Origin: Terriglobales bacterium
GTDB taxonomy: Bacteria; Acidobacteriota; Terriglobia; Terriglobales; Acidobacteriaceae
Length of the DNA: 55,842 nt
Assembly (NCBI GenBank): GCA_015655195.1
Contig: JAATFM010000189.1
Span: 1-55,842 of the forward strand
Direction of reading: 5' to 3'
The notes beneath the pieces are model-generated. The model was not told the origin of the DNA. It saw nothing but the letters and a program-made list of their open reading frames with translations, and made no database searches. Numbering within the stretch: position 1 is the first letter of the stretch; every line of letters starts with the position of its first letter. This document shows, in pieces, positions 1-55,842 of the stretch. Both the position numbers and the translations under genes were made by a program.

Positions 1-102
1 ATCGTGTGGCGTGGAAAACACCTTGAGAACGACCAGCTTTCCGTCCTGCAGGTAAACGCAATCTGTAAACGTACCTCCAGTGTCGATGGCAACACGCATC
101 AT
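1..102 (-). CDS. Hydantoinase/oxoprolinase-type protein, N-terminus only (cut by window edge)
   Basis: Only the first 34 codons are inside the window. They read MMRVAIDTGGTFTDCVYLQD followed by GKLVVLKVFSTPHD. The DTGGTFTD motif is the phosphate-binding signature that opens the HyuA/5-oxoprolinase/acetone-carboxylase A-subunit family (Hydant_A_N), ATP-dependent enzymes that hydrolyse cyclic amides or carboxylate ketones. Two adjacent ATG codons (102 and 99) could start it. It lies 56 bases downstream of the GntR-family regulator on the same strand and is probably co-transcribed with it. Which branch of the family it belongs to (hydantoinase, oxoprolinase or carboxylase) cannot be told from 34 residues. 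The family call rests on the motif alone but that motif is very characteristic. Confidence 0.8.
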   Translation of the reverse strand, partial: MMRVAIDTGGTFTDCVYLQDGKLVVLKVFSTPHD

Positions 103-158
103 GATTGAACGACGACCGCCTTTTCTTTCTGTTCCAATCCACTCACATCCGGCTCTTC

Positions 159-923
159 TTACTTCCGAGGCAGCAGCGTGCGCCGCCGTGGCGCATACGC
201 CTTCTTTTTTGCACGTGGTGCGCGGGAAGGCGTCTTGAGCAGCCATCCCCTCTCTTCTTCCCCAAGCAGACTGTCGACGCCCGAGTTCGCGGACCTTAGA
301 TCGACATTGGCGCTACGCCGGTTTGTGTTCGCCAGATGATCCTTCGCCCTGGCGCGCGCCAGTTCCGGATTGCCCGTCTTGATGGCCCGCACCAGCGCCT
401 GATGCTCCGCAATGAGTTCCTGCCCGTAGCTGTCCATCGCAATCACCAGGTAGTAGTAGCGCATCAGCCGCGTCTGCACGTTCCGCACCACGTCGAGAAA
501 TGCGAGGTTCCGGCTTGCCGCCGCAATGCAGATATGGAAGCTCCTGTTCCACTCAAGAAACGTGTAATAGCTGTTCTTCTGCCCGGCGTAGTATTCATAG
601 CTTGCCCAGGACTCGATCTCCTTGATCTGCGCCTCGGAAGCCCTCTCCGCGGCCAGCGCGGCGACGGCTGGCTCGACAATCTCCTGCAACTCATTGAGGT
701 TGCGATACTCCTCGATGGTGAGGGGCGGAATGCTATAGCCGCGAAATGGAATCATCTGCATCAGGGACTCACTGCACAGCTTGCGGCACGCTTCACGCAC
801 AGGCGTCCGGCTGGCCTTGTATCGGTCGCACATTTCCTGTTCGGAGATGGACAGGCCGGGAGCAAGAGCACAAGTTACAATATCCAGTTTCAATTCCTGG
901 TAAATTCTTGAGGATTCAGTCAT
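159..923 (-). CDS. GntR-family transcriptional regulator, FadR subfamily (FCD domain)
   Basis: This is a 254-residue protein. Residues 1-65 form a GntR winged helix-turn-helix, with the recognition region around SRTPVREACRKL. Residues 70-215 are an all-helical FCD ligand domain with the usual metal-binding set visible: N126 and H130 in EWNRSFH, H174 in AEHQAL and H196 in KDHL. FadR-type regulators bind small organic acids or sugar acids and usually act as repressors released by ligand. The tail after residue 215 is unusual: about 40 residues ending in a Lys/Arg-rich stretch (RAPRAKKKAYAPRRR) that the family does not normally have. A perfect dyad lies 12 bases upstream of the start codon, suggesting autoregulation. 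Related dyads precede the esterase and receptor units. The ligand is unknown. Confidence 0.92.
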   Translation of the reverse strand: MTESSRIYQELKLDIVTCALAPGLSISEQEMCDRYKASRTPVREACRKLCSESLMQMIPFRGYSIPPLTIEEYRNLNELQEIVEPAVAALAAERASEAQIKEIESWASYEYYAGQKNSYYTFLEWNRSFHICIAAASRNLAFLDVVRNVQTRLMRYYYLVIAMDSYGQELIAEHQALVRAIKTGNPELARARAKDHLANTNRRSANVDLRSANSGVDSLLGEEERGWLLKTPSRAPRAKKKAYAPRRRTLLPRK

Positions 924-934
924 TTGCCCTCTTT

Positions 935-953
935 TGTATACGAGAGATATACA
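935..953. promoter_or_regulatory. GntR operator candidate 1: TGTATA-N7-TATACA
   Basis: A perfect 6-bp inverted repeat, TGTATA at 935-940 and TATACA at 948-953, is separated by 7 bases just upstream of the regulator's start codon. Odd-spaced TGTAnA dyads of this kind are typical of FadR-type GntR operators. Near-identical dyads with the same 7-base spacing occur at 7060-7078 and 11598-11616. The remainder of the 181-base gap up to 1104 shows nothing else I recognise. Confidence 0.65.
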
Positions 954-1104
954 GCACGAACTCTCTTATATAGCTCCCGGACAAGCTGAGTGTCAAGCGT
1001 CCCACCATGAATTGCATTCTTGGACTTGCATTCCTGAAGCTGTGCTCTCGCTTCCGTCCCCTCCCCACTCGACATGGCGAAAAGGCCGCCATGTTCTTTC
1101 CGCC

Positions 1105-2322
1105 TTACTTCTTCGCCGAACCTTCTTCCAGCAGGTTTTCGTACATCAGCGCATACGTTGCCAGCCAATGGGTTCCAAGGTATCCCGCCTGGCCAATCTT
1201 GTCGTAGCCTTGCTTTGCATTGATCTCCGCCAGCCTCCGGTAAGCCGGAACGCGCGGATCGCTTGCCGGCAAACCCTTTGCGATCCACTCCAGATCGGCA
1301 GCCCGTTGAAAGTTCAGGCCGATCAGGTGAGCATTGGGAAGTCCCTCTTCATCCGTGCCTGTCGTATCGCGGTTGTTTCCATGCACGGCATCGATGTCCT
1401 TTCCATATAGCGCAAATTCCTCCGAGTACACCGGCGGCAGAAAGTCATCGAGCCACTTGGCATACGCGTCCGGGCTCAGCACGCGTCCCATCAGCGCCGC
1501 CTCAGCCAGACACGGCGATGCAAAGTCCGCAAAGACAGGCTCGGACGAAGTCGGACAGTGTTTGTCGTTGCCAAAAAGCCGTTTCGCCGTATCGCGAATG
1601 GTTGATTCCAGCACCGTATCGTGCGTGTTGGCGGTATAGTCCAGCACGAAACCCATGTCGAGAGCCGTATTCGGATGCAGCCCCAGGCGCACCGGATAAT
1701 TCAGGCTCCTCAGATACTCGCCGAAGGCTTTTGCAAACCATGTAGCCATCGGCTCAAGCGCCGCTGCCGCACGCTTTCCATCCGGATCGTCCCAGCTTTT
1801 CATCTCACCGTAGAGCTTCAGCAGCCAGGCATACCCGTAAGGCTTCTCGAAATCCGCGCCCACCCCATGCAGGTGCGTGAAGAAGTCCATCTCGCCATCG
1901 ACATTGGATTTCTGTAAGTGGCTCTCCAGTACGTTCTTGATTCCGGGCGCAACGGCGATCGTGGGATCCTTTTTGATGAGAGCAATCATCATCCACATCG
2001 AGTTCACGCCAGAATGCCAATCCAGGCATCCATAAAACGCGCGATGATGCTCGTAGTCCTCCGCAAGCTGAGGCTTGTCCTGGCGCTTCCACAGATAGTC
2101 CGACGAAAATCGCATGGAAGCATGGGGGTGGTCCTCGCAGCCGAGCGGATTGGCGGCAAGCGCAAGGCGCGTCGCCTCGTTATATTCAGGCGGCTTCACC
2201 GTGGGCAGCGAATTGAGATAGTCGGCGATCTTTGCCTGATCGGTTCCCTGCGCCGCAGCCAGCGTGGCCGCACCGATTGCCCAGACCGCGCAGACCGTCA
2301 ATATTTTGCCTGTAACGCGCAT
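1105..2322 (-). CDS. Exported DUF2891-family protein (copy 1)
   Basis: This is a 405-residue protein with a Sec signal peptide (residues about 1-24, ending AAAQG). The mature part matches DUF2891, a family of unknown biochemical function. The recognisable core is HRAFYGCLDWHSGVNSMW, which corresponds to the family's conserved DWHS motif, followed further on by FEKPYGYAWLLKLYGEM and LTEAALMGRVL-like segments. His, Asp and Glu are plentiful in the conserved blocks, which would suit an (alpha/alpha)-barrel-like hydrolase, but that is a guess. It is the last gene of the receptor unit: TonB receptor, DUF2891 copy 2, DUF2891 copy 1. Copy 2 is clearly a paralogue along the whole length. The position behind an outer-membrane receptor and the signal peptide argue for a periplasmic role in handling the imported compound. 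Confidence 0.85.
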   Translation of the reverse strand: MRVTGKILTVCAVWAIGAATLAAAQGTDQAKIADYLNSLPTVKPPEYNEATRLALAANPLGCEDHPHASMRFSSDYLWKRQDKPQLAEDYEHHRAFYGCLDWHSGVNSMWMMIALIKKDPTIAVAPGIKNVLESHLQKSNVDGEMDFFTHLHGVGADFEKPYGYAWLLKLYGEMKSWDDPDGKRAAAALEPMATWFAKAFGEYLRSLNYPVRLGLHPNTALDMGFVLDYTANTHDTVLESTIRDTAKRLFGNDKHCPTSSEPVFADFASPCLAEAALMGRVLSPDAYAKWLDDFLPPVYSEEFALYGKDIDAVHGNNRDTTGTDEEGLPNAHLIGLNFQRAADLEWIAKGLPASDPRVPAYRRLAEINAKQGYDKIGQAGYLGTHWLATYALMYENLLEEGSAKK

Positions 2323-2414
2323 AGTGTCATCCTTTTTCTGTTTCCATCTCTGATAGGCATCCGCGGTCTGCGTGAATCCGCCGCGGCTTGTGTTCGTCCG
2401 GACGCGCAGGAACG

Positions 2415-3692
2415 CTATTCGCTGTTCGTGTCGGATGCCGCGCCGTCTTTCGCCTTTGGCTTTTCCGGCGGGGCCAGCGGAGCCGGGCCCTTGGCCGCGT
2501 TCTCATACAGAAGCGCATACGTTACCAGGAAGTGCTGGCCCTCATAGCCGCTAAGCCCGAGCTTTTCGTAACCCCATGTTGCATTCAGTGCGGCCAGGCG
2601 GCGCAGCACGGTAATCTGCGGATCGTCTTTCGGCAGCGCATAGGAAATTGTCATCATGCTGGCCGCACGTTGAAAATGCAATGCGATCAGCCGCGCACGG
2701 GCAAGCTCTTGAACCTGCGCATTGGCTCCTGTCGTATTTGTGTGGCTGATGTCGATCGGCTTCGCATATCCCTGAAACGCATCCGAGTAAACCGGAGGCA
2801 GATATGCGTCCAGCCATTTCAGATACTCGTCCTGCGGAAGAACCCGTCCCATCAGAGCCGCCTCTGTAAGGCAAGAAGAGATCAGGTCGGAATTCTGCGG
2901 CTCGAAGTTCGTGGCGCAATTCTTGTCTTTGCCGAAGAGGCGAATTGCATTGTTATGTACCGCCGTTTGCAGCGTAGTGTTTTCTGAAAGGTTCGCCCCG
3001 TCCAGCACCAGGCTCATCGCCCATGCGGTATTCGATTCCACACCGGACCGGTAGGGAAATTTCAGGTCGTAGAAATAAAACACAAGCCTCTCGGACATCC
3101 ACTTGGCCAGCGGAGCCAGCGCTACCGCCATCTTCCTGTCATCCGGCAAGAGTCCGCCCTTGGTCTCGCCGTACAGCTTCAGCAGCCACGCATATCCATA
3201 GGGCCGCTCGAAGTTGTTCATGCCCGGCTCGGGCCGCTCCGCGTTAAAGAAATCAAACTCGCCGTCCATGTTCGTCTTGCGGAAATGCGTCGTCGCAATG
3301 TCCTTGATGTCCGAGGCGAGGCGGATCTTCGGATTCTGCCCCAGTATCGACATCATCATCCATACCGAAGCAGCGGCATCGTGCCAATTTGCGCAGCCAA
3401 AGAAGGCGCGGTTGCGGTCATAATGCTCCAGAATCTCCGGCGATTTCTGATACACCCATAGATAGTTGTTCCGGTTGGCCGGAGCCTCCTGTGGGTGGTC
3501 GGAGCAGGATATTGCCAGAGCCGCTAGCGTCTCCTGTTTAGCCTCGTCGAATACCGGCGGAGCCGCGTTTGGAAGCGTCGTCAGATAAGCGGAGACCTTG
3601 GCCGGGTCGCTGTTTTGTGCAGCCAGGTTATGAGCAACCAGCCCTGCGGACCCAACCAGACAAATCGCTACAATTTCACGGATCGTTTTCAT
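2415..3692 (-). CDS. Exported DUF2891-family protein (copy 2)
   Basis: This is a 425-residue protein counted from the ATG at 3692, which opens a clear signal peptide (MKTIREIVAICLVGSAGLVA, then HNLAAQ). The frame stays open upstream to 3893, but that extension overlaps the receptor gene and has no signal-peptide character, so I rejected it. The mature part shares the DUF2891 blocks with copy 1: RAFFGCANWHDAAASVWMMM (DWHS changed to NWHD), FERPYGYAWLLKLYGET and SSCLTEAALMGRVLPQDEYL. The C-terminus adds a charged, Pro/Lys-rich tail (about 25 residues). It starts 73 bases after the receptor stop codon, and copy 1 starts 92 bases after this gene. The substitution at the conserved DWHS position suggests the two copies are not functionally identical. 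Molecular function is unknown. Confidence 0.85.
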   Translation of the reverse strand: MKTIREIVAICLVGSAGLVAHNLAAQNSDPAKVSAYLTTLPNAAPPVFDEAKQETLAALAISCSDHPQEAPANRNNYLWVYQKSPEILEHYDRNRAFFGCANWHDAAASVWMMMSILGQNPKIRLASDIKDIATTHFRKTNMDGEFDFFNAERPEPGMNNFERPYGYAWLLKLYGETKGGLLPDDRKMAVALAPLAKWMSERLVFYFYDLKFPYRSGVESNTAWAMSLVLDGANLSENTTLQTAVHNNAIRLFGKDKNCATNFEPQNSDLISSCLTEAALMGRVLPQDEYLKWLDAYLPPVYSDAFQGYAKPIDISHTNTTGANAQVQELARARLIALHFQRAASMMTISYALPKDDPQITVLRRLAALNATWGYEKLGLSGYEGQHFLVTYALLYENAAKGPAPLAPPEKPKAKDGAASDTNSE

Positions 3693-3713
3693 CCAGAATT
3701 CCTCTGTGTGCGC

Positions 3714-3752
3714 GAAGCGTGGCCCAGGGTCGCAACCCGGGGCCTGCGCTTC
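3714..3752 (-). terminator. Strong imperfect hairpin between receptor and DUF2891 genes
   Basis: The arms GAAGCG (3714-3719), GGCCC and GGGT pair with ACCC, GGGCC and CGCTTC (ending 3752), separated by one- to two-base internal mismatches and closed by a 4-base loop. It lies between the receptor stop (3766) and the next start (3692), and there is no T-run after it. It could reduce read-through from the receptor to the downstream genes or stabilise the receptor mRNA. It is unlikely to be a complete terminator because no other promoter is obvious. Confidence 0.5.
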
Positions 3753-3765
3753 AGAGATGTTCCTG

Positions 3766-6700
3766 TTAGAAGGTGAATTTGACGGCAAGCTCGCCGATCT
3801 GCACGTTGGTCGCAGGCTGTAGCGTGCTGGCCGAGGTTGGCACGCCAAAGGATGTCGAAGTGGGCGAGGTTGTGAGTGCGTTATAGTTTTCACGCCCGAA
3901 GAGGTTGAATGCCTGCCCGATCACGCTCAAATCCATCGCATCGTGACGAAAGACGGACTTCGAGACGCGCAGATCGAAATTCACGTAGTTGGTCGAAGTC
4001 ACCGGGCCCACCGGCGCTATGCCTCTCGGATCGGTCCCGGTAATTTGCGACCGGTAGGTATTGATCGCCGCCAGGTTGATGCCGCGCGCGCCCTGGTCCC
4101 TCGTGGTTCCTGGAATATATTGCGCGGTGCCGTCGGCATTCAACGCGGTCTTAGGCAGAACTCCGCTATCGACCACGTTGTTGCATGCGTTGGGAAGAAC
4201 CTGACTTAGCTCAGGGTTCGTTGGGTTCAGGACCGGTTTCAGGCAGGTCGCCGTCGTCGTCGTTACGTTGTAGGGAACGGAACTGCGGACGCTGAAGATG
4301 CCGCCGACCAGTATCTTCCACGGCAGCAGGGCCGACGCGCTGGCAACCACCGCATGGCGCTGATCGATGGCCGCCGGCCCCCAATCCCATTGAGGATTGT
4401 TGTAGCTGACCGGTGCGCTGTGGGGATTGTTATCCAGCCCGGAGCTTAGCGCATAAGAGAGCGTATACATATACCGACGACTCATGCGTTTTTCGAGCTT
4501 CAGATAGAGCGCCTTATACTCGCTGGCACCCGTCGGGGCATGTTGGTTGATCTGCGTGAAGGCGGAGTATGGACGCGTCCCGCTGATGCTGGGAACTCCG
4601 TCGAACTGCGGATAATTCAGGTCGTACACCTTGTAGTCGCGCAAACCGCGTGCGTAGATGCCATCGGCGGAGAGGGAGAGATCTGTGTTCAATTGCCGGG
4701 TATAGCCCAGAGAGAATTGGTACTGATAAGCATTTCGCAGATTCGGCGCCAGGATGGTCACAGTCGGGGCCGAGGTTGAGCAGAAAGAAGTCACACTCTG
4801 CCCGTTGTACGGATTGGGATATGGCAGTGTGTAATTCGCAGGCGAGCCATTCACAAGAGTGATAGGGCAGGCCACGAAGTTCAGTTTTTCGCCCTCGCTC
4901 AACTCGGTCTCGATAAAGTTGTAGTAGATGCCGAAACCGCCGCGGATGACATCTCTGCTTTTGTTGAACGGATCGTAGCTAAAGCCAAGGCGCGGACCGA
5001 AATTGCGGCGGTCCCCGCGCTTATGTGGGTCACCCTCAAACGGAATCGCCGGTTTATTCGGATTGGGCGTATACGTGTCCAGAAAAGCCGAACCTGTCTG
5101 CCGCTCCCAGCGGAGGCCGGCATTCAAAGTCAGATTCGTCTTCGCCTTCCAGCTATCCCCAAAGAAGTATGCTTGTTGTGTCGAAGGCAAATAGTAGAGG
5201 AGCGGCACGGCATTCTGCGTGAATTCGTGAGGACCGCTCAGGGTTTCGGGATGGGCAGGGTCGAAGGGCTCATCCTGGCTGAAGATCCATTCTCCGTTCA
5301 GGGTGCTTGCCGAGGCGTCTGTGTAAGGAACATAACTCACATCGCCGCCCATCTTGAACTGATGCGTCCCGTGCTCAATGGTCAGCGTATCGTTGAGTTC
5401 CCAGCGAGTCTCGACGCCTACCGCTGCGTATGTGTGGCCATAACCGAAGCTCGGGAACGAGTAGCCGACTCCGACATTCGTCGTATAAGTGGGGTTGGTC
5501 AGGTCGGCCGGCTTGCTCGGCAGCGGCGTGCCCCACGGCCCTAGTTCATAGGAAACGAAGGCGTACTGGAAGCGGCTTTCATTGAGCATATGCGGATTCA
5601 TCACCCAGGTATGGCCGCCCACGATGGCGTAGCGCGGAATCTGGCCGTCGTAACATCCGATTGTCGTCGTAGGGCCGCAGCCATTTCTCGTAGCCAGATT
5701 CCATTCCTGGGCATAGCGCGCAAACACCTGCTGATTCGACGACAGGCTGTAGTCCCAGCGCGCAGTCATCAGGCGGTCATGCCCTGGGGCCGAAAAAGTT
5801 CCCAGCAGACCGGGCGCCGAATAGTCGGACGCGGCCGCGCCTGCGACAAACATCGTGTACGAGCTTGTTGATTCCGTGCCGTCGTACGCGCCGTAGTAGT
5901 GCATTCTGTCTTTCAGGATCGGGCCGCCGATGTCGCCGCCCCACTGATTGCGTTTATATGGCGGATTTCCAGTGCCTTCCGCAGTCGCAGCCGCCTGCTG
6001 GAACTGGTTGAGGGCAGTCATCGCCGTATTGCGATAGTACTCAAACGCCTCGCCGTGAATCTTATTCGTGCCGCTCTTGGTTACCACGGTTGTGAACCCG
6101 CCCATCGCCCAGCCAAGCTCCACAGGATAGGACGAGGTATAAGTCTTGAACTCGGCCACGGCACCCATGGGAATGTTTTGCCGAGGGTCGCCTTCTTCCG
6201 TCTGCTGGTTGGTAACGCCATCCAGATAAAAGCCCGACGCATAGAAATACAGGCCGCTGCCTGACTGAACGTTGTTGTAGAACGTCCGGTTGGCGCCTTG
6301 CGTTGTGCCGGGGATCAGGGCTGCAAGGTTCAGGTACTGGCGGTTTCCGATAGGAAGCGTGTCAATCTGCGCCTGTGCAATGACGCCACCAACGTCATAG
6401 GACGTCGTGTCTACTGCCGGCACTGTGGCCGTCACGGCAACGGTCGTCGTCTCGCTGCCCGGCTGCAGGGCAACGTTCTCCGTAAGGTGATTGTCCAGTT
6501 GAAGCACCAGCCCGCTGATCGTCTTTGCGGAAAAACCAACCGCCCTCACCGTGATGGAGTATCTGCCCGGCGGCACCGTTGGAAACGTATATTGCCCATC
6601 CGAACCCGTAATCACAGAGCGTTTATCGCCGCTATCGCTATTGATCAGCACGACATTCGCGCCCACCACAACAGAGCCTGCGCTATCGGAGACAACGCCC

Positions 6701-6804
6701 TGGACATTCGCCTGCCCTGATTGCGCACGAGACATTCCAGAGCCAAACATCACGACGAAAATCAAAGCGATAAAGACACTTCTGCATCGACACGGGATGG
6801 TCAT
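3766..6804 (-). CDS. TonB-dependent receptor, Oar-like (receptor A)
   Basis: This is a 1,012-residue outer-membrane protein. The start is set at the ATG at 6804 because GGAGG lies 4 bases upstream. The longer frame (from 6825) would encode that ribosome site as Gly-Gly. A signal peptide ends near SRAQSGQ. Residues about 33-120 are a carboxypeptidase-regulatory/Cna-B-like beta-sandwich (VQGVVSDSAGSVVVGANV, then DGQYTFPTVPPGRYSI). A plug domain follows with TLPIGNRQYLNLAALIPGT and AMGGFTTVVTKSGTN. The rest is a beta-barrel ending in an aromatic residue (AVKFTF), as required for BAM insertion. It belongs to the acidobacterial Oar/SusC-like group that works without a SusD lipoprotein. The substrate is not predictable from sequence. 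It heads a unit with two DUF2891 genes and has a GntR-type dyad 256 bases upstream. It is somewhat shorter than the two receptors further on. Confidence 0.93.
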   Translation of the reverse strand: MTIPCRCRSVFIALIFVVMFGSGMSRAQSGQANVQGVVSDSAGSVVVGANVVLINSDSGDKRSVITGSDGQYTFPTVPPGRYSITVRAVGFSAKTISGLVLQLDNHLTENVALQPGSETTTVAVTATVPAVDTTSYDVGGVIAQAQIDTLPIGNRQYLNLAALIPGTTQGANRTFYNNVQSGSGLYFYASGFYLDGVTNQQTEEGDPRQNIPMGAVAEFKTYTSSYPVELGWAMGGFTTVVTKSGTNKIHGEAFEYYRNTAMTALNQFQQAAATAEGTGNPPYKRNQWGGDIGGPILKDRMHYYGAYDGTESTSSYTMFVAGAAASDYSAPGLLGTFSAPGHDRLMTARWDYSLSSNQQVFARYAQEWNLATRNGCGPTTTIGCYDGQIPRYAIVGGHTWVMNPHMLNESRFQYAFVSYELGPWGTPLPSKPADLTNPTYTTNVGVGYSFPSFGYGHTYAAVGVETRWELNDTLTIEHGTHQFKMGGDVSYVPYTDASASTLNGEWIFSQDEPFDPAHPETLSGPHEFTQNAVPLLYYLPSTQQAYFFGDSWKAKTNLTLNAGLRWERQTGSAFLDTYTPNPNKPAIPFEGDPHKRGDRRNFGPRLGFSYDPFNKSRDVIRGGFGIYYNFIETELSEGEKLNFVACPITLVNGSPANYTLPYPNPYNGQSVTSFCSTSAPTVTILAPNLRNAYQYQFSLGYTRQLNTDLSLSADGIYARGLRDYKVYDLNYPQFDGVPSISGTRPYSAFTQINQHAPTGASEYKALYLKLEKRMSRRYMYTLSYALSSGLDNNPHSAPVSYNNPQWDWGPAAIDQRHAVVASASALLPWKILVGGIFSVRSSVPYNVTTTTATCLKPVLNPTNPELSQVLPNACNNVVDSGVLPKTALNADGTAQYIPGTTRDQGARGINLAAINTYRSQITGTDPRGIAPVGPVTSTNYVNFDLRVSKSVFRHDAMDLSVIGQAFNLFGRENYNALTTSPTSTSFGVPTSASTLQPATNVQIGELAVKFTF

Positions 6805-7059
6805 TTTGCCTCCAAAAACATTCAAAATGTAGTTTGCCTGTGGCCCCCCGGCTTACAGATGTTGAGAGCGGGGCTGACGAAAACTGAAGTAAAAAATCGG
6901 GGAAGATCCGATAAGGATGTCTATTTATATGAATAACCTTGTAATTTGTCAATGTATTTTTAATAGAAAAATTTTTACGCGGTTAATATGATTAAAATCA
7001 ATTGCTTGTCGAGATAATACTTTTCATTTCTCTCAAGGAAGAGTTTCGCAATATCATCT

Positions 7060-7078
7060 TGTATACAAGTGATGTACC
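7060..7078. promoter_or_regulatory. GntR operator candidate 2 in the 6805-7439 leader
   Basis: TGTATA (7060-7065), 7 bases, TGTACC (7073-7078) copies the dyad in front of the regulator, with 4 of 6 bases kept in the right arm. A second way to read it is the perfect 10-bp palindrome TTGTATACAA at 7059-7068. It stands 256 bases upstream of the receptor A start, almost the same distance as operator 3 from the start of the ghost receptor (249 bases). The leader 6840-7020 is markedly AT-rich and probably holds the promoter. The 6805-7439 gap has no gene. Confidence 0.55.
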
Positions 7079-7302
7079 AGATGGATATGTTCCTGGCCGG
7101 TGCTCGCCTTTCGTTCCGGTGCAAATGCTGGACAAAATGCCAGCCGATCCGCGTGATCGACCGCGGCTCCGCCGGCACAGAGTTTTGCAACAGGCACAAC
7201 GTATCTTTGACCGCGGCCTTTTCAGGTGCTCGCGCCCAATGTCTAACCAGCAAGCTTGATTCTTAGAGCGGTTCTCCTATTGTTGTAGAGGGAGCTTTGC
7301 AT

Positions 7303-7342
7303 CCCACCCTAGCCGGAAAAGCAAAGACCCGGCGAGGGTGGG
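7303..7342. terminator. Long intergenic hairpin after the esterase genes
   Basis: CCCACCCTAGCCGG at 7303-7316 pairs with CCGGCGAGGGTGGG at 7329-7342 with a single mismatch, closing a 12-base loop. A smaller perfect hairpin, CATCTC-ttt-GAGATG, lies at 7380-7394. Both are downstream of the esterase stop at 7440 and could end that transcript, though neither is followed by a T-run. The sequence also resembles short dispersed palindromes common in acidobacterial spacers (recollection, not checked). Confidence 0.45.
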
Positions 7343-7439
7343 GCACCCGATTATTGTGATGAGTGAAGGTCCTTTTCCGCATCTCTTTGAGATGTGGGGC
7401 ACCTGACACTCTATAGCAGCACGAGAAATGCTCGAATAG

Positions 7440-9203
7440 TTAATACCGCCAACTGCTGGTGTCGGCGCCGGGGGGCGCGGTCTTCAACATGCGCTGTTGC
7501 ATCAAAGGCATTTGCCGTTGAAACACGTGACCACGAAGGGTCGTTCCCGGCAAGGCAGGGTCGCCGCCCCAGTAGCAGTGGATCTGCCGTGTGCCGTATT
7601 CGACGGTGCCGTCGTAATAGGGGTCCTTCGTGCTTTCGAGGAAGGCGGCGGTATAACGCACCGCGTTTGCCAGGAAAAACTGATCGCTGGTGCCCGCTGC
7701 CAGATGGATCTTGCCCACCAGCTTTGGCCCGAGTGTCGACCAGTCGCGGCGCATGATGTAATCCAGGTCGGAATGATCGCGCCAGTAAGTGGCGACTTCG
7801 GGATTGATCTCACCGGTCTTCTTATTCCAGATCATGGCCGGATAGCCGTCCGCTCCCACCGGCCCGAAGACTGCCTGCATTCCGTCCCATAGCCCCGCGC
7901 CGCGGCCGTGATCGCCGACCACGAGTTCGATGCGGTCATCCTGCTCCATCGTTGTCGCTACGCGGTCGTCGTCCATCCGGTCGGCTGGCGCCACCGTGGC
8001 GGGTCCGCGATTGCCAATCGCGGGGATAGGCACCTGCGCCCAGGGTGCGTTGTAGTAGTAGGCATTCTTATTGGCGTAGAGGTTGACCAGCCGCCACGCG
8101 CGAAAGTCAATGGGGCTGGGAGCGCCGGTCCATTCGCCGTTGTAGAAATCGGGATACTTCACCTGCATGCCGAGCGCTTCCCACCCGCCCGTGCTGCACC
8201 CGGTGAGCACGCGTGACCACGGCTGCCCGATGCCGCGAAATCGTTTTTCGATCTCGGGAATTAGTTCCTGGGTGATGGCGTCGCCGTAAGGGCCGTCATT
8301 CGGGGAGTTCACGCCGTAGGAGTCGTCGTAATACGGCGTCGCATGTTGGATCGTCATGAGCAACATGTGGGGAAGTTTGTCGCTTTTCCAGTCCTGGTAG
8401 AACTGGTAGGCAAGCTCGGCGGTGGCCCGCTCCACCCCCTTGAGCTCGGGAGTCGGCGGAGTTTCGCGAAAGCCGGCAAGGCTGGTAGGGAAGTGAGCCG
8501 GCGTGATGACCAGCGGATAGTGGGCGGTGGAATGCGTATCCCAGCCCGGTGGGAGCAACACAAAAGCGCCAAGCCACATCGGGCGACCCCAAAAGGCGGT
8601 AAGCAGCTTGCTTTGGATGCGAACGTATTTCAGATATGGCGTGTCTTTGGGGTAGGGAAGCTCGGGGATAACTTTGTCGAGAGAAATATCGATGGTTTTT
8701 CCGGGGGCGACGTGAATCTTGCGCGCGGTGCTATAGAGGTTCCCGGGCTTGATATTCCACTGCTGTCCTTCCCAGTGATCCATGGGCAGCTTGAGCACCT
8801 TCCCGTCGGCGCGATGGACGGTCTCATACATATTGAGCACCGCTTGGACGTAGTAGTCGCCTTCCGGCACGTCGCCCAGGCTGTTGCGGGGATAGCCGAG
8901 GGCACTTGCGTCCACGACTACCGAAGCGCCGGGTTGCAAGCCATCGACGTTTACGCCGAACAGCTGCTGGGTGGTGAGCACGTTGTTGCTCACTTGCTTG
9001 CGCGGTTCGTTGCTTCCGTCTTTGGAGATGATCAGCAGCAGGCGCCCATCGGCCGCCTTCGACCACAGCGATTTCGGCATCGTGATGCGGAAATGCGCTG
9101 CGGAATTTTGTTGGCCGCAACCGGCCATCAATAGCGGCAACGCGCAAAGCGCCAGCAGCGCATAATGCAATTTCCGTTTTTCCCGACTCGACTCGGATCT
9201 CAT
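7440..9203 (-). CDS. Lipoprotein alpha/beta-hydrolase, putative esterase (copy 1)
   Basis: This is a 587-residue protein from the ATG at 9203, which is preceded by a GGAGAGGAG ribosome site. The open frame continues upstream to 9269 without a better start. The N-terminus is a lipoprotein signal with lipobox MAGC (Cys29). Residues about 40-200 form a beta-rich N-terminal domain of unknown family. From about 205 onward is an esterase-D-like alpha/beta-hydrolase with nucleophile elbow G-C-S-T-G-G (Ser337) and a later VVGDHGRGAGLWDGM block. A C-terminal HxQ-type region (HVFQRQMPLMQQRML) may contribute structure. It is a full-length paralogue of the neighbouring gene, whose stop is 71 bases upstream, so they are probably co-transcribed. 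The enzyme likely removes an ester group from a carbohydrate or an aromatic conjugate at the cell surface or in the periplasm. The substrate is unknown. Confidence 0.8.
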   Translation of the reverse strand: MRSESSREKRKLHYALLALCALPLLMAGCGQQNSAAHFRITMPKSLWSKAADGRLLLIISKDGSNEPRKQVSNNVLTTQQLFGVNVDGLQPGASVVVDASALGYPRNSLGDVPEGDYYVQAVLNMYETVHRADGKVLKLPMDHWEGQQWNIKPGNLYSTARKIHVAPGKTIDISLDKVIPELPYPKDTPYLKYVRIQSKLLTAFWGRPMWLGAFVLLPPGWDTHSTAHYPLVITPAHFPTSLAGFRETPPTPELKGVERATAELAYQFYQDWKSDKLPHMLLMTIQHATPYYDDSYGVNSPNDGPYGDAITQELIPEIEKRFRGIGQPWSRVLTGCSTGGWEALGMQVKYPDFYNGEWTGAPSPIDFRAWRLVNLYANKNAYYYNAPWAQVPIPAIGNRGPATVAPADRMDDDRVATTMEQDDRIELVVGDHGRGAGLWDGMQAVFGPVGADGYPAMIWNKKTGEINPEVATYWRDHSDLDYIMRRDWSTLGPKLVGKIHLAAGTSDQFFLANAVRYTAAFLESTKDPYYDGTVEYGTRQIHCYWGGDPALPGTTLRGHVFQRQMPLMQQRMLKTAPPGADTSSWRY

Positions 9204-9274
9204 GGCCACCGATCTCCTCTCCCCGCTCTCGCTACCTGCACTGTCCACTTCCGCCGCTTGAGGATACATGGGAC

Positions 9275-11092
9275 TTAGTACCTCCAGCTCTTCACGTCGG
9301 CGCCGGCGGGAGCCGTCTTCAACATGCGGTCGGCCATCGCCGGCATCTGCCGTTCATATACCGTCCGTGTAGACATGGCTTCGGGGTCGCCAGGATCGCC
9401 CACCCAGCAATGCACGAACCGGTCCCCGTACTCGACGCTGCCGCCGTAGTTAGGATTCTTTGTCGCTTGTAGAATCTTGTCGACGCGGCGAACGGCATTG
9501 GCCAGATACCACTGGTCGCTCGTGCCCACCGTCAGGTGGATTTTCCCCACCAACTTTGGCCCCAGCGTGGGCCAGTCGCGCTCCAGAATGTGGCCCAGGT
9601 CCGAGTGGTCCTGCCAATACTTCGCCACATCGGGATTGATCGCGCCGGTCTTCTTGTCCCAGATCATGCCAGGGTAGCCATCCGCTGCAACCGGCCCGAA
9701 GACGGCCTGCATCCCGTCCCATAGCCCGGCTCCACGGCCGTGGTCGCCAACCACCAGCTCGATGCGATTGTCCTGCTCCATCGTCGTCGCAACCTGGTTG
9801 TCCTCCATGCGGGCGGAAGGCAGCTTCTGCGTCAAGCTAGGTGGGCCGGGGTTGCCGATACCCGGAATAGGCACTTGCCCCCAAGGCCCTTCGTCGTAGT
9901 AGGCATTCTTGTTGGCATAGATGTTCACCAGACGCCAGGAATGGAAATCGATAGGACTGGGAGCGCCAGCCCAGGTTCCGTTGTAGAAATCCGGATAGAA
10001 CACCTGCATGCCGAGTGCTTCCCAGCCCCCGGTGGAGCATCCGGTAAGCGCGCGCGCCCACGGCTGCGCGATGCCACGGAATCGCTTTTCGATCTCGGGA
10101 ATAAGCTCCTGAGTAATGGCGTCGCCGAAAGGACCATTATTCGGGGAGTTCACGCCATAGGAGTCGTCATAGTAAGGCGTGGGATGCTGGATGGCCATGA
10201 ACAACATGCGGGGCGCCTTGCTGCTCTTCCAGTATTGATAGAACTCGTACGCATACTTGGCCGTGGTTGCTGCAAACGGTCCCGCGCCACCTTCTGCGTC
10301 CGGTGCGCCATCCCCGTCCTGGAGCGTGGGGTCAGGAGGTATGTCGGAGAAGGCTGTGATATTTTTCGGAAAATGCGCCGGGTTGACGATCAGCGGGTAA
10401 TGGGCATCCGGGTGGGAGTCGTACCCTTCGGGAAGAATCACAAAGGCGCCAAGCCACATCGGGCGACCCCAGAAGGCGGTGAGCAGCTTGCTCTGGATGC
10501 GAACGTATTTGACGTACTTCGTATCCTTGGGGAACGGCTTCTCCGGGATCACCTTGTCGAGGGAGATGTCGACCGTGCCGCCGGACTTAGGGTCGATCCA
10601 TATCTGGCGGGGCGTGCTATAGAGATTGCCCGGTTTGGTGCTCCAATTCTGCCCTTCCCATTGATCCATCGGTAGCTTGACTACATGTCCGTCGGCGCGG
10701 TGAAAGGTTTCGTACGTATTGAACACAGCTTGAACGTAATACGCGCCTGCCGGTATCTGCTTGAGGTTGCCGAGCGGGTAACCGATGGCGTCCGCATCCA
10801 GAACGGCTGTACCGTCGGGCTGCAATCCATCGACATTTGTTCCGAACATCTGCTGGGTGGTGATCGCGTTGTTGCTGACCTGCATGCGCGGCTCGCGGGA
10901 CCCATCTTTGGAAATAATCAGCAGCAGCCGACCGTCGACCGGAGCGTTATGGACGGATTTCGGCATGGTGACGCTGAAGCGTACGGCCGAGGAGGTATTC
11001 TTACAACCCGTTGCGCACATGGCGAGCGCCGCCATGGCAAGAAGCGATACATTCCGAGCTTTTCCGTTTTTCCAACTGGACCAGAGCCTCAT
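9275..11092 (-). CDS. Lipoprotein alpha/beta-hydrolase, putative esterase (copy 2)
   Basis: This is a 605-residue protein from the ATG at 11092, which has GGGAGG about 12 bases upstream. The frame is open to about 11149 only because it has fused with the remains of a receptor gene. The lipoprotein signal has lipobox ATGC (Cys30). It has the same layout as copy 1: a beta-rich domain, then an alpha/beta-hydrolase with elbow G-C-S-T-G-G (Ser353) and the VVGDHGRGAGLWDGM block. The main difference is an acidic, Gly-rich insertion of about 20 residues (TLQDGDGAPDAEGGAGPF, around 256-273). Long DNA stretches are still nearly identical between the copies, for instance over the GAFVxLP and SYGVNSPN blocks, so the duplication is recent or gene conversion is ongoing. 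First gene of its transcription unit, behind GntR-type operator 3. Confidence 0.8.
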   Translation of the reverse strand: MRLWSSWKNGKARNVSLLAMAALAMCATGCKNTSSAVRFSVTMPKSVHNAPVDGRLLLIISKDGSREPRMQVSNNAITTQQMFGTNVDGLQPDGTAVLDADAIGYPLGNLKQIPAGAYYVQAVFNTYETFHRADGHVVKLPMDQWEGQNWSTKPGNLYSTPRQIWIDPKSGGTVDISLDKVIPEKPFPKDTKYVKYVRIQSKLLTAFWGRPMWLGAFVILPEGYDSHPDAHYPLIVNPAHFPKNITAFSDIPPDPTLQDGDGAPDAEGGAGPFAATTAKYAYEFYQYWKSSKAPRMLFMAIQHPTPYYDDSYGVNSPNNGPFGDAITQELIPEIEKRFRGIAQPWARALTGCSTGGWEALGMQVFYPDFYNGTWAGAPSPIDFHSWRLVNIYANKNAYYDEGPWGQVPIPGIGNPGPPSLTQKLPSARMEDNQVATTMEQDNRIELVVGDHGRGAGLWDGMQAVFGPVAADGYPGMIWDKKTGAINPDVAKYWQDHSDLGHILERDWPTLGPKLVGKIHLTVGTSDQWYLANAVRRVDKILQATKNPNYGGSVEYGDRFVHCWVGDPGDPEAMSTRTVYERQMPAMADRMLKTAPAGADVKSWRY

Positions 11093-11149
11093 GGATGGCT
11101 TTTCCCTCCCTGCGTTGCTCTTTCTGTGACACCGAGTCACAAGGCACAC

Positions 11150-11356
11150 ACTTCGAAACAGCCTGTCTGCGTGCCCAAGGACGTCGCGATAATTTTGCGA
11201 GACAACTTCTGCACCTACGATCCTCCGCCCTGTACGTCCGTCACAACGCCCTGAATATCCGCCTGTCCGGATTGAGCACGGGCTACGATTAGCCCAACGA
11301 ACACAACAAATGCAACAGAGACACTAAGGGTTAACTTCCGGATGGTTATCTGCCCT
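11150..11356 (-). pseudogene. Remnant 5' end of a second Oar-like receptor gene
   Basis: Read leftwards from 11349, the sequence gives ITIRKLTLSVSVAFVV... then ARAQSGQADIQGVVTDVQGG before a TAG at 11217-11215. This aligns with receptor A (SRAQSGQANVQGVVSDSAG). A shift of one base recovers the continuation IVGAEVVSQNYRD, matching VVVGANVVLINSD of receptor A, and then runs into the frame of esterase copy 2. The ribosome site is kept (TTTGGAGG), but the start codon reads ATA where receptor A has ATG. The gene has therefore lost its start, been frameshifted, and lost everything after the regulatory beta-sandwich. Its promoter and operator survive upstream and now sit in front of the esterase genes. 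Confidence 0.8.
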
Positions 11357-11597
11357 CCAAAGCTGAAGAAAGTGTGTTGACAGGCGCTTGACACGAAAAA
11401 ACACGATGCAGTCGCATCGTTGCAGGGCGTCTAAACCGTGCAAGATTCAAAGCAGAATGCACAATTTATATTAATAAACTAAAAATATGTCAATAGTTTT
11501 CTTTAATAAAAAATTATAGAAATTAATCATTTATTTTCATCGATTTAAGATCGAGAAGCTTACTGCTCGGGCTGAATATTTTCATGACATCGTTATT

Positions 11598-11616
11598 TGT
11601 ATACATAAGCTGTACA
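11598..11616. promoter_or_regulatory. GntR operator candidate 3: TGTATA-N7-TGTACA
   Basis: TGTATA (11598-11603), 7 bases, TGTACA (11611-11616). The left arm is identical to operators 1 and 2, and the right arm differs from operator 1 at one base. It lies 249 bases from the dead start codon of the ghost receptor, matching the 256 bases at receptor A. The spacer 11440-11580 is very AT-rich, like the leader of receptor A. This spacer (11357-11700) holds no gene. Confidence 0.6.
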
Positions 11617-11700
11617 ACTTAAATACACGAACAGGTTGCATCGCCGACGACTTTCCCGCACCGGCCACGGAAGGGGAGACTCATCGTCACAACAGATCGA

Positions 11701-11897
11701 TTCGGGCAGATTTGTGATCGGTTGAACGTCGCTGCAGCCCGAGCGAAGGAACGTGTGATTGTCGTTTCATCGTTCCTGTATCGCGACATCAACAGTTCAC
11801 ACGTTCGTTCGGAACAGGATTGGAGTTTCTGAAAAACTATCTTGAGTATGCTGGCTCGGGCGGCCGACTTCTTACGAACTCACTACTGAGCCGATGA
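11701..11897 (+). pseudogene. Frameshifted C-terminal remnant of a superfamily-1 DNA helicase
   Basis: Frame one from 11701 reads FGQICDRLNVAAARAKERVI then VVSSFLYRDINSSHVRS before losing the frame. It continues one frame over as SFGTGLEFLKNYLEYAGSGG and stops at 11897. The combination RLNVA-x-x-RA-x-x-R followed by VVSS, a DI/DL acid pair and a FLKNYLEYA helix is the C-terminal pattern of large SF1 helicases (AAA_12/DUF4011 type), where motif VI normally reads LNVAxTRAR. The first part may extend back to about 11665. It has no start, no upstream domains and one frameshift, so it cannot be functional. It converges on galM with 17 bases between the stop codons. The assignment is from memory of the motif. 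Confidence 0.55.
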
Positions 11898-11914
11898 ATG
11901 AAGTTGAAGAAGAA

Positions 11915-13003
11915 TCACTTTTGTACGCCGAAAGCAAAGATCGTAATGGAATGCAGTTTCTGCTCCGGTCGCAGAATCGTAGTCGGAAATTTTGCCTCAT
12001 TGGGAGAGTCCGGAAAATGCTGGGTTTCGAGACAAAAACCGGCATACTCCTCATACGGCCTGCCATCGCCGTCGAGTACAGAGCCGTCAAGAAAATTGCC
12101 GGAATAGAACTGTACGCCCGGCTCCGTGGTTGTGACGGTGAGACTCCGACCGCTCCTGGGATCGAAGGCTTTGGCCGCGAGGCGCAGGCCCTCTCCATTT
12201 AGAACAAAGTTGTGGTCGTATCCGCCTGCCAGTTTTAACTGTTCATCCCGAGCCTGGATACGCTCTCCGATAGGATGGCTCTGCCTGAAGTCGAAAGGCG
12301 TGCCACCGACTAATGCAAGCTCTCCGGTGGGAATCAGCACTGCGTCGATCGGAGTGTAGCGGTCTGCGTTCAGCATCAACTGCTGATCGAGCACAGTACC
12401 GCTGTTTTTTCCTGCCAGATTGAAGTAGCTATGATTGGTGAGATTCACGACCGTCGGCTTATCTGTCGTAGCGGTGTATTCAATGCGAAGGCTTGAAGAC
12501 TCCAACGTGTAGCGAACATGCGCCGTCAGCGTGCCCGGGAAGCTCATATCCCCGTCCGGACTGATAAGGGTAAGTTCGACTCCACTCGGGATAACTGTGG
12601 CACTCCAGACCTTACGGTCGAAGCCGATAGTGCCGCCATGCAGCGCCTGGCCATGGTCGTTGGCAGGGACGTGGTACACATTGCCGTCGATGGCGAATGT
12701 CCCCTTGGCAATGCGGTTGCCATAACGGCCCACCACTGACCCCATATACGTCTTTGTATCTTTCTGATAACCGTTCAGGTCTTTGAATCCAAGCACTACA
12801 TCGGCTCTTACCCCGTTCTTGTCGGGGGCTTCGATGCTTACAATGTGAGCTCCGAAGTTGGTGACGGAGATAGAGAGAACAGGACTGGAGATGGTGTACA
12901 GGTCGACGGACTTCCCGTCGACCATTCCCCAGTGTGTCTTATGTACAGCGGCCTGTATGGCTGGAGCAATCATTAGAAGTACCGTCATTAAAAATGTTTT
13001 CAT
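11915..13003 (-). CDS. galM: Exported aldose 1-epimerase (galactose mutarotase type)
   Basis: This is a 362-residue protein from the ATG at 13003. That start is preferred because a GGGAAG site lies 8 bases upstream and the resulting N-terminus (MKTFLMTVLLMIAPAIQA) is a clean signal peptide. The body is a GalM beta-sandwich with the family blocks NFGAHIVSIEAPDKNG, VGRYGNRIAKGTF, LHGGTIGFDRKVW, LTNHSYFNLAG and the late VQFYSGNFLDGS and CLETQHFPDSPN segments. His in LHGG, His in TNHSYF and the Glu of LETQ are the expected catalytic and binding residues. It interconverts sugar anomers, here probably alpha- and beta-L-arabinose, in the periplasm before uptake. It is the third gene of an araB-araA-galM unit and begins 28 bases after the araA stop. 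Confidence 0.93.
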   Translation of the reverse strand: MKTFLMTVLLMIAPAIQAAVHKTHWGMVDGKSVDLYTISSPVLSISVTNFGAHIVSIEAPDKNGVRADVVLGFKDLNGYQKDTKTYMGSVVGRYGNRIAKGTFAIDGNVYHVPANDHGQALHGGTIGFDRKVWSATVIPSGVELTLISPDGDMSFPGTLTAHVRYTLESSSLRIEYTATTDKPTVVNLTNHSYFNLAGKNSGTVLDQQLMLNADRYTPIDAVLIPTGELALVGGTPFDFRQSHPIGERIQARDEQLKLAGGYDHNFVLNGEGLRLAAKAFDPRSGRSLTVTTTEPGVQFYSGNFLDGSVLDGDGRPYEEYAGFCLETQHFPDSPNEAKFPTTILRPEQKLHSITIFAFGVQK

Positions 13004-13031
13004 CGTCATGACTTCCCGAATGCTGATTGGT

Positions 13032-14513
13032 TTAGCGGAGTTTATATGCTGCATCGCTCCACATGAGTTCGCGCCGCAGCCGAGGAATACGGGTTTCGTT
13101 ATCGATCCGCATCAGCTCAATACCGGCGATCTCGGCAAAGTCCTCCATGTGCTCCATGGTCAGCGCCTGACTGAAGCAGGTGTGGTGCGCCCCGCCTGCA
13201 TAGATCCAGGCTGCGGCCGCGGTTTTCAGATCCGGGTGTGGATGCCAGATTGCGCGCGCCACGGGAAGCTTGGGGAGGGGGTGTTCCGGAGCAACAACAT
13301 CCACATCATTCGCGATCATGCGAAAGCGATTGCCCATATCGACGACGGTTGCGACGACAGCGGGTCCCGCGGGCGCTGTGAAGACCAGGCGAACGGGGTC
13401 CGCCTTGCCTCCGATGCCAAGCGGGTGAACCTCGAGGGAAGGCTTGCTGCTCGCGATGGATGGGCAGATCTCAAGCATGTGCGATCCAAGAATCTTCGGA
13501 GTTCCGCCGAAGTCATAGGTATAGTCCTCCATGAACGAGGTGCCCTGTGGGAGGCCCGCTGCCATGACCTTCATGATTCGCACAAGGGAGGCAGTCTTCC
13601 AGTCGCCTTCTCCGCCAAAGCCGTACCCCGAGGCCATCAGCCGCTGCGTGGCGATGCCGGGGAGCTGGCCCATTCCGTGGAGATCTTCAAATGTATCGGT
13701 GAATGCACCAAAACCGCCCTCTTCCAGAAAGGCGCGCAGCCCGAGTTCGATGCGCGCGGCGACGCTGAGAGAATCCGCACGATCATGCTCTTTGGCGATT
13801 GAATAGCTGTCGCGGTACTCGGCGACCAGCGTGGCAACCTCATCTTCGGAGAACTCTGCCATTCGATCGGTCAGATCGCCGATTCCATAACCTGAAACGG
13901 TATAGCCGAAGACCTTTTGCGCTTCAACCTTATCGCCTTCGGTAACGGCAACATTGCGCATATTGTCGCCGAAGCGGGCGACCTTGAGATGCTGCGATTC
14001 ATGCCAGCCGAGGGCCGCACGTGTCCAGGTGGCGATCTCGGCCACCGTCTCAGCATCCTGCCAGAAACCGACAACCACCTTTCGGGCAAGCCGCAGACGG
14101 GCTGTGATGAATCCAAATTCACGGTCTCCGTGAGCGGCCTGATTCAGATTCATAAAGTCCATATCGATGGTGCTGTAGGGCAGCTCACGATTGAACTGAG
14201 TGTGAAGGTGCAGGAATGGCTTGTTCAGCGAACTGAGTCCGGCGATCCACATCTTTGCCGGTGAGAAGGTGTGCATCCAGAGCACCAGCCCGATGCAGTT
14301 CCTGGCGGCATTTGCTTCCTGGCAGAGGTCGCGGATGCCGTCGGCTGTAACCATGACGGGCTTTGAGACGACCTTCACTGGAATTGCGCTCTCCCCGTCG
14401 AGAGAACTGGCGATGCGGCTCGAGTTCTCAGCGACAATGCCCAATGGACCCGGCCCGTAGAGATGCTGACTCCCAGTGACGAACCATAGCTCCAGCGCTT
14501 TGACGTTCTTCAA
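13032..14513 (-). CDS. araA: L-arabinose isomerase
   Basis: This 493-residue enzyme converts L-arabinose to L-ribulose in the cytoplasm. No ATG is available. A TTG at 14513, with GGAGG 5 bases upstream, is the best start. The alternative TTG at 14525 overlaps that ribosome site. All hallmarks are present: [13 protein letters not shown] at the N-terminus, [20 protein letters not shown], the metal ligands Glu302 (GEGDWKTA), Glu329 (FMEDYTY), His345 (LGSHMLE) and His444 (GAHHTCFS). The length matches the bacterial AraA family. It lies 43 bases after araB and 28 bases before galM on the same strand. Confidence 0.98.
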
Positions 14514-14556
14514 TGAATCCTCCAATATTCTGTATCGTTTTGTGGATTACTCTGCG

Positions 14557-16155
14557 CTACACCGCGAGAAGCGGGGTTGCATTTCTCTGCCGAGCCGCTA
14601 TCTCGCGCAGTACGTGCAGCACGCCGGAAAGATCCTGCGGCTTCGCAGAGCGGTCGCCGAAGCTGAAGTAGACGGCGCGGTAGAGTCGGTACAGCTCTTC
14701 ATAGACGGCAGCCGATTCCGGTTGCGGCATGAAGACGCGATGACCGGGCGCCATCTTGTCCTGGGCGGCCTCGACGCTGGAATAAATGCCGGCGGCGACG
14801 CTGGCGAATATTCCCGATCCGACGCTGGTGGGCGGAGAGTCGGGAACCAGCACGGGTTTGTTTAGAACATTCGCGTAAACCTGATTCAGTGTGGAGTTGT
14901 TCTGCGGAACACCGCCTGCATTGATGACCCGATTGATCGGGACCCCATATTCGCTCAGGCGTTGCAGAATGATGCGGGTGTGGAATGCGGTGCCTTCGAT
15001 AGCTGCGAAGAATTCATCCTGCGCCGTGTGCAGAAGGTTCCAGCCCAGAGTGATGCCTCCGAGTTCACTGTTGACCAGCACGGTTCGATCGCCGTTATCC
15101 CAGGAGAGCCGCAGCAGACCGGTTTGACCGGCGCGGTATTGATCGAGGTCTTCAGATAACGTTTTCGTGGTTGTGCCGGCGCGGCGCGCTATAGCCTCAA
15201 AGATGTCTCCCGTAGCGGAAAGGCCCGCTTCAATGCCGGTCAAATGCGGATGGACGCTGCCGGGAACAACTCCGCAGACCCCGGGAATCAGTTGCGTCTG
15301 TTTGGCCATTGCAATAATGCAGGTGGAGGTACCGACAACATTGACGACATCGCCTTCCCGACAGCCTGCTCCGATGGCATCCCAATGGGCATCGAAGGCG
15401 CCGACGGGGATGGGAATGCCGGCGCGAAGTCCGAGTCTGGCTGCCCATTCCGGGGAAAGAGTTCCGGCAAGGTGATCGGAAGTGAGCACCGCGCTTTCCA
15501 TCTTCGCGCGCACTCCATCGAGCAGCGGGTCAAGCTCCGAGAAAAACTCCTGCGGCGGGAAGCCTCCCCATTTCGATCCCCACAGCCACTTATGGCCCAT
15601 CGCGCAAACGCTGCGTTTGACGAGTTTTGGATCTTTGATTCCGCAGAGGGTTGCAGCCACCATGTCACAGTGCTCGAATGCGGAGGCGAAGGAACTGCGC
15701 TTTTCAGGATTATGGCGTAGCCAGTGAAGCAGCTTTGCCCATCCCCACTCGTGGGAATAGACGCCTCCGCACCATTCGATCGCTTCCAGATTTCGCACGT
15801 GCGCCAATGCGGTGATCTGCTGCGCCTCGTGGAGCGCACGGTGATCGCACCACAGGTAATAGTCATCGAGCGGTTCCATGGAGCTATCGACGGGGATAAC
15901 GCTTGAACCGGTCGTGTCGAGGGCAATCGACTCGACGCTCTGGCCGTCCACACCGGTTTGCTTGAGCACATCCGCCATTGCCGCGGCGAGTGCATTCATT
16001 TGATCCGCGTGAGACTGGGTTGCGAAGTTCGGATCTTCCTTCCTGCGCTTCAGCGGATAGGACGCAACAGCAGTGCCAAGACGGCCTCGGTCCCGCTCCA
16101 GAAGGGTAACCCTGGTATTTAATGTTCCAAAATCTACGCCAGCAACAATTCTCAT
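14557..16155 (-). CDS. araB: Ribulokinase (FGGY family)
   Basis: This 532-residue cytoplasmic kinase phosphorylates L-ribulose at O5. The ATG at 16155 is chosen for its GGAG site 8 bases upstream and because MRIVAGVDFGTLNTRVTLL is the family's ATP-binding start. The 35 residues open upstream are not family-like. FGGY features include the conserved SVIPVDSSMEPLDDYYLWCDHRA region, GAFDAHWDAIGAGCREGD, VVGTSTCIIAM and the C-terminal NAGGVPQNNSTLNQVYANVL. It is the first gene of the araB-araA-galM unit. Its promoter faces the GH43 gene across a 169-base spacer that contains a LacI-type operator. Confidence 0.95.
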   Translation of the reverse strand: MRIVAGVDFGTLNTRVTLLERDRGRLGTAVASYPLKRRKEDPNFATQSHADQMNALAAAMADVLKQTGVDGQSVESIALDTTGSSVIPVDSSMEPLDDYYLWCDHRALHEAQQITALAHVRNLEAIEWCGGVYSHEWGWAKLLHWLRHNPEKRSSFASAFEHCDMVAATLCGIKDPKLVKRSVCAMGHKWLWGSKWGGFPPQEFFSELDPLLDGVRAKMESAVLTSDHLAGTLSPEWAARLGLRAGIPIPVGAFDAHWDAIGAGCREGDVVNVVGTSTCIIAMAKQTQLIPGVCGVVPGSVHPHLTGIEAGLSATGDIFEAIARRAGTTTKTLSEDLDQYRAGQTGLLRLSWDNGDRTVLVNSELGGITLGWNLLHTAQDEFFAAIEGTAFHTRIILQRLSEYGVPINRVINAGGVPQNNSTLNQVYANVLNKPVLVPDSPPTSVGSGIFASVAAGIYSSVEAAQDKMAPGHRVFMPQPESAAVYEELYRLYRAVYFSFGDRSAKPQDLSGVLHVLREIAARQRNATPLLAV

Positions 16156-16260
16156 CAGCGTTGCTCCTCGATCAATCCGTTTCAACCTTCCGTTTTCCCT
16201 CAATACCATGCTGCGGCATATGCAGTGCGCATTCCTGCGGATTCGGAACAGATCAAGCAA

Positions 16261-16304
16261 ATTATAGCAAACGTTTTCTCAAAGGTTGGATCTTTCCGTA
16301 TAAT
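16261..16304. promoter_or_regulatory. Back-to-back promoters and LacI-type operator between araB and GH43
   Basis: The operator core AAACGTTT with flanks (GCAAACGTTTTCTC, 16267-16280) resembles LacI/GalR-family operators, which have a central CG. On the plus strand TATAAT at 16299-16304 lies 17 bases after TTCTCA (16276-16281), giving a plausible promoter for GH43 overlapped by the operator. On the minus strand, TGCTATAAT (16269-16261) is an extended -10 box pointing to araB and also touches the operator. One repressor bound here could block both directions. CGTTTTC recurs upstream of lacI and the second receptor. Confidence 0.65.
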
Positions 16305-16324
16305 CCGGATGCGAGGAATGCGCT

Positions 16325-17374
16325 ATGACGAAGCGTTGCCTGATTCCAATTGCTTTTGCTTTTCTCATGCTGTGTACTCCTGTGTTCTCTGAGCAGCCCA
16401 AAGCCTACATTCTGAGCGGAGATTATCCTCTTGCCCATGACCCATCGATTGCAAGGGAGGGTAACACGTATTACGTATTTACTACCGGCGCCTCGCCAGA
16501 TGGGGGCCAATTGGCGGTCCGATGCTCCACCGACTTGATGGCATGGAAATTTTGCGGACACGTTTTCGACCAGGTGCCTGCGTGGATCCGCGAGGCGAGC
16601 CCTCGTACGCGTGACCTATGGGCGCCGGATATTTCGTATTTTCAGGGAAAATACCACTTGTACTATGCATATTCGACGTTCGGAGGGAACGCCTCCGGCA
16701 TCGCGCTCGCCACAAATGAGACGCTTGACCCAACGAGTCCCCGGTATCACTGGAACGATGAGGGTCTGGTTCTCAAATCGGTGCAATCCGACAACTTCAA
16801 CGCTATCGATCCGAATATCGTTCTTGATGACAAGGGCCAACCCTGGTTGAGCTTCGGCAGTTTCTGGAGCGGCATCAAGATGTGTCGCATCGATCCTATT
16901 ACAGGCAAGAGGCTTGCAGGAGATGCGAACCTTTACGCGTTGGCCAGCAGGGCAGAGCCTGCGCACCCGGAACCGGCGAAACCCGGCTTGCCGCCGGATT
17001 GGGGGGCCATTGAGGCGCCGTTTATTGTCCGGCATGGCGGTTTCTATTATCTCTTTGTTTCCTTCGATCTCTGCTGCCGCGGCACGCACAGTACCTATCG
17101 AACAATGGTTGGGCGTTCTCGCCGGGTCGCCGGACCGTATGTCGATGCAGACGGAAAGCCCATGTTGGAAGGCGGCGGAACGCAGTTGCTGGCTGCAAAC
17201 AGCCGCTGGCTTGGGCCTGGCGGCGAATCCCTTCTTCAGCGCCGGGAGGGGGACTTGATAGTTTTTCACGCGTACGATGCCCGCACGGGCAAGCCCGCTC
17301 TCCAAATCTCTACGCTGACCTGGAAAAATGGATGGCCTCATGCCGCGGTAGGCTCAGAAGGCGCCTCGAAGTGA
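16325..17374 (+). CDS. GH43 arabinan endo-1,5-alpha-L-arabinosidase
   Basis: This is a 349-residue exported enzyme with a signal peptide (about 1-22, cleaved near VFSEQ) and a GAGG site 8 bases before the ATG. It folds as a five-bladed propeller. The GH43 catalytic triad is visible as Asp39 (LAHDPSI, base), Asp162 (NAIDPNI, pKa modulator) and Glu230 (GAIEAPFI, acid). The RDLWAPDISYFQGKYHLYYAYS block and FGSFWSGIKM are typical of endo-arabinanases (AbnA-like, GH43 subfamily 5 group). It should cut the alpha-1,5-L-arabinan backbone. It is divergent from araB and convergent with the LacI regulator (22 bases between ends). Subfamily assignment is by motif recall and moderately sure. Confidence 0.92.
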   Translation: MTKRCLIPIAFAFLMLCTPVFSEQPKAYILSGDYPLAHDPSIAREGNTYYVFTTGASPDGGQLAVRCSTDLMAWKFCGHVFDQVPAWIREASPRTRDLWAPDISYFQGKYHLYYAYSTFGGNASGIALATNETLDPTSPRYHWNDEGLVLKSVQSDNFNAIDPNIVLDDKGQPWLSFGSFWSGIKMCRIDPITGKRLAGDANLYALASRAEPAHPEPAKPGLPPDWGAIEAPFIVRHGGFYYLFVSFDLCCRGTHSTYRTMVGRSRRVAGPYVDADGKPMLEGGGTQLLAANSRWLGPGGESLLQRREGDLIVFHAYDARTGKPALQISTLTWKNGWPHAAVGSEGASK

Positions 17375-17396
17375 AGCCGGAGCATAGATCGCAACT

Positions 17397-18530
17397 CTAT
17401 GTAGGTATAGACTGCGTTACTGCGCGCTTCCTACGCATTGCGGAGGCTGCGCGTTCAGGAATGCTCTCGGCGCCACGAAGATTTTGCATAGTGCCAGGCG
17501 GATAGCCGGTGGATTCCCGCACCACCAGATGTGTATCGATTTTATATTCTCGATGCGTAGTCGTCTTCTCGACGTGAGTTCGAAGAGCGGTTACGGCGGC
17601 GCTGGCCAAATCAAGGCGCGACATCTGAATGGATGTCAGGGGAGGGATCATGACTCGCGCCATTTGCACGTCATCGAATCCGATCACCGAAAGATCGGCA
17701 GGCACGCGTAACCCGGCCCTGTAAGCCTTGTGCAGCACGCCGATTGCAGTCATATCGTTGGAGCACATGACGGCTGTCGGGAACCCCTTGCCGGCCAGCA
17801 ATTGTTCTGTGGCGCGTATTCCGCCCTCCAGCGTGTGATCGCCTTCGATAATCCACTCTGGAGTGGGAACAATGCCGCATTCCTCCAGCGACTGAGTAAA
17901 TGCTTCGAGACGCGCATGTGCGGAACTCAGGCGATTGGGGCCGGAAATGAACGCAATGTTTCTGTGACCCAGGGCGGCGAGATGCTGCACTCCCTGGCGG
18001 ATTCCATGGTGATAATCCACTTTAAGCAGGCTGACTTTTGGGCTGGATGGACCCGTGTCAATAAAAACCAGCGGGATATTTCGTTCCGCGAGTTGTTCGA
18101 GGAGCGGTTCTTCAATGCCGAAGGTCATCACCGCTACGCCCTCCGCCTTGCGTTCGATCATGCGCCGGATGCAGAGCTCCCAGCGTTTGGGATCGTAGTT
18201 GGTTGAGCTAACCAGGATTTCGTAACCATTTTCTACGGCGACATCTTCGAATCCCTGGATCAGTTCTGAGAAGAACGGATTGGTAATTTCGGAAACGATG
18301 AGGCCGAAAACGCCACTTCGTCCCGAGACAAGAGCGCGCGCCTGGGTGTTAGGAAAGTAATTGAGTTCGCGGATTGCCTCCCAAACGCGCTTCGCCATTT
18401 TGGCGTTTACCGTGGGAACACGGTTGATGGTCCGGGAAACGGTGGCGACAGAGACGTTTGCCCGTTCCGCCACGGTGCGGATGTCCATTAAACCGTTTTT
18501 GGAACCGGAATCTCGTCTGGGCTTTGGCAT
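17397..18530 (-). CDS. LacI-family transcriptional regulator, probable arabinose-locus repressor
   Basis: This is a 377-residue protein if started at the ATG at 18530. A shorter form from 18488 (MDIRTVAERANVS) is also possible, and neither has a good ribosome site. The frame open to 18599 would run through the operator and is unlikely. The N-terminus is a LacI helix-turn-helix (DIRTVAERANVSVATVSRTI) plus hinge helix (PNTQARALVSGRSG). The rest is a periplasmic-binding-protein-like effector domain (VFGLIVSEITNPFFSELIQG, DVQMARVMIPPLTSI). It sits between the GH43 gene and araD and faces araD. LacI-type dyads are found at its own promoter, between araB and GH43, and upstream of the next receptor, so the effector is probably arabinose or an arabino-oligosaccharide (inference). 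Confidence 0.92.
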   Translation of the reverse strand: MPKPRRDSGSKNGLMDIRTVAERANVSVATVSRTINRVPTVNAKMAKRVWEAIRELNYFPNTQARALVSGRSGVFGLIVSEITNPFFSELIQGFEDVAVENGYEILVSSTNYDPKRWELCIRRMIERKAEGVAVMTFGIEEPLLEQLAERNIPLVFIDTGPSSPKVSLLKVDYHHGIRQGVQHLAALGHRNIAFISGPNRLSSAHARLEAFTQSLEECGIVPTPEWIIEGDHTLEGGIRATEQLLAGKGFPTAVMCSNDMTAIGVLHKAYRAGLRVPADLSVIGFDDVQMARVMIPPLTSIQMSRLDLASAAVTALRTHVEKTTTHREYKIDTHLVVRESTGYPPGTMQNLRGAESIPERAASAMRRKRAVTQSIPT

Positions 18531-18543
18531 AGGGTTGGCCGGG

Positions 18544-18565
18544 TGCTGAGAATGCGTTTTCAGCA
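18544..18565. promoter_or_regulatory. LacI-type operator between lacI and araD
   Basis: TGCTGA (18544-18549) and TCAGCA (18560-18565) form perfect outer arms. The inner 12 bases GAATGCGTTTTC (18550-18561) keep the CGTTTTC half-site seen at 16272-16278. The site lies just upstream of the chosen lacI start and about 170 bases upstream of araD, so it fits autoregulation and control of araD. Confidence 0.6.
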
Positions 18566-18730
18566 TAGGCATAATCGGAAAAAATATCAACTTTTGCAAG
18601 TTGAGCTTGACAGTACACGGAATCAGAATCTATTTTCATGTTTTCGGGAAAAGGTTTACTCAGTCGCTACCGTAGATTCCGCGGCTTCTGCCGGGGCGCT
18701 CATGGCGCTCCGTAAAAAGGAGGAGGCAAG

Positions 18731-19423
18731 ATGCTCGTATCGCAGCTCAGAACGCAGGTTCTTGAGGCTAATCTGGACCTGGTTCGCGCCGGCCTGGTTT
18801 TGTACACGTTCGGCAATGCCAGCGGTATCGATCGCGAGCAGGGACTCGTGGCCATTAAGCCGAGCGGAGTGCCTTATGAAAAGATGCAGCCGGAGGATAT
18901 GGTCATTACCGATCTGGACGGCAAGGTGGTGGAGGGAAGCTGGAAGCCCTCGTCTGACTTGAAGACGCACCTCGTTCTCTATAAGGCATTTTCCTCCGTC
19001 GGAGGGGTCGTTCATACGCACTCGCGGCACGCTACGTCATGGGCGCAGGCGGGACGTGAGATTCCAGCGCTTGGCACAACCCACGCGGACTACTTTCATG
19101 GACCTGTTCCTGTGACACGGACGCTGACGGACGAAGAGATTGAAGGCGACTACGTGCTCAACACAGGGCATGCGATCTGCGAACGCTTCAACAACCTGGA
19201 TCCCGCAGCGATCCCAGGAGTTCTGGTGGCCGGTCATGCGCCCTTTTGCTGGGGTGAAACTCCGGCGGATGCGGCCCACACCGCGGCCGTACTGGAACTG
19301 ATTGCGGAGATGGCTCTCTTCACCATGACACTCAATCCCGACTGCGATGGGGTTTCGCAGGCCCTGCTTGACAGGCACTACTTCCGCAAGCACGGAGCAG
19401 CCGCTACCTACGGTCAGAAGTAG
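18731..19423 (+). CDS. araD: L-ribulose-5-phosphate 4-epimerase
   Basis: This 230-residue class II aldolase-fold enzyme converts L-ribulose 5-phosphate to D-xylulose 5-phosphate, completing the arabinose route. A strong AAGGAGGAGG site precedes the ATG. The zinc ligands His95 and His97 (HTHSRHA) and His169 (VAGHAPF) are present, with Asp76 and Asp120 (TTHADYFHG) and a C-terminal Tyr227, at positions matching the E. coli enzyme almost exactly. GNASGI and IKPSGVPY form the phosphate-binding loops. It heads a plus-strand run with the symporter (55 bases later), the small membrane protein and the GH51 gene. It is separated from araBA by the GH43 and lacI genes. Confidence 0.97.
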   Translation: MLVSQLRTQVLEANLDLVRAGLVLYTFGNASGIDREQGLVAIKPSGVPYEKMQPEDMVITDLDGKVVEGSWKPSSDLKTHLVLYKAFSSVGGVVHTHSRHATSWAQAGREIPALGTTHADYFHGPVPVTRTLTDEEIEGDYVLNTGHAICERFNNLDPAAIPGVLVAGHAPFCWGETPADAAHTAAVLELIAEMALFTMTLNPDCDGVSQALLDRHYFRKHGAAATYGQK

Positions 19424-19478
19424 TCCCTCTCCGATAAAAAGTGACTTATCGTCCGGCTGGTAAACGAAAGGAATCGGA

Positions 19479-21341
19479 ATGATGTTTTCAGGCTTGCTGG
19501 TCCCATCCGCGAGTCCCTCGCATATGTTGGCCCTCGGTGTTGCGCCTCTGGCGCATCTGAGGCCGCTCGACATCGCGGTGATCGCCATTTACTTCGGCAT
19601 GGTGATCTGGATCGGCTTTTATCTAAAAGGGAAGTCGAACACCAGCGAAGAATTTTTCATGGCGGGGCGCGAAATGACCGCGTGGATTGCGGGCCTCAGC
19701 TTTGTTTCCGCAAACATGGGATCGCTGGAGCTGATGGGCTGGGCAGGGTCGGCTTACCAATACGGCATCCTGGCTACGCACTGGTACTGGATGGGCGCGA
19801 TTCCCGCCATGCTGTTTCTGGGCATGGTGATGATGCCGTTCTACTACGTTTCAAAGACGCATTCGGTGCCCGGTTATCTCGATCTCCGCTACGGTGGAGG
19901 GGCTCGCACCGTGGCCGCCGTCTCGTTCGCTGCTGAGATGATCCTGATGAGCGGCGTGAATATGTTCGCCATGGCCGTGGTGATGAAGGTTGTTCTCGGT
20001 TGGGACATCACCTTCAGTATCCTGGTTTCGTCGGTCGCGGTGGCGCTTTACGTCGGCCTTGGCGGCTTGCGTTCGGCCATCTTCAACGAGGTGCTGCAGT
20101 TTGTGCTCATCTGGGGTGGCGCGCTGTTGGTGCCTATTCTCGGATTGGTGCAGGCTGGCGGCTGGGATGGCCTGAAGGCCCGCATCCTGACCAACCTGGG
20201 CAATGACAACTATCTGCACCTGTGGCGCGATACCGGACACTTTTCGTCGAACCCCATGGGCGTGCATTGGACGGGCATCGTTCTCGGACTGGGCTTCGTG
20301 ATCAGCTTCGGCTATTGGACCACAGACTTCCTGGTGGTGCAGCGCGTGCTGGCCGCACATAACCTGCGTGCGGCGCGCATGGCTCCAATCATTGGCTCGT
20401 TCTTCAAGATGGCCGTGCCGTTCATCGTGATCCTGCCCGGTCTGCTGGGCCTGGTTCTGTTGCAGAATGGCGATGGCAGCCGCCGCCAGCTTGTCGGAGA
20501 AGATGTGGTCAAGTCCTGCACTGCCAGCCAGAATCATGTTGACGATTCCGCCGGCTGCTCGGCCGCAATGCAAAAGACCAACCTAACGGCTGAGAATCAG
20601 CAGAAGGTGCTCAGTGGCGGCCAGGAACTGCACAGCTACAACGAAGCTCTGCCCCTGATGATGGTGCGCTACTGCGGCCCCGGCCTGCTGGGCCTCGGCA
20701 TCACGGCTCTCATCGCCGGCTTTATGAGCGGCATGGCCGGCAACGTCAGCGCCTTCTCGACGGTGTGGACTTACGACATCTACAAGCCGCTTATCAACAA
20801 GACCGGCTCCGATAGCCACTACGTCGCGGTGGGCCGTATGGCCATTGTGATCGGCGTGGCCATATCCATCGGCGCGGCGTATCTCGTGATGCACGCCCAG
20901 GGCATCATGGACTACGTGCAGGCGTTGTTCAGTTTCTTTATCGCACCGCTGCTCGGGGCCATTCTGATGGGTATGTTCTGGAAGCGCGCCACGGCGCCGG
21001 CCGGTTTCCTCGGCCTGCTCATCGGCATAGTTACCTCGGTCGGCCTGTTTGTATGGGTCAAATTCAATCCTGAAAAGCTGGCGGTTGTGGCGCTTTCGCC
21101 GGACGCGAAGCCGATGGCCGAGAATCTCTATCGCGCTCTGTGGGCGTTTCTCGTCAGCGTGATCGTCATCTTCGTGGTATCGCTGTTCACCAGGCCGCGG
21201 CCGGTGGAAGAGTTGAACGGCCTGGTCTATGGTGCGACGGTGCTGCCCAAGGAAGATCCCGTGCCGTTCTATAAAAATGCGTGGGCGTGGGCGGTCCTGG
21301 TCGTCGTCCTTTTTGCAGCGCTAAACATTCTGTTCTGGTAG
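19479..21341 (+). CDS. Sodium:solute symporter (SSS family), probable arabinose transporter
   Basis: This 620-residue inner-membrane protein has about 13-15 hydrophobic helices. SSS-family features include the N-terminal PLDIAVIAIYFGMVIWIG helix, SNTSEEFFMAGREMTAWIAGLSF with SANMGSLELMGWAG (sodium-site region), and GFMSGMAGNVSAFSTVWTYDIYKPL (the family's SSxxN/S-F-T-D-Y-like signature). A hydrophilic loop of about 70 residues with three Cys (around 335-400) interrupts the membrane segments and is longer than in SGLT-like relatives. Located between araD and GH51, it most likely imports L-arabinose freed in the periplasm. The specificity is inferred from context only. An AAGGA ribosome site precedes the start. 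A second ATG directly follows the first. Confidence 0.9.
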   Translation: MMFSGLLVPSASPSHMLALGVAPLAHLRPLDIAVIAIYFGMVIWIGFYLKGKSNTSEEFFMAGREMTAWIAGLSFVSANMGSLELMGWAGSAYQYGILATHWYWMGAIPAMLFLGMVMMPFYYVSKTHSVPGYLDLRYGGGARTVAAVSFAAEMILMSGVNMFAMAVVMKVVLGWDITFSILVSSVAVALYVGLGGLRSAIFNEVLQFVLIWGGALLVPILGLVQAGGWDGLKARILTNLGNDNYLHLWRDTGHFSSNPMGVHWTGIVLGLGFVISFGYWTTDFLVVQRVLAAHNLRAARMAPIIGSFFKMAVPFIVILPGLLGLVLLQNGDGSRRQLVGEDVVKSCTASQNHVDDSAGCSAAMQKTNLTAENQQKVLSGGQELHSYNEALPLMMVRYCGPGLLGLGITALIAGFMSGMAGNVSAFSTVWTYDIYKPLINKTGSDSHYVAVGRMAIVIGVAISIGAAYLVMHAQGIMDYVQALFSFFIAPLLGAILMGMFWKRATAPAGFLGLLIGIVTSVGLFVWVKFNPEKLAVVALSPDAKPMAENLYRALWAFLVSVIVIFVVSLFTRPRPVEELNGLVYGATVLPKEDPVPFYKNAWAWAVLVVVLFAALNILFW

Positions 21342-21360
21342 AGGAAAGGGTTTTGAGTTT

Positions 21361-21582
21361 ATGCATGGTTCCGGAATTCCGATCTGGTTTTTCATCGGTG
21401 TCATGTTGTTCATCTATGGTCTCCTGATTCTGGGCTATGGATTGGATGAACTGGCAACGGGCCTTTATCCCGCCGGCGTGCAGTTGGCTCAGTTGCACAC
21501 GCCCATCTGGTGGGGCGCGTTGCTGCTGCTGATTGGCGTGATCTATCTGGCGAAATTCCGCCCGCGCCGCAGCACCAAATAA
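21361..21582 (+). CDS. Small membrane protein, possible symporter partner
   Basis: This is a 73-residue protein with two transmembrane helices: IPIWFFIGVMLFIYGLLILG near the N-terminus and IWWGALLLLIGVIYLAKF near the C-terminus, ending in a positively charged RPRRSTK tail. It starts 19 bases after the symporter stop, behind a GAGGAAAGGG site. I do not recognise a named family. Small two-helix proteins of this kind accompany SSS symporters in other bacteria, where they are proposed to assist assembly or regulation (recollection). Nothing in the sequence shows catalysis. Confidence 0.75.
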   Translation: MHGSGIPIWFFIGVMLFIYGLLILGYGLDELATGLYPAGVQLAQLHTPIWWGALLLLIGVIYLAKFRPRRSTK

Positions 21583-21702
21583 CGGCATGGCTGTATCGTT
21601 TCCAGCCAGCCCTGAGGCATCCAGGCGCACGGCGCCTGTTGCCACGTTGTGAGGCACTGCCTCATCTATGTCCGGAAATATGTTCCAGGAGGACGGCATT
21701 TC

Positions 21703-23595
21703 ATGTTCAAACAAATCTTTGCCCTGTTGTCTCTCGCAATAGTGCCCGCGGCTCTTATCGCCGAGGAGCCTTCGCTGACCGTTCATCTAAAAAACCGGCC
21801 AACCGCAAAGGTCAGCCCTACGCTGTACGGCCTGATGACCGAGGAGATCAACTTCTCATACGACGGCGGTCTCTATCCCGAGCTTGTACGCGACCGGACG
21901 ATCGGGCGAGGCTGGCAGGCGCTGGCGCACTGGACGATCGTTCAGCGCGGCAATTCCGCTGTTGAAGTATCTGCCGACGAGCACGCAGGGCCAAGCGCCG
22001 CACTGCCGCGCAGCCTCAAGGTCAAGGTGACCGCAGCCACGGAAGCGGAGCCTGCCGGCGTGCAGAACGACGGTTTCTGGGGCATGGCTGTTCGTCCCCA
22101 CGCAATCTATACAGGCTCGTTCTACGCAAAAGCGGACAGCGCCGATTTGCCCGTCACCGTCGCACTGATGAACGATCAGACAGGCGCGATTGCGGCAAGT
22201 GCCACGGTGAGCGGCGTAGGCGGCGACTGGAAGCGTTACACCTTCACGCTCAAGACAGGCGATATTGCCGCCAGCGCCGACAACCATCTTCAGCTCACGC
22301 TTCCGCGGCCCGCAACGATCTGGTTTGGCCTCGTCTCGCTTTTTCCTCCGACTTACCATGACCGTCCCTTTGGTAATCGCGTTGACCTGATGGAGAAACT
22401 TGCTGCCATGCGTCCGCAGTTCCTGCGGCTGCCCGGCGGCAACTATCTTGAAGGTGACCACATTCCGGAACGGTTCGAATGGAAGAAGACCATCGGGCCG
22501 TGGATCGACCGCCCGACTCACCCGAGCCCCTGGCACTATCGCTCATCGGACGGCATGGGGCTGCTCGAATTTCTGGAGTGGTGCGAAGACTTGAAGATCG
22601 AGCCTGTGCTTGCGGTTTACGCCGGCTACTCGATGGCACAGGAACATGTAGAGCCGGGATCAGCACTGGAGCCTTATATTCAGGATGCACTCGATGAGAT
22701 CGAGTACGTTACCGGGGATGCCAATACCAAATGGGGCGCCGAGCGGGCCAGAAACGGCCACCCTGCGCCTTTTCCGCTGCATTATGTCGAAATTGGGAAT
22801 GAAGATTTTTTTGACCGCTCGGGATCCTACGACGGCCGCTATGCCCAGTACTACCGGGAGATCAAACAGAAGTATCCTGGCCTGCAGTTGATCGCAACAG
22901 CCCCCATCAAGAGCATGAAGCCGGACGTGCTCGACGAGCACTACTATATGTCGGCTGAGCAATCTTTTGCGGATGCCGGGCACTACGACAAGACGGACCG
23001 CAACGGTCCCAGGATATTTGTAGGCGAGTGGGCCACGCGCGAAGGCGAACCGACGCCGAATCTCCAAGCGGCCCTGGGCGATGCTGCTTGGATGACCGGA
23101 ATGGAACGCAACAGCGACATCGTGATCATGGCCAGCTATGCGCCTCTGTTCGTTAATGTGAACCCCGGCGGTATGCAATGGGAGACCGATCTTATCGGCT
23201 ACAACGCATTAACCAGCTATGGGTCGCCCAGCTATTGGGCGCAGGTGATGTTTGCCAATCATCTCGGAACGGAGGTTGTGGCATCTACGCTGGCGAATGC
23301 CGGACCGCGCATCTACACCTCGGTGACGCGCGATGCGCAGCAGCGGCGGCTCTATATCAAGATTGTGAACGCAACGTCGGAGGTAAAGCGCTTCAACATT
23401 GCCTTGGACGGTGCGTCGACGGCGCAGCACGAGGCCAGGCTAATCACTCTGAGCGGCAAATCGCCAAACGCAACTAACTCCATTACACATCCGGACGCGG
23501 TGGCGCCGGTCGAGCACGCTATTCGGGTGTCCGGGGCTGCATTCGAACACAGCTTTGAGCCCTATTCGATTAACGTGATCGATTTGCCTTACTGA
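21703..23595 (+). CDS. GH51-type alpha-L-arabinofuranosidase
   Basis: This is a 630-residue exported protein started at the ATG at 21703, which has AGGAGG 10 bases upstream. The frame open from 21649 has no signal peptide. The signal is MFKQIFALLSLAIVPAALIA. After an early LYGLMTEEINFSYDGGLYPELVRDR block, typical of GH51, a carbohydrate-binding-like jelly-roll (about 80-225) is inserted. A clan GH-A barrel follows with LPGGNYLEGD, the acid/base Glu367 in EIGNEDFF and the nucleophile Glu442 in VGEWATRE. A C-terminal beta-domain ends the protein. It should remove terminal arabinofuranose from arabinan or arabinoxylan fragments in the periplasm and feed the adjacent symporter. Length is that of secreted, not cytoplasmic, GH51 enzymes. 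Confidence 0.93.
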   Translation: MFKQIFALLSLAIVPAALIAEEPSLTVHLKNRPTAKVSPTLYGLMTEEINFSYDGGLYPELVRDRTIGRGWQALAHWTIVQRGNSAVEVSADEHAGPSAALPRSLKVKVTAATEAEPAGVQNDGFWGMAVRPHAIYTGSFYAKADSADLPVTVALMNDQTGAIAASATVSGVGGDWKRYTFTLKTGDIAASADNHLQLTLPRPATIWFGLVSLFPPTYHDRPFGNRVDLMEKLAAMRPQFLRLPGGNYLEGDHIPERFEWKKTIGPWIDRPTHPSPWHYRSSDGMGLLEFLEWCEDLKIEPVLAVYAGYSMAQEHVEPGSALEPYIQDALDEIEYVTGDANTKWGAERARNGHPAPFPLHYVEIGNEDFFDRSGSYDGRYAQYYREIKQKYPGLQLIATAPIKSMKPDVLDEHYYMSAEQSFADAGHYDKTDRNGPRIFVGEWATREGEPTPNLQAALGDAAWMTGMERNSDIVIMASYAPLFVNVNPGGMQWETDLIGYNALTSYGSPSYWAQVMFANHLGTEVVASTLANAGPRIYTSVTRDAQQRRLYIKIVNATSEVKRFNIALDGASTAQHEARLITLSGKSPNATNSITHPDAVAPVEHAIRVSGAAFEHSFEPYSINVIDLPY

Positions 23596-24046
23596 AGGAT
23601 GGTCAGGAAAATCCGGTCCTCTATCCTGGGAAAATGCGAGACAAGACTGGATCGGGCACACTCCATCTGCTGAAAATGCCTACGCGGATGGAGCCGGTGT
23701 CGAGGCGCCCCAGGGCCGAGACGGCTGCTACCGAACTGCGCTGTCGAGAGACTCAATGCGCGATCATAAAAGACCAATAAAGTAATCGCTATCCCATATT
23801 CTGCTAATCGTAGACTGGGTGCATGATCCTGAGGGAAGCGGACGCGTCATGATCGGTCTCGGTATTTATTTTTATAACTATTTTATTATCATATGTATAT
23901 GTGAAATATTTGCTTATTTTGTGGCGCGTCACGGCAATCTTTGAAAAGGCAATTTTTATTGAGAAATCTTTTTCTTGTTGACAATGGTATGTGCGAGTGA
24001 ATACTGTTTTTCCGGATGTTGAATAGGTATTTTTCTGTATATTTGG

Positions 24047-24060
24047 GTAATCGTTTTCTC
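24047..24060. promoter_or_regulatory. LacI-type operator in the AT-rich leader of receptor B
   Basis: GTAATCGTTTTCTC matches the araB/GH43 operator GCAAACGTTTTCTC at 12 of 14 positions. It lies about 125 bases upstream of the receptor start at 24184. The 23596-24183 gap is strongly AT-rich from about 23850 and contains no gene I can support. A 130-codon minus-strand frame there overlaps the receptor start and is judged spurious. Confidence 0.6.
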
Positions 24061-24183
24061 GCATGGGTACACCGACCTTCTCAAGTTCGGATACTGCGTT
24101 CAGGCAAGAACCCAAGACAAATCGTATATGGAGAGCAAAGTCTCGATTTGCGTCCTCCCAGTGCTTAACTTTGGAGAGCCCAG

Positions 24184-27100
24184 ATGAACCGAACAAAGCA
24201 ATGCTTGATTCTTGTATCTTTCCTACTGGCCGGCATCACAGTTCCTTTTACGGCCAGCGGACAAACCTCAACCGAGATTACGGGGCGAGTGTCGGACCAG
24301 ACCGGCGCCGTAATTCCCAACGCTGCAGTCACGGCGCATAACGTGACTACCAATCAGGACGTCACCACAGTCTCCACGGGGACCGGCGACTTTGTTTTCC
24401 CAACCCTGCGTCCCGGCATTTATGACGTGTCGGCGACTGCCAAAGGATTTGGCACGGCTGTCGAGACGGCGGTGCAACTGCACCTGGATGCGGTCGTCAC
24501 AGTCCATCTGACTCTCAAGCCTGGTGCAACCACAGATAGCGTGACCGTTCGCGCCGATGAGGTGCAGCTCGACGTTACCCATGCGAGCAGGGGCGAGGCC
24601 TTTACGCAGGACGAACTTGAACAGTCGCCGTTTAACAGCGGCAATCCGCTCATGCTGGTGAACTCCGCCCCCGCGGTTACCTTTCAGGGAACTAACGTCG
24701 CGGGATCCTCCTGGGTTCGTCCCTTCGATCACCAGTCGGTCAACCAGTTTTCCGTCAATGGCGGCGTCGCCGATTCGAACGACTTCCAGATGGACGGTGC
24801 GCCCAACAACTCGATTACTTTCGGTGCCCGCGACATAGGCACTGTGCCTCCGACCGCCAGCGTACAGGAGATGAAGTTTATTCAGAATCCTTATGATGCC
24901 CAGTACGGCCATACCGGCGGCGGCATCTTCGACATCGTGACAAAATACGGCACCAATACCTTGCACGGCCAGGGGTATTACAACGCCCGCCGTAACTGGC
25001 TGGACGCGAATACGGAACTTAATGACTCTCAGGATCTTGCCAAAGCAAGCGATGACCGCAACCAATACGGTTTTGAACTGGATGGCCCGCTGGTGATTCC
25101 GCATCTCTACAATGGCCATGACAAAACCTTCTTCACATTGCAGTTTGAGCGGTACCTCGAAAAGGATCCACAGTCCGGCGTGGCCAGCGTGCCAGAGTGC
25201 AGCCCAGGCTATGAGACGATCAGCGGCATCACGGAAACATGCACAAAAACTGTCTCGCAGACAGGCGACTTTAGCAGTGCTTACTGGATAGGAAACGAAG
25301 GCCATGAACCGCTCAATATTTACAATCCGTTTTCAATCACGACTCCCTATGATTCGACGGATCCGCGCACGCCATTTGCCAACAACCAGATTCCTACTAA
25401 CCTGCTCAATGCGACGGCACAGGCGATCCTAGGCTATCTACCAGTGCCTAACCGAGTCACGGCCTCGAACCTGTTGTGGGGTGAGAATAACTTCGCATGG
25501 TCAGAATCGGGAACTCTTCCTTATGACAGCGCAACGATTCGCCTTGACCACAACTTCGGTAACAACGACAGAACCTACATTCGTTTTAACTGGACTAAGA
25601 ACTGGCAGAATAATACGGATGCTCAGACTTTCGACTCACTGCCCGGAGCAGTTGGCCGCGCTGTTTCTCCGCTCGTCTTCCAGACTCACTTCGGCATCGC
25701 TGACTGGCAGCATACTTTCAATGCCAATTCACTCTTTGACTTCCATCTCTCGTTCCAGCGTTTTGCATACAACCAGAACCAGGGCCCCTCGCCCTTCGAT
25801 CTCTCGAATATTGGTCTCGGCAGCCTGGCTTCGGAGGTCAGCGAGCAGGTCTTCCCGCAAATCAGCATCGGTGGACATGGCGGCGTTACGGAGTTTGGCA
25901 ACAATGCCGACAACGGCGGCAACAAACTGACGATCAGCAATACCCTTGCTGCGATGCCGATGTGGACTTATGTTCGCGGAGCTCACACCATGAAGGTTGG
26001 CCTCGATTACCGTATGCAGCGCTCCAGTACTTACTACGGTAGCGCGGCTTCCGGCGAATTCAACAATACCGACTGGTACACCCAGCAATACGCTGCCTGT
26101 CTGGACTGCCTCTCTGGACAAGGCAGCGGTCTTGCCTCGTTCATGCTCGGCATTGGAGATGGTGGAAGTATCTTTACCGGCGTGAGACAGTACTTTACCT
26201 ATCCCTACGCCGCTCCCTTCTTTCAGGATGACTGGAAACTAAACTCCAAACTGACCATCAATCTTGGCGTGCGTTGGGATATTCAGGGTGCTCCTTCAGA
26301 ATCTGCCAACAAGATCGTCGGCAACTTTGAAACTGGAGTTGTGAACCCCGTAAATCCTGCTGTTGTCGCAACTGGTCTTTTGCCGGCCGGCACAACACTG
26401 ATGGGTGGCTTGACCTTTGCAGGAGTCAATGGCCAGTCCCGCAATCTCTACCATACGAACAGGCTCCTGGTTCAGCCGCGTGTTGGCTTTGGTTACGCAT
26501 TGGACAATAAAACCGTTATCCGCGGCGGTATCGGGACTACGTATATGCAATTTACAGGACAGGGATATAACCAGGGATTTACCGCCGGCACCTCGTATGT
26601 TTCCAGTACGACGAACGGAACGACGGTGAACGGCACTCTGATCAGCAATCCCTTCCCAACAATTGCAAAGCCCACCGGGTCCAGCCTGGGACTTGAGAGC
26701 TCACTGGGCAACTCCTTTAGCTTTGTTAACCCTAACTTCAAGGTGCCAATGGTGCTCAACTACTCCCTGGGGGTGGAGCGCCAGCTCTCGCAGCACACCA
26801 CGATAGATGTGAGCTATGTAGGAACCCATGGATTGAACATGGACTCATCGGACAACATCAACCACATCAGTGCACAGTATGCATCCAGCTGCAATCTGGA
26901 AATGGGCGTTACCGTTGGTCGGTATGAAAACTGCGTTTATGATTACCGGGCCACCAATGCCAACTACGTTACCAATCCGTTCCAGGGAATCGATTCATTC
27001 TCCCCTGCGAATACCGGGAACCAGAACGGCTACTATACCTCCGGTCAGCTTCAAACCTCCGTATTCTCACGTCCCTATCCGGAGTTCGGAGACATTACTG

Positions 27101-27978
27101 AGACCGAACTGAACGATGGTTATACGGAATACGATTCTTTGCAGGTGGTGGCCACGCATCGCTGGCATGACGCGCTGATCTTCCACGGCAACTTTGTATG
27201 GGCCAAGCAGATGGATGGCGGCGGGTGGGCCGATGAAGTTTATCGTATCCGTGCGCACTATATCGACCAATCGAATCGCCGGTGGCGCTGGGCGGCAAAC
27301 GCCGATTGGCACATTCCGGTGGGCAGAGGCCGCACCTTCCTGGGCGGCTCCAACCGCATCCTGGATACCGCAGTGGGCAACTGGACCATGGGCGCTATTT
27401 ACACATGGGAAGCAGGCACACCTCCTCCTTTGACGAGAGGCGGAGGCGCCTACGGCCTGGAAATCCTCAACACAAAACCCTATGGCGTGCATAACCGCGC
27501 AGAGACGCAGCAGGTCATCCGGGGCATGAGCAAGTGCGTCGGCTGGTACGATCCCAATCCGCCGGCCAACGATGAGTACGGACTCTCTGCACACAATGCA
27601 CCGTATGCACTCGGCGATGCAAGCCCGAACGACTATGAGGGTTGCACGGTGAACAGCGCCGGAACCGGCCATAATTACGACTACATTGTCAGGCCGCAGT
27701 TCGCCGCGGCTCAGAACGTCAGCGATAGTGGTGTTCGCGGGCCCAGGGGACAGAACCTCGACTTGAGCATGAGCAAGTCTTTTGCCGTGTGGAGAGAATA
27801 CAAGCTGCAAGTGCGCTTCGAAGGGTATAACGTAACGAATCATCCGTCGTGGCGCGGAGAGGACTACTGGGTTTATGCCCAGGATAGCGGCAGCCACTTC
27901 GGCACAATCAATAAGTTCTACGACCCACAAACCAACATTCCCAGGAACGTACAGCTCTCCGCCAAATTTATCTGGTAA
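24184..27978 (+). CDS. TonB-dependent receptor, Oar-like (receptor B, arabinan locus)
   Basis: This is a 1,264-residue outer-membrane receptor with a GGAGAG ribosome site. The signal peptide ends near TASGQ. A carboxypeptidase-regulatory beta-sandwich spans about 30-115 (ITGRVSDQTGAVIPNAAVTA, TGDFVFPTLRPGIYDV). The plug contains QFSVNGGVADSNDFQMDGAP and YGHTGGGIFDIVTKYGTN, and the barrel ends in FIW. No SusD-like lipoprotein gene adjoins it, as is usual for acidobacterial receptors of this group. Placement behind the GH51 gene, ahead of GH43, and under a LacI-type operator supports uptake of arabino-oligosaccharides (inference). It is about 250 residues longer than receptor A, mostly in barrel loops. 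Confidence 0.94.
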   Translation: MNRTKQCLILVSFLLAGITVPFTASGQTSTEITGRVSDQTGAVIPNAAVTAHNVTTNQDVTTVSTGTGDFVFPTLRPGIYDVSATAKGFGTAVETAVQLHLDAVVTVHLTLKPGATTDSVTVRADEVQLDVTHASRGEAFTQDELEQSPFNSGNPLMLVNSAPAVTFQGTNVAGSSWVRPFDHQSVNQFSVNGGVADSNDFQMDGAPNNSITFGARDIGTVPPTASVQEMKFIQNPYDAQYGHTGGGIFDIVTKYGTNTLHGQGYYNARRNWLDANTELNDSQDLAKASDDRNQYGFELDGPLVIPHLYNGHDKTFFTLQFERYLEKDPQSGVASVPECSPGYETISGITETCTKTVSQTGDFSSAYWIGNEGHEPLNIYNPFSITTPYDSTDPRTPFANNQIPTNLLNATAQAILGYLPVPNRVTASNLLWGENNFAWSESGTLPYDSATIRLDHNFGNNDRTYIRFNWTKNWQNNTDAQTFDSLPGAVGRAVSPLVFQTHFGIADWQHTFNANSLFDFHLSFQRFAYNQNQGPSPFDLSNIGLGSLASEVSEQVFPQISIGGHGGVTEFGNNADNGGNKLTISNTLAAMPMWTYVRGAHTMKVGLDYRMQRSSTYYGSAASGEFNNTDWYTQQYAACLDCLSGQGSGLASFMLGIGDGGSIFTGVRQYFTYPYAAPFFQDDWKLNSKLTINLGVRWDIQGAPSESANKIVGNFETGVVNPVNPAVVATGLLPAGTTLMGGLTFAGVNGQSRNLYHTNRLLVQPRVGFGYALDNKTVIRGGIGTTYMQFTGQGYNQGFTAGTSYVSSTTNGTTVNGTLISNPFPTIAKPTGSSLGLESSLGNSFSFVNPNFKVPMVLNYSLGVERQLSQHTTIDVSYVGTHGLNMDSSDNINHISAQYASSCNLEMGVTVGRYENCVYDYRATNANYVTNPFQGIDSFSPANTGNQNGYYTSGQLQTSVFSRPYPEFGDITETELNDGYTEYDSLQVVATHRWHDALIFHGNFVWAKQMDGGGWADEVYRIRAHYIDQSNRRWRWAANADWHIPVGRGRTFLGGSNRILDTAVGNWTMGAIYTWEAGTPPPLTRGGGAYGLEILNTKPYGVHNRAETQQVIRGMSKCVGWYDPNPPANDEYGLSAHNAPYALGDASPNDYEGCTVNSAGTGHNYDYIVRPQFAAAQNVSDSGVRGPRGQNLDLSMSKSFAVWREYKLQVRFEGYNVTNHPSWRGEDYWVYAQDSGSHFGTINKFYDPQTNIPRNVQLSAKFIW

Positions 27979-28011
27979 GAGTTTGAGAGCCACTGGGCAA
28001 TGCTGCTCAAT

Positions 28012-28040
28012 GAAGGAAGCGTCTTCCCGGCGCTTCCTTC
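28012..28040 (+). terminator. Hairpin after receptor B
   Basis: GAAGGAAGCG (28012-28021) and CGCTTCCTTC (28031-28040) form a perfect 10-bp stem with a 9-base loop, 34 bases after the receptor stop. No T-run follows (a C-run does), so it may be a weak terminator or an mRNA 3'-end stabiliser. The rest of the 199-base gap to the next start holds nothing recognised. Confidence 0.6.
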
Positions 28041-28177
28041 GCACCCCCCGGGAATCTATCTCATCCCAATTCAGAGCTTGGCCATGTCACGCAGTTGTTC
28101 GTGCATGGCAGGAGATTCTTTCGCAATACGTTGAAAGCTGATCCCGCGACTGGGCGTAATCAAGTGGAGAAATGCGT

Positions 28178-30346
28178 ATGAATCGCTTATTGAGTCTGCT
28201 CCTCAGGCAATACAAAACCGCGCTGGGATTGGGTTTGTTCGCGGCTGCACTTCTCGGTGGCTGCGGAGGCGGCTCTTCGCACAATACGCCGACCCATGCG
28301 GCTGCGACGCCGGTAATCTCACCAGCCGGAGGGACATTCACCGCCGTGCAGTCTGTGACGATCGCCGATTCCACTGCGGGGGCGATCATTTACTACACCA
28401 CCGATGGCACGGCCCCCACGACCTCTTCGACAAAATACACCACGGCTATATCGGTTGCCTCTTCGGAGACAATCAAGGCGATTGCCGTAGCCAGCGGCTA
28501 CAGCACGAGCGCAACGGCTTCGGCAAGTTTCACGATCAACACAACAACACCAACTACCGCGACGCCTGTGATCTCGCCAGATGGAGGGACGTTCACTGCT
28601 GCCCAATCTGTGACGATCACCGATTCCACCGCGGGCGCGATCATTTACTACACCACCAACGGCACTGCTCCCACAACCTCGTCGACAAAATACACTGCTG
28701 CTATATCGGTTGCTACGTCGGAGACCATTGAGGCAATCGCCGTGGCAAGCGGATATAACACGAGTTCGACTGCCTCGGAGAGTTTCACGATCAATATCGC
28801 GACGCCTGACATGGGCACACTGACTGTGCCGAGCGCGACGTATCAGTATCAGATCACGAATGCAGCCAGTGGGATGGTGTTGGGCATATCCGGACAAAGC
28901 CAGGTAGCGGGGGCCGATGTGATCCAGGAAACCAATACCAGCTCCACCGATTCGATGTGGCACTATATGCCGTATGACCAAACTGCAGGTCAGCTCAATG
29001 GCAGCTTTGAAAATATGCTTACCCATCAGGTTCTCGGCATACTTAATGCGTCAACGGCGGCCGGGCAGCAGGCACTGCAATGGGCGGACAATGGCACCAA
29101 CGACCATCTTTGGCAGTTTTACCTGCTCCAGGATGGCAACTATCTAATTAAGAATGTGAACAGCGGCTTGTACTTGGAAGATGCTGGCTCGAATACGACC
29201 TCTTCTGCGACGATCGATCAAAACGCGCGGGCTGCTACGGGTTCCGGTTGCACATGCCAGGAGTGGGCGCTTACGCAAACGACGACCGCAGCTTATCCAA
29301 TGCCTCTGTCTGTCGCCGGCAACGGCACGTCCGTGCATGATCCCAATATGCTGAAAGATTCCAATGGAACCTACTGGCTGTATGGCACGCACCAGACGAT
29401 TGCCTATTCGACGGACATGACGACCTTCACCTATACGACGGCAAGTTCTCCCCTTGGCGCGTGCACGACCGGTCAAGGCGGACAATGGCTCGTACAGGAC
29501 GGTCACTGCCCCATTATTGGTCCTGACTTTCCGTCATGGACAGGACTGCAGACTCCTCCTTCCGATAATGACGGTTCGGACATCGATGTCTGGGCGCCCA
29601 GCGTGATGTATGCAAATGGCACCTACTACCAGTACTACTCGGTTCCCGTAGAGCCGGATACCGTAGGCGGCGAGGCCATCATCGGCCTTGCCATGAGCAC
29701 AACCCCGTATGGGCCATGGACGGACGGTGGGTTCATCGTTTCTTCGTGGAGCAACACCACGAATACCCCGATTACGAGCAGCTATGGATGGGATTTTGTG
29801 TCGGGTACCACTTACAATGCGATTGATCCTGCTCCATTTGTCGATGCCGACGGAAACTGGTGGCTTGTTTTTGGATCGTGGTATGACGGCACGCATCTGA
29901 TTCAGTTGGATCCCTCCACTGGCAAAATGAAGTCGGGAACAACCATGACTGGCATTATCGCTACCCGCTATGGAGGTGAGGAAGGAGCGTTCATCTATCC
30001 GTGGGTAGTAAATGGGACACAGTACTATTACTACTTCGCATCGGTCAACGCTTGCTGCAGTGCAACCAGTCCTTATCGCATCGTCGTCGGTCGTTCCACC
30101 AGCCCAACAGGTCCGTATGTAGATCGTGGAGGATTGGATCTCACTGCCGACGGCGGAACGATCCTGCTAAGTACGCATACGAACATCGTCGGCCCTGGTG
30201 GAGAGAGCGTCTTTACCGATACCGTCAACGGCGCACCAACTCCGACTCTTGTTTACCACTACTATAACGGCAACAACAATGGAGCGTCGACACTGGGCAT
30301 CAATCGGTTAGCTTTCACTTCAGATGGCTGGCCGTACGTACAGTAA
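28178..30346 (+). CDS. Modular lipoprotein GH43 arabinanase with two CHB_HEX_C_1 repeats and a ricin-like module
   Basis: This is a 722-residue protein from the ATG at 28178 (GGAG 8 bases upstream; an ATG six bases earlier is too close). Lipobox-like GGCGGG near residue 28 marks a lipoprotein. Residues about 44-121 and 129-206 are two near-identical CHB_HEX_C_1 repeats (TPVISPxGGTFTAxQSVTIxD). Residues about 220-365 look like a ricin-type/CBM13 beta-trefoil (YQITNAASGMVLGISGQSQ, DHLWQFYLLQDGNYLI). From about 375 is a GH43 propeller with Asp388 (SVHDPNML), Asp550 (NAIDPAPF) and Glu601/602 (YGGEEGAF). It is probably an endo-arabinanase anchored at the cell surface, acting on the chain before receptor B imports fragments. 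Confidence 0.9.
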   Translation: MNRLLSLLLRQYKTALGLGLFAAALLGGCGGGSSHNTPTHAAATPVISPAGGTFTAVQSVTIADSTAGAIIYYTTDGTAPTTSSTKYTTAISVASSETIKAIAVASGYSTSATASASFTINTTTPTTATPVISPDGGTFTAAQSVTITDSTAGAIIYYTTNGTAPTTSSTKYTAAISVATSETIEAIAVASGYNTSSTASESFTINIATPDMGTLTVPSATYQYQITNAASGMVLGISGQSQVAGADVIQETNTSSTDSMWHYMPYDQTAGQLNGSFENMLTHQVLGILNASTAAGQQALQWADNGTNDHLWQFYLLQDGNYLIKNVNSGLYLEDAGSNTTSSATIDQNARAATGSGCTCQEWALTQTTTAAYPMPLSVAGNGTSVHDPNMLKDSNGTYWLYGTHQTIAYSTDMTTFTYTTASSPLGACTTGQGGQWLVQDGHCPIIGPDFPSWTGLQTPPSDNDGSDIDVWAPSVMYANGTYYQYYSVPVEPDTVGGEAIIGLAMSTTPYGPWTDGGFIVSSWSNTTNTPITSSYGWDFVSGTTYNAIDPAPFVDADGNWWLVFGSWYDGTHLIQLDPSTGKMKSGTTMTGIIATRYGGEEGAFIYPWVVNGTQYYYYFASVNACCSATSPYRIVVGRSTSPTGPYVDRGGLDLTADGGTILLSTHTNIVGPGGESVFTDTVNGAPTPTLVYHYYNGNNNGASTLGINRLAFTSDGWPYVQ
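28306..28795 (+). repeat. Tandem 235-bp direct repeat encoding two CHB_HEX_C_1 modules
   Basis: Unit 1 (28306-28540) and unit 2 (28561-28795) are the same length and nearly identical in DNA, separated by a Thr-rich linker of 20 bases. Differences are mostly single bases, many silent, so the duplication is young or kept homogeneous by recombination. Confidence 0.85.
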
Positions 30347-30350
30347 GGTA

Positions 30351-30394
30351 CTCACGCGCAGTGCGTTCCTTTGAGGGGCACACTGCGCGCTGAG
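30351..30394 (+). terminator. Strong hairpin after the GH43 lipoprotein gene
   Basis: CTCA (30351-30354) plus CGCGCAGTG (30355-30363) pair with CACTGCGCG (30381-30389) and TGAG (30391-30394), with a single bulged base. It starts 5 bases after the stop codon. The CGCGCAGTG arm occurs again in the hairpin at 44311-44347. No T-run follows. Confidence 0.65.
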
Positions 30395-30520
30395 AAGACA
30401 GGTCCGAGTAAGGTCGGCAATGCCTGGTGGAGCAAACCGATATGCGTGCATGAAGCCAATCGATGCGCTCGACGTCTTTCGATCGGCCGCAATCCGACAT
30501 TGAGATATTTGGTGAACTGA

Positions 30521-32713
30521 ATGAACATCGAAGATTTATCACGGATGATTTCTACCGGGCACAGACGCCACGCACATTGCAATTCTCATCCACGGCGCAA
30601 AGAGAGACGGCTTCTACTCTGGCTGATCGTCGGCTTGTCTTTGTTTCAGGGACAAATGCAGGCGGAGCCTTCTATTCCCTCTGTGCCAAAGGAGCAGTTG
30701 GCCGCCAAGTACTTCGGAGCGGACGCACCATGGTTCCTGGAGAATATTCCCTTTCTTGAGATTGATGACCCTGAAATTCAGCAGATTTACTACTATCGCT
30801 GGAAGCTGTATCGCTCTCATATTCGCGAGATTGGAGCCCAGGGAACAACCGTCACGGAATTCCTCGACAACGTTCCATGGGCACGCCAGCCCTACACCGA
30901 TTTGAACGATTCCTCGTCCTTCCATCTGCTGGAGGGCCGCTGGATGCGCAATCCGGCAATCGTCGACTCATTGATAGACCATCTATATTCCGGTGGAGGG
31001 AACGACCGGCATTTCTCCGAATCCATCGCGGCAGCCACCTGGAGCACGACTCTGGTAACAGGCGATCCAAAGCCGGCAATTCGTCATCTCGATGCGATGC
31101 AATACATCTTCAACGAGTGGGACGATCATCTGGACCGGCGCCGCTCTCTCTATTGGATCGATCCGATCAGCGACGCTACGGAGTACACGATTGCATCGAT
31201 TGATGCTTCTGGAACTGGCTTTACCGAGCACGCCAGCACAGATGAGCGGCAGAACGGATTTATCAATGGGTTCGCTTTTCGACCTTCCATCAACAGTTAT
31301 CAGTTTGCAAATGCAAATGCCATAGCTCAGGTTGCGACCGCAGCCGGCCGTCGCGATATTGCAGAGGACTATCTAAGTCGTGCGGAGCAAATTCGTTCTG
31401 CCGTCTTGAGCCAGCTTTGGAATCCGGACCTCGAACACTTCACGGATCGTTATCAGAGATCCACAGCGTTCGTGAAGGCGGGCGAGTTCATTCGGGGCAG
31501 AGAACTCGTCGGTTATGTTCCGTGGCTCTACGAACTCCCGCCGCAAGACTCCTCCGGGACCGAAATGGCGAAGGCATGGCGCCATATACTTGCCTCGTCG
31601 GAACTTGGCGGTCAATATGGTCTTCGCACTGTCGAGCCGGGCTATGCGAAATACATGGTGCAATACCGCTATGACAGGCAAACCGGTAATCCGGAATGCC
31701 AGTGGAATGGTCCGTCATGGCCCTTTCAAACCTCGCAGGTGCTTGGGGGGCTCGCAAATCTGCTGAATGACTACCCTCAGAGCGTAATCACGAGCGAGGA
31801 CTATCTTCGACTGCTGAGGCAATATACGCACCAGCATTTTCTGTCACCCGATCATCCGGATATTCAAGAGGACTACAATCCCGACACGGGACTTCCAATC
31901 GTCGGCTTGCCTCGTTCCCACCACTACAATCACTCGACTTATATCGATCTGATTTTGAGCGGGCTCGTGGGAATCCGTCCTCGGGCGGACGATGTTCTTG
32001 AGCTGAATCCTCTGATTCCTTCCGATGAGGACTCGGCGGGTCATCCGATTCGGTACTTTCTGGTGGACAATTTGATGTATCACGGACACGTAGTCACGAT
32101 AGTCTACGACCAAACCGGCGCTCATTATCGGATGGCTCGCGGACTTTCCGTGATTGTTGACGGAAAGCTCGCTGCCAATTTGCCACGCCTTGGGCGAGTG
32201 CAGGTTTCTCTATCCGGATTCCGCAGTGATATTTCCCATAAGGCTCATACTCGTGCCGACCTCGCAGTGAACCCTGGAATTCCGGGAACTCCGTCGGCAG
32301 CCGCATCTTCAAGCAGTGTGATTGGCTCTCCGGCTGAGGCAATCGATGGCAGGCTCTGGTTCTTTCCCGAAATCCCGAACGGTTGGTCGCCGGCGTTAGA
32401 TACAGCAGGCAAGCAAAGCTGGTATTCGGTCGACTGGGGCAAAGAACGTGAAGTGACGACAGTGGATCTCTATTTCCTTGGAGATGAGCTAAATTATCAG
32501 GCACCGACGGCCGTTACACTCGAATATCTGGCCGGGAACGAATGGCGACCGATACCCGGACAACTGCATGAGCCTAGACATCCGATCGCCAATAGCCTCA
32601 ATCGCTTTACATTTTCCGCAATAGAGACGCGGGGAATTCGAGTTGTAATCGATGGGCCACCTCGTCCTGCGACGTTTCGATTGATCGAAGCGGAGGCGTT
32701 TGACTTCAAATGA
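30521..32713 (+). CDS. MGH1-like (alpha/alpha)6-barrel glycosidase with C-terminal discoidin-like domain
   Basis: This is a 730-residue protein. A cytoplasmic-type leader of about 30 basic residues precedes a hydrophobic segment (LLLWLIVGLSLFQGQMQA), so it is probably exported; a later ATG at 30545 is an alternative start. The main domain fits MGH1-like six-hairpin glycosidases: GTTVTEFLDNVPWARQPYTD near the start, ATWSTTLVTGDPK, QNGFINGFAFRPSINSYQFA, and the hallmark QWNGPSWPFQTSQVL (about 394-408). An RSHHYNHSTYIDLILSGLVG block carries His and Asp that could be catalytic. From about residue 595, SPAEAIDGRLWF and WYSVDWGKEREVTTVDLYF look like an F5/8 (discoidin) sugar-binding fold. The exact activity is unknown. 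Families with this fold include beta-L-arabinofuranosidases and other exo-glycosidases, which suits the context. Confidence 0.75.
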   Translation: MNIEDLSRMISTGHRRHAHCNSHPRRKERRLLLWLIVGLSLFQGQMQAEPSIPSVPKEQLAAKYFGADAPWFLENIPFLEIDDPEIQQIYYYRWKLYRSHIREIGAQGTTVTEFLDNVPWARQPYTDLNDSSSFHLLEGRWMRNPAIVDSLIDHLYSGGGNDRHFSESIAAATWSTTLVTGDPKPAIRHLDAMQYIFNEWDDHLDRRRSLYWIDPISDATEYTIASIDASGTGFTEHASTDERQNGFINGFAFRPSINSYQFANANAIAQVATAAGRRDIAEDYLSRAEQIRSAVLSQLWNPDLEHFTDRYQRSTAFVKAGEFIRGRELVGYVPWLYELPPQDSSGTEMAKAWRHILASSELGGQYGLRTVEPGYAKYMVQYRYDRQTGNPECQWNGPSWPFQTSQVLGGLANLLNDYPQSVITSEDYLRLLRQYTHQHFLSPDHPDIQEDYNPDTGLPIVGLPRSHHYNHSTYIDLILSGLVGIRPRADDVLELNPLIPSDEDSAGHPIRYFLVDNLMYHGHVVTIVYDQTGAHYRMARGLSVIVDGKLAANLPRLGRVQVSLSGFRSDISHKAHTRADLAVNPGIPGTPSAAASSSSVIGSPAEAIDGRLWFFPEIPNGWSPALDTAGKQSWYSVDWGKEREVTTVDLYFLGDELNYQAPTAVTLEYLAGNEWRPIPGQLHEPRHPIANSLNRFTFSAIETRGIRVVIDGPPRPATFRLIEAEAFDFK

Positions 32714-33234
32714 TGACTGTCGGCTTGAAGAGGCACCTTGTAGCCACGTGGACAGGAGCCCTGGGGCAACACATCGGAGAGATCTCTTTATAGCAATCGC
32801 TGGAAGACATGTGGCGATTGTGGTAATGGGATGGGCGCAGCGCATCGGAGCAGCCTAGCGCCGGCAGAGTTCGCCGGTCATATCGCTAGCCGTGATATGA
32901 CCGAAACAAAAGTAGGCCAAGGACCAACCTTCCAGTTGGCACTGCTTTTCCGGCCCTTCACCTTGTTCCAGTGTTTCTTTTCCACTGGGTCAAAGATCGT
33001 CGGGCACTCCATGTGGACCCAGATGCAGTCCCTGCACAACATGGCATAGGTTGAGAAGGATGCAGGTGGGCGATTCGTTCAGGATCGAAGGAGAAGCGTT
33101 TCCGCTGCAGAACGCACGTCAGGATAAGGAATTCCGCCGGAATCGCATAGCTGGTGCGGAGAGACGTGGGCAAAAAACGGTGCACGCACTATGAAGCAGC
33201 GCGCGCACCGGTGGTCTTACACCACGGATACGGA
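32714..33234. other. Gene-free spacer between convergent genes, with a perfect inverted repeat
   Basis: This 521-base spacer separates the ends of the MGH1-like gene and receptor C. CGGTCATATC (32875-32884) and GATATGACCG (32894-32903) form a perfect 10-bp stem with a 9-base loop. A minus-strand frame (around 33047-32885) with a CRDC pair and a basic patch reads like a protein fragment, but it has no start or ribosome site and I do not recognise it. Confidence 0.5.
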
Positions 33235-36200
33235 TCAGAACTCGAACCGTCCTCCAAATTGAAAGTAGCGCTTGTTGCCGGCACCTGTAGAGAAGCCAAA
33301 CTGGGGCTGGGTTGCTTCGTCGTTCGTGATCGCATTCCAGTTTGTGCGGTTGAGCAGGTTGATAAAGTCTCCGCGCAAGGTAAATTTGGCAGATTCGCTC
33401 CAGAAGAAAGGCACAGCAAAGGCCTTGGCGAAGCCTGCATTGACGTTGAAGTATCCAGGGTTGCGGAAGGTATTCGCGCCCTGCTGGCTGAGCACAGGCT
33501 CCGTGCCTGCACCCACCGGATCGGTGAATGTGGCGCCGGTGAAGACTCCGGTCTTAGACACCGCCGTGCGCGAGTATCCCTTCCTGGCCAAGCCTGCGGG
33601 CGGAGTTGGATACGCTGGCGTACCACCACCGCCTCCATCAAAGCCGATGCTGTTGTCGTAAGCGTAGGAGGGACCGCTTGTATTGCCTACACTAAACGGT
33701 GTGCCGGTTTGAGCTACCGTAATGGTGCTGAGCCTCCAGCCGGAGACTGCTTGATTGAGGAGATGGCTGCTTCCGCTGAACTTCGGTATCTCATAGGAGC
33801 CGCCGAAGGAGAACGAATTGGCGATGTCGATGGAAGAAGGGCCGTAGTAGACCTTGGCATCGTAAACTGCCGGCCAGAAGGCAACTTGACCGTAAGAGGA
33901 ATCGTCATAGGTTGGAGCCCATTGAAGCGCCCTTTCCCAGTTGTAGTTAGCCTGGTAGCTTAGCCCCTTGTAATGCTGTTTGAGGGTTACGATCAAGGCG
34001 TTGAAATTGCTTGTGGTGCCGCCGTTGACCGAGTACCGGAGTTGGCCCCACTCAGGAGCGGCCCTCGTCGATCCCACCACGCCGGGTTCCAAATTGAAGT
34101 CGGAATTGCTAACTCCGTTCGGCCCCTGTCCTACGGCTCCTACAACCAGATCGTAACCGTGGCTTCCGGAGTAGGTAATGCCGGCAACAATGTTGGCGGG
34201 GAACTGCTGCTCGATACCCAGCGAATAGAGAAGGAATTTCTCAGGCTTTACATTGGGTGCAAAGCCGTTAAGGTTGACCTGGTAAATGCAGTCTGGCGTG
34301 TCGGTTTTTGCGGGGCACGAGTATACATTCCCGGATGGATCCTGGCCATAGACCGGGAAGGGTAACTTGCCGCCGTATGTTTCACCCCAGGGGGCTGTGG
34401 CCGTCGTGAAATCTCCGAAAGGCAAAGGTGCACTTTCAGTAAGGCTGATTCGCACCGGCGGTTGAGTTGGTAGGTTATTAGCGATCTGGGCCGGCGTCAG
34501 GGCATTCTCATACAGACCTATTCCGCCGTGAATGACAAGCTCTCTACTTTTGAGCGGCGTATAAGAGAAGCCGACGCGGGGCTGGTAGTTTTCATTTTGC
34601 GCGCCTGTAAACGCGTTTGGAGAGATATGTACCGTCGTGTTCAACGCCTGTTCGTGGAAGTTCGATCCGGCGCCCGGATATAAAGGCGAAAACGCGCCCG
34701 AATTCGAATAAGGGCTCGGATTGCCGAAGTCGTCGTAACGAATGCCCGCAGTGATGGTCAGGTTCGGACGTACCTTCCAGGTGTCGTCGATCCAAACGCC
34801 GTTATAGATTGAGGTAGCTCCATAGAGTTGTGGCTGATATCCGCCGGTAAGTCCGCTGATGGTCCAAAGGTACCATGAGAAGTTCCCCGTGTTGCTTAGC
34901 AGCGAGAAAGCATCCGTTATGTTGAAGGTTCCAAATCCTCGCCCATAACTTTGTTGGTTCTCGAGGTAGTCTTGGCGGGAAAACTGGTAGCCGCCCCGGA
35001 TGCTGTGATTACGGAAGCTGTAGCTCACGGTGTCACGAAGATTGTAGGTGTGCTCCAACTGGTTGTTAGGCGCGAAAGGCATGCCGCCAAATGGGTACCA
35101 GAATTGATAGCCATCGGTTGTGTCCAATCCGAATGGGCTCGTCGGAATCGATCCAGCGATAACGGGATCGACCAGGAAAAGTCCGCTGGTCTGACGAAGG
35201 TTGCCGCCGTGCACTTCATTGAGCAGCTTCGGAGAAAACACGTGAACCCAGTTGAGCGAGGCATACTTGTTGGTGCTGGGCGTGACCGCATCCAGAGCGG
35301 GCCGGTCGGCCAGATCGCCGAGGCTCTGGTGGATGCGCTCGTACATGGCGTAGACCCGATCCTTGCCATCCCGGAAGGTCTGGTCCAAACGAATGCTGAA
35401 CTGGGTTCCGTTAAATGGCTGAGCCTGATTGAAGACCTGCCCATGATCGTACATCGGCGTGTCGCAAGGCAGGTTGTAAGGCAGTCCGTTTACGGTCTGG
35501 GGAGTTCCGCAGTTGCTGTCCAACGCAGACGCATCCTTTACCGCATACAGCGGTCCTGGCGTGTCGCGTGTGTTAGGGGCGAGGGTCATCGCCTTGGCCA
35601 TGCCCGAATTCGGGAAGGCTTGGATTCCCCACGCGATGAACGCGGGATCCCAATTGTCCTGGCCAGTAGCACCCACATTGCCAATGCCGGAATTCTGCCT
35701 CTGAATCGAGAAGAAAAAGAAGGTCTTATCCTTAAAGATCGGTCCCCCCACCGAACCGAGAATCTGGTTCTGATGGAATGGATTCACGACATCGGATGGT
35801 GTACCATACGCTGACCCACCACTTGATGGCGCAGCATTAATCGTGTTGATAACACTTTCAGCCGCGCCCACGTTTGAACTGGCGTAGGTGTAATCGATGT
35901 CACCGTGGAATTTATTGCTGCCCGACTTGGTGCTAAAGGAAGTCTGCAGCGAAGCGGATGTGCCATTCTCGACCGAGTATGTTTGTGTCTGAAGGGAAAC
36001 CGTATCAATCATGTCCCCGTTGGGCATCATGATTGCTCCGCCCTGGTTTATGGCATCGGACACCGGGAGATCGTCAATCAGATACAAATTGCCGTTGGTC
36101 CCTTGGCCGTTAGATTGGAAGGGAGGGGCCCAGCTCCCCGCAAAAAGTGTTGAGCCATACCCACCAGCCGGATTGGTATTCTCAAATCCAGTCACGCCGG

Positions 36201-36687
36201 GCGTGAGTGCTATGAGCTGCTGCACATCGTGGCCCGCCATCGGAAGTTGGTTGATCTCGGCTGAGCTCAGCGTCGTCTGAATGCGGGTTTCTTCTGGGTT
36301 CAGGTCCGGGGCCACTGAAGTCACCGTCACGTTGACAGTCCCTGCTCCGGCCGGGGCCAATGTTACGTCCACTCCGCGCGTCTCGTCCGAAGTCACGGTT
36401 ACCGTGATTGATTCCGTCTTGAATCCTCCAAGCGAGGCAATAACCGCATAGTTGCCCGGCGCGATAGCGGTAAAGCGGTAATAACCTGTCGAGTTCGTCG
36501 TTGCCTTCAAATCGACGCCGGTGTCTACGTTGTGGAGTGTAACTGCGGCGCCGGTAATTACCGCGCCGGTAGAATCGGTTACCGTGCCCTGCACATTACT
36601 GCCGAATTGCGCAAGGCCGGGTACAGTCAGGCCCAGAAGAAACAGAAATAGCGCTCCCAAACGAAACTGAATTTTTCCTGAAAACAT
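33235..36687 (-). CDS. TonB-dependent receptor, Oar-like (receptor C)
   Basis: This is a 1,150-residue outer-membrane receptor from the ATG at 36687 (GGGGAGG upstream; the earlier start at 36705 would lie over that ribosome site). The signal peptide ends at VPGLAQFG. The regulatory beta-sandwich spans about 28-115 (VQGTVTDSTGAVITGAAVTL, STGYYRFTAIAPGNYAV). The plug includes EINQLPMAGHDVQQLIALTP and LYLIDDLPVSDAINQGG. The barrel contains many DTVSYSFRNHSIRGGYQFS-like strands and ends FGGRFEF. It opens the third block of carbohydrate genes on the minus strand but is not obviously in an operon: GH31 ends 537 bases upstream. A weak LacI-type site lies about 55 bases from the start codon. Confidence 0.94.
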   Translation of the reverse strand: MFSGKIQFRLGALFLFLLGLTVPGLAQFGSNVQGTVTDSTGAVITGAAVTLHNVDTGVDLKATTNSTGYYRFTAIAPGNYAVIASLGGFKTESITVTVTSDETRGVDVTLAPAGAGTVNVTVTSVAPDLNPEETRIQTTLSSAEINQLPMAGHDVQQLIALTPGVTGFENTNPAGGYGSTLFAGSWAPPFQSNGQGTNGNLYLIDDLPVSDAINQGGAIMMPNGDMIDTVSLQTQTYSVENGTSASLQTSFSTKSGSNKFHGDIDYTYASSNVGAAESVINTINAAPSSGGSAYGTPSDVVNPFHQNQILGSVGGPIFKDKTFFFFSIQRQNSGIGNVGATGQDNWDPAFIAWGIQAFPNSGMAKAMTLAPNTRDTPGPLYAVKDASALDSNCGTPQTVNGLPYNLPCDTPMYDHGQVFNQAQPFNGTQFSIRLDQTFRDGKDRVYAMYERIHQSLGDLADRPALDAVTPSTNKYASLNWVHVFSPKLLNEVHGGNLRQTSGLFLVDPVIAGSIPTSPFGLDTTDGYQFWYPFGGMPFAPNNQLEHTYNLRDTVSYSFRNHSIRGGYQFSRQDYLENQQSYGRGFGTFNITDAFSLLSNTGNFSWYLWTISGLTGGYQPQLYGATSIYNGVWIDDTWKVRPNLTITAGIRYDDFGNPSPYSNSGAFSPLYPGAGSNFHEQALNTTVHISPNAFTGAQNENYQPRVGFSYTPLKSRELVIHGGIGLYENALTPAQIANNLPTQPPVRISLTESAPLPFGDFTTATAPWGETYGGKLPFPVYGQDPSGNVYSCPAKTDTPDCIYQVNLNGFAPNVKPEKFLLYSLGIEQQFPANIVAGITYSGSHGYDLVVGAVGQGPNGVSNSDFNLEPGVVGSTRAAPEWGQLRYSVNGGTTSNFNALIVTLKQHYKGLSYQANYNWERALQWAPTYDDSSYGQVAFWPAVYDAKVYYGPSSIDIANSFSFGGSYEIPKFSGSSHLLNQAVSGWRLSTITVAQTGTPFSVGNTSGPSYAYDNSIGFDGGGGGTPAYPTPPAGLARKGYSRTAVSKTGVFTGATFTDPVGAGTEPVLSQQGANTFRNPGYFNVNAGFAKAFAVPFFWSESAKFTLRGDFINLLNRTNWNAITNDEATQPQFGFSTGAGNKRYFQFGGRFEF

Positions 36688-36740
36688 TGTGTTTTGCCTC
36701 CCCAAAATTGTTGCTTTAGCCGCAGACGTCTCTCTTGGAT

Positions 36741-36752
36741 GAATATGTTTTC
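36741..36752. promoter_or_regulatory. Weak LacI-type site and a short dyad upstream of receptor C
   Basis: GAATATGTTTTC matches the lacI/araD inner operator GAATGCGTTTTC at 10 of 12 positions but lacks the central CG. A second dyad, CATTTC-c-GAAATG, lies at 36854-36866. The rest of the 36688-37223 gap, AT-rich around 36775-36890, has no gene I can support. A 116-codon frame there looks accidental. Confidence 0.35.
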
Positions 36753-37210
36753 GTCCATTTCAACGCTTCACTACATTTGCGCTGACGCCGAACGCAATCT
36801 AATACTCCAATTATTGGACTGTCAATAGAAGATTGGAATTTTTCCTCATATGACATTTCCGAAATGACGAGCCGGAATGCGTCTAAATCTTATTCGGCTC
36901 GTTGATCGGCGAGTCGTAGAGCAGATTTCTTGAAACCTGCGATATAAGGCCATATTGTGCGGCATGCGACCGTGGCAGTGATTGACGAAGGCGCACAGGA
37001 CATATGCTGCCGGAACTCGTGCTGAAATCCAATCATAAGTCGATAAATTGAAATTATTTCTGATATGAATTCACGTGCGTGGCCTGCCTGGCAGGTGCGG
37101 TAAGGAACGGGCTTGCACAAACCACATCGACGGTCACCAGGGAGAGATGCGAATCCGGCAGCCGTTCCGCTTTTCACGGATCGACTGCCATTGGAAAAGC
37201 TCATGCCGCA

Positions 37211-37238
37211 GAAGCGGCGCAGCTTAATGCGCCGCTTC
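37211..37238 (-). terminator. Hairpin overlapping the GH31 stop codon
   Basis: GAAGCGGCGCA (37211-37221) and TGCGCCGCTTC (37228-37238) pair perfectly over 11 bp with a 6-base loop that contains the GH31 stop codon (37224-37226). A short T4 run lies about 10 bases beyond on the minus strand. It probably ends the GH31 transcript. Confidence 0.6.
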
Positions 37239-40043
37239 ACTCACCTGTTTCTGTGCCCTGGCCATTGCGTCTGCGCGCTTCTGCTGCGAGGCATCCACGT
37301 TGGCAGGCCGCGTGTCCTCGTGCTCGTGCCGGATAGCTTGGTCTGCGCGCTGCGCAAAGTCCCGTCCAATCTCCTCAACTGCGGCTTGGGCCTGCGGCAG
37401 CGCCTGGTGGAAGTGCGCCAGTTCCTCGGCAGCTTTTTCAGGGTGATAGCTTAGCCGACCGCCTGCCTGCATCGCGTCCACAAGCGCGTCCGGCGGATGA
37501 GAGGCGGGCCAGGTCTGGCTGATGGCATCGTATGCTCCGCGCAAGCGCGTCATGGCGCCGGGGAAACCATCCAATTCGCCGCGCCGCGCCGCCAGGTCAT
37601 GGGCGCGATGAACCTCAACCGTGACTTTCGAACTCACGCTTGTGGTTGGCACAGGGATGACGGTTGTGAGCGTGTTGCCTTCATAGCGCCAGCCGTCTTC
37701 GCCTGTTGGTCCGGCATGGTTCACGGTGACGCCATTCACCGTCACTGTCTCCGGGGGCCAGTCGCCGGGTAGGCGCACCTCATACCGCCGGCTCGTCATC
37801 ATGCCCGGATAGCCGCGCTCCACCGGCTCAATCTCAACGCGCATCGTGTCGCCGTCCTGCGCGGCATGGATCGGCGTAAGGGCAAAGACGCCGTGCTGAT
37901 ACTCGACCGAGACGCCGGAATCCTCATACACCGAATAGCTGGACGTGGAGCCTGACGCGAGAGGCCATACGTTGATGATGAGCGGGTCCACTGGCTTCTC
38001 GCCCGTGTAAAGCATGGGCGGCTGCATGGGCACAATGGCTCCCGCCTTCACAAAAACCGGCGTCTGGTCGATGGAGAAGCTGCGATCGAAGCTTGCCGGA
38101 CCTTGCAGATGCTTGCCCGTGGGCCATTCGATCCAATCGCCCTCGGGCAACCATACCGTTTCGGTCGCCAGACCGGAGGCTTTGTCCACTGGCGTTACCA
38201 CGGGAGCCACCAGCATCTGGTCGCCGAAGAGGTACTCGCTTTTGCTCGTGTAGGCTTCCGGCGCTTCCGGCCAGTCGTAGTAGAGCGGGCGGAAGAAGGC
38301 TACGCCGGTGTCGTAGGTGCGGCGCGCTTCGGTGTAGATATAGGGTTGCAGAGCATAGCGGAGCTGGAAGGTCGAGCGCAGGATGTCGGAAAACGGCTCA
38401 GGATAGGCCCAGATGCGCCGCTCGGAGTCTGCGTTCTTGGTGGTGTGTGTACGCAGGATCGGGCTGAAAGCGCCAAACTGAACCCATCGCGTGAACAACT
38501 CCGGATCGATGGCGCCGGGCATGTGCCCGCCAATGTCGTGGCTCCAGTAGGCATAGCCCACATTCGCCGCGGTGGCCGTGAACCAGGGCTGGAAGGCGAG
38601 CGACGGCCACATGGAGTATGTGTCGCCGGAGAAGCCGATCTGGTAGCGATGATTGCCCAGCCCACCCCAGCGATGGAAAAGCAGCGGACGCTTGCCCTCG
38701 CGCTGCTGGTCGGTGAAGTGAACGTAATTCAGCCACCATGTCGGGCTTACTCCGGCCATCTTCGTGGTCGGCTCCTGCTGCCAGTCCAGCCACCAGAAGT
38801 CGATGCCCTGCTTCTCAAGCGGATGGTGAATGAGGTTCATGTAGTTCGTTGCAAACTTTTTGTCTGTAATGTCGAACGGCACATATTGTTTGGTCGCCGG
38901 ATCGATGCCCATTGCGCGCGCCATCTCCGGGTAATGATTTTCCCACGGTTGAATGCCCGAGGCGGGGTGCAGATTTAAGCTGGTTTTCAGTCCATCGGCG
39001 TGGAGCTTGGCCAGGAACTGATCGGGGTCCGGGAACAGGAGCTGATTCCAGCTATAGCCTGTCCAGCCCTTTGAGTGGCCGCTCGTATCCATCACGTTGA
39101 ACTTCATGCCGAAGGTCGGGTGCCAGTCCATATCGATGACGAAGACATCAAGGGGAACATTGTTCTGGTGGAACCCGCGGATGATCTCATCGATCTCCTG
39201 ATCGGAGTAGGCCCAGTACCGCGACCACCAGGCTCCGAAGGCAAAGCGTGGCGGCAGTGGAATGCGCCCCGCAACGCGGACGTAATCTCCCATGGCGCGC
39301 TTGTAGTCGTGGCCGTAGCCGAAGAAATACCAGTCCTGGCGGTCTCCGGCGGGGCGCTCCATGACCCAGGGCCAGGGGCTGTTTTCGCCATCTTTGAAGC
39401 GGAAGTCGGATGAGTCAAAGAGCGGGCGCGTTGAGTCGTCCACCAGCGCCCACCCGGAGCGCGATACCAGACCGTCGCCAAGCGGTTCTTTGGTCTTGCC
39501 GCCCAGTGCGCCGTCCAGGGTTCGCGTGGTGCCTTGAAGGTTTTGCTCGTCGGCAAGTCCCGGATGCCAGGCGATGGGCTTGCCGTCAACCGCCTGCTCG
39601 ATGCTGAGATTCTGCGGTGTGAACTGGCCGCTGGCCTGACCTGCTGCCGGCGTATACGTCAGCGTCAGCGCGCTGGTTTTGAGAAGCAGCCGATGCCCAC
39701 CCTTCGTCACGGTCCGCGAAAACTCAGGCACCGGCAACCTGCGGTTGAGGAATACCAACGAGGCATGATCCTCAAATTTGCCGTCCGCTGCCCATTCCAT
39801 GCGGATGAGCTGCGGCGTGAGAACTGTAAACCGCGCCTTGCCGAGAGTCACGATGGCTTTTGGATCGGCAACGGGGTCCGTGATTTCATTTCCAGTCGCG
39901 GAAGAAACGGCGGTTGTTGCGAGAGTCGCGGCGGGCTGCTGAGGGATTCGCGGGAGCTGGGCATTGACGCATGTCGTGGCTAGGGCTGCGATCGCTAATA
40001 TGCTGAAACATGGGAAACCGGGAATCAATTTGCCTGCCGTCAT
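37224..40043 (-). CDS. Exported GH31-family glycosidase
   Basis: This is a 939-residue protein started at the ATG at 40043, with GGAGG 10 bases upstream. The frame open to 40139 shows no export signal. The signal peptide is MTAGKLIPGFPCFSILAIAA followed by LATTCVNA. An N-terminal galactose-mutarotase-like domain precedes the TIM barrel, which has VFVIDMDWH (Asp304, Asp306), the nucleophile Asp420 in FWWLDWQQEP, the acid/base Asp474 in GFSGDTYSMWPSL, and the NVGYAYWSHDIGGH block. A DUF5110-like beta-domain and a helical, charged tail of about 110 residues (HEHEDTRPANVDASQQKRAD) close the protein. GH31 includes alpha-glucosidases, alpha-xylosidases and alpha-galactosidases, and I cannot separate these here. 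A periplasmic or secreted site of action is likely. Confidence 0.92.
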   Translation of the reverse strand: MTAGKLIPGFPCFSILAIAALATTCVNAQLPRIPQQPAATLATTAVSSATGNEITDPVADPKAIVTLGKARFTVLTPQLIRMEWAADGKFEDHASLVFLNRRLPVPEFSRTVTKGGHRLLLKTSALTLTYTPAAGQASGQFTPQNLSIEQAVDGKPIAWHPGLADEQNLQGTTRTLDGALGGKTKEPLGDGLVSRSGWALVDDSTRPLFDSSDFRFKDGENSPWPWVMERPAGDRQDWYFFGYGHDYKRAMGDYVRVAGRIPLPPRFAFGAWWSRYWAYSDQEIDEIIRGFHQNNVPLDVFVIDMDWHPTFGMKFNVMDTSGHSKGWTGYSWNQLLFPDPDQFLAKLHADGLKTSLNLHPASGIQPWENHYPEMARAMGIDPATKQYVPFDITDKKFATNYMNLIHHPLEKQGIDFWWLDWQQEPTTKMAGVSPTWWLNYVHFTDQQREGKRPLLFHRWGGLGNHRYQIGFSGDTYSMWPSLAFQPWFTATAANVGYAYWSHDIGGHMPGAIDPELFTRWVQFGAFSPILRTHTTKNADSERRIWAYPEPFSDILRSTFQLRYALQPYIYTEARRTYDTGVAFFRPLYYDWPEAPEAYTSKSEYLFGDQMLVAPVVTPVDKASGLATETVWLPEGDWIEWPTGKHLQGPASFDRSFSIDQTPVFVKAGAIVPMQPPMLYTGEKPVDPLIINVWPLASGSTSSYSVYEDSGVSVEYQHGVFALTPIHAAQDGDTMRVEIEPVERGYPGMMTSRRYEVRLPGDWPPETVTVNGVTVNHAGPTGEDGWRYEGNTLTTVIPVPTTSVSSKVTVEVHRAHDLAARRGELDGFPGAMTRLRGAYDAISQTWPASHPPDALVDAMQAGGRLSYHPEKAAEELAHFHQALPQAQAAVEEIGRDFAQRADQAIRHEHEDTRPANVDASQQKRADAMARAQKQVSEAAH

Positions 40044-40188
40044 GGCTGATGCGCCTCCAGGAGTGTACGGAAATAGTTTTTCATTTGAAAGCCGATGTCG
40101 TTCCAATTCACGATAAACCAGGAACCGCGCCGGAAGCATACAGGTTCCGTTCTCTGGTAGTGTCCTGATTTCTTTTCGGCATTTCCTC

Positions 40189-40246
40189 GGGGGCTAAAGC
40201 CCCCTGTCCTTTTGCGGCGATTTACGGCGCGGCTAAAGCCGCGCCC
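40189..40246. repeat. Pair of REP-like palindromes with TAAA loops
   Basis: GGGGGC-taaa-GCCCCC at 40189-40204 is followed by GGCGCGGC-taaa-GCCGCGCC at 40227-40246. Both are perfect stems around the same TAAA loop, in the 298-base gap between the divergent GH31 and SGNH genes (40044-40341). Palindromes with a GGC-TAAA-GCC core are scattered through many acidobacterial genomes (recollection). They may act as terminators or as relics of RAYT-type mobile repeats. Confidence 0.7.
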
Positions 40247-40341
40247 TTTCAAGACAATGGCAAATTTAGCTCGTCGGCCGGGGTGCACGGCGCGGCTGGA
40301 GCATATATCCTTACGCCGATACCGGAAAGGATGTTTTTGGA

Positions 40342-41619
40342 ATGCCCTGCAAACTCGCATCGTTATCTACTACAGCACTCGTCGTCTCAGGATTACTTCT
40401 GTTCTGGTCCGCATGCGCGCAGGCGCAGAGCTTCACGCTGCATGATGGGGACCGCGTTACATTTTACGGGGATAGTATTACTGCCCAGCGGGAATACACG
40501 GAGGATATTGAGAACTTTGTGCTGACCCGTTTTCCTTCCTGGAAGGTCTCGTTTCACAATGCCGGCGTGGGCGGCGACAGGGTCAGCGGCGGATATGCCG
40601 GGCCTGTCGATCTACGTCTCGACCGCGATGTGTTTCCGTGGAAGCCGAACGTTGTCACGATTATGCTTGGCATGAATGACGGCTACTATCGGCAGAGCGA
40701 GTCCGGCATTGTCGCCACCTATCGCGACGGCTACCGCCATCTTGTCGATTCCCTTCAGCAGCATTTGCCGCAGGCGCAGATTACCCTGATCGGGCCATCG
40801 CCCTATGACGATGTGACGCGTGAGCCGCAATACCCCGGAGGGTACAACGGCGTCCTGCTCGATGACGGCGAGTTTGCCGCGCACCTGGCAGCGGAGAAGC
40901 ATCTTTCCGTCGTTGACTTCAATGCGCCTGTCACGCAGTTTCTCAAGACGATCAGCAAGCAGGCTCCCGATCTTGCCCAGCAGGTGATTCCGGATCGCGT
41001 GCATCCGCAGCAGGGCGGTCATTGGATCATGGCAGAAAGCCTGCTCAAGAGTTGGAATGCGCCAATGCTTGTCAGCTCGGCTGTATTCCACGTGACTGCC
41101 GAATCCGCGACCGCAACCGCAGTCAACGCCGAGATTGCGGATACGCGCCGCATGAAGACCGGAATCGAGTGGACCGAATCGGAAAAGGCGCTGCCGCTGC
41201 CCTTTCCTCCGCCGGAGCTTGATCCCGTGCTTGGAACCGTGCTGAAGCTGTCGGATATTGTGAGTGCCCTAGATCAGGAAACATTGCAGGTGGAGGGATT
41301 GGCATCGGGCTCTTACGAACTGCTCATCGATGGGCAGAAGATCGCGGCCTTTTCGGCAGAGGAGCTTCACGCGGGAGTCAATCTGGCCACGCTCGATACG
41401 CCGATGCTGAAGCAGGCGAGACTGGTTGCGGCCGATACGCAGGCGCGCAATGTGATCGAGTCTGCGCGCTTCGATATTATCTATGGCTCGCATGAGGCGG
41501 AGTCGTCGAAGACCGCGGCGGCGCTGGCCGCGGCAATGCCGGCTGCCGAGGCACGCCAGCGCGCGGATGCGCAGCCGCATCCGCATCGCTTTGAGCTTCG
41601 ACTTCGCGGCGCACAGTAA
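40342..41619 (+). CDS. Exported SGNH/GDSL-family hydrolase (carbohydrate esterase-like)
   Basis: This is a 425-residue protein with a signal peptide ending at SACAQAQS. The SGNH fold shows block I YGDSIT (Ser45), block II NAGVGGDRVSGG, block III GMNDGYY (Asn112) and block V PDRVHPQQGGH (Asp218, His221), giving a complete Ser-His-Asp triad plus oxyanion residues. Residues about 235-400 form an additional region with beta-sandwich character, ending in an Ala-rich helix (SSKTAAALAAAMPAAEA). SGNH enzymes of this layout in polysaccharide loci usually deacetylate or demethylate sugars in pectin or xylan. The specific ester is unknown. It is convergent with the GH78-like gene, with 20 bases between stop codons. 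The ribosome site is modest (AAGGA about 11 bases upstream). Confidence 0.9.
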   Translation: MPCKLASLSTTALVVSGLLLFWSACAQAQSFTLHDGDRVTFYGDSITAQREYTEDIENFVLTRFPSWKVSFHNAGVGGDRVSGGYAGPVDLRLDRDVFPWKPNVVTIMLGMNDGYYRQSESGIVATYRDGYRHLVDSLQQHLPQAQITLIGPSPYDDVTREPQYPGGYNGVLLDDGEFAAHLAAEKHLSVVDFNAPVTQFLKTISKQAPDLAQQVIPDRVHPQQGGHWIMAESLLKSWNAPMLVSSAVFHVTAESATATAVNAEIADTRRMKTGIEWTESEKALPLPFPPPELDPVLGTVLKLSDIVSALDQETLQVEGLASGSYELLIDGQKIAAFSAEELHAGVNLATLDTPMLKQARLVAADTQARNVIESARFDIIYGSHEAESSKTAAALAAAMPAAEARQRADAQPHPHRFELRLRGAQ

Positions 41620-41639
41620 GGAAACCGCCGCAATGCCGT

Positions 41640-44087
41640 TCACTCCACCGGAACGATCTGCTTTCCGCCATGCAGGTGATAACTTCTGCCTTGCCACTCA
41701 AGCGTTCCATTAAGCCAGCCCGGCAAATCGATGGTGAATTCTGCGCCGTGCACGGCCCGCTTGTACTGCACGCGGATTGCACCCTGCGGATGCGGCATGG
41801 AAGCATCGAATCTTTCGAGCGCTCCGGGGTGCGGCGCGATTCGCACAGCGGCAAATTCCGGCGACGCGGGGTGAATGCCTGCCACAATCGTCAGCAGATC
41901 GTAGACCGGGTGCGCGCTCCACGCATGAGTGTCGGAGCGCGTGGGGTCCTGGTATTCCGGCGTTGTGGTCAGGCCCTGCGCAAGCATTTCGCGCCACGGC
42001 CCCAGCGTGTTCAGATAGTCCGCGCCCAGTTTATCGATGGCGCGCGAAAGATAGAACTGCCAGTGATAACTGACCATTGCCATCGACGCATTGCCGGCTT
42101 GGTCTCCAGGTTGCACGGCGAGTATTTTCTTCAGTACTGCCGCCTGATCCGCAAGCGGAATGGTATCCGTAAGGATGCCGAAGATATTGGTGTGCTGGCT
42201 ATAGCTGTTCTTGTCGGGCGTGTCCGCCAGCAGACCAAGCTGCGCGTTCCAGCAGCTTTTGTATACAGCGGCGGAAGCGTTCGCAGCCGCGCGACGATAT
42301 TTTGCCGCAAGCTGCTGGTCACCGAATGTATCTTCCAGTTCAGCCGCGTCTTTCAAGGCATCGACGAACAGCAGAGTTACAAGCGCCGATCTTCCTTCGC
42401 GGTCCTTGCGCGGAAAATCCCTGACGCCGCGCGGCGAATCGATTGCATTCCAATATGGCAGGTTGCCGAGGAAGCCATCGGCAAGCCGATGCTCGAAAAA
42501 CCATTCCAGAATGGGCCGCGTGCCGGGCAGAAGCTCTTTCAAAATTGCGTCGTCCGGCCGGTACATCCAGTAATCGTGGAGCATGGCAACATAGCTCAGC
42601 GAAAAGTCAGGGATGAACTGGGGAAGCAGGCTCGGATAGCGGCTCTGCGTGATTCCTTCCGGCACCCTGGAATCGTCGAACGCGTGCAGGGCCTGGCGCG
42701 CAAGCCTGTCATCGCCGGCAACTGTGTAGGAAATCAGGGCCTGTATCCGCGTATCGTCGATATATTGCAACTGCTCCCAGAAGGGCGTGTCCATGTAGGT
42801 TTCGTGCGCTCCGAGCCGCGCGCCACGCCAGCATATCTCCCAGATTTTCGCGAGATCGGGATCGCTCGACGCGAAAGCTGCGCGCTCCTGAAATGGGTAG
42901 GCGCTGAAGTGCACACCAAGGCCCTCCAGTGTGAGCGGCGCATCTCCGGTTTCGATCTTCAATTGCAGATAACGCCATGTGCGGAACCATAGCGGCATGA
43001 AGCGCCGGTGCTGACCGCCATCGGGTAGGAACTGATCGAATATCCCCAACACTTTGCGGTCGCCCACCTCGTTGCGATTGCCTCTTTTTTGCTCTGCGTC
43101 GTAAAGCGCTTCGGTATATCCGATGTCAATTCGCGCATGGTCACCGCCGCTTACCTCCAGCTCCGGAAAACCGGAGACCATCGTGCCGCGATCGAGTAAA
43201 ATCTCCGCTGTGGTATGCGCGGGCACAGTGACTGGCGCTGCCGGAAACGCATTGCCTCCGGAAAGATTTGTGCGCACCACCTTGCCGGCATCCACGGGAC
43301 GAAATTCCATTTGCGGCAGCGGGTCCGGCATCAACACCCAGGGATTCGCAGGACTTTCCTCATGCGGGCTTGGCCGGTTGGTCTGCGGATAAATCGATTC
43401 GCGAATGGCGCCCGCAGCGGCCACCCAGCGCGACGCCGCGCCGGAATCCGGCTGCATCCATTGCCAGTCATAGAGATGCGCGTCCAACCGCTCGCTAGGG
43501 TCCGCCGCCCAATAGGACCAGAATCCATTTGCCGTGCGCGGAATAAAGCTGAGTCCAGGCTCAGTTTCCACCTGCCACGTCTCGTCGGTGTTCACAGCCG
43601 ATTCGGTCTCCGTATCGCCCTGCATCAGAAATGCGCTTCGGTTGCCGATCTGCGCCAGCGGCGCGTAGATGCCGAAGTTCCACACCACGGCGGCGATTGT
43701 GTTTTGGCCTGGATGTAGCGCGGAGGCAAGGTCGAAGGTCTCGTAGCGCCAGTGCAGAAGATCGCCGCGCGCTGGACCTTCCCCAATGCGAATGCCATTG
43801 ACGAAAAGAAGGAACCGGTTGTCCGCGCTTACCTTTACATTGAAGTGTTCCGGCTTTGCGGGCAACTGGATGGTTTTGCGAAAGTGAAATACTGTCGGCT
43901 CCCTGAGCGGCGCGGTCGGATGCGAGATCCACTCTGCGTTCCATCGCTCAGGTATCGGGACCGGCTCGCTGGCAGCATGTGCAACCGGTGTCAGGAGAGC
44001 GCATGTCATGACGGCACTCACAGCAAAAATCGCAAGAGATGCGGTGCTGCGCTCCCCATGAACCACGAGCGCTCTTCGTGAGCTCAT
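41640..44087 (-). CDS. GH78-type alpha-L-rhamnosidase
   Basis: This is an 815-residue exported protein from the ATG at 44087, with GGAGG 11 bases upstream. The frame open to 44180 lacks a signal. The signal peptide ends at VAHAASEP. N-terminal beta-sandwich modules (about 45-400) begin WNAEWISHPTAPLREPTVFH and include the NRFLLFVNGIRIGEGPARGD carbohydrate-binding-like block. The (alpha/alpha)6 barrel carries TPFWEQLQYIDDTRIQAL and YPSLLPQFIPDFSLSYVAML, typical of GH78, with acidic residues in the WEQLQYIDD region as candidates for the general acid. The C-terminal beta-sandwich (ATIDLPGWLNGTLEWQG-like) completes the family architecture. It would release terminal alpha-L-rhamnose from rhamnogalacturonan or plant glycosides, which points the cluster at pectin. 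Confidence 0.9.
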   Translation of the reverse strand: MSSRRALVVHGERSTASLAIFAVSAVMTCALLTPVAHAASEPVPIPERWNAEWISHPTAPLREPTVFHFRKTIQLPAKPEHFNVKVSADNRFLLFVNGIRIGEGPARGDLLHWRYETFDLASALHPGQNTIAAVVWNFGIYAPLAQIGNRSAFLMQGDTETESAVNTDETWQVETEPGLSFIPRTANGFWSYWAADPSERLDAHLYDWQWMQPDSGAASRWVAAAGAIRESIYPQTNRPSPHEESPANPWVLMPDPLPQMEFRPVDAGKVVRTNLSGGNAFPAAPVTVPAHTTAEILLDRGTMVSGFPELEVSGGDHARIDIGYTEALYDAEQKRGNRNEVGDRKVLGIFDQFLPDGGQHRRFMPLWFRTWRYLQLKIETGDAPLTLEGLGVHFSAYPFQERAAFASSDPDLAKIWEICWRGARLGAHETYMDTPFWEQLQYIDDTRIQALISYTVAGDDRLARQALHAFDDSRVPEGITQSRYPSLLPQFIPDFSLSYVAMLHDYWMYRPDDAILKELLPGTRPILEWFFEHRLADGFLGNLPYWNAIDSPRGVRDFPRKDREGRSALVTLLFVDALKDAAELEDTFGDQQLAAKYRRAAANASAAVYKSCWNAQLGLLADTPDKNSYSQHTNIFGILTDTIPLADQAAVLKKILAVQPGDQAGNASMAMVSYHWQFYLSRAIDKLGADYLNTLGPWREMLAQGLTTTPEYQDPTRSDTHAWSAHPVYDLLTIVAGIHPASPEFAAVRIAPHPGALERFDASMPHPQGAIRVQYKRAVHGAEFTIDLPGWLNGTLEWQGRSYHLHGGKQIVPVE

Positions 44088-44310
44088 AAATTCTCTTTCC
44101 TCCGTAGTGAATAAGAGCAACAAAGCCACGAACTGCCGGTATGCGAACTCGGGACGTGTAGTTGACCGGCGCGATTGCATCGATTATCGTAACGCTCCGA
44201 AGTATCCCAGGTGAAATTGTTTCCCGACTGAGAAGCATACAAGGCGGATTTGCTGCTTCTTGTTTCCGATTTACTTGGGCCGGTAGCGCTTTACTCCGTT
44301 ACGCAGGATG

Positions 44311-44347
44311 GAAGCGCGCAGTGATCTTCGGGAACACTGCGCGCTTC
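44311..44347. terminator. Perfect 13-bp hairpin after GH3
   Basis: GAAGCGCGCAGTG (44311-44323) and CACTGCGCGCTTC (44335-44347) form a perfect 13-bp stem with an 11-base loop, 46 bases beyond the GH3 stop on the minus strand and upstream of the GH78 gene. There is no T-run. The CGCGCAGTG arm is shared with the hairpin at 30351-30394. The rest of the 44088-44393 gap holds no gene. Confidence 0.65.
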
Positions 44348-44393
44348 TTCGACATGGCGGCAACCTTTCCGATCGGTCTGTCAGCTCAGCCTC

Positions 44394-47138
44394 TCAGGGC
44401 TGCGCGATGTTGAGGCTCGCATGAAGCGGCAAATTGCGCTCGGATGCGCCAACCTCCACGTTGCGAATGCCGGCAGTAGTTACCCACTGGTCCTTTGTTG
44501 CAGACCAATGCTGGAAGCGGCGCAGCGGCAGATGCAGGCGAACCGTCTGCGTCTCGCCTGCGCGCAGATGGATTCGCGTAAAGGAAGCCAGCGTTCGCAA
44601 GGCGAATTGCGCGTCTGACGGCGCAGATGCAGGCGCATCAAGATAGACCTGCGGCACCTCATCCGAGTCCATCGTCCCGGTGTTGTGGAGATGGAAGCTC
44701 ACATCTGCGCCGCCATCGGGTGCAGGTTCTGCGGTCAGGTCGGAATATGCAAACTGCGTGTAGGAAAGTCCGAAGCCGAAGGGAAACAGGGGATCGTTTT
44801 TCTGGTGGTCAAACCAGCGGTAGCCCACAAAGATTCCTTCGGAGAAGGTCGTTTTTCCATCCACTCCCTCGCGCGTGCGCTCCGGGTGCACGGGGTCCGC
44901 TGCCGGCATATCTTGCGCGCGCCGCGGCCAGGTAAACGGAAGACGGCCTGCCGGGCTCACCTTGCCAAGTAGCACGTCGGCGGTTGCCCAGCCGCCTTCA
45001 TCGCCCGGCCACCACATTTGCAACACGCTCTTCACCTTGCCCAGCCACGGCATGGCCACAGGCTGAGAAACATTGAGCACCACGATGGTGTTTGGATTCG
45101 CCGCGGCTACATCCTCAATGAGCTGGTTCTGGTCGCCGGGCAACGCAAAGGTGGGCCAGCCCCTGCTCCACGCAAAGACGATGGCCGTCTTCGCAGCGCG
45201 AGCCGATGTGATGGCTGCGGCATAGTTGGCCGCGCGCGCCTCCGGCGTGACCCACGCGAGGCGCACCTGCGCCGGATTATTGGAGCTGTCCGGCATGACT
45301 TCCACTGCGATGCTATGCGGGCCGGCGCTGAGAGGAAGCTCCACGCGAAAATTATCCAGCACATCCGTGGTGGGAAGGATGTTGTCCTGACCGGCCTGCG
45401 TGATGTTGCCGTGAATCCACATCAGGCCCACGCGAGCCACGCGCTTGCCGTCCACAATCAGGTTGGAATAGCAGCCCAGCACCTGGAGATGCAAGCGGTA
45501 GTTGCCCGCGGAAGGTACGTTGAGAGTGCCTCGCCACGTGGCCGTGGTGTTGGGCGGCAATACCGCGCCGCTTTTTTTCGTGAAGTCGATCTGCGCGTCA
45601 GTCGTTGATGGGGCAGAGCCTGCGCTTCGTACCAGACCCGGCTTGCCGTCATGGGAAAAATACTTCGCGGGTATCGGCGAGCCGTCCATGTCGTTGGCAA
45701 CCGCGAAGCTCAGACGCGCATTCGGGACGTTCGCGGTCAGATGCTCGATCGCTTGCAGCGTTCCAATCTCGCGCTCCGGGAGACCAACGGCCTTTTCCCC
45801 GGAAAGACCAACGGCAATCGTCTGGCGCGCGCCGGGGCCGATCAGGGCCAGCGATTGCAGGTCTTTCGGCTGGAGCGGTAATGCGTGATCTTCGTTTTTC
45901 AGCAATACTGCCGCGTCCTGGCCGGTTTTGCGGATGACCTCTGCGCCGGCCTCTGCTGGTGTGGGCGTAATAGTGTGCTTCGATTTTCCATCGAGCAAGC
46001 CGAAGCGTTCCATTTGCAGGAGCACACGTTCCACGGCGCGGTCAAGGACAGCTTCGCTCAGCTCGCCGGATTGCACCATGCGCTTCAGGTCTTCGCTGGG
46101 CTTTGTCGGGTCCTTTGGCCAGTGGTTGGCGCGCGCCGGTTCTTCCGGAAGGTTTTCGGGAACAGCGTTCTCCGCCTTGACTTCTCCCGGTCTTGCGGGC
46201 GGCTCCGGCGGCGGAGGCACATCGAAGAAAAACTGCGGCGAAGACCATGAAACCGGCAGCGGTCCCGGCATTTCCATATCGAGACCGGCCTTGATAAAGT
46301 CCGTGCCGTGCGTAGCGCCCCAGTCCGAGGTGACGAAGCCCTTGAAGCCCAATTCCTGCTTCAGAATCTTGTTCAGCGTAATAGCGTTGCCGCAGGAATA
46401 TGGGCCGTTGATCTTGTTGTAGGAGCACATGATCGAGGAGACGTTTGCCTCCACCGCGTCGGCGAAAGGCGCCACGTATATCTCATGCAGTGCCTGCGCG
46501 TCGATGAAGACGTTCGTGCCATCGGTGTCATAGCCCACATAGTGTTTGGCTTGCGCCATGATGCCTTCGCCCTGCGCGCCGCGAATGAATGCGGCGCCGA
46601 TCTGGCCCGTGAGCACTGGGTCCTCACCGTAGGTGTTGTAGCCGCGGCCATAGCTAAAGTCGCGGTCGATATTGATGAAAGGCTGGAGCACGACATCGAT
46701 GCCGCGCGAGCGGGCCTGATGCGCGACCAGAACGCCATTGGCCTGCGCGTCCTCGCGGCTGAAGGTCGCGGCAAGGCCCATCGTCGCCACGGGTGCGGCG
46801 GCGGGCACGCGCGTAAGCACGCCTGGAGGGCCATCGGCCATGCGGAGCGGAGGAATGCCCAGGCGGGGAACACCTTGCAGATAACCTGCCTGCCCCTGAT
46901 CGGTGCTTGCGTCTTCGCCGATGCCGTGAAGCAGGCTGATCTTTTCGTCAAGAGTCAGTTGGCGCAGCAGTTGGCCGACGCGCGCGTCTCCGGTGGCGGC
47001 CGCAGGAGCGGATTGAGAAAGGGCGGTGCCCACAAGGCCAAGAATCAGCACCGCGGCGGTTGTTGCGAGCCTCGCTGCTGCAAATGCCGGATGCCGATTA
47101 CCAGCGCCGGCGATGATGGGATACGATCTGCGGTTCAT
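44394..47138 (-). CDS. GH3 glycosidase with PA14-like insert
   Basis: This is a 914-residue exported enzyme from the ATG at 47138, with GAGG 6 bases upstream. The frame open to 47318 has no export signal, while the chosen start gives a twin-hydrophobic leader ending at TALSQSAPA. Residues about 55-380 are the GH3 TIM barrel with the substrate-binding KHYVGY and the nucleophile Asp272 in FVTSDWGATHG. The second (alpha/beta) domain follows, and a PA14-like module (about 490-630; WRGTLNVPSAGNYRLHLQVL) is inserted into it. PWPGDEGG-like and FPFGFGLSYTQF blocks lead into a fibronectin III-like C-terminal domain. Candidate activities include beta-glucosidase, beta-xylosidase and alpha-L-arabinofuranosidase, all known in GH3. 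Confidence 0.93.
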   Translation of the reverse strand: MNRRSYPIIAGAGNRHPAFAAARLATTAAVLILGLVGTALSQSAPAAATGDARVGQLLRQLTLDEKISLLHGIGEDASTDQGQAGYLQGVPRLGIPPLRMADGPPGVLTRVPAAAPVATMGLAATFSREDAQANGVLVAHQARSRGIDVVLQPFINIDRDFSYGRGYNTYGEDPVLTGQIGAAFIRGAQGEGIMAQAKHYVGYDTDGTNVFIDAQALHEIYVAPFADAVEANVSSIMCSYNKINGPYSCGNAITLNKILKQELGFKGFVTSDWGATHGTDFIKAGLDMEMPGPLPVSWSSPQFFFDVPPPPEPPARPGEVKAENAVPENLPEEPARANHWPKDPTKPSEDLKRMVQSGELSEAVLDRAVERVLLQMERFGLLDGKSKHTITPTPAEAGAEVIRKTGQDAAVLLKNEDHALPLQPKDLQSLALIGPGARQTIAVGLSGEKAVGLPEREIGTLQAIEHLTANVPNARLSFAVANDMDGSPIPAKYFSHDGKPGLVRSAGSAPSTTDAQIDFTKKSGAVLPPNTTATWRGTLNVPSAGNYRLHLQVLGCYSNLIVDGKRVARVGLMWIHGNITQAGQDNILPTTDVLDNFRVELPLSAGPHSIAVEVMPDSSNNPAQVRLAWVTPEARAANYAAAITSARAAKTAIVFAWSRGWPTFALPGDQNQLIEDVAAANPNTIVVLNVSQPVAMPWLGKVKSVLQMWWPGDEGGWATADVLLGKVSPAGRLPFTWPRRAQDMPAADPVHPERTREGVDGKTTFSEGIFVGYRWFDHQKNDPLFPFGFGLSYTQFAYSDLTAEPAPDGGADVSFHLHNTGTMDSDEVPQVYLDAPASAPSDAQFALRTLASFTRIHLRAGETQTVRLHLPLRRFQHWSATKDQWVTTAGIRNVEVGASERNLPLHASLNIAQP

Positions 47139-47383
47139 GTCATACCTCGGCTGAATTGTGCCGGCAGCGGATTCGTGAATCTGCTGCCATGCTATCGATG
47201 CACTGCGATGCCGGCTCGATAAAAGCCGGCATCGCGGCGCGCGTGGCTGAAAGGGGCAATCGAAGGTCCATGAGACTTTCGTAATCGCGGAAGTCTGCGC
47301 GGCAGGCGAATTGAGCATATCAAAAACAATGTTTCCACCGGAACTAAAGCCATTTATCGAATCGAAATCCCAGTGTTCCCGCG

Positions 47384-47419
47384 CTTGAAATGTATTTCCG
47401 CCATGACGGACATTTCAAG
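47384..47419. promoter_or_regulatory. Perfect 10-bp inverted repeat in the divergent GH3/giant-protein promoter region
   Basis: CTTGAAATGT (47384-47393) and ACATTTCAAG (47410-47419) are exact inverse complements with a 16-base spacer, which itself contains CCG...CGG next to the right arm. The site lies 109 bases upstream of the giant gene and about 246 bases upstream of GH3. A further dyad-like element AAACAATGTTT occurs near 47327. A TTGACA box lies at 47460-47465 with no convincing -10. The rest of the 47139-47527 gap is empty. Confidence 0.5.
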
Positions 47420-47527
47420 CAGATCAATTGTAAATTTCAATAGAAGCATAATTTTTCACTTGACAAGGAAATTTGACCCGCGTTTGAATGGCCGCGCCTC
47501 AGGAATACATCGGGAGCGTATCCGCAA

Positions 47528-50500
47528 ATGAAAACATTGAATCGCGCTGGAGTCGAGTCAGATGTCGTTGCATTTCTCGTTTGCCTCGTGCTAACCGTCC
47601 TGGCTGGCGGTTCAACGCTATGGAGCCAGACCGCGGCCACGTATCCGGGGCAGATCGGCGTTGAAGTTGCCGACCGGCCTACCGGCTTCATTGATGCTTT
47701 CAAGGATCAGGGCAGGCTTTTTCTCGATTCCAGCGGCAATCCGGTTGCCACCGATGCCAATGGAAATCCGCTCTCGGACGGTCTTGCGGTCATTTTTGAC
47801 AATCGCCCGGTGCCTGCGTGGACCGGCATCATCGATGATCCGGACCAATACCAGCCCGATTGCAGCGGCGTTTACACCATCGTTTTTCAGGGACAAGCCA
47901 CACTGTCCAATGTCTCGGGGGCTCCCACGCTCACCTTTGCCAATCAGACCTATAACGCCGCGACCAATACCACCACGGTCAATGTGACAATGCCCGGAGG
48001 CCCGACCTATGCCGACGGGCCGGCGCTGATGGAGATCAGCTTTACTAATACGCAAAGAACAGCGACCAGCGGCACCAACACCGGCATCACGGGTTTGCAG
48101 GCTATCCGGCCCGGCTTCAGCGCGAGTACGACACAGGCATTCGACCCGGCTTTTCTTACATCTCTCTCGCCGTTCGGCTATCTGCGTTTCATGGGATGGT
48201 TGGGAACCAACACCAACCCTGGATATTACGGCGATACCGGCCATCATCTACTGAACTGGTCCACACGCAGCCTTCCCGCTGACTTTTACCAGGGCATCGG
48301 CACCAATACCTCAACCAATTCCAACATCAACCCCGGCGCATGGGGCATTTCGTGGGAGTATGTCATCCTGCTTGCAAACGCCACCAACAAAGACATATGG
48401 ATTAACATTCCCATCAGCGCAACGGGCAGCTCGGACCCGCTCGATCCTACTTACGTCGCTCCCGACTCGAATACGGGCTACGACGACACGAGCTACATCT
48501 ACAATCTGGCTTACCTGCTCAAGAACGGAGACGCATTCACCGGCAACGTCGGGCTGAATCCCGGTCTGCATGTCTATATCGAGCACAGCAATGAGGTCTG
48601 GAATTCCGGCTTTCTGCAGTACACGTGGAACCTGCTGGCCGCGGAGGACGAGGTAAACGCCGGCGGGTCCGTGCTGAACAACGATGGCGACACCAGCCAA
48701 TACGACTGGGCCTATCGCCGCCATATCAAGCGACTCTACGAGATCGGGCAAATCTTCCAGTCGGTCTTCGGGCCTGGCTCGCTGAACACTACCATCCGCC
48801 CTGTCTATGCGTGGTGGCAGCTTGATGAAGGCTCAGGCTCCAACGCGGCGAACGCGCTGGCATGGTTCAAGAATACCTACGGTCCTCCAAGCAACTACTT
48901 CTACGGAATGGCGCAGGGAGACTACTTCAACGCGCCGAATTATGCGAGCGACACGACGATCCCTGAAGTTCTGTCCGACATGCAGGCGTCGAGCAACGCC
49001 AGCGTCTCTTACGTGACAGAGAACCTCGCCACCGCGCAGCAGTACGGTCTGCCGCTATTCGCCTATGAGGGCGGTCCGGCCAGCGATAACGGCGGCACGC
49101 AGGACACCACAAATGTTGGCATTCAGATTCTTGCCAATCGCGATTCCGGAATGAACACGCTGGTGCAGGACCACATAGCCAACAACTGGTTTGCAAAGGG
49201 AGCCAGTCTCTTCGGCTACTTCGGGCTGTCCAGTGCTTACAGCCGGTATGGCGACTGGGGCGCCACCGACGATTACCGCAATCTGACAACAGCAAAATAC
49301 AACGCACTAGTCAATCTGCTGGGTTATACGAATGGTGGTGTTCCTGTTGCTCCCGGCAATCTGGTCGCCAATGGCGGGAATCAGCAAGTGCTTTTGAGCT
49401 GGGAACCGGTGCCAGGCGCGGCCAACTACAAAGTGCTGCGCGGCACTGCTTCCGGCGGCGAGACATTGCTTGCCACTATCTCTTCGTCTACTTATTCGGA
49501 CACGGCCGTAAGCAACGGCGTGACCTACTACTACGAAGTTACGGCGGTGAACTCATCGGGAGCAAGCGGGCCATCGAACGAGGCGAGCGCAACTCCGGAA
49601 TCCACGCCGCCGCCGGCGCCGGTTCTAACGGCCACGGCGAGTAACGGACAGATTACGCTGTCGTGGTCAGCGTCCGCTGGAGCCACTGCATACAACGTTT
49701 ATCAGGGATCGGCCTCGGGAGGAGAAAGCACAACTCCGATTGCAACCGGCGTCACGCTGACCTCTTACACGGTAACTGGCCTGACCAATGGCACAACCTA
49801 TTACTTCGAGGTTGCAGGAGTAAACACCATCGGCACGGGCACATTTTCCAACGAGGCATCCGTGTCTCCCATCGGGCCGCCGCCGGCTCCCACTGGCTTA
49901 ACTGCAACCTCGTGCAGCGGGCAGGCCATACTGTCGTGGGCGGCATCTTCGGGAGCGACCTCGTACAACGTCTACGAAGGCGTGTCTCCGAGCGCGGAAA
50001 GCTCCACACCCGTGGCCACGGGCATTACGGGAACCACTTACACCGTCACCGGCCTGATAAACGGTATGGCGTATTACTTCACGGTTGCGGCGGCCAATAG
50101 CGCCGGCGTCAGCGGTTATTCGAATGAGGCAGGAGCAACGCCTGCGCCTCCAAGTCCGCTTTTGGCCTACGAGCCGTTTGGCGAAGCGAGCGGCAGTGTG
50201 CTCAACGGCGCCAGCGGCAGCGGAGACTCCGGCTGGGCGGCAGCATGGCAGGTTCAGAACGGCTCGAAGAATGTACCCGGCTATAACATCACCTCGACTA
50301 CTCCGCTCACGTATGCAGGGTTGGCGACGAGCGGTAACTACGGCATCGGCGGCGACGTTTATCAGGGTTCGGGCAGAGCTCTCAATGTGAGCGCAGCGGG
50401 TCCGTTCAGCGCTTACCTTTCCAGCGGCCTGATCGACGCGCCGGGGCAGACTATCTGGATTAGCTTCCTGCTGCGCCAGGATGTGAAAAACGCCGCGCCT

Positions 50501-53500
50501 TATGTCGCTTTGACCGCGCAGGGCGGCGGACAAAGCTGGTTGCCGTCTCCCGCGAACATTGAGGTGGGATACTTTGGTTCCGCCTCCAACAACTCCAGCG
50601 GCAATCCTTTGTGGAGCTTGCAGTACAACGGAACCACGCTACAGACCAACGTGCCGGTTGTGACGGGCCAGACCACGCTGTTTGTGATTGCAGATACCTT
50701 TGGATCGAACGGCCAGCCGGATCAGATCAGCCTCTACGTCGATCCCACATCGCTTGGCGGAACGGCCCCGGCCACTCCGACGCTGCAATACTCTCCCGCA
50801 AACACCACGGCCTTCCAGAGCATTGCCTACTACGGCGGCAACACGGCCAATCAGAGCTCGCTCGATGAGATTCGGGTTGGAACGAACTTTGCCGCTGTCA
50901 CGCCATCGGTAGTGGTCGTCATTCCGCCCCCGCCGACGAGCCTCACCGTCACAGCCGGCAGCAAGCTCGCCACGCTATCGTGGTCGCCGGTTTCAGGCGC
51001 AACCTCTTACAATATTTATGAGGGCACGGCTGCCGGCGGGGAAAGCACAACGCCGGTCGCAACCGGGATCACCGGATCCATGTATACGGTGACTGGATTG
51101 ACGAATGGGACCGCATACTACTTCACGGTCGCTGCGGTAAACACCTCTGGCGCGAGCGCAGTCTCTAACGAAGCCTCAGCCACGCCGAGCGCAAGCCTGG
51201 GTGTTCCCGCCGCGCCCACCGGTCTCACCGCGGCCGGCGGCAGCAACCAGGTTTCGCTGAGTTGGACGGCGGTTTCCGGTGCGACTTCATACAACATCTA
51301 CGAAGCCACAGCATCCGGCGCAGAAGGCTCCACGCCAATCGTCACAGGAGTTACAGCGTCTTCTTATACGGCGACGGGCCTGACCAACGGAACCGCCTAT
51401 TTCTTCACCGTGGCCGCAGTCAACAGCTACGGAACCAGCGCCACGTCGAGTGAAGCATCGGCTACACCTGTCACGTCTGTCACAGGCACCAATGCGCCTG
51501 CGGACTTCAGCATCTATCCGCAGATCCTTGCAGCGAACCCAGTCCGGGCGGGCTTCAACATGGAGCCGGCCGCGGGAACGAACATTGGCGAGAACGCGTG
51601 GCTTGCGGATGGCGGCTTCTCGCCATATGACGCGCGCCTGAGCCTGACCGCCAGCCAGAATGGTTCGGACACCACCTTCATTGCAGAGAATGTCGGCAAC
51701 GACGGCGGCTCCGATTTCTGGCAGAGTATCGCCACCGGCTACTTCGTTGGCGCCACTGCGCGCACATACCGCTATGCCGGCGGCGCGTGGACTCTGCTTC
51801 GCACGGACACAGTAAGCGGCTATACCGCCAATGGTGAAGACGAGTCCGCTGCTAATAACACCATTACCTTTTCCGCATCGGGACCCCCGACTCAGGCCGG
51901 CGACATCATTTGGCTCGATCTGGATAACCAGCCTTTCGTGCCTGCGCTCACGTACCTTGACCCGCGCTTTACCACATACTGCCCGAACTGGTCCACAGAG
52001 CAACTGGGCTGCGACACGCGAACCGCAACCGTGCCATACGTCTTGTCCACGGATGTTCCCGCCTCGGACGCAGGTGGCCTCAGCCTGGAATTGACGGACA
52101 ACAACACCGAGACGAACGGAATCTGGCAGTATATCCAGGGCGCGTTTGTCGGTCCGAATGACGAGGAATTCCAGACCGGCCACACCTATAAGGCCGATGT
52201 CTGGCTAAAACAATCCGGCGTCGCAAACGGCAACGTTACCTTCAGCATCAGCGGCCTGAATGTTTCGCACACCTTTAGCGGAGTCACCAGCGCATGGCAG
52301 GAGTTCACATGGACGTTTCCCGCCCCGCCCGGGCTGCAGCCAAACTCGGTTCAACCCAGTGTGCACCTGGATTTCAGCGCGCCGGGCATACTATGGGTGG
52401 ATAACTTCCAGCTTTACGATGCCGCATGGGCGCCAAACACGGTCAGTCCACAGGTCATGTCCGCATGGCAGGACTATCAGCCCGGCCAGGTCCGCATCTG
52501 GAGCAACTTCGGAGTGTCGAGCCAAGGCTACGGCTTCTTCAGCCTCGATAGCTGGCTGACGGCGGAGATCAAGACGCGCAATACGCCCGGCCTCGGCAAC
52601 CAATACGAGTCGGCCGGACAGCTCGAACATCTTCCCGATGCGCTTGCCAACGTGAAAACGCTGGGCGCAAATCCGTGGCTGATCGTCAACATGGCCCTGT
52701 CGGAAGTCGAATGGGGCGAGCTGATCGAGTACCTTGCTGCGCCGGAAGGCGTCGGTTATGCCGCCAGGCGTCCTGCCGACCATCCAGGTCCCTACACTGC
52801 GGACTTCAACACGATCTATCTTGAGGTTGGCAACGAAGAGTGGGGCACGCAGGTGGTGCCCGCCGATACGGCTTATGGCCAATGGGCCAACTTTGTCACC
52901 AGCCATGCTACCGCGGGCAAGAGCTACTTCAATTCGAGCCAGATCAAGTTCATCGTGAATGGATTCTTTCAACAGCCGTCCTTCGGTTCTGCCGCGCAGG
53001 CCGCGGCACCACAGGCTTCCTTCGTCGATTACGCCCTCTACAGCGGTGGTAACAGCTCGCTGAGCGGAGATGCCTATTACCAGTCCGATCTTCTGCAACT
53101 GCCGGAGACAAACAAGCCGCTGATCGACGCCATCGTCGCGCAGCAACAGTTGGATTCTGCTGCGGGCAGGGTCTACGGTTTGGCGGCGTATGAGGAGGGT
53201 CCGGGATCGACCACGGGAGATCCCTCTCTGGCCGCTGCTGTCGGAGCCATCGACGTGAACCTCTACGCGTCGCAGAGCGGCTTCGGCCCACAGAACTACT
53301 TCGACTACGGCGTGAGCCAGGGCGGACCATGGAGCTCGCACACCAACTTCGCCAACGGCTACCGTGCTCAGCCGGTCTGGGAAGCCTACCAGATGCGCAA
53401 CAACTACTGCACCGGCCCAATGGTGCTGGCCACCGCCAACAGCGTTCCTACCAGCACCGATGGAACCGCTTCGCCGCTGGTTACCGTCTATGCCTTCCAG

Positions 53501-55828
53501 GACGCCAACGTGCCCAACCAGGCCGATGTGGTTGTCATCTCGCGCGACCTGAATAATGAGACACCGGTAACGCTTCATTTCCCGGCCACGCCTACGGGCA
53601 CAGCAAACCTCTACACGCTCACCGGAGATCCGCGCGCCAGCAACACCAGCGCGATGGACATTCCCATCGGCAACTCGACGGTGACTGTAACACCGAACTA
53701 CACCTTCAACATGCCTCCGGGATCGATGTATATCTTCCAGGTTCCGATGAGCGGAGCGTGGTCCGCGACCGGCATCCCGACTCCGCCGCCGCCGGCCACC
53801 CTCTCCGCGAATGCCGGCAACAGTCAAGTAACCCTGACCTGGGCCATCTCCACGGGCGCAACCAGCTATAACGTTCTGCGCGGAGCAACCAGTGGAGGAC
53901 CGTATACGCAGATCGCTTCCACTCCGGAGATCACTTACACGGATACCGCCGTCACTAACGGCACCACGTATTACTACGTCGTGCAGGCGGCAAACGCAGG
54001 CGGAGCCAGCGCCAACTCGGAGGAAGTCAGCGCCACTCCCAACTTTGAGGACGCCGGCTATGCCTCCGCGCAACCACCGCTTGACGGCACAGCCGGAGGA
54101 AGTTGGGCGAGCACTCCCTTCATTCCACTCACACACTACTTCTCCGGAACCTCCACCGATACGGCTTCGTACAAGACGCTATGGGACAGCAACTATCTCT
54201 ATGTCCTGGTCTCCGTGCAGGACAGCACACTCGTCCCTCCCACCCAGGCCAACGTCTTTAACGGAGACACGGTTGAGCTGTACTTCTCCGGAACCGACAC
54301 CCGAAGCACCTCCTACGGTCCCACAGACTTTCAGTACGCCTTCCCGCTTGCCGGAAACGGAGCTGTTGTCACCGAAGAAGATCACAACGCCGTTACCGGC
54401 GTGATTCTGGGGCAGCAGACCTTCGCGAGCGGCATCACCGATCCAGTGACCTCGATCGCGTATCCCAACGGCGGCTATCAGATGACAATCGCCTTGCCGT
54501 GGACTGCCGGCGCGCTGAATACCGCGCCCGTAGCCGGCCAGCAGTATGGCTTCGATGTAATGATCGACGACTCCGTCAGCCAGGGCGACCGCATTGGCAA
54601 ACTGGGGTGGTGGGCCACGCAAGACAGCACGTGGGGCAATCCATCGCTCATGGGAGCGCTGGTGCTTGCCGCGCAGCAGGTCGCAGCGCCTTCCAATATA
54701 GCGATGACTGCGGCATCCACTGCGCCTCCGGCAGGCTCTGCCGATCTGCTCACTGCTACCGTTACCGGAAGCAATGGCACGCCCACCGGCAACGTTGTCT
54801 TCACCGCCGGCGGAGCGACACTATGCACCTCCGCACTGAACGGCAGCGGCAGCGCAAACTGCAACTACACGCCAACCGGCTCCGGGCCTGTAACGATCAC
54901 TGCGCAGTACCAGGGAAGCTCCACGTATCAAACCAGCTCATCCACTCTCGCGCTGAATGTCTACGACCCGGCCGTCAGTCTGCAACTCGCAAGCACGCAG
55001 CTTGTCTATTCGGGCGCGACCAACGTAACGGCCTGCATCACACCGGCAGGCAGCGCTACGGCCACCGGCACGGTGAAGATATTCGATGGCGCTACGCTCC
55101 TCACCACGCAAAGCCTACAAGGCGGCGGCTGCGCCTACTGGTACATCTCACCCGGCCTAACTGCAGGCGCGCATCCGCTCACTGCCACCTACTCCGGTGA
55201 CAGCAATAATCCCGCCGGAACCTCAGCCGTAACCACGGCGACAGTGTCTCCGGTCCCGGTCGATCTGAGCGTCTCCTGCTGGAATGCTTCGTTCGACTAC
55301 GGGGCAAATTACCAGTGCACGGTAAATGCCAGCTCCAATGCCGGCTCCGCGCAAGGGAACATCACCTATGCACTCGACGGTGGCTCAGCGGTTAGCGTAC
55401 CGCTCAACGGAGGCAGCGCACAATTCACCATCTCCAAGCCGGTTGCGGGAACGCATCAGGTAGTGATCTCCTACCCGCAGCAGACTAATTATGCCGTCGC
55501 AGGACCGCAGGCGGAATCCTTCAGTGTCTCGCCCGCCCCGGTCAATGTGGCCTTGACGCCATCCACCTACTACACTGCGACGGGATCGACGATCACCTTT
55601 GCCACGGCAATAACATCGTGGAGCGCCGGCGCACCAAACGCAACAGGCTCCGTTTCGTTCTACGATGGTTCCACATTGCTTGCCACCGTGCCAGTCAGCA
55701 GCAGCGGTCAAGCCAGCTACTCAACGGCTGGCCTGGCCGCGGGCACACAAACGATCACCGCAACGTATGCCGGCGGGGCCAATTATGCGAACGGATCGAG
55801 TTCCGCCACCATCACACTGCACCAATGA
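47528..55828 (+). CDS. Giant secreted multi-modular protein with two clan-GH-A-like catalytic domains
   Basis: This is a 2,766-residue protein with a GGGAG site, complete to its TGA. A hydrophobic leader (VVAFLVCLVLTVLAGGSTLW) ends near residue 40. Module 1 (about 45-600) has an acid/base-like Glu356 in YIEHSNEVWN and a nucleophile-like Glu514 in FAYEGGP. Three fibronectin III repeats follow (about 606-874), each with the LSWxxxxGAxxYxVxxG core, then a jelly-roll module (877-1127) and two more fibronectin repeats (1133-1314). Module 2 (about 1322-2077) has Glu1770 in LEVGNEEWG and Glu1889 in AAYEEGPGS. A sixth fibronectin repeat (2086-2171), a CBM9-like domain (2173-2385; KTLWDSNYLYVLVSVQD) and about four Ig-like Big repeats (2388-2766) finish it. 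No cell-wall, PEP-CTERM or dockerin tail is seen. Neither catalytic module can be assigned to a numbered family by eye. Confidence 0.88.
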   Translation: MKTLNRAGVESDVVAFLVCLVLTVLAGGSTLWSQTAATYPGQIGVEVADRPTGFIDAFKDQGRLFLDSSGNPVATDANGNPLSDGLAVIFDNRPVPAWTGIIDDPDQYQPDCSGVYTIVFQGQATLSNVSGAPTLTFANQTYNAATNTTTVNVTMPGGPTYADGPALMEISFTNTQRTATSGTNTGITGLQAIRPGFSASTTQAFDPAFLTSLSPFGYLRFMGWLGTNTNPGYYGDTGHHLLNWSTRSLPADFYQGIGTNTSTNSNINPGAWGISWEYVILLANATNKDIWINIPISATGSSDPLDPTYVAPDSNTGYDDTSYIYNLAYLLKNGDAFTGNVGLNPGLHVYIEHSNEVWNSGFLQYTWNLLAAEDEVNAGGSVLNNDGDTSQYDWAYRRHIKRLYEIGQIFQSVFGPGSLNTTIRPVYAWWQLDEGSGSNAANALAWFKNTYGPPSNYFYGMAQGDYFNAPNYASDTTIPEVLSDMQASSNASVSYVTENLATAQQYGLPLFAYEGGPASDNGGTQDTTNVGIQILANRDSGMNTLVQDHIANNWFAKGASLFGYFGLSSAYSRYGDWGATDDYRNLTTAKYNALVNLLGYTNGGVPVAPGNLVANGGNQQVLLSWEPVPGAANYKVLRGTASGGETLLATISSSTYSDTAVSNGVTYYYEVTAVNSSGASGPSNEASATPESTPPPAPVLTATASNGQITLSWSASAGATAYNVYQGSASGGESTTPIATGVTLTSYTVTGLTNGTTYYFEVAGVNTIGTGTFSNEASVSPIGPPPAPTGLTATSCSGQAILSWAASSGATSYNVYEGVSPSAESSTPVATGITGTTYTVTGLINGMAYYFTVAAANSAGVSGYSNEAGATPAPPSPLLAYEPFGEASGSVLNGASGSGDSGWAAAWQVQNGSKNVPGYNITSTTPLTYAGLATSGNYGIGGDVYQGSGRALNVSAAGPFSAYLSSGLIDAPGQTIWISFLLRQDVKNAAPYVALTAQGGGQSWLPSPANIEVGYFGSASNNSSGNPLWSLQYNGTTLQTNVPVVTGQTTLFVIADTFGSNGQPDQISLYVDPTSLGGTAPATPTLQYSPANTTAFQSIAYYGGNTANQSSLDEIRVGTNFAAVTPSVVVVIPPPPTSLTVTAGSKLATLSWSPVSGATSYNIYEGTAAGGESTTPVATGITGSMYTVTGLTNGTAYYFTVAAVNTSGASAVSNEASATPSASLGVPAAPTGLTAAGGSNQVSLSWTAVSGATSYNIYEATASGAEGSTPIVTGVTASSYTATGLTNGTAYFFTVAAVNSYGTSATSSEASATPVTSVTGTNAPADFSIYPQILAANPVRAGFNMEPAAGTNIGENAWLADGGFSPYDARLSLTASQNGSDTTFIAENVGNDGGSDFWQSIATGYFVGATARTYRYAGGAWTLLRTDTVSGYTANGEDESAANNTITFSASGPPTQAGDIIWLDLDNQPFVPALTYLDPRFTTYCPNWSTEQLGCDTRTATVPYVLSTDVPASDAGGLSLELTDNNTETNGIWQYIQGAFVGPNDEEFQTGHTYKADVWLKQSGVANGNVTFSISGLNVSHTFSGVTSAWQEFTWTFPAPPGLQPNSVQPSVHLDFSAPGILWVDNFQLYDAAWAPNTVSPQVMSAWQDYQPGQVRIWSNFGVSSQGYGFFSLDSWLTAEIKTRNTPGLGNQYESAGQLEHLPDALANVKTLGANPWLIVNMALSEVEWGELIEYLAAPEGVGYAARRPADHPGPYTADFNTIYLEVGNEEWGTQVVPADTAYGQWANFVTSHATAGKSYFNSSQIKFIVNGFFQQPSFGSAAQAAAPQASFVDYALYSGGNSSLSGDAYYQSDLLQLPETNKPLIDAIVAQQQLDSAAGRVYGLAAYEEGPGSTTGDPSLAAAVGAIDVNLYASQSGFGPQNYFDYGVSQGGPWSSHTNFANGYRAQPVWEAYQMRNNYCTGPMVLATANSVPTSTDGTASPLVTVYAFQDANVPNQADVVVISRDLNNETPVTLHFPATPTGTANLYTLTGDPRASNTSAMDIPIGNSTVTVTPNYTFNMPPGSMYIFQVPMSGAWSATGIPTPPPPATLSANAGNSQVTLTWAISTGATSYNVLRGATSGGPYTQIASTPEITYTDTAVTNGTTYYYVVQAANAGGASANSEEVSATPNFEDAGYASAQPPLDGTAGGSWASTPFIPLTHYFSGTSTDTASYKTLWDSNYLYVLVSVQDSTLVPPTQANVFNGDTVELYFSGTDTRSTSYGPTDFQYAFPLAGNGAVVTEEDHNAVTGVILGQQTFASGITDPVTSIAYPNGGYQMTIALPWTAGALNTAPVAGQQYGFDVMIDDSVSQGDRIGKLGWWATQDSTWGNPSLMGALVLAAQQVAAPSNIAMTAASTAPPAGSADLLTATVTGSNGTPTGNVVFTAGGATLCTSALNGSGSANCNYTPTGSGPVTITAQYQGSSTYQTSSSTLALNVYDPAVSLQLASTQLVYSGATNVTACITPAGSATATGTVKIFDGATLLTTQSLQGGGCAYWYISPGLTAGAHPLTATYSGDSNNPAGTSAVTTATVSPVPVDLSVSCWNASFDYGANYQCTVNASSNAGSAQGNITYALDGGSAVSVPLNGGSAQFTISKPVAGTHQVVISYPQQTNYAVAGPQAESFSVSPAPVNVALTPSTYYTATGSTITFATAITSWSAGAPNATGSVSFYDGSTLLATVPVSSSGQASYSTAGLAAGTQTITATYAGGANYANGSSSATITLHQ

Positions 55829-55842
55829 GCGGCTGGCCGCAT

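Follow-up and report, generated by a model that had tools for sequence, protein, structure and literature searches.

Retaining glycoside hydrolases of clan GH-A carry a pair of glutamates, one acting as acid/base and the other as nucleophile, and work by double displacement. Among the described systems closest to the locus analysed here are the GH51 arabinofuranosidases (PDB 3ug3, 6d25 and 6zps), some of which have a CBM4/9-type insert. A true GH51 gene is also present in the window, by which we mean the whole 55.8-kb stretch of DNA that was analysed. It is located at 21649-23595 on the + strand, was recognised by Pfam with ASD1_dom and Alpha-L-AF_C as well as CBM_4_9 below the cut-off, and was used as a reference. 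Other described systems are the heparanases and beta-glucuronidases (5bwi, 7psh), which we take to be GH79 enzymes, and PslG, which belongs to GH39. PslG is described as a retaining endo-beta-glucosidase whose gene lies in the exopolysaccharide cluster Psl (PMC11912335).

In comparison to these systems, the gene at 47528-55828 probably encodes a secreted fusion of two retaining glycoside hydrolases from the GH51/GH79 side of clan GH-A, combined with binding and spacer domains. Module 2 (M2) resembles GH51 in layout, with jelly roll, barrel and C-terminal sandwich following one another as in GH51 and both Glu aligned, but the curated GH51 profiles fail on it and it forms a high-scoring family of its own. 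Module 1 (M1) has GH51 as its nearest solved fold, but no significant sequence match to it, and its model has no C-terminal sandwich. With the heparanases and beta-glucuronidases M1 shares the clan GH-A fold (Z 21.6-22.5), whereas the identity is 8-10% and no sequence match was found. The M2 family can be likened to PslG, a retaining hydrolase whose gene is part of a cluster for polysaccharide biosynthesis, a setting that 28 of 43 M2 loci suggest as well. Unlike PslG, neither module has a GH39 profile match (window copies), and the window copy, with no exopolysaccharide marker around it, was not seen in such a biosynthesis cluster. The clan GH-A fold is known; what may be new is M1 as a candidate family, M2 being a branch beside GH51.

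Domain layout of the protein

The gene is a complete open reading frame of 2766 codons (47528-55828, + strand, as for all features below) for a multimodular secreted protein of 2766 aa in which both modules are conserved, and its stop is 14 bases short of the contig end. The translation starts with a hydrophobic segment (aa 1-34, 47528-47629) that was judged by eye to be a likely Sec signal peptide. It is followed by M1 (aa 35-603, 47630-49336), a predicted clan GH-A barrel based on a 77-row alignment and an AlphaFold2 model, and by three fn3 repeats starting at aa 605, 694 and 784 (49340-50150). A jelly-roll-like region between fn3 repeats (aa 878-1130, 50159-50917) had no sequence match in Pfam or PDB. 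Two further fn3 repeats, starting at aa 1133 and 1226 (50924-51466), precede M2 (aa 1322-2077, 51491-53758), a GH51-related domain according to the profile-to-PDB search and hhalign, and a sixth starts at aa 2086 (53783-54043); all fn3 repeats were placed by Pfam and peptide-string position, and their ends are approximate. The C-terminal part consists of a CBM9_1 domain (aa 2185-2381, 54080-54670, Pfam E 1.6e-32) and four Ig-like Big_3_5 repeats starting at aa 2384, 2479, 2573 and 2667 (54677-55825, Pfam E 2.1e-40).

Over the full length of the protein Pfam detected six stretches of fn3, four of Big_3_5 and one of CBM9_1, which confirmed the fibronectin repeats, CBM9-like domain and Ig-like repeats listed in a first-pass annotation of this DNA. 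No glycosidase family was found by Pfam in the window copy of M1 or M2 at E ≤ 10. The same annotation had proposed two clan-GH-A-like modules in a single secreted chain, each with an NE motif and a later YE motif, and our results support this. SNEVW, AYEGGP, GNEEWG and AYEEGP were indeed found at Glu356, Glu514, Glu1770 and Glu1889, and the invariance of the Glu pairs (M1 77/77 rows, M2 53/53 rows) argues against motifs that occur by chance.

Family and predicted fold of module 1

A profile made from four sequences was used to search for M1 in one genome per species, and relatives were found in at least 528 genome stretches, from at least 592 that matched the pattern. The alignment A4 contains 76 of the best 80 among these relatives and the window copy (77 rows); L049, L062, L064 and L080 were omitted for their cut or odd ranges. 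Its rows span 18 named phyla, with three loci carrying no phylum label. Glu356 (48593-48595), the predicted acid/base, and Glu514 (49067-49069), the predicted nucleophile, were kept in all 77 rows, and so were Arg220, Trp244, Glu277, Glu352, Ser354, Asn355, Trp358, Asn359, Tyr466 and Tyr513. Among the aligned rows, the closest to the window M1 were a Terriglobus albidus sequence (63%) and one of a Fimbriimonadaceae bacterium (50%). With the window M1 as query, relatives were detected in 4 of 199 genomes drawn from the host phylum, its own genome counted, and M1 was found in 8 of 300 genomes of the host's taxonomic family.

None of the 77 rows matched a Pfam family at E ≤ 0.01. The window copy gave a single chance-level row in NCBIfam (T9SS DNase, E 0.056), and a Tox-MPTase5 row (E 0.11) in a Pfam scan at E ≤ 10 was likewise rejected as chance-level. 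Single M1 and M2 sequences had no phmmer match in the PDB up to E 10, and the A4 profile retrieved no glycosidase from the PDB. Two scaffoldin chains matched the N-terminal part of M1 in the PDB at E 0.015-0.019, and were taken as chance because E rose to 0.63-0.86 with a deeper profile. The sequence relation of M1 to GH51 was weak as well (hhalign probability 13 with E 0.002, and 0.1 when the window GH51 was the only counterpart). In the plasmid records examined, M1 relatives were mostly 'hypothetical', 'calcium-binding' or unannotated, with some records naming them 'calcium-binding protein'. Neither the M1 nor the M2 family was named in the titles and abstract beginnings found in open PMC text.

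Two M1 loci had a different arrangement. In a Planctomycetota protein, two tandem M1 modules are located in a single 1232-aa frame (L064:2532-6227). On a Paracoccus marcusii plasmid, an M1-like stretch lies inside a CDS annotated as a family 16 glycosylhydrolase, beside polysaccharide genes (L094:5030-11938); this CDS is possibly another two-hydrolase fusion, its GH16 part being taken solely from the annotation.

The AlphaFold2 model of M1 was confident (mean pLDDT 89.1, pTM 0.92) and showed a barrel without a C-terminal sandwich, in which a beta-rich insert follows the first strand (aa 85-193, 47780-48106, between barrel strands 1 and 2). With strand numbers that we assigned from the secondary structure of the model, Glu356 (model residue 322) came directly after strand 4 (model residues 315-319), and Glu514 (model residue 480) lay within strand 7 (model residues 476-483). 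The model therefore has the features of clan GH-A, namely a (beta/alpha)8 barrel, an Asn-Glu acid/base at strand 4 and a nucleophile at strand 7. The expectation that each Glu pair lies in one pocket was supported for M1 by these strand positions, whereas for M2 it was drawn from GH51 homology and a weak model.

Foldseek with the M1 model gave GH51 as top match (6d25, E 2.2e-7, TM 0.41-0.46), although its GH51 alignments were loose, with TM of about 0.4-0.5 and rmsd over 6. With VIA the best match was also a GH51 structure (2y2w, Z 23.9, rmsd 3.1, 306 aligned), followed by a bacterial heparanase (5bwi, Z 22.5, rmsd 3.0, 283 aligned), with which several GH51 rows tie. Lower values were obtained for GH39 (1px8, Z 19.8, rmsd 3.9, 283 aligned), GH44 (2yjq, Z 18.9, rmsd 3.7, 298 aligned) and GH164 (Z 18.4). 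As predicted by the model, M1 is a member of clan GH-A on its GH51/GH79 side. Judged against Pfam, NCBIfam and PDB, it is a strong candidate for founding a new family within this known clan. A new CAZy family calls for a biochemically characterised founding member.

Relation of module 2 to GH51

M2 consists of a CBM4/9-like jelly roll (about aa 1488-1631, 51989-52420), a barrel (about aa 1632-1938, 52421-53341; hhalign to GH51 and a weak model) and a predicted C-terminal beta-sandwich that is collinear with the C-terminal domain of GH51 (53384-53758; second stretch of hmmsearch and hhalign, with low model pLDDT). In the PDB, a profile of five M2 relatives (A2) retrieved GH51 arabinofuranosidases (E 7e-16), the C-terminal sandwich giving a second matching stretch, as well as CBM4-type domains (1gui, E 1.4e-4). 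When 53 M2 rows were compared with 26 GH51-type proteins by hhalign, the probability was 100 (E 1e-42, 544 columns). The alignment spans jelly roll, barrel and sandwich, and places GNEEW and AYE on the acid/base and the nucleophile of GH51. The corresponding residues, the predicted acid/base Glu1770 (52835-52837) and nucleophile Glu1889 (53192-53194), were invariant in 53/53 rows together with Arg1656, Trp1772 and Tyr1888, whereas the Asn ahead of the acid/base was kept in 52/53 and Glu1766 in 43/53. The clan GH-A features of M2 are thus given by GH51 homology and invariant residues, its own model being weak.

The CBM-like block suggested for M2 by the first-pass annotation proved to be a CBM4/9-type jelly roll, supported by CBM_4_9 in relatives, PDB 1gui and hhalign. 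In the window copy CBM_4_9 was short of the Pfam cut-off (E 0.017), and at E ≤ 1 it was found in four of the five A2 members (best 9.3e-5). The GH51 profiles ASD1_dom and Alpha-L-AF_C (PF22848, PF06964) had no match in the window M2 at E ≤ 10 and in none of the five A2 members at E ≤ 1, and no glycosidase was matched by the window M2 in Pfam or NCBIfam at E ≤ 10. A Pfam row for GspH (E 3.3) was at chance level and was discarded. By BLASTP, M2 matched the window GH51 at no better than E 0.004 over 96 residues.

M2 was detected at E ≤ 1e-50 in 38 of the 300 genomes of the host's family, as counted by hand, with at most three candidates scored per genome and some matches ending at contig ends. 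Long M2 matches scored at least 192 bits and one M2 fragment 86, in comparison to at most 80 bits for GH51-type proteins, and because of this difference we consider M2 a separate branch beside GH51. Judged from these alignments it is a deep branch and not an orphan. The earlier statement that neither module could be linked to a numbered family thus stood for M1 in the libraries searched, but not for M2, which has a strong profile link to GH51 and the same architecture. Viral contigs yielded no relative of either M2 or the window GH51.

For M2 the model was weak (pLDDT 57.7, pTM 0.62); the alignment behind it consisted of M1-family rows. The best VIA rows of this model were GH51 (Z 15.6, rmsd 3.5, 274 aligned); a GH5 scored 14.7, and the jelly roll matched CBM4 (Z 9.6, rmsd 3.5, 120 aligned). 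Foldseek with this model gave no match at E ≤ 0.001.

Relation of the two modules and their fusion

The first-pass annotation had regarded the modules as too different for a simple duplication, and they were found to be remote homologues by profile. The hhalign probability between M1 and M2 was 98.5 in one run, in which both catalytic Glu pair up, and 99.1 (E 6e-19) in another. In all four settings of unguided MAFFT the Glu pair of M2 fell on that of M1, and the strand-2 Arg was displaced by two columns. A joint alignment of 78 rows had eight columns common to all, including Glu1766, Asn1769, Glu1770, Trp1772, Tyr1888 and Glu1889. Tyr1850 of M2 is also present in all joint rows but in only 2/53 of the M2 family, and this column was rejected as accidental. 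By these profile comparisons M1 and M2 are old relatives and not recent duplicates. The beta insert of M1 sits where M2 and GH51 have the jelly roll, which may be a further sign of common descent.

The fusion of M1 and M2 was found once. The other seven M1 frames in the 300 family genomes were all shorter than 1100 residues, and tblastn of 80 M1 loci with flanks of up to 5 kb detected no M2 and no second fusion; a single weak M2 cross-match (L059) falls on the M1 stretch itself. M1 and M2 occurred in the same genome in 4 of 8 M1 genomes as compared to 34 of 292 others (p 0.01, uncorrected for kinship).

Genomic setting

The 14 window proteins scanned with Pfam included the GH51, two GH43, a GH3, a rhamnosidase-like protein and a GH31, in addition to an MGH1-like glycosidase, a GDSL esterase, two putative esterases and two large outer-membrane barrels, which we assume to be TonB/SusC-like. 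This gene set looks like one for the breakdown of a branched plant glycan. No exopolysaccharide marker (Wzy, Wza, WecG, flippase) was found in the window, which on the downstream side is bounded by the contig end.

The wider M2 family had a different setting. Wzy, Wza, WecG or flippase markers were detected at 28 of 43 M2 loci, for which 6.8-20 kb were fetched, in comparison to 1 of 20 GH51 control loci (Fisher p 6e-6, with loci taken as independent and with L145 and L177, both among the 43, overlapping). The markers were drawn from M2 loci L143, L138 and L137, which were also counted, from M1 locus L149 and from a Thioclava locus, and because they were taken from such loci the set leans towards an exopolysaccharide setting. 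The GH51 controls came from lower-scoring rows of the 300-genome scan and were typed by alignment to the Pfam-confirmed window GH51; by this alignment, and not by Pfam one by one, the catalytic Glu was present in 26/26 of the GH51-type set.

Representative genes common to M2 loci were identified by Pfam, and marker-free Pfam tallies agreed with the marker test. They covered the 25 commonest families at a random 24 of the 43 M2 loci and at 20 control loci, with ORF calls that include shadow frames. Among 139 genes near the M2 loci the counts were Glycos_transf_1 12, Glycos_transf_2 11, Wzy_C 9 and WecG 5. Among 138 genes near the GH51 loci no glycosyltransferase family was found within the 25 commonest (of 138 families), and the sugar-nucleotide families Epimerase and GDP_Man_Dehyd were present three and two times, respectively.

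Several other observations were made at these loci. M2-family genes recur in acidobacterial exopolysaccharide-type clusters (L137-L146, L150-L182); L138 and L139 each contain three of them within 20 kb. A gene like 4'-phosphopantetheinyl transferase recurs beside M2 (L143:5882-6682, with relatives in L137, L138, L139 and L144), and ACPS accounted for 5 of the 139 neighbour genes in the Pfam tally. A family of large proteins is common to L143:2-3178, L137:9589-11949, L144 and the M1 locus L149; its 1058-aa member at L143:2-3178 had no Pfam match at E ≤ 1e-5.

On plasmid p3 of Thioclava sp. GXIMD4216 (L091:10793-16749), an M1-like 'calcium-binding protein' gene adjoins an M2-like 'hypothetical protein' gene. 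The pair is flanked by a phosphomannomutase, on the sugar-nucleotide side, and an oligosaccharide flippase, and Thioclava was the sole genus in which separate adjacent M1 and M2 genes were seen. In the tree the Thioclava M2 is next to the window M2, but by a long-branch join, and its placement is unsure. The nearest relative of the window M2 comes from the same genus (49-50%); the two make up a divergent pair, and markers are absent from both loci.

For M1 in general, a link to exopolysaccharide clusters was rejected as weak. Markers were present at 9 of 83 M1 loci and absent from 74, with flanks of at most 5 kb per side for 80 of the 83 and with L147 and L148 seemingly from the same genomes as L029 and L011. 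Among 142 immediate M1 neighbours no Pfam family had more than three members (WecG 3, Wzy_C 3). A first marker search with plasmid-derived queries had given eight M1 loci, two of them solely by a sugar epimerase and one solely by an acyltransferase.

Proposed working and alternative explanations

In the proposed working, catalysis in each barrel would run by double displacement with retention, the Glu that follows strand 4 serving as acid/base and the one at strand 7 as nucleophile. Both modules would remove or cut glycosyl units of one complex branched polysaccharide, on which the CBM9, the CBM4/9-like insert and the fn3 and Ig-like domains would hold the enzyme. M2 would be a GH51-like but divergent enzyme that keeps the GH51 layout, with a site that should resemble that of GH51, and as a first guess it would remove side units such as arabinofuranose. 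M1 would belong to a separate, unrecognised family with a beta insert after strand 1 and no C-terminal sandwich, for which we make no guess of specificity beyond clan GH-A. We know of no activity for any member of either family. The most likely substrate, as a guess, is an arabinose-bearing plant glycan, because GH51, GH43, GH3, rhamnosidase-like and outer-membrane-barrel genes neighbour the fusion.

The substrate is also where the strongest competing explanation departs. The fusion could process exopolysaccharide in a PslG-like role and attack the matrix of the bacterium itself or of its neighbours instead of plant walls, an explanation that we consider possible but on balance doubtful, and that overlaps in its odds with the best one since the two differ solely in substrate. 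The excess of markers at M2 loci over GH51 controls, the glycosyltransferases, Wzy_C and WecG found near M2, the absence of glycosyltransferases from the commonest families near GH51, the adjacent Thioclava genes with their tree position next to the window M2, and the markers at some M1 loci all point this way. However, the window with its catabolic-type CAZyme cluster has no marker in 55.8 kb, the window M2 and its nearest relative are divergent and both marker-free, and most M1 loci have no marker, even if the flanks were short. Moreover, the Thioclava link is a long-branch join, and Epimerase and GDP_Man_Dehyd occur near the GH51 controls too. The multi-enzyme for complex cell-wall glycan that the first-pass annotation envisaged is thus favored by the window neighbourhood and opposed by the wider M2 family and the Thioclava pair. 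Families linked to exopolysaccharide may have given rise to the fused gene as a catabolic offshoot; alternatively, its sub-branch may always have been catabolic.

That M2 is a plain GH51 alpha-L-arabinofuranosidase overlooked by the profile libraries would fit the hhalign probability of 100 over most of its length, the shared architecture and the aligned Glu. We regard this as unlikely, given that neither ASD1_dom nor Alpha-L-AF_C matches at E ≤ 10, that the bit scores of the two groups are separated in the 300 genomes and that their genomic settings differ. A descent from hydrolases with loss of activity, leaving one module or both as binding or scaffold domains, is very improbable. The 'calcium-binding protein' labels in plasmid records and the lack of a member with known activity would agree with such a role, but 77/77 and 53/53 rows retain the strand-2 Arg as well as both catalytic Glu, even at about 25% identity to the window copy, and decayed enzymes usually lose such residues.

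Implications

The natural fusion suggests that M1 and M2 share one polymer, and offers a single construct for finding it. M1 is a widespread unannotated family on a known enzyme fold, and hundreds of its genes probably encode glycosidases. With the M2 family, acidobacterial exopolysaccharide clusters gain a processing enzyme of the GH51 line that can be tested. In a bolder version, which we think rather unlikely as a whole, M1 founds a new GH family present in at least 18 bacterial phyla, and M1 and the GH51-sister M2 are matrix-polysaccharide hydrolases that some bacteria carry as neighbouring genes in exopolysaccharide clusters and that were fused here and moved to a catabolic cluster. If this is true, the bacterium could feed on the exopolysaccharide of other microbes by means of a fused free enzyme.
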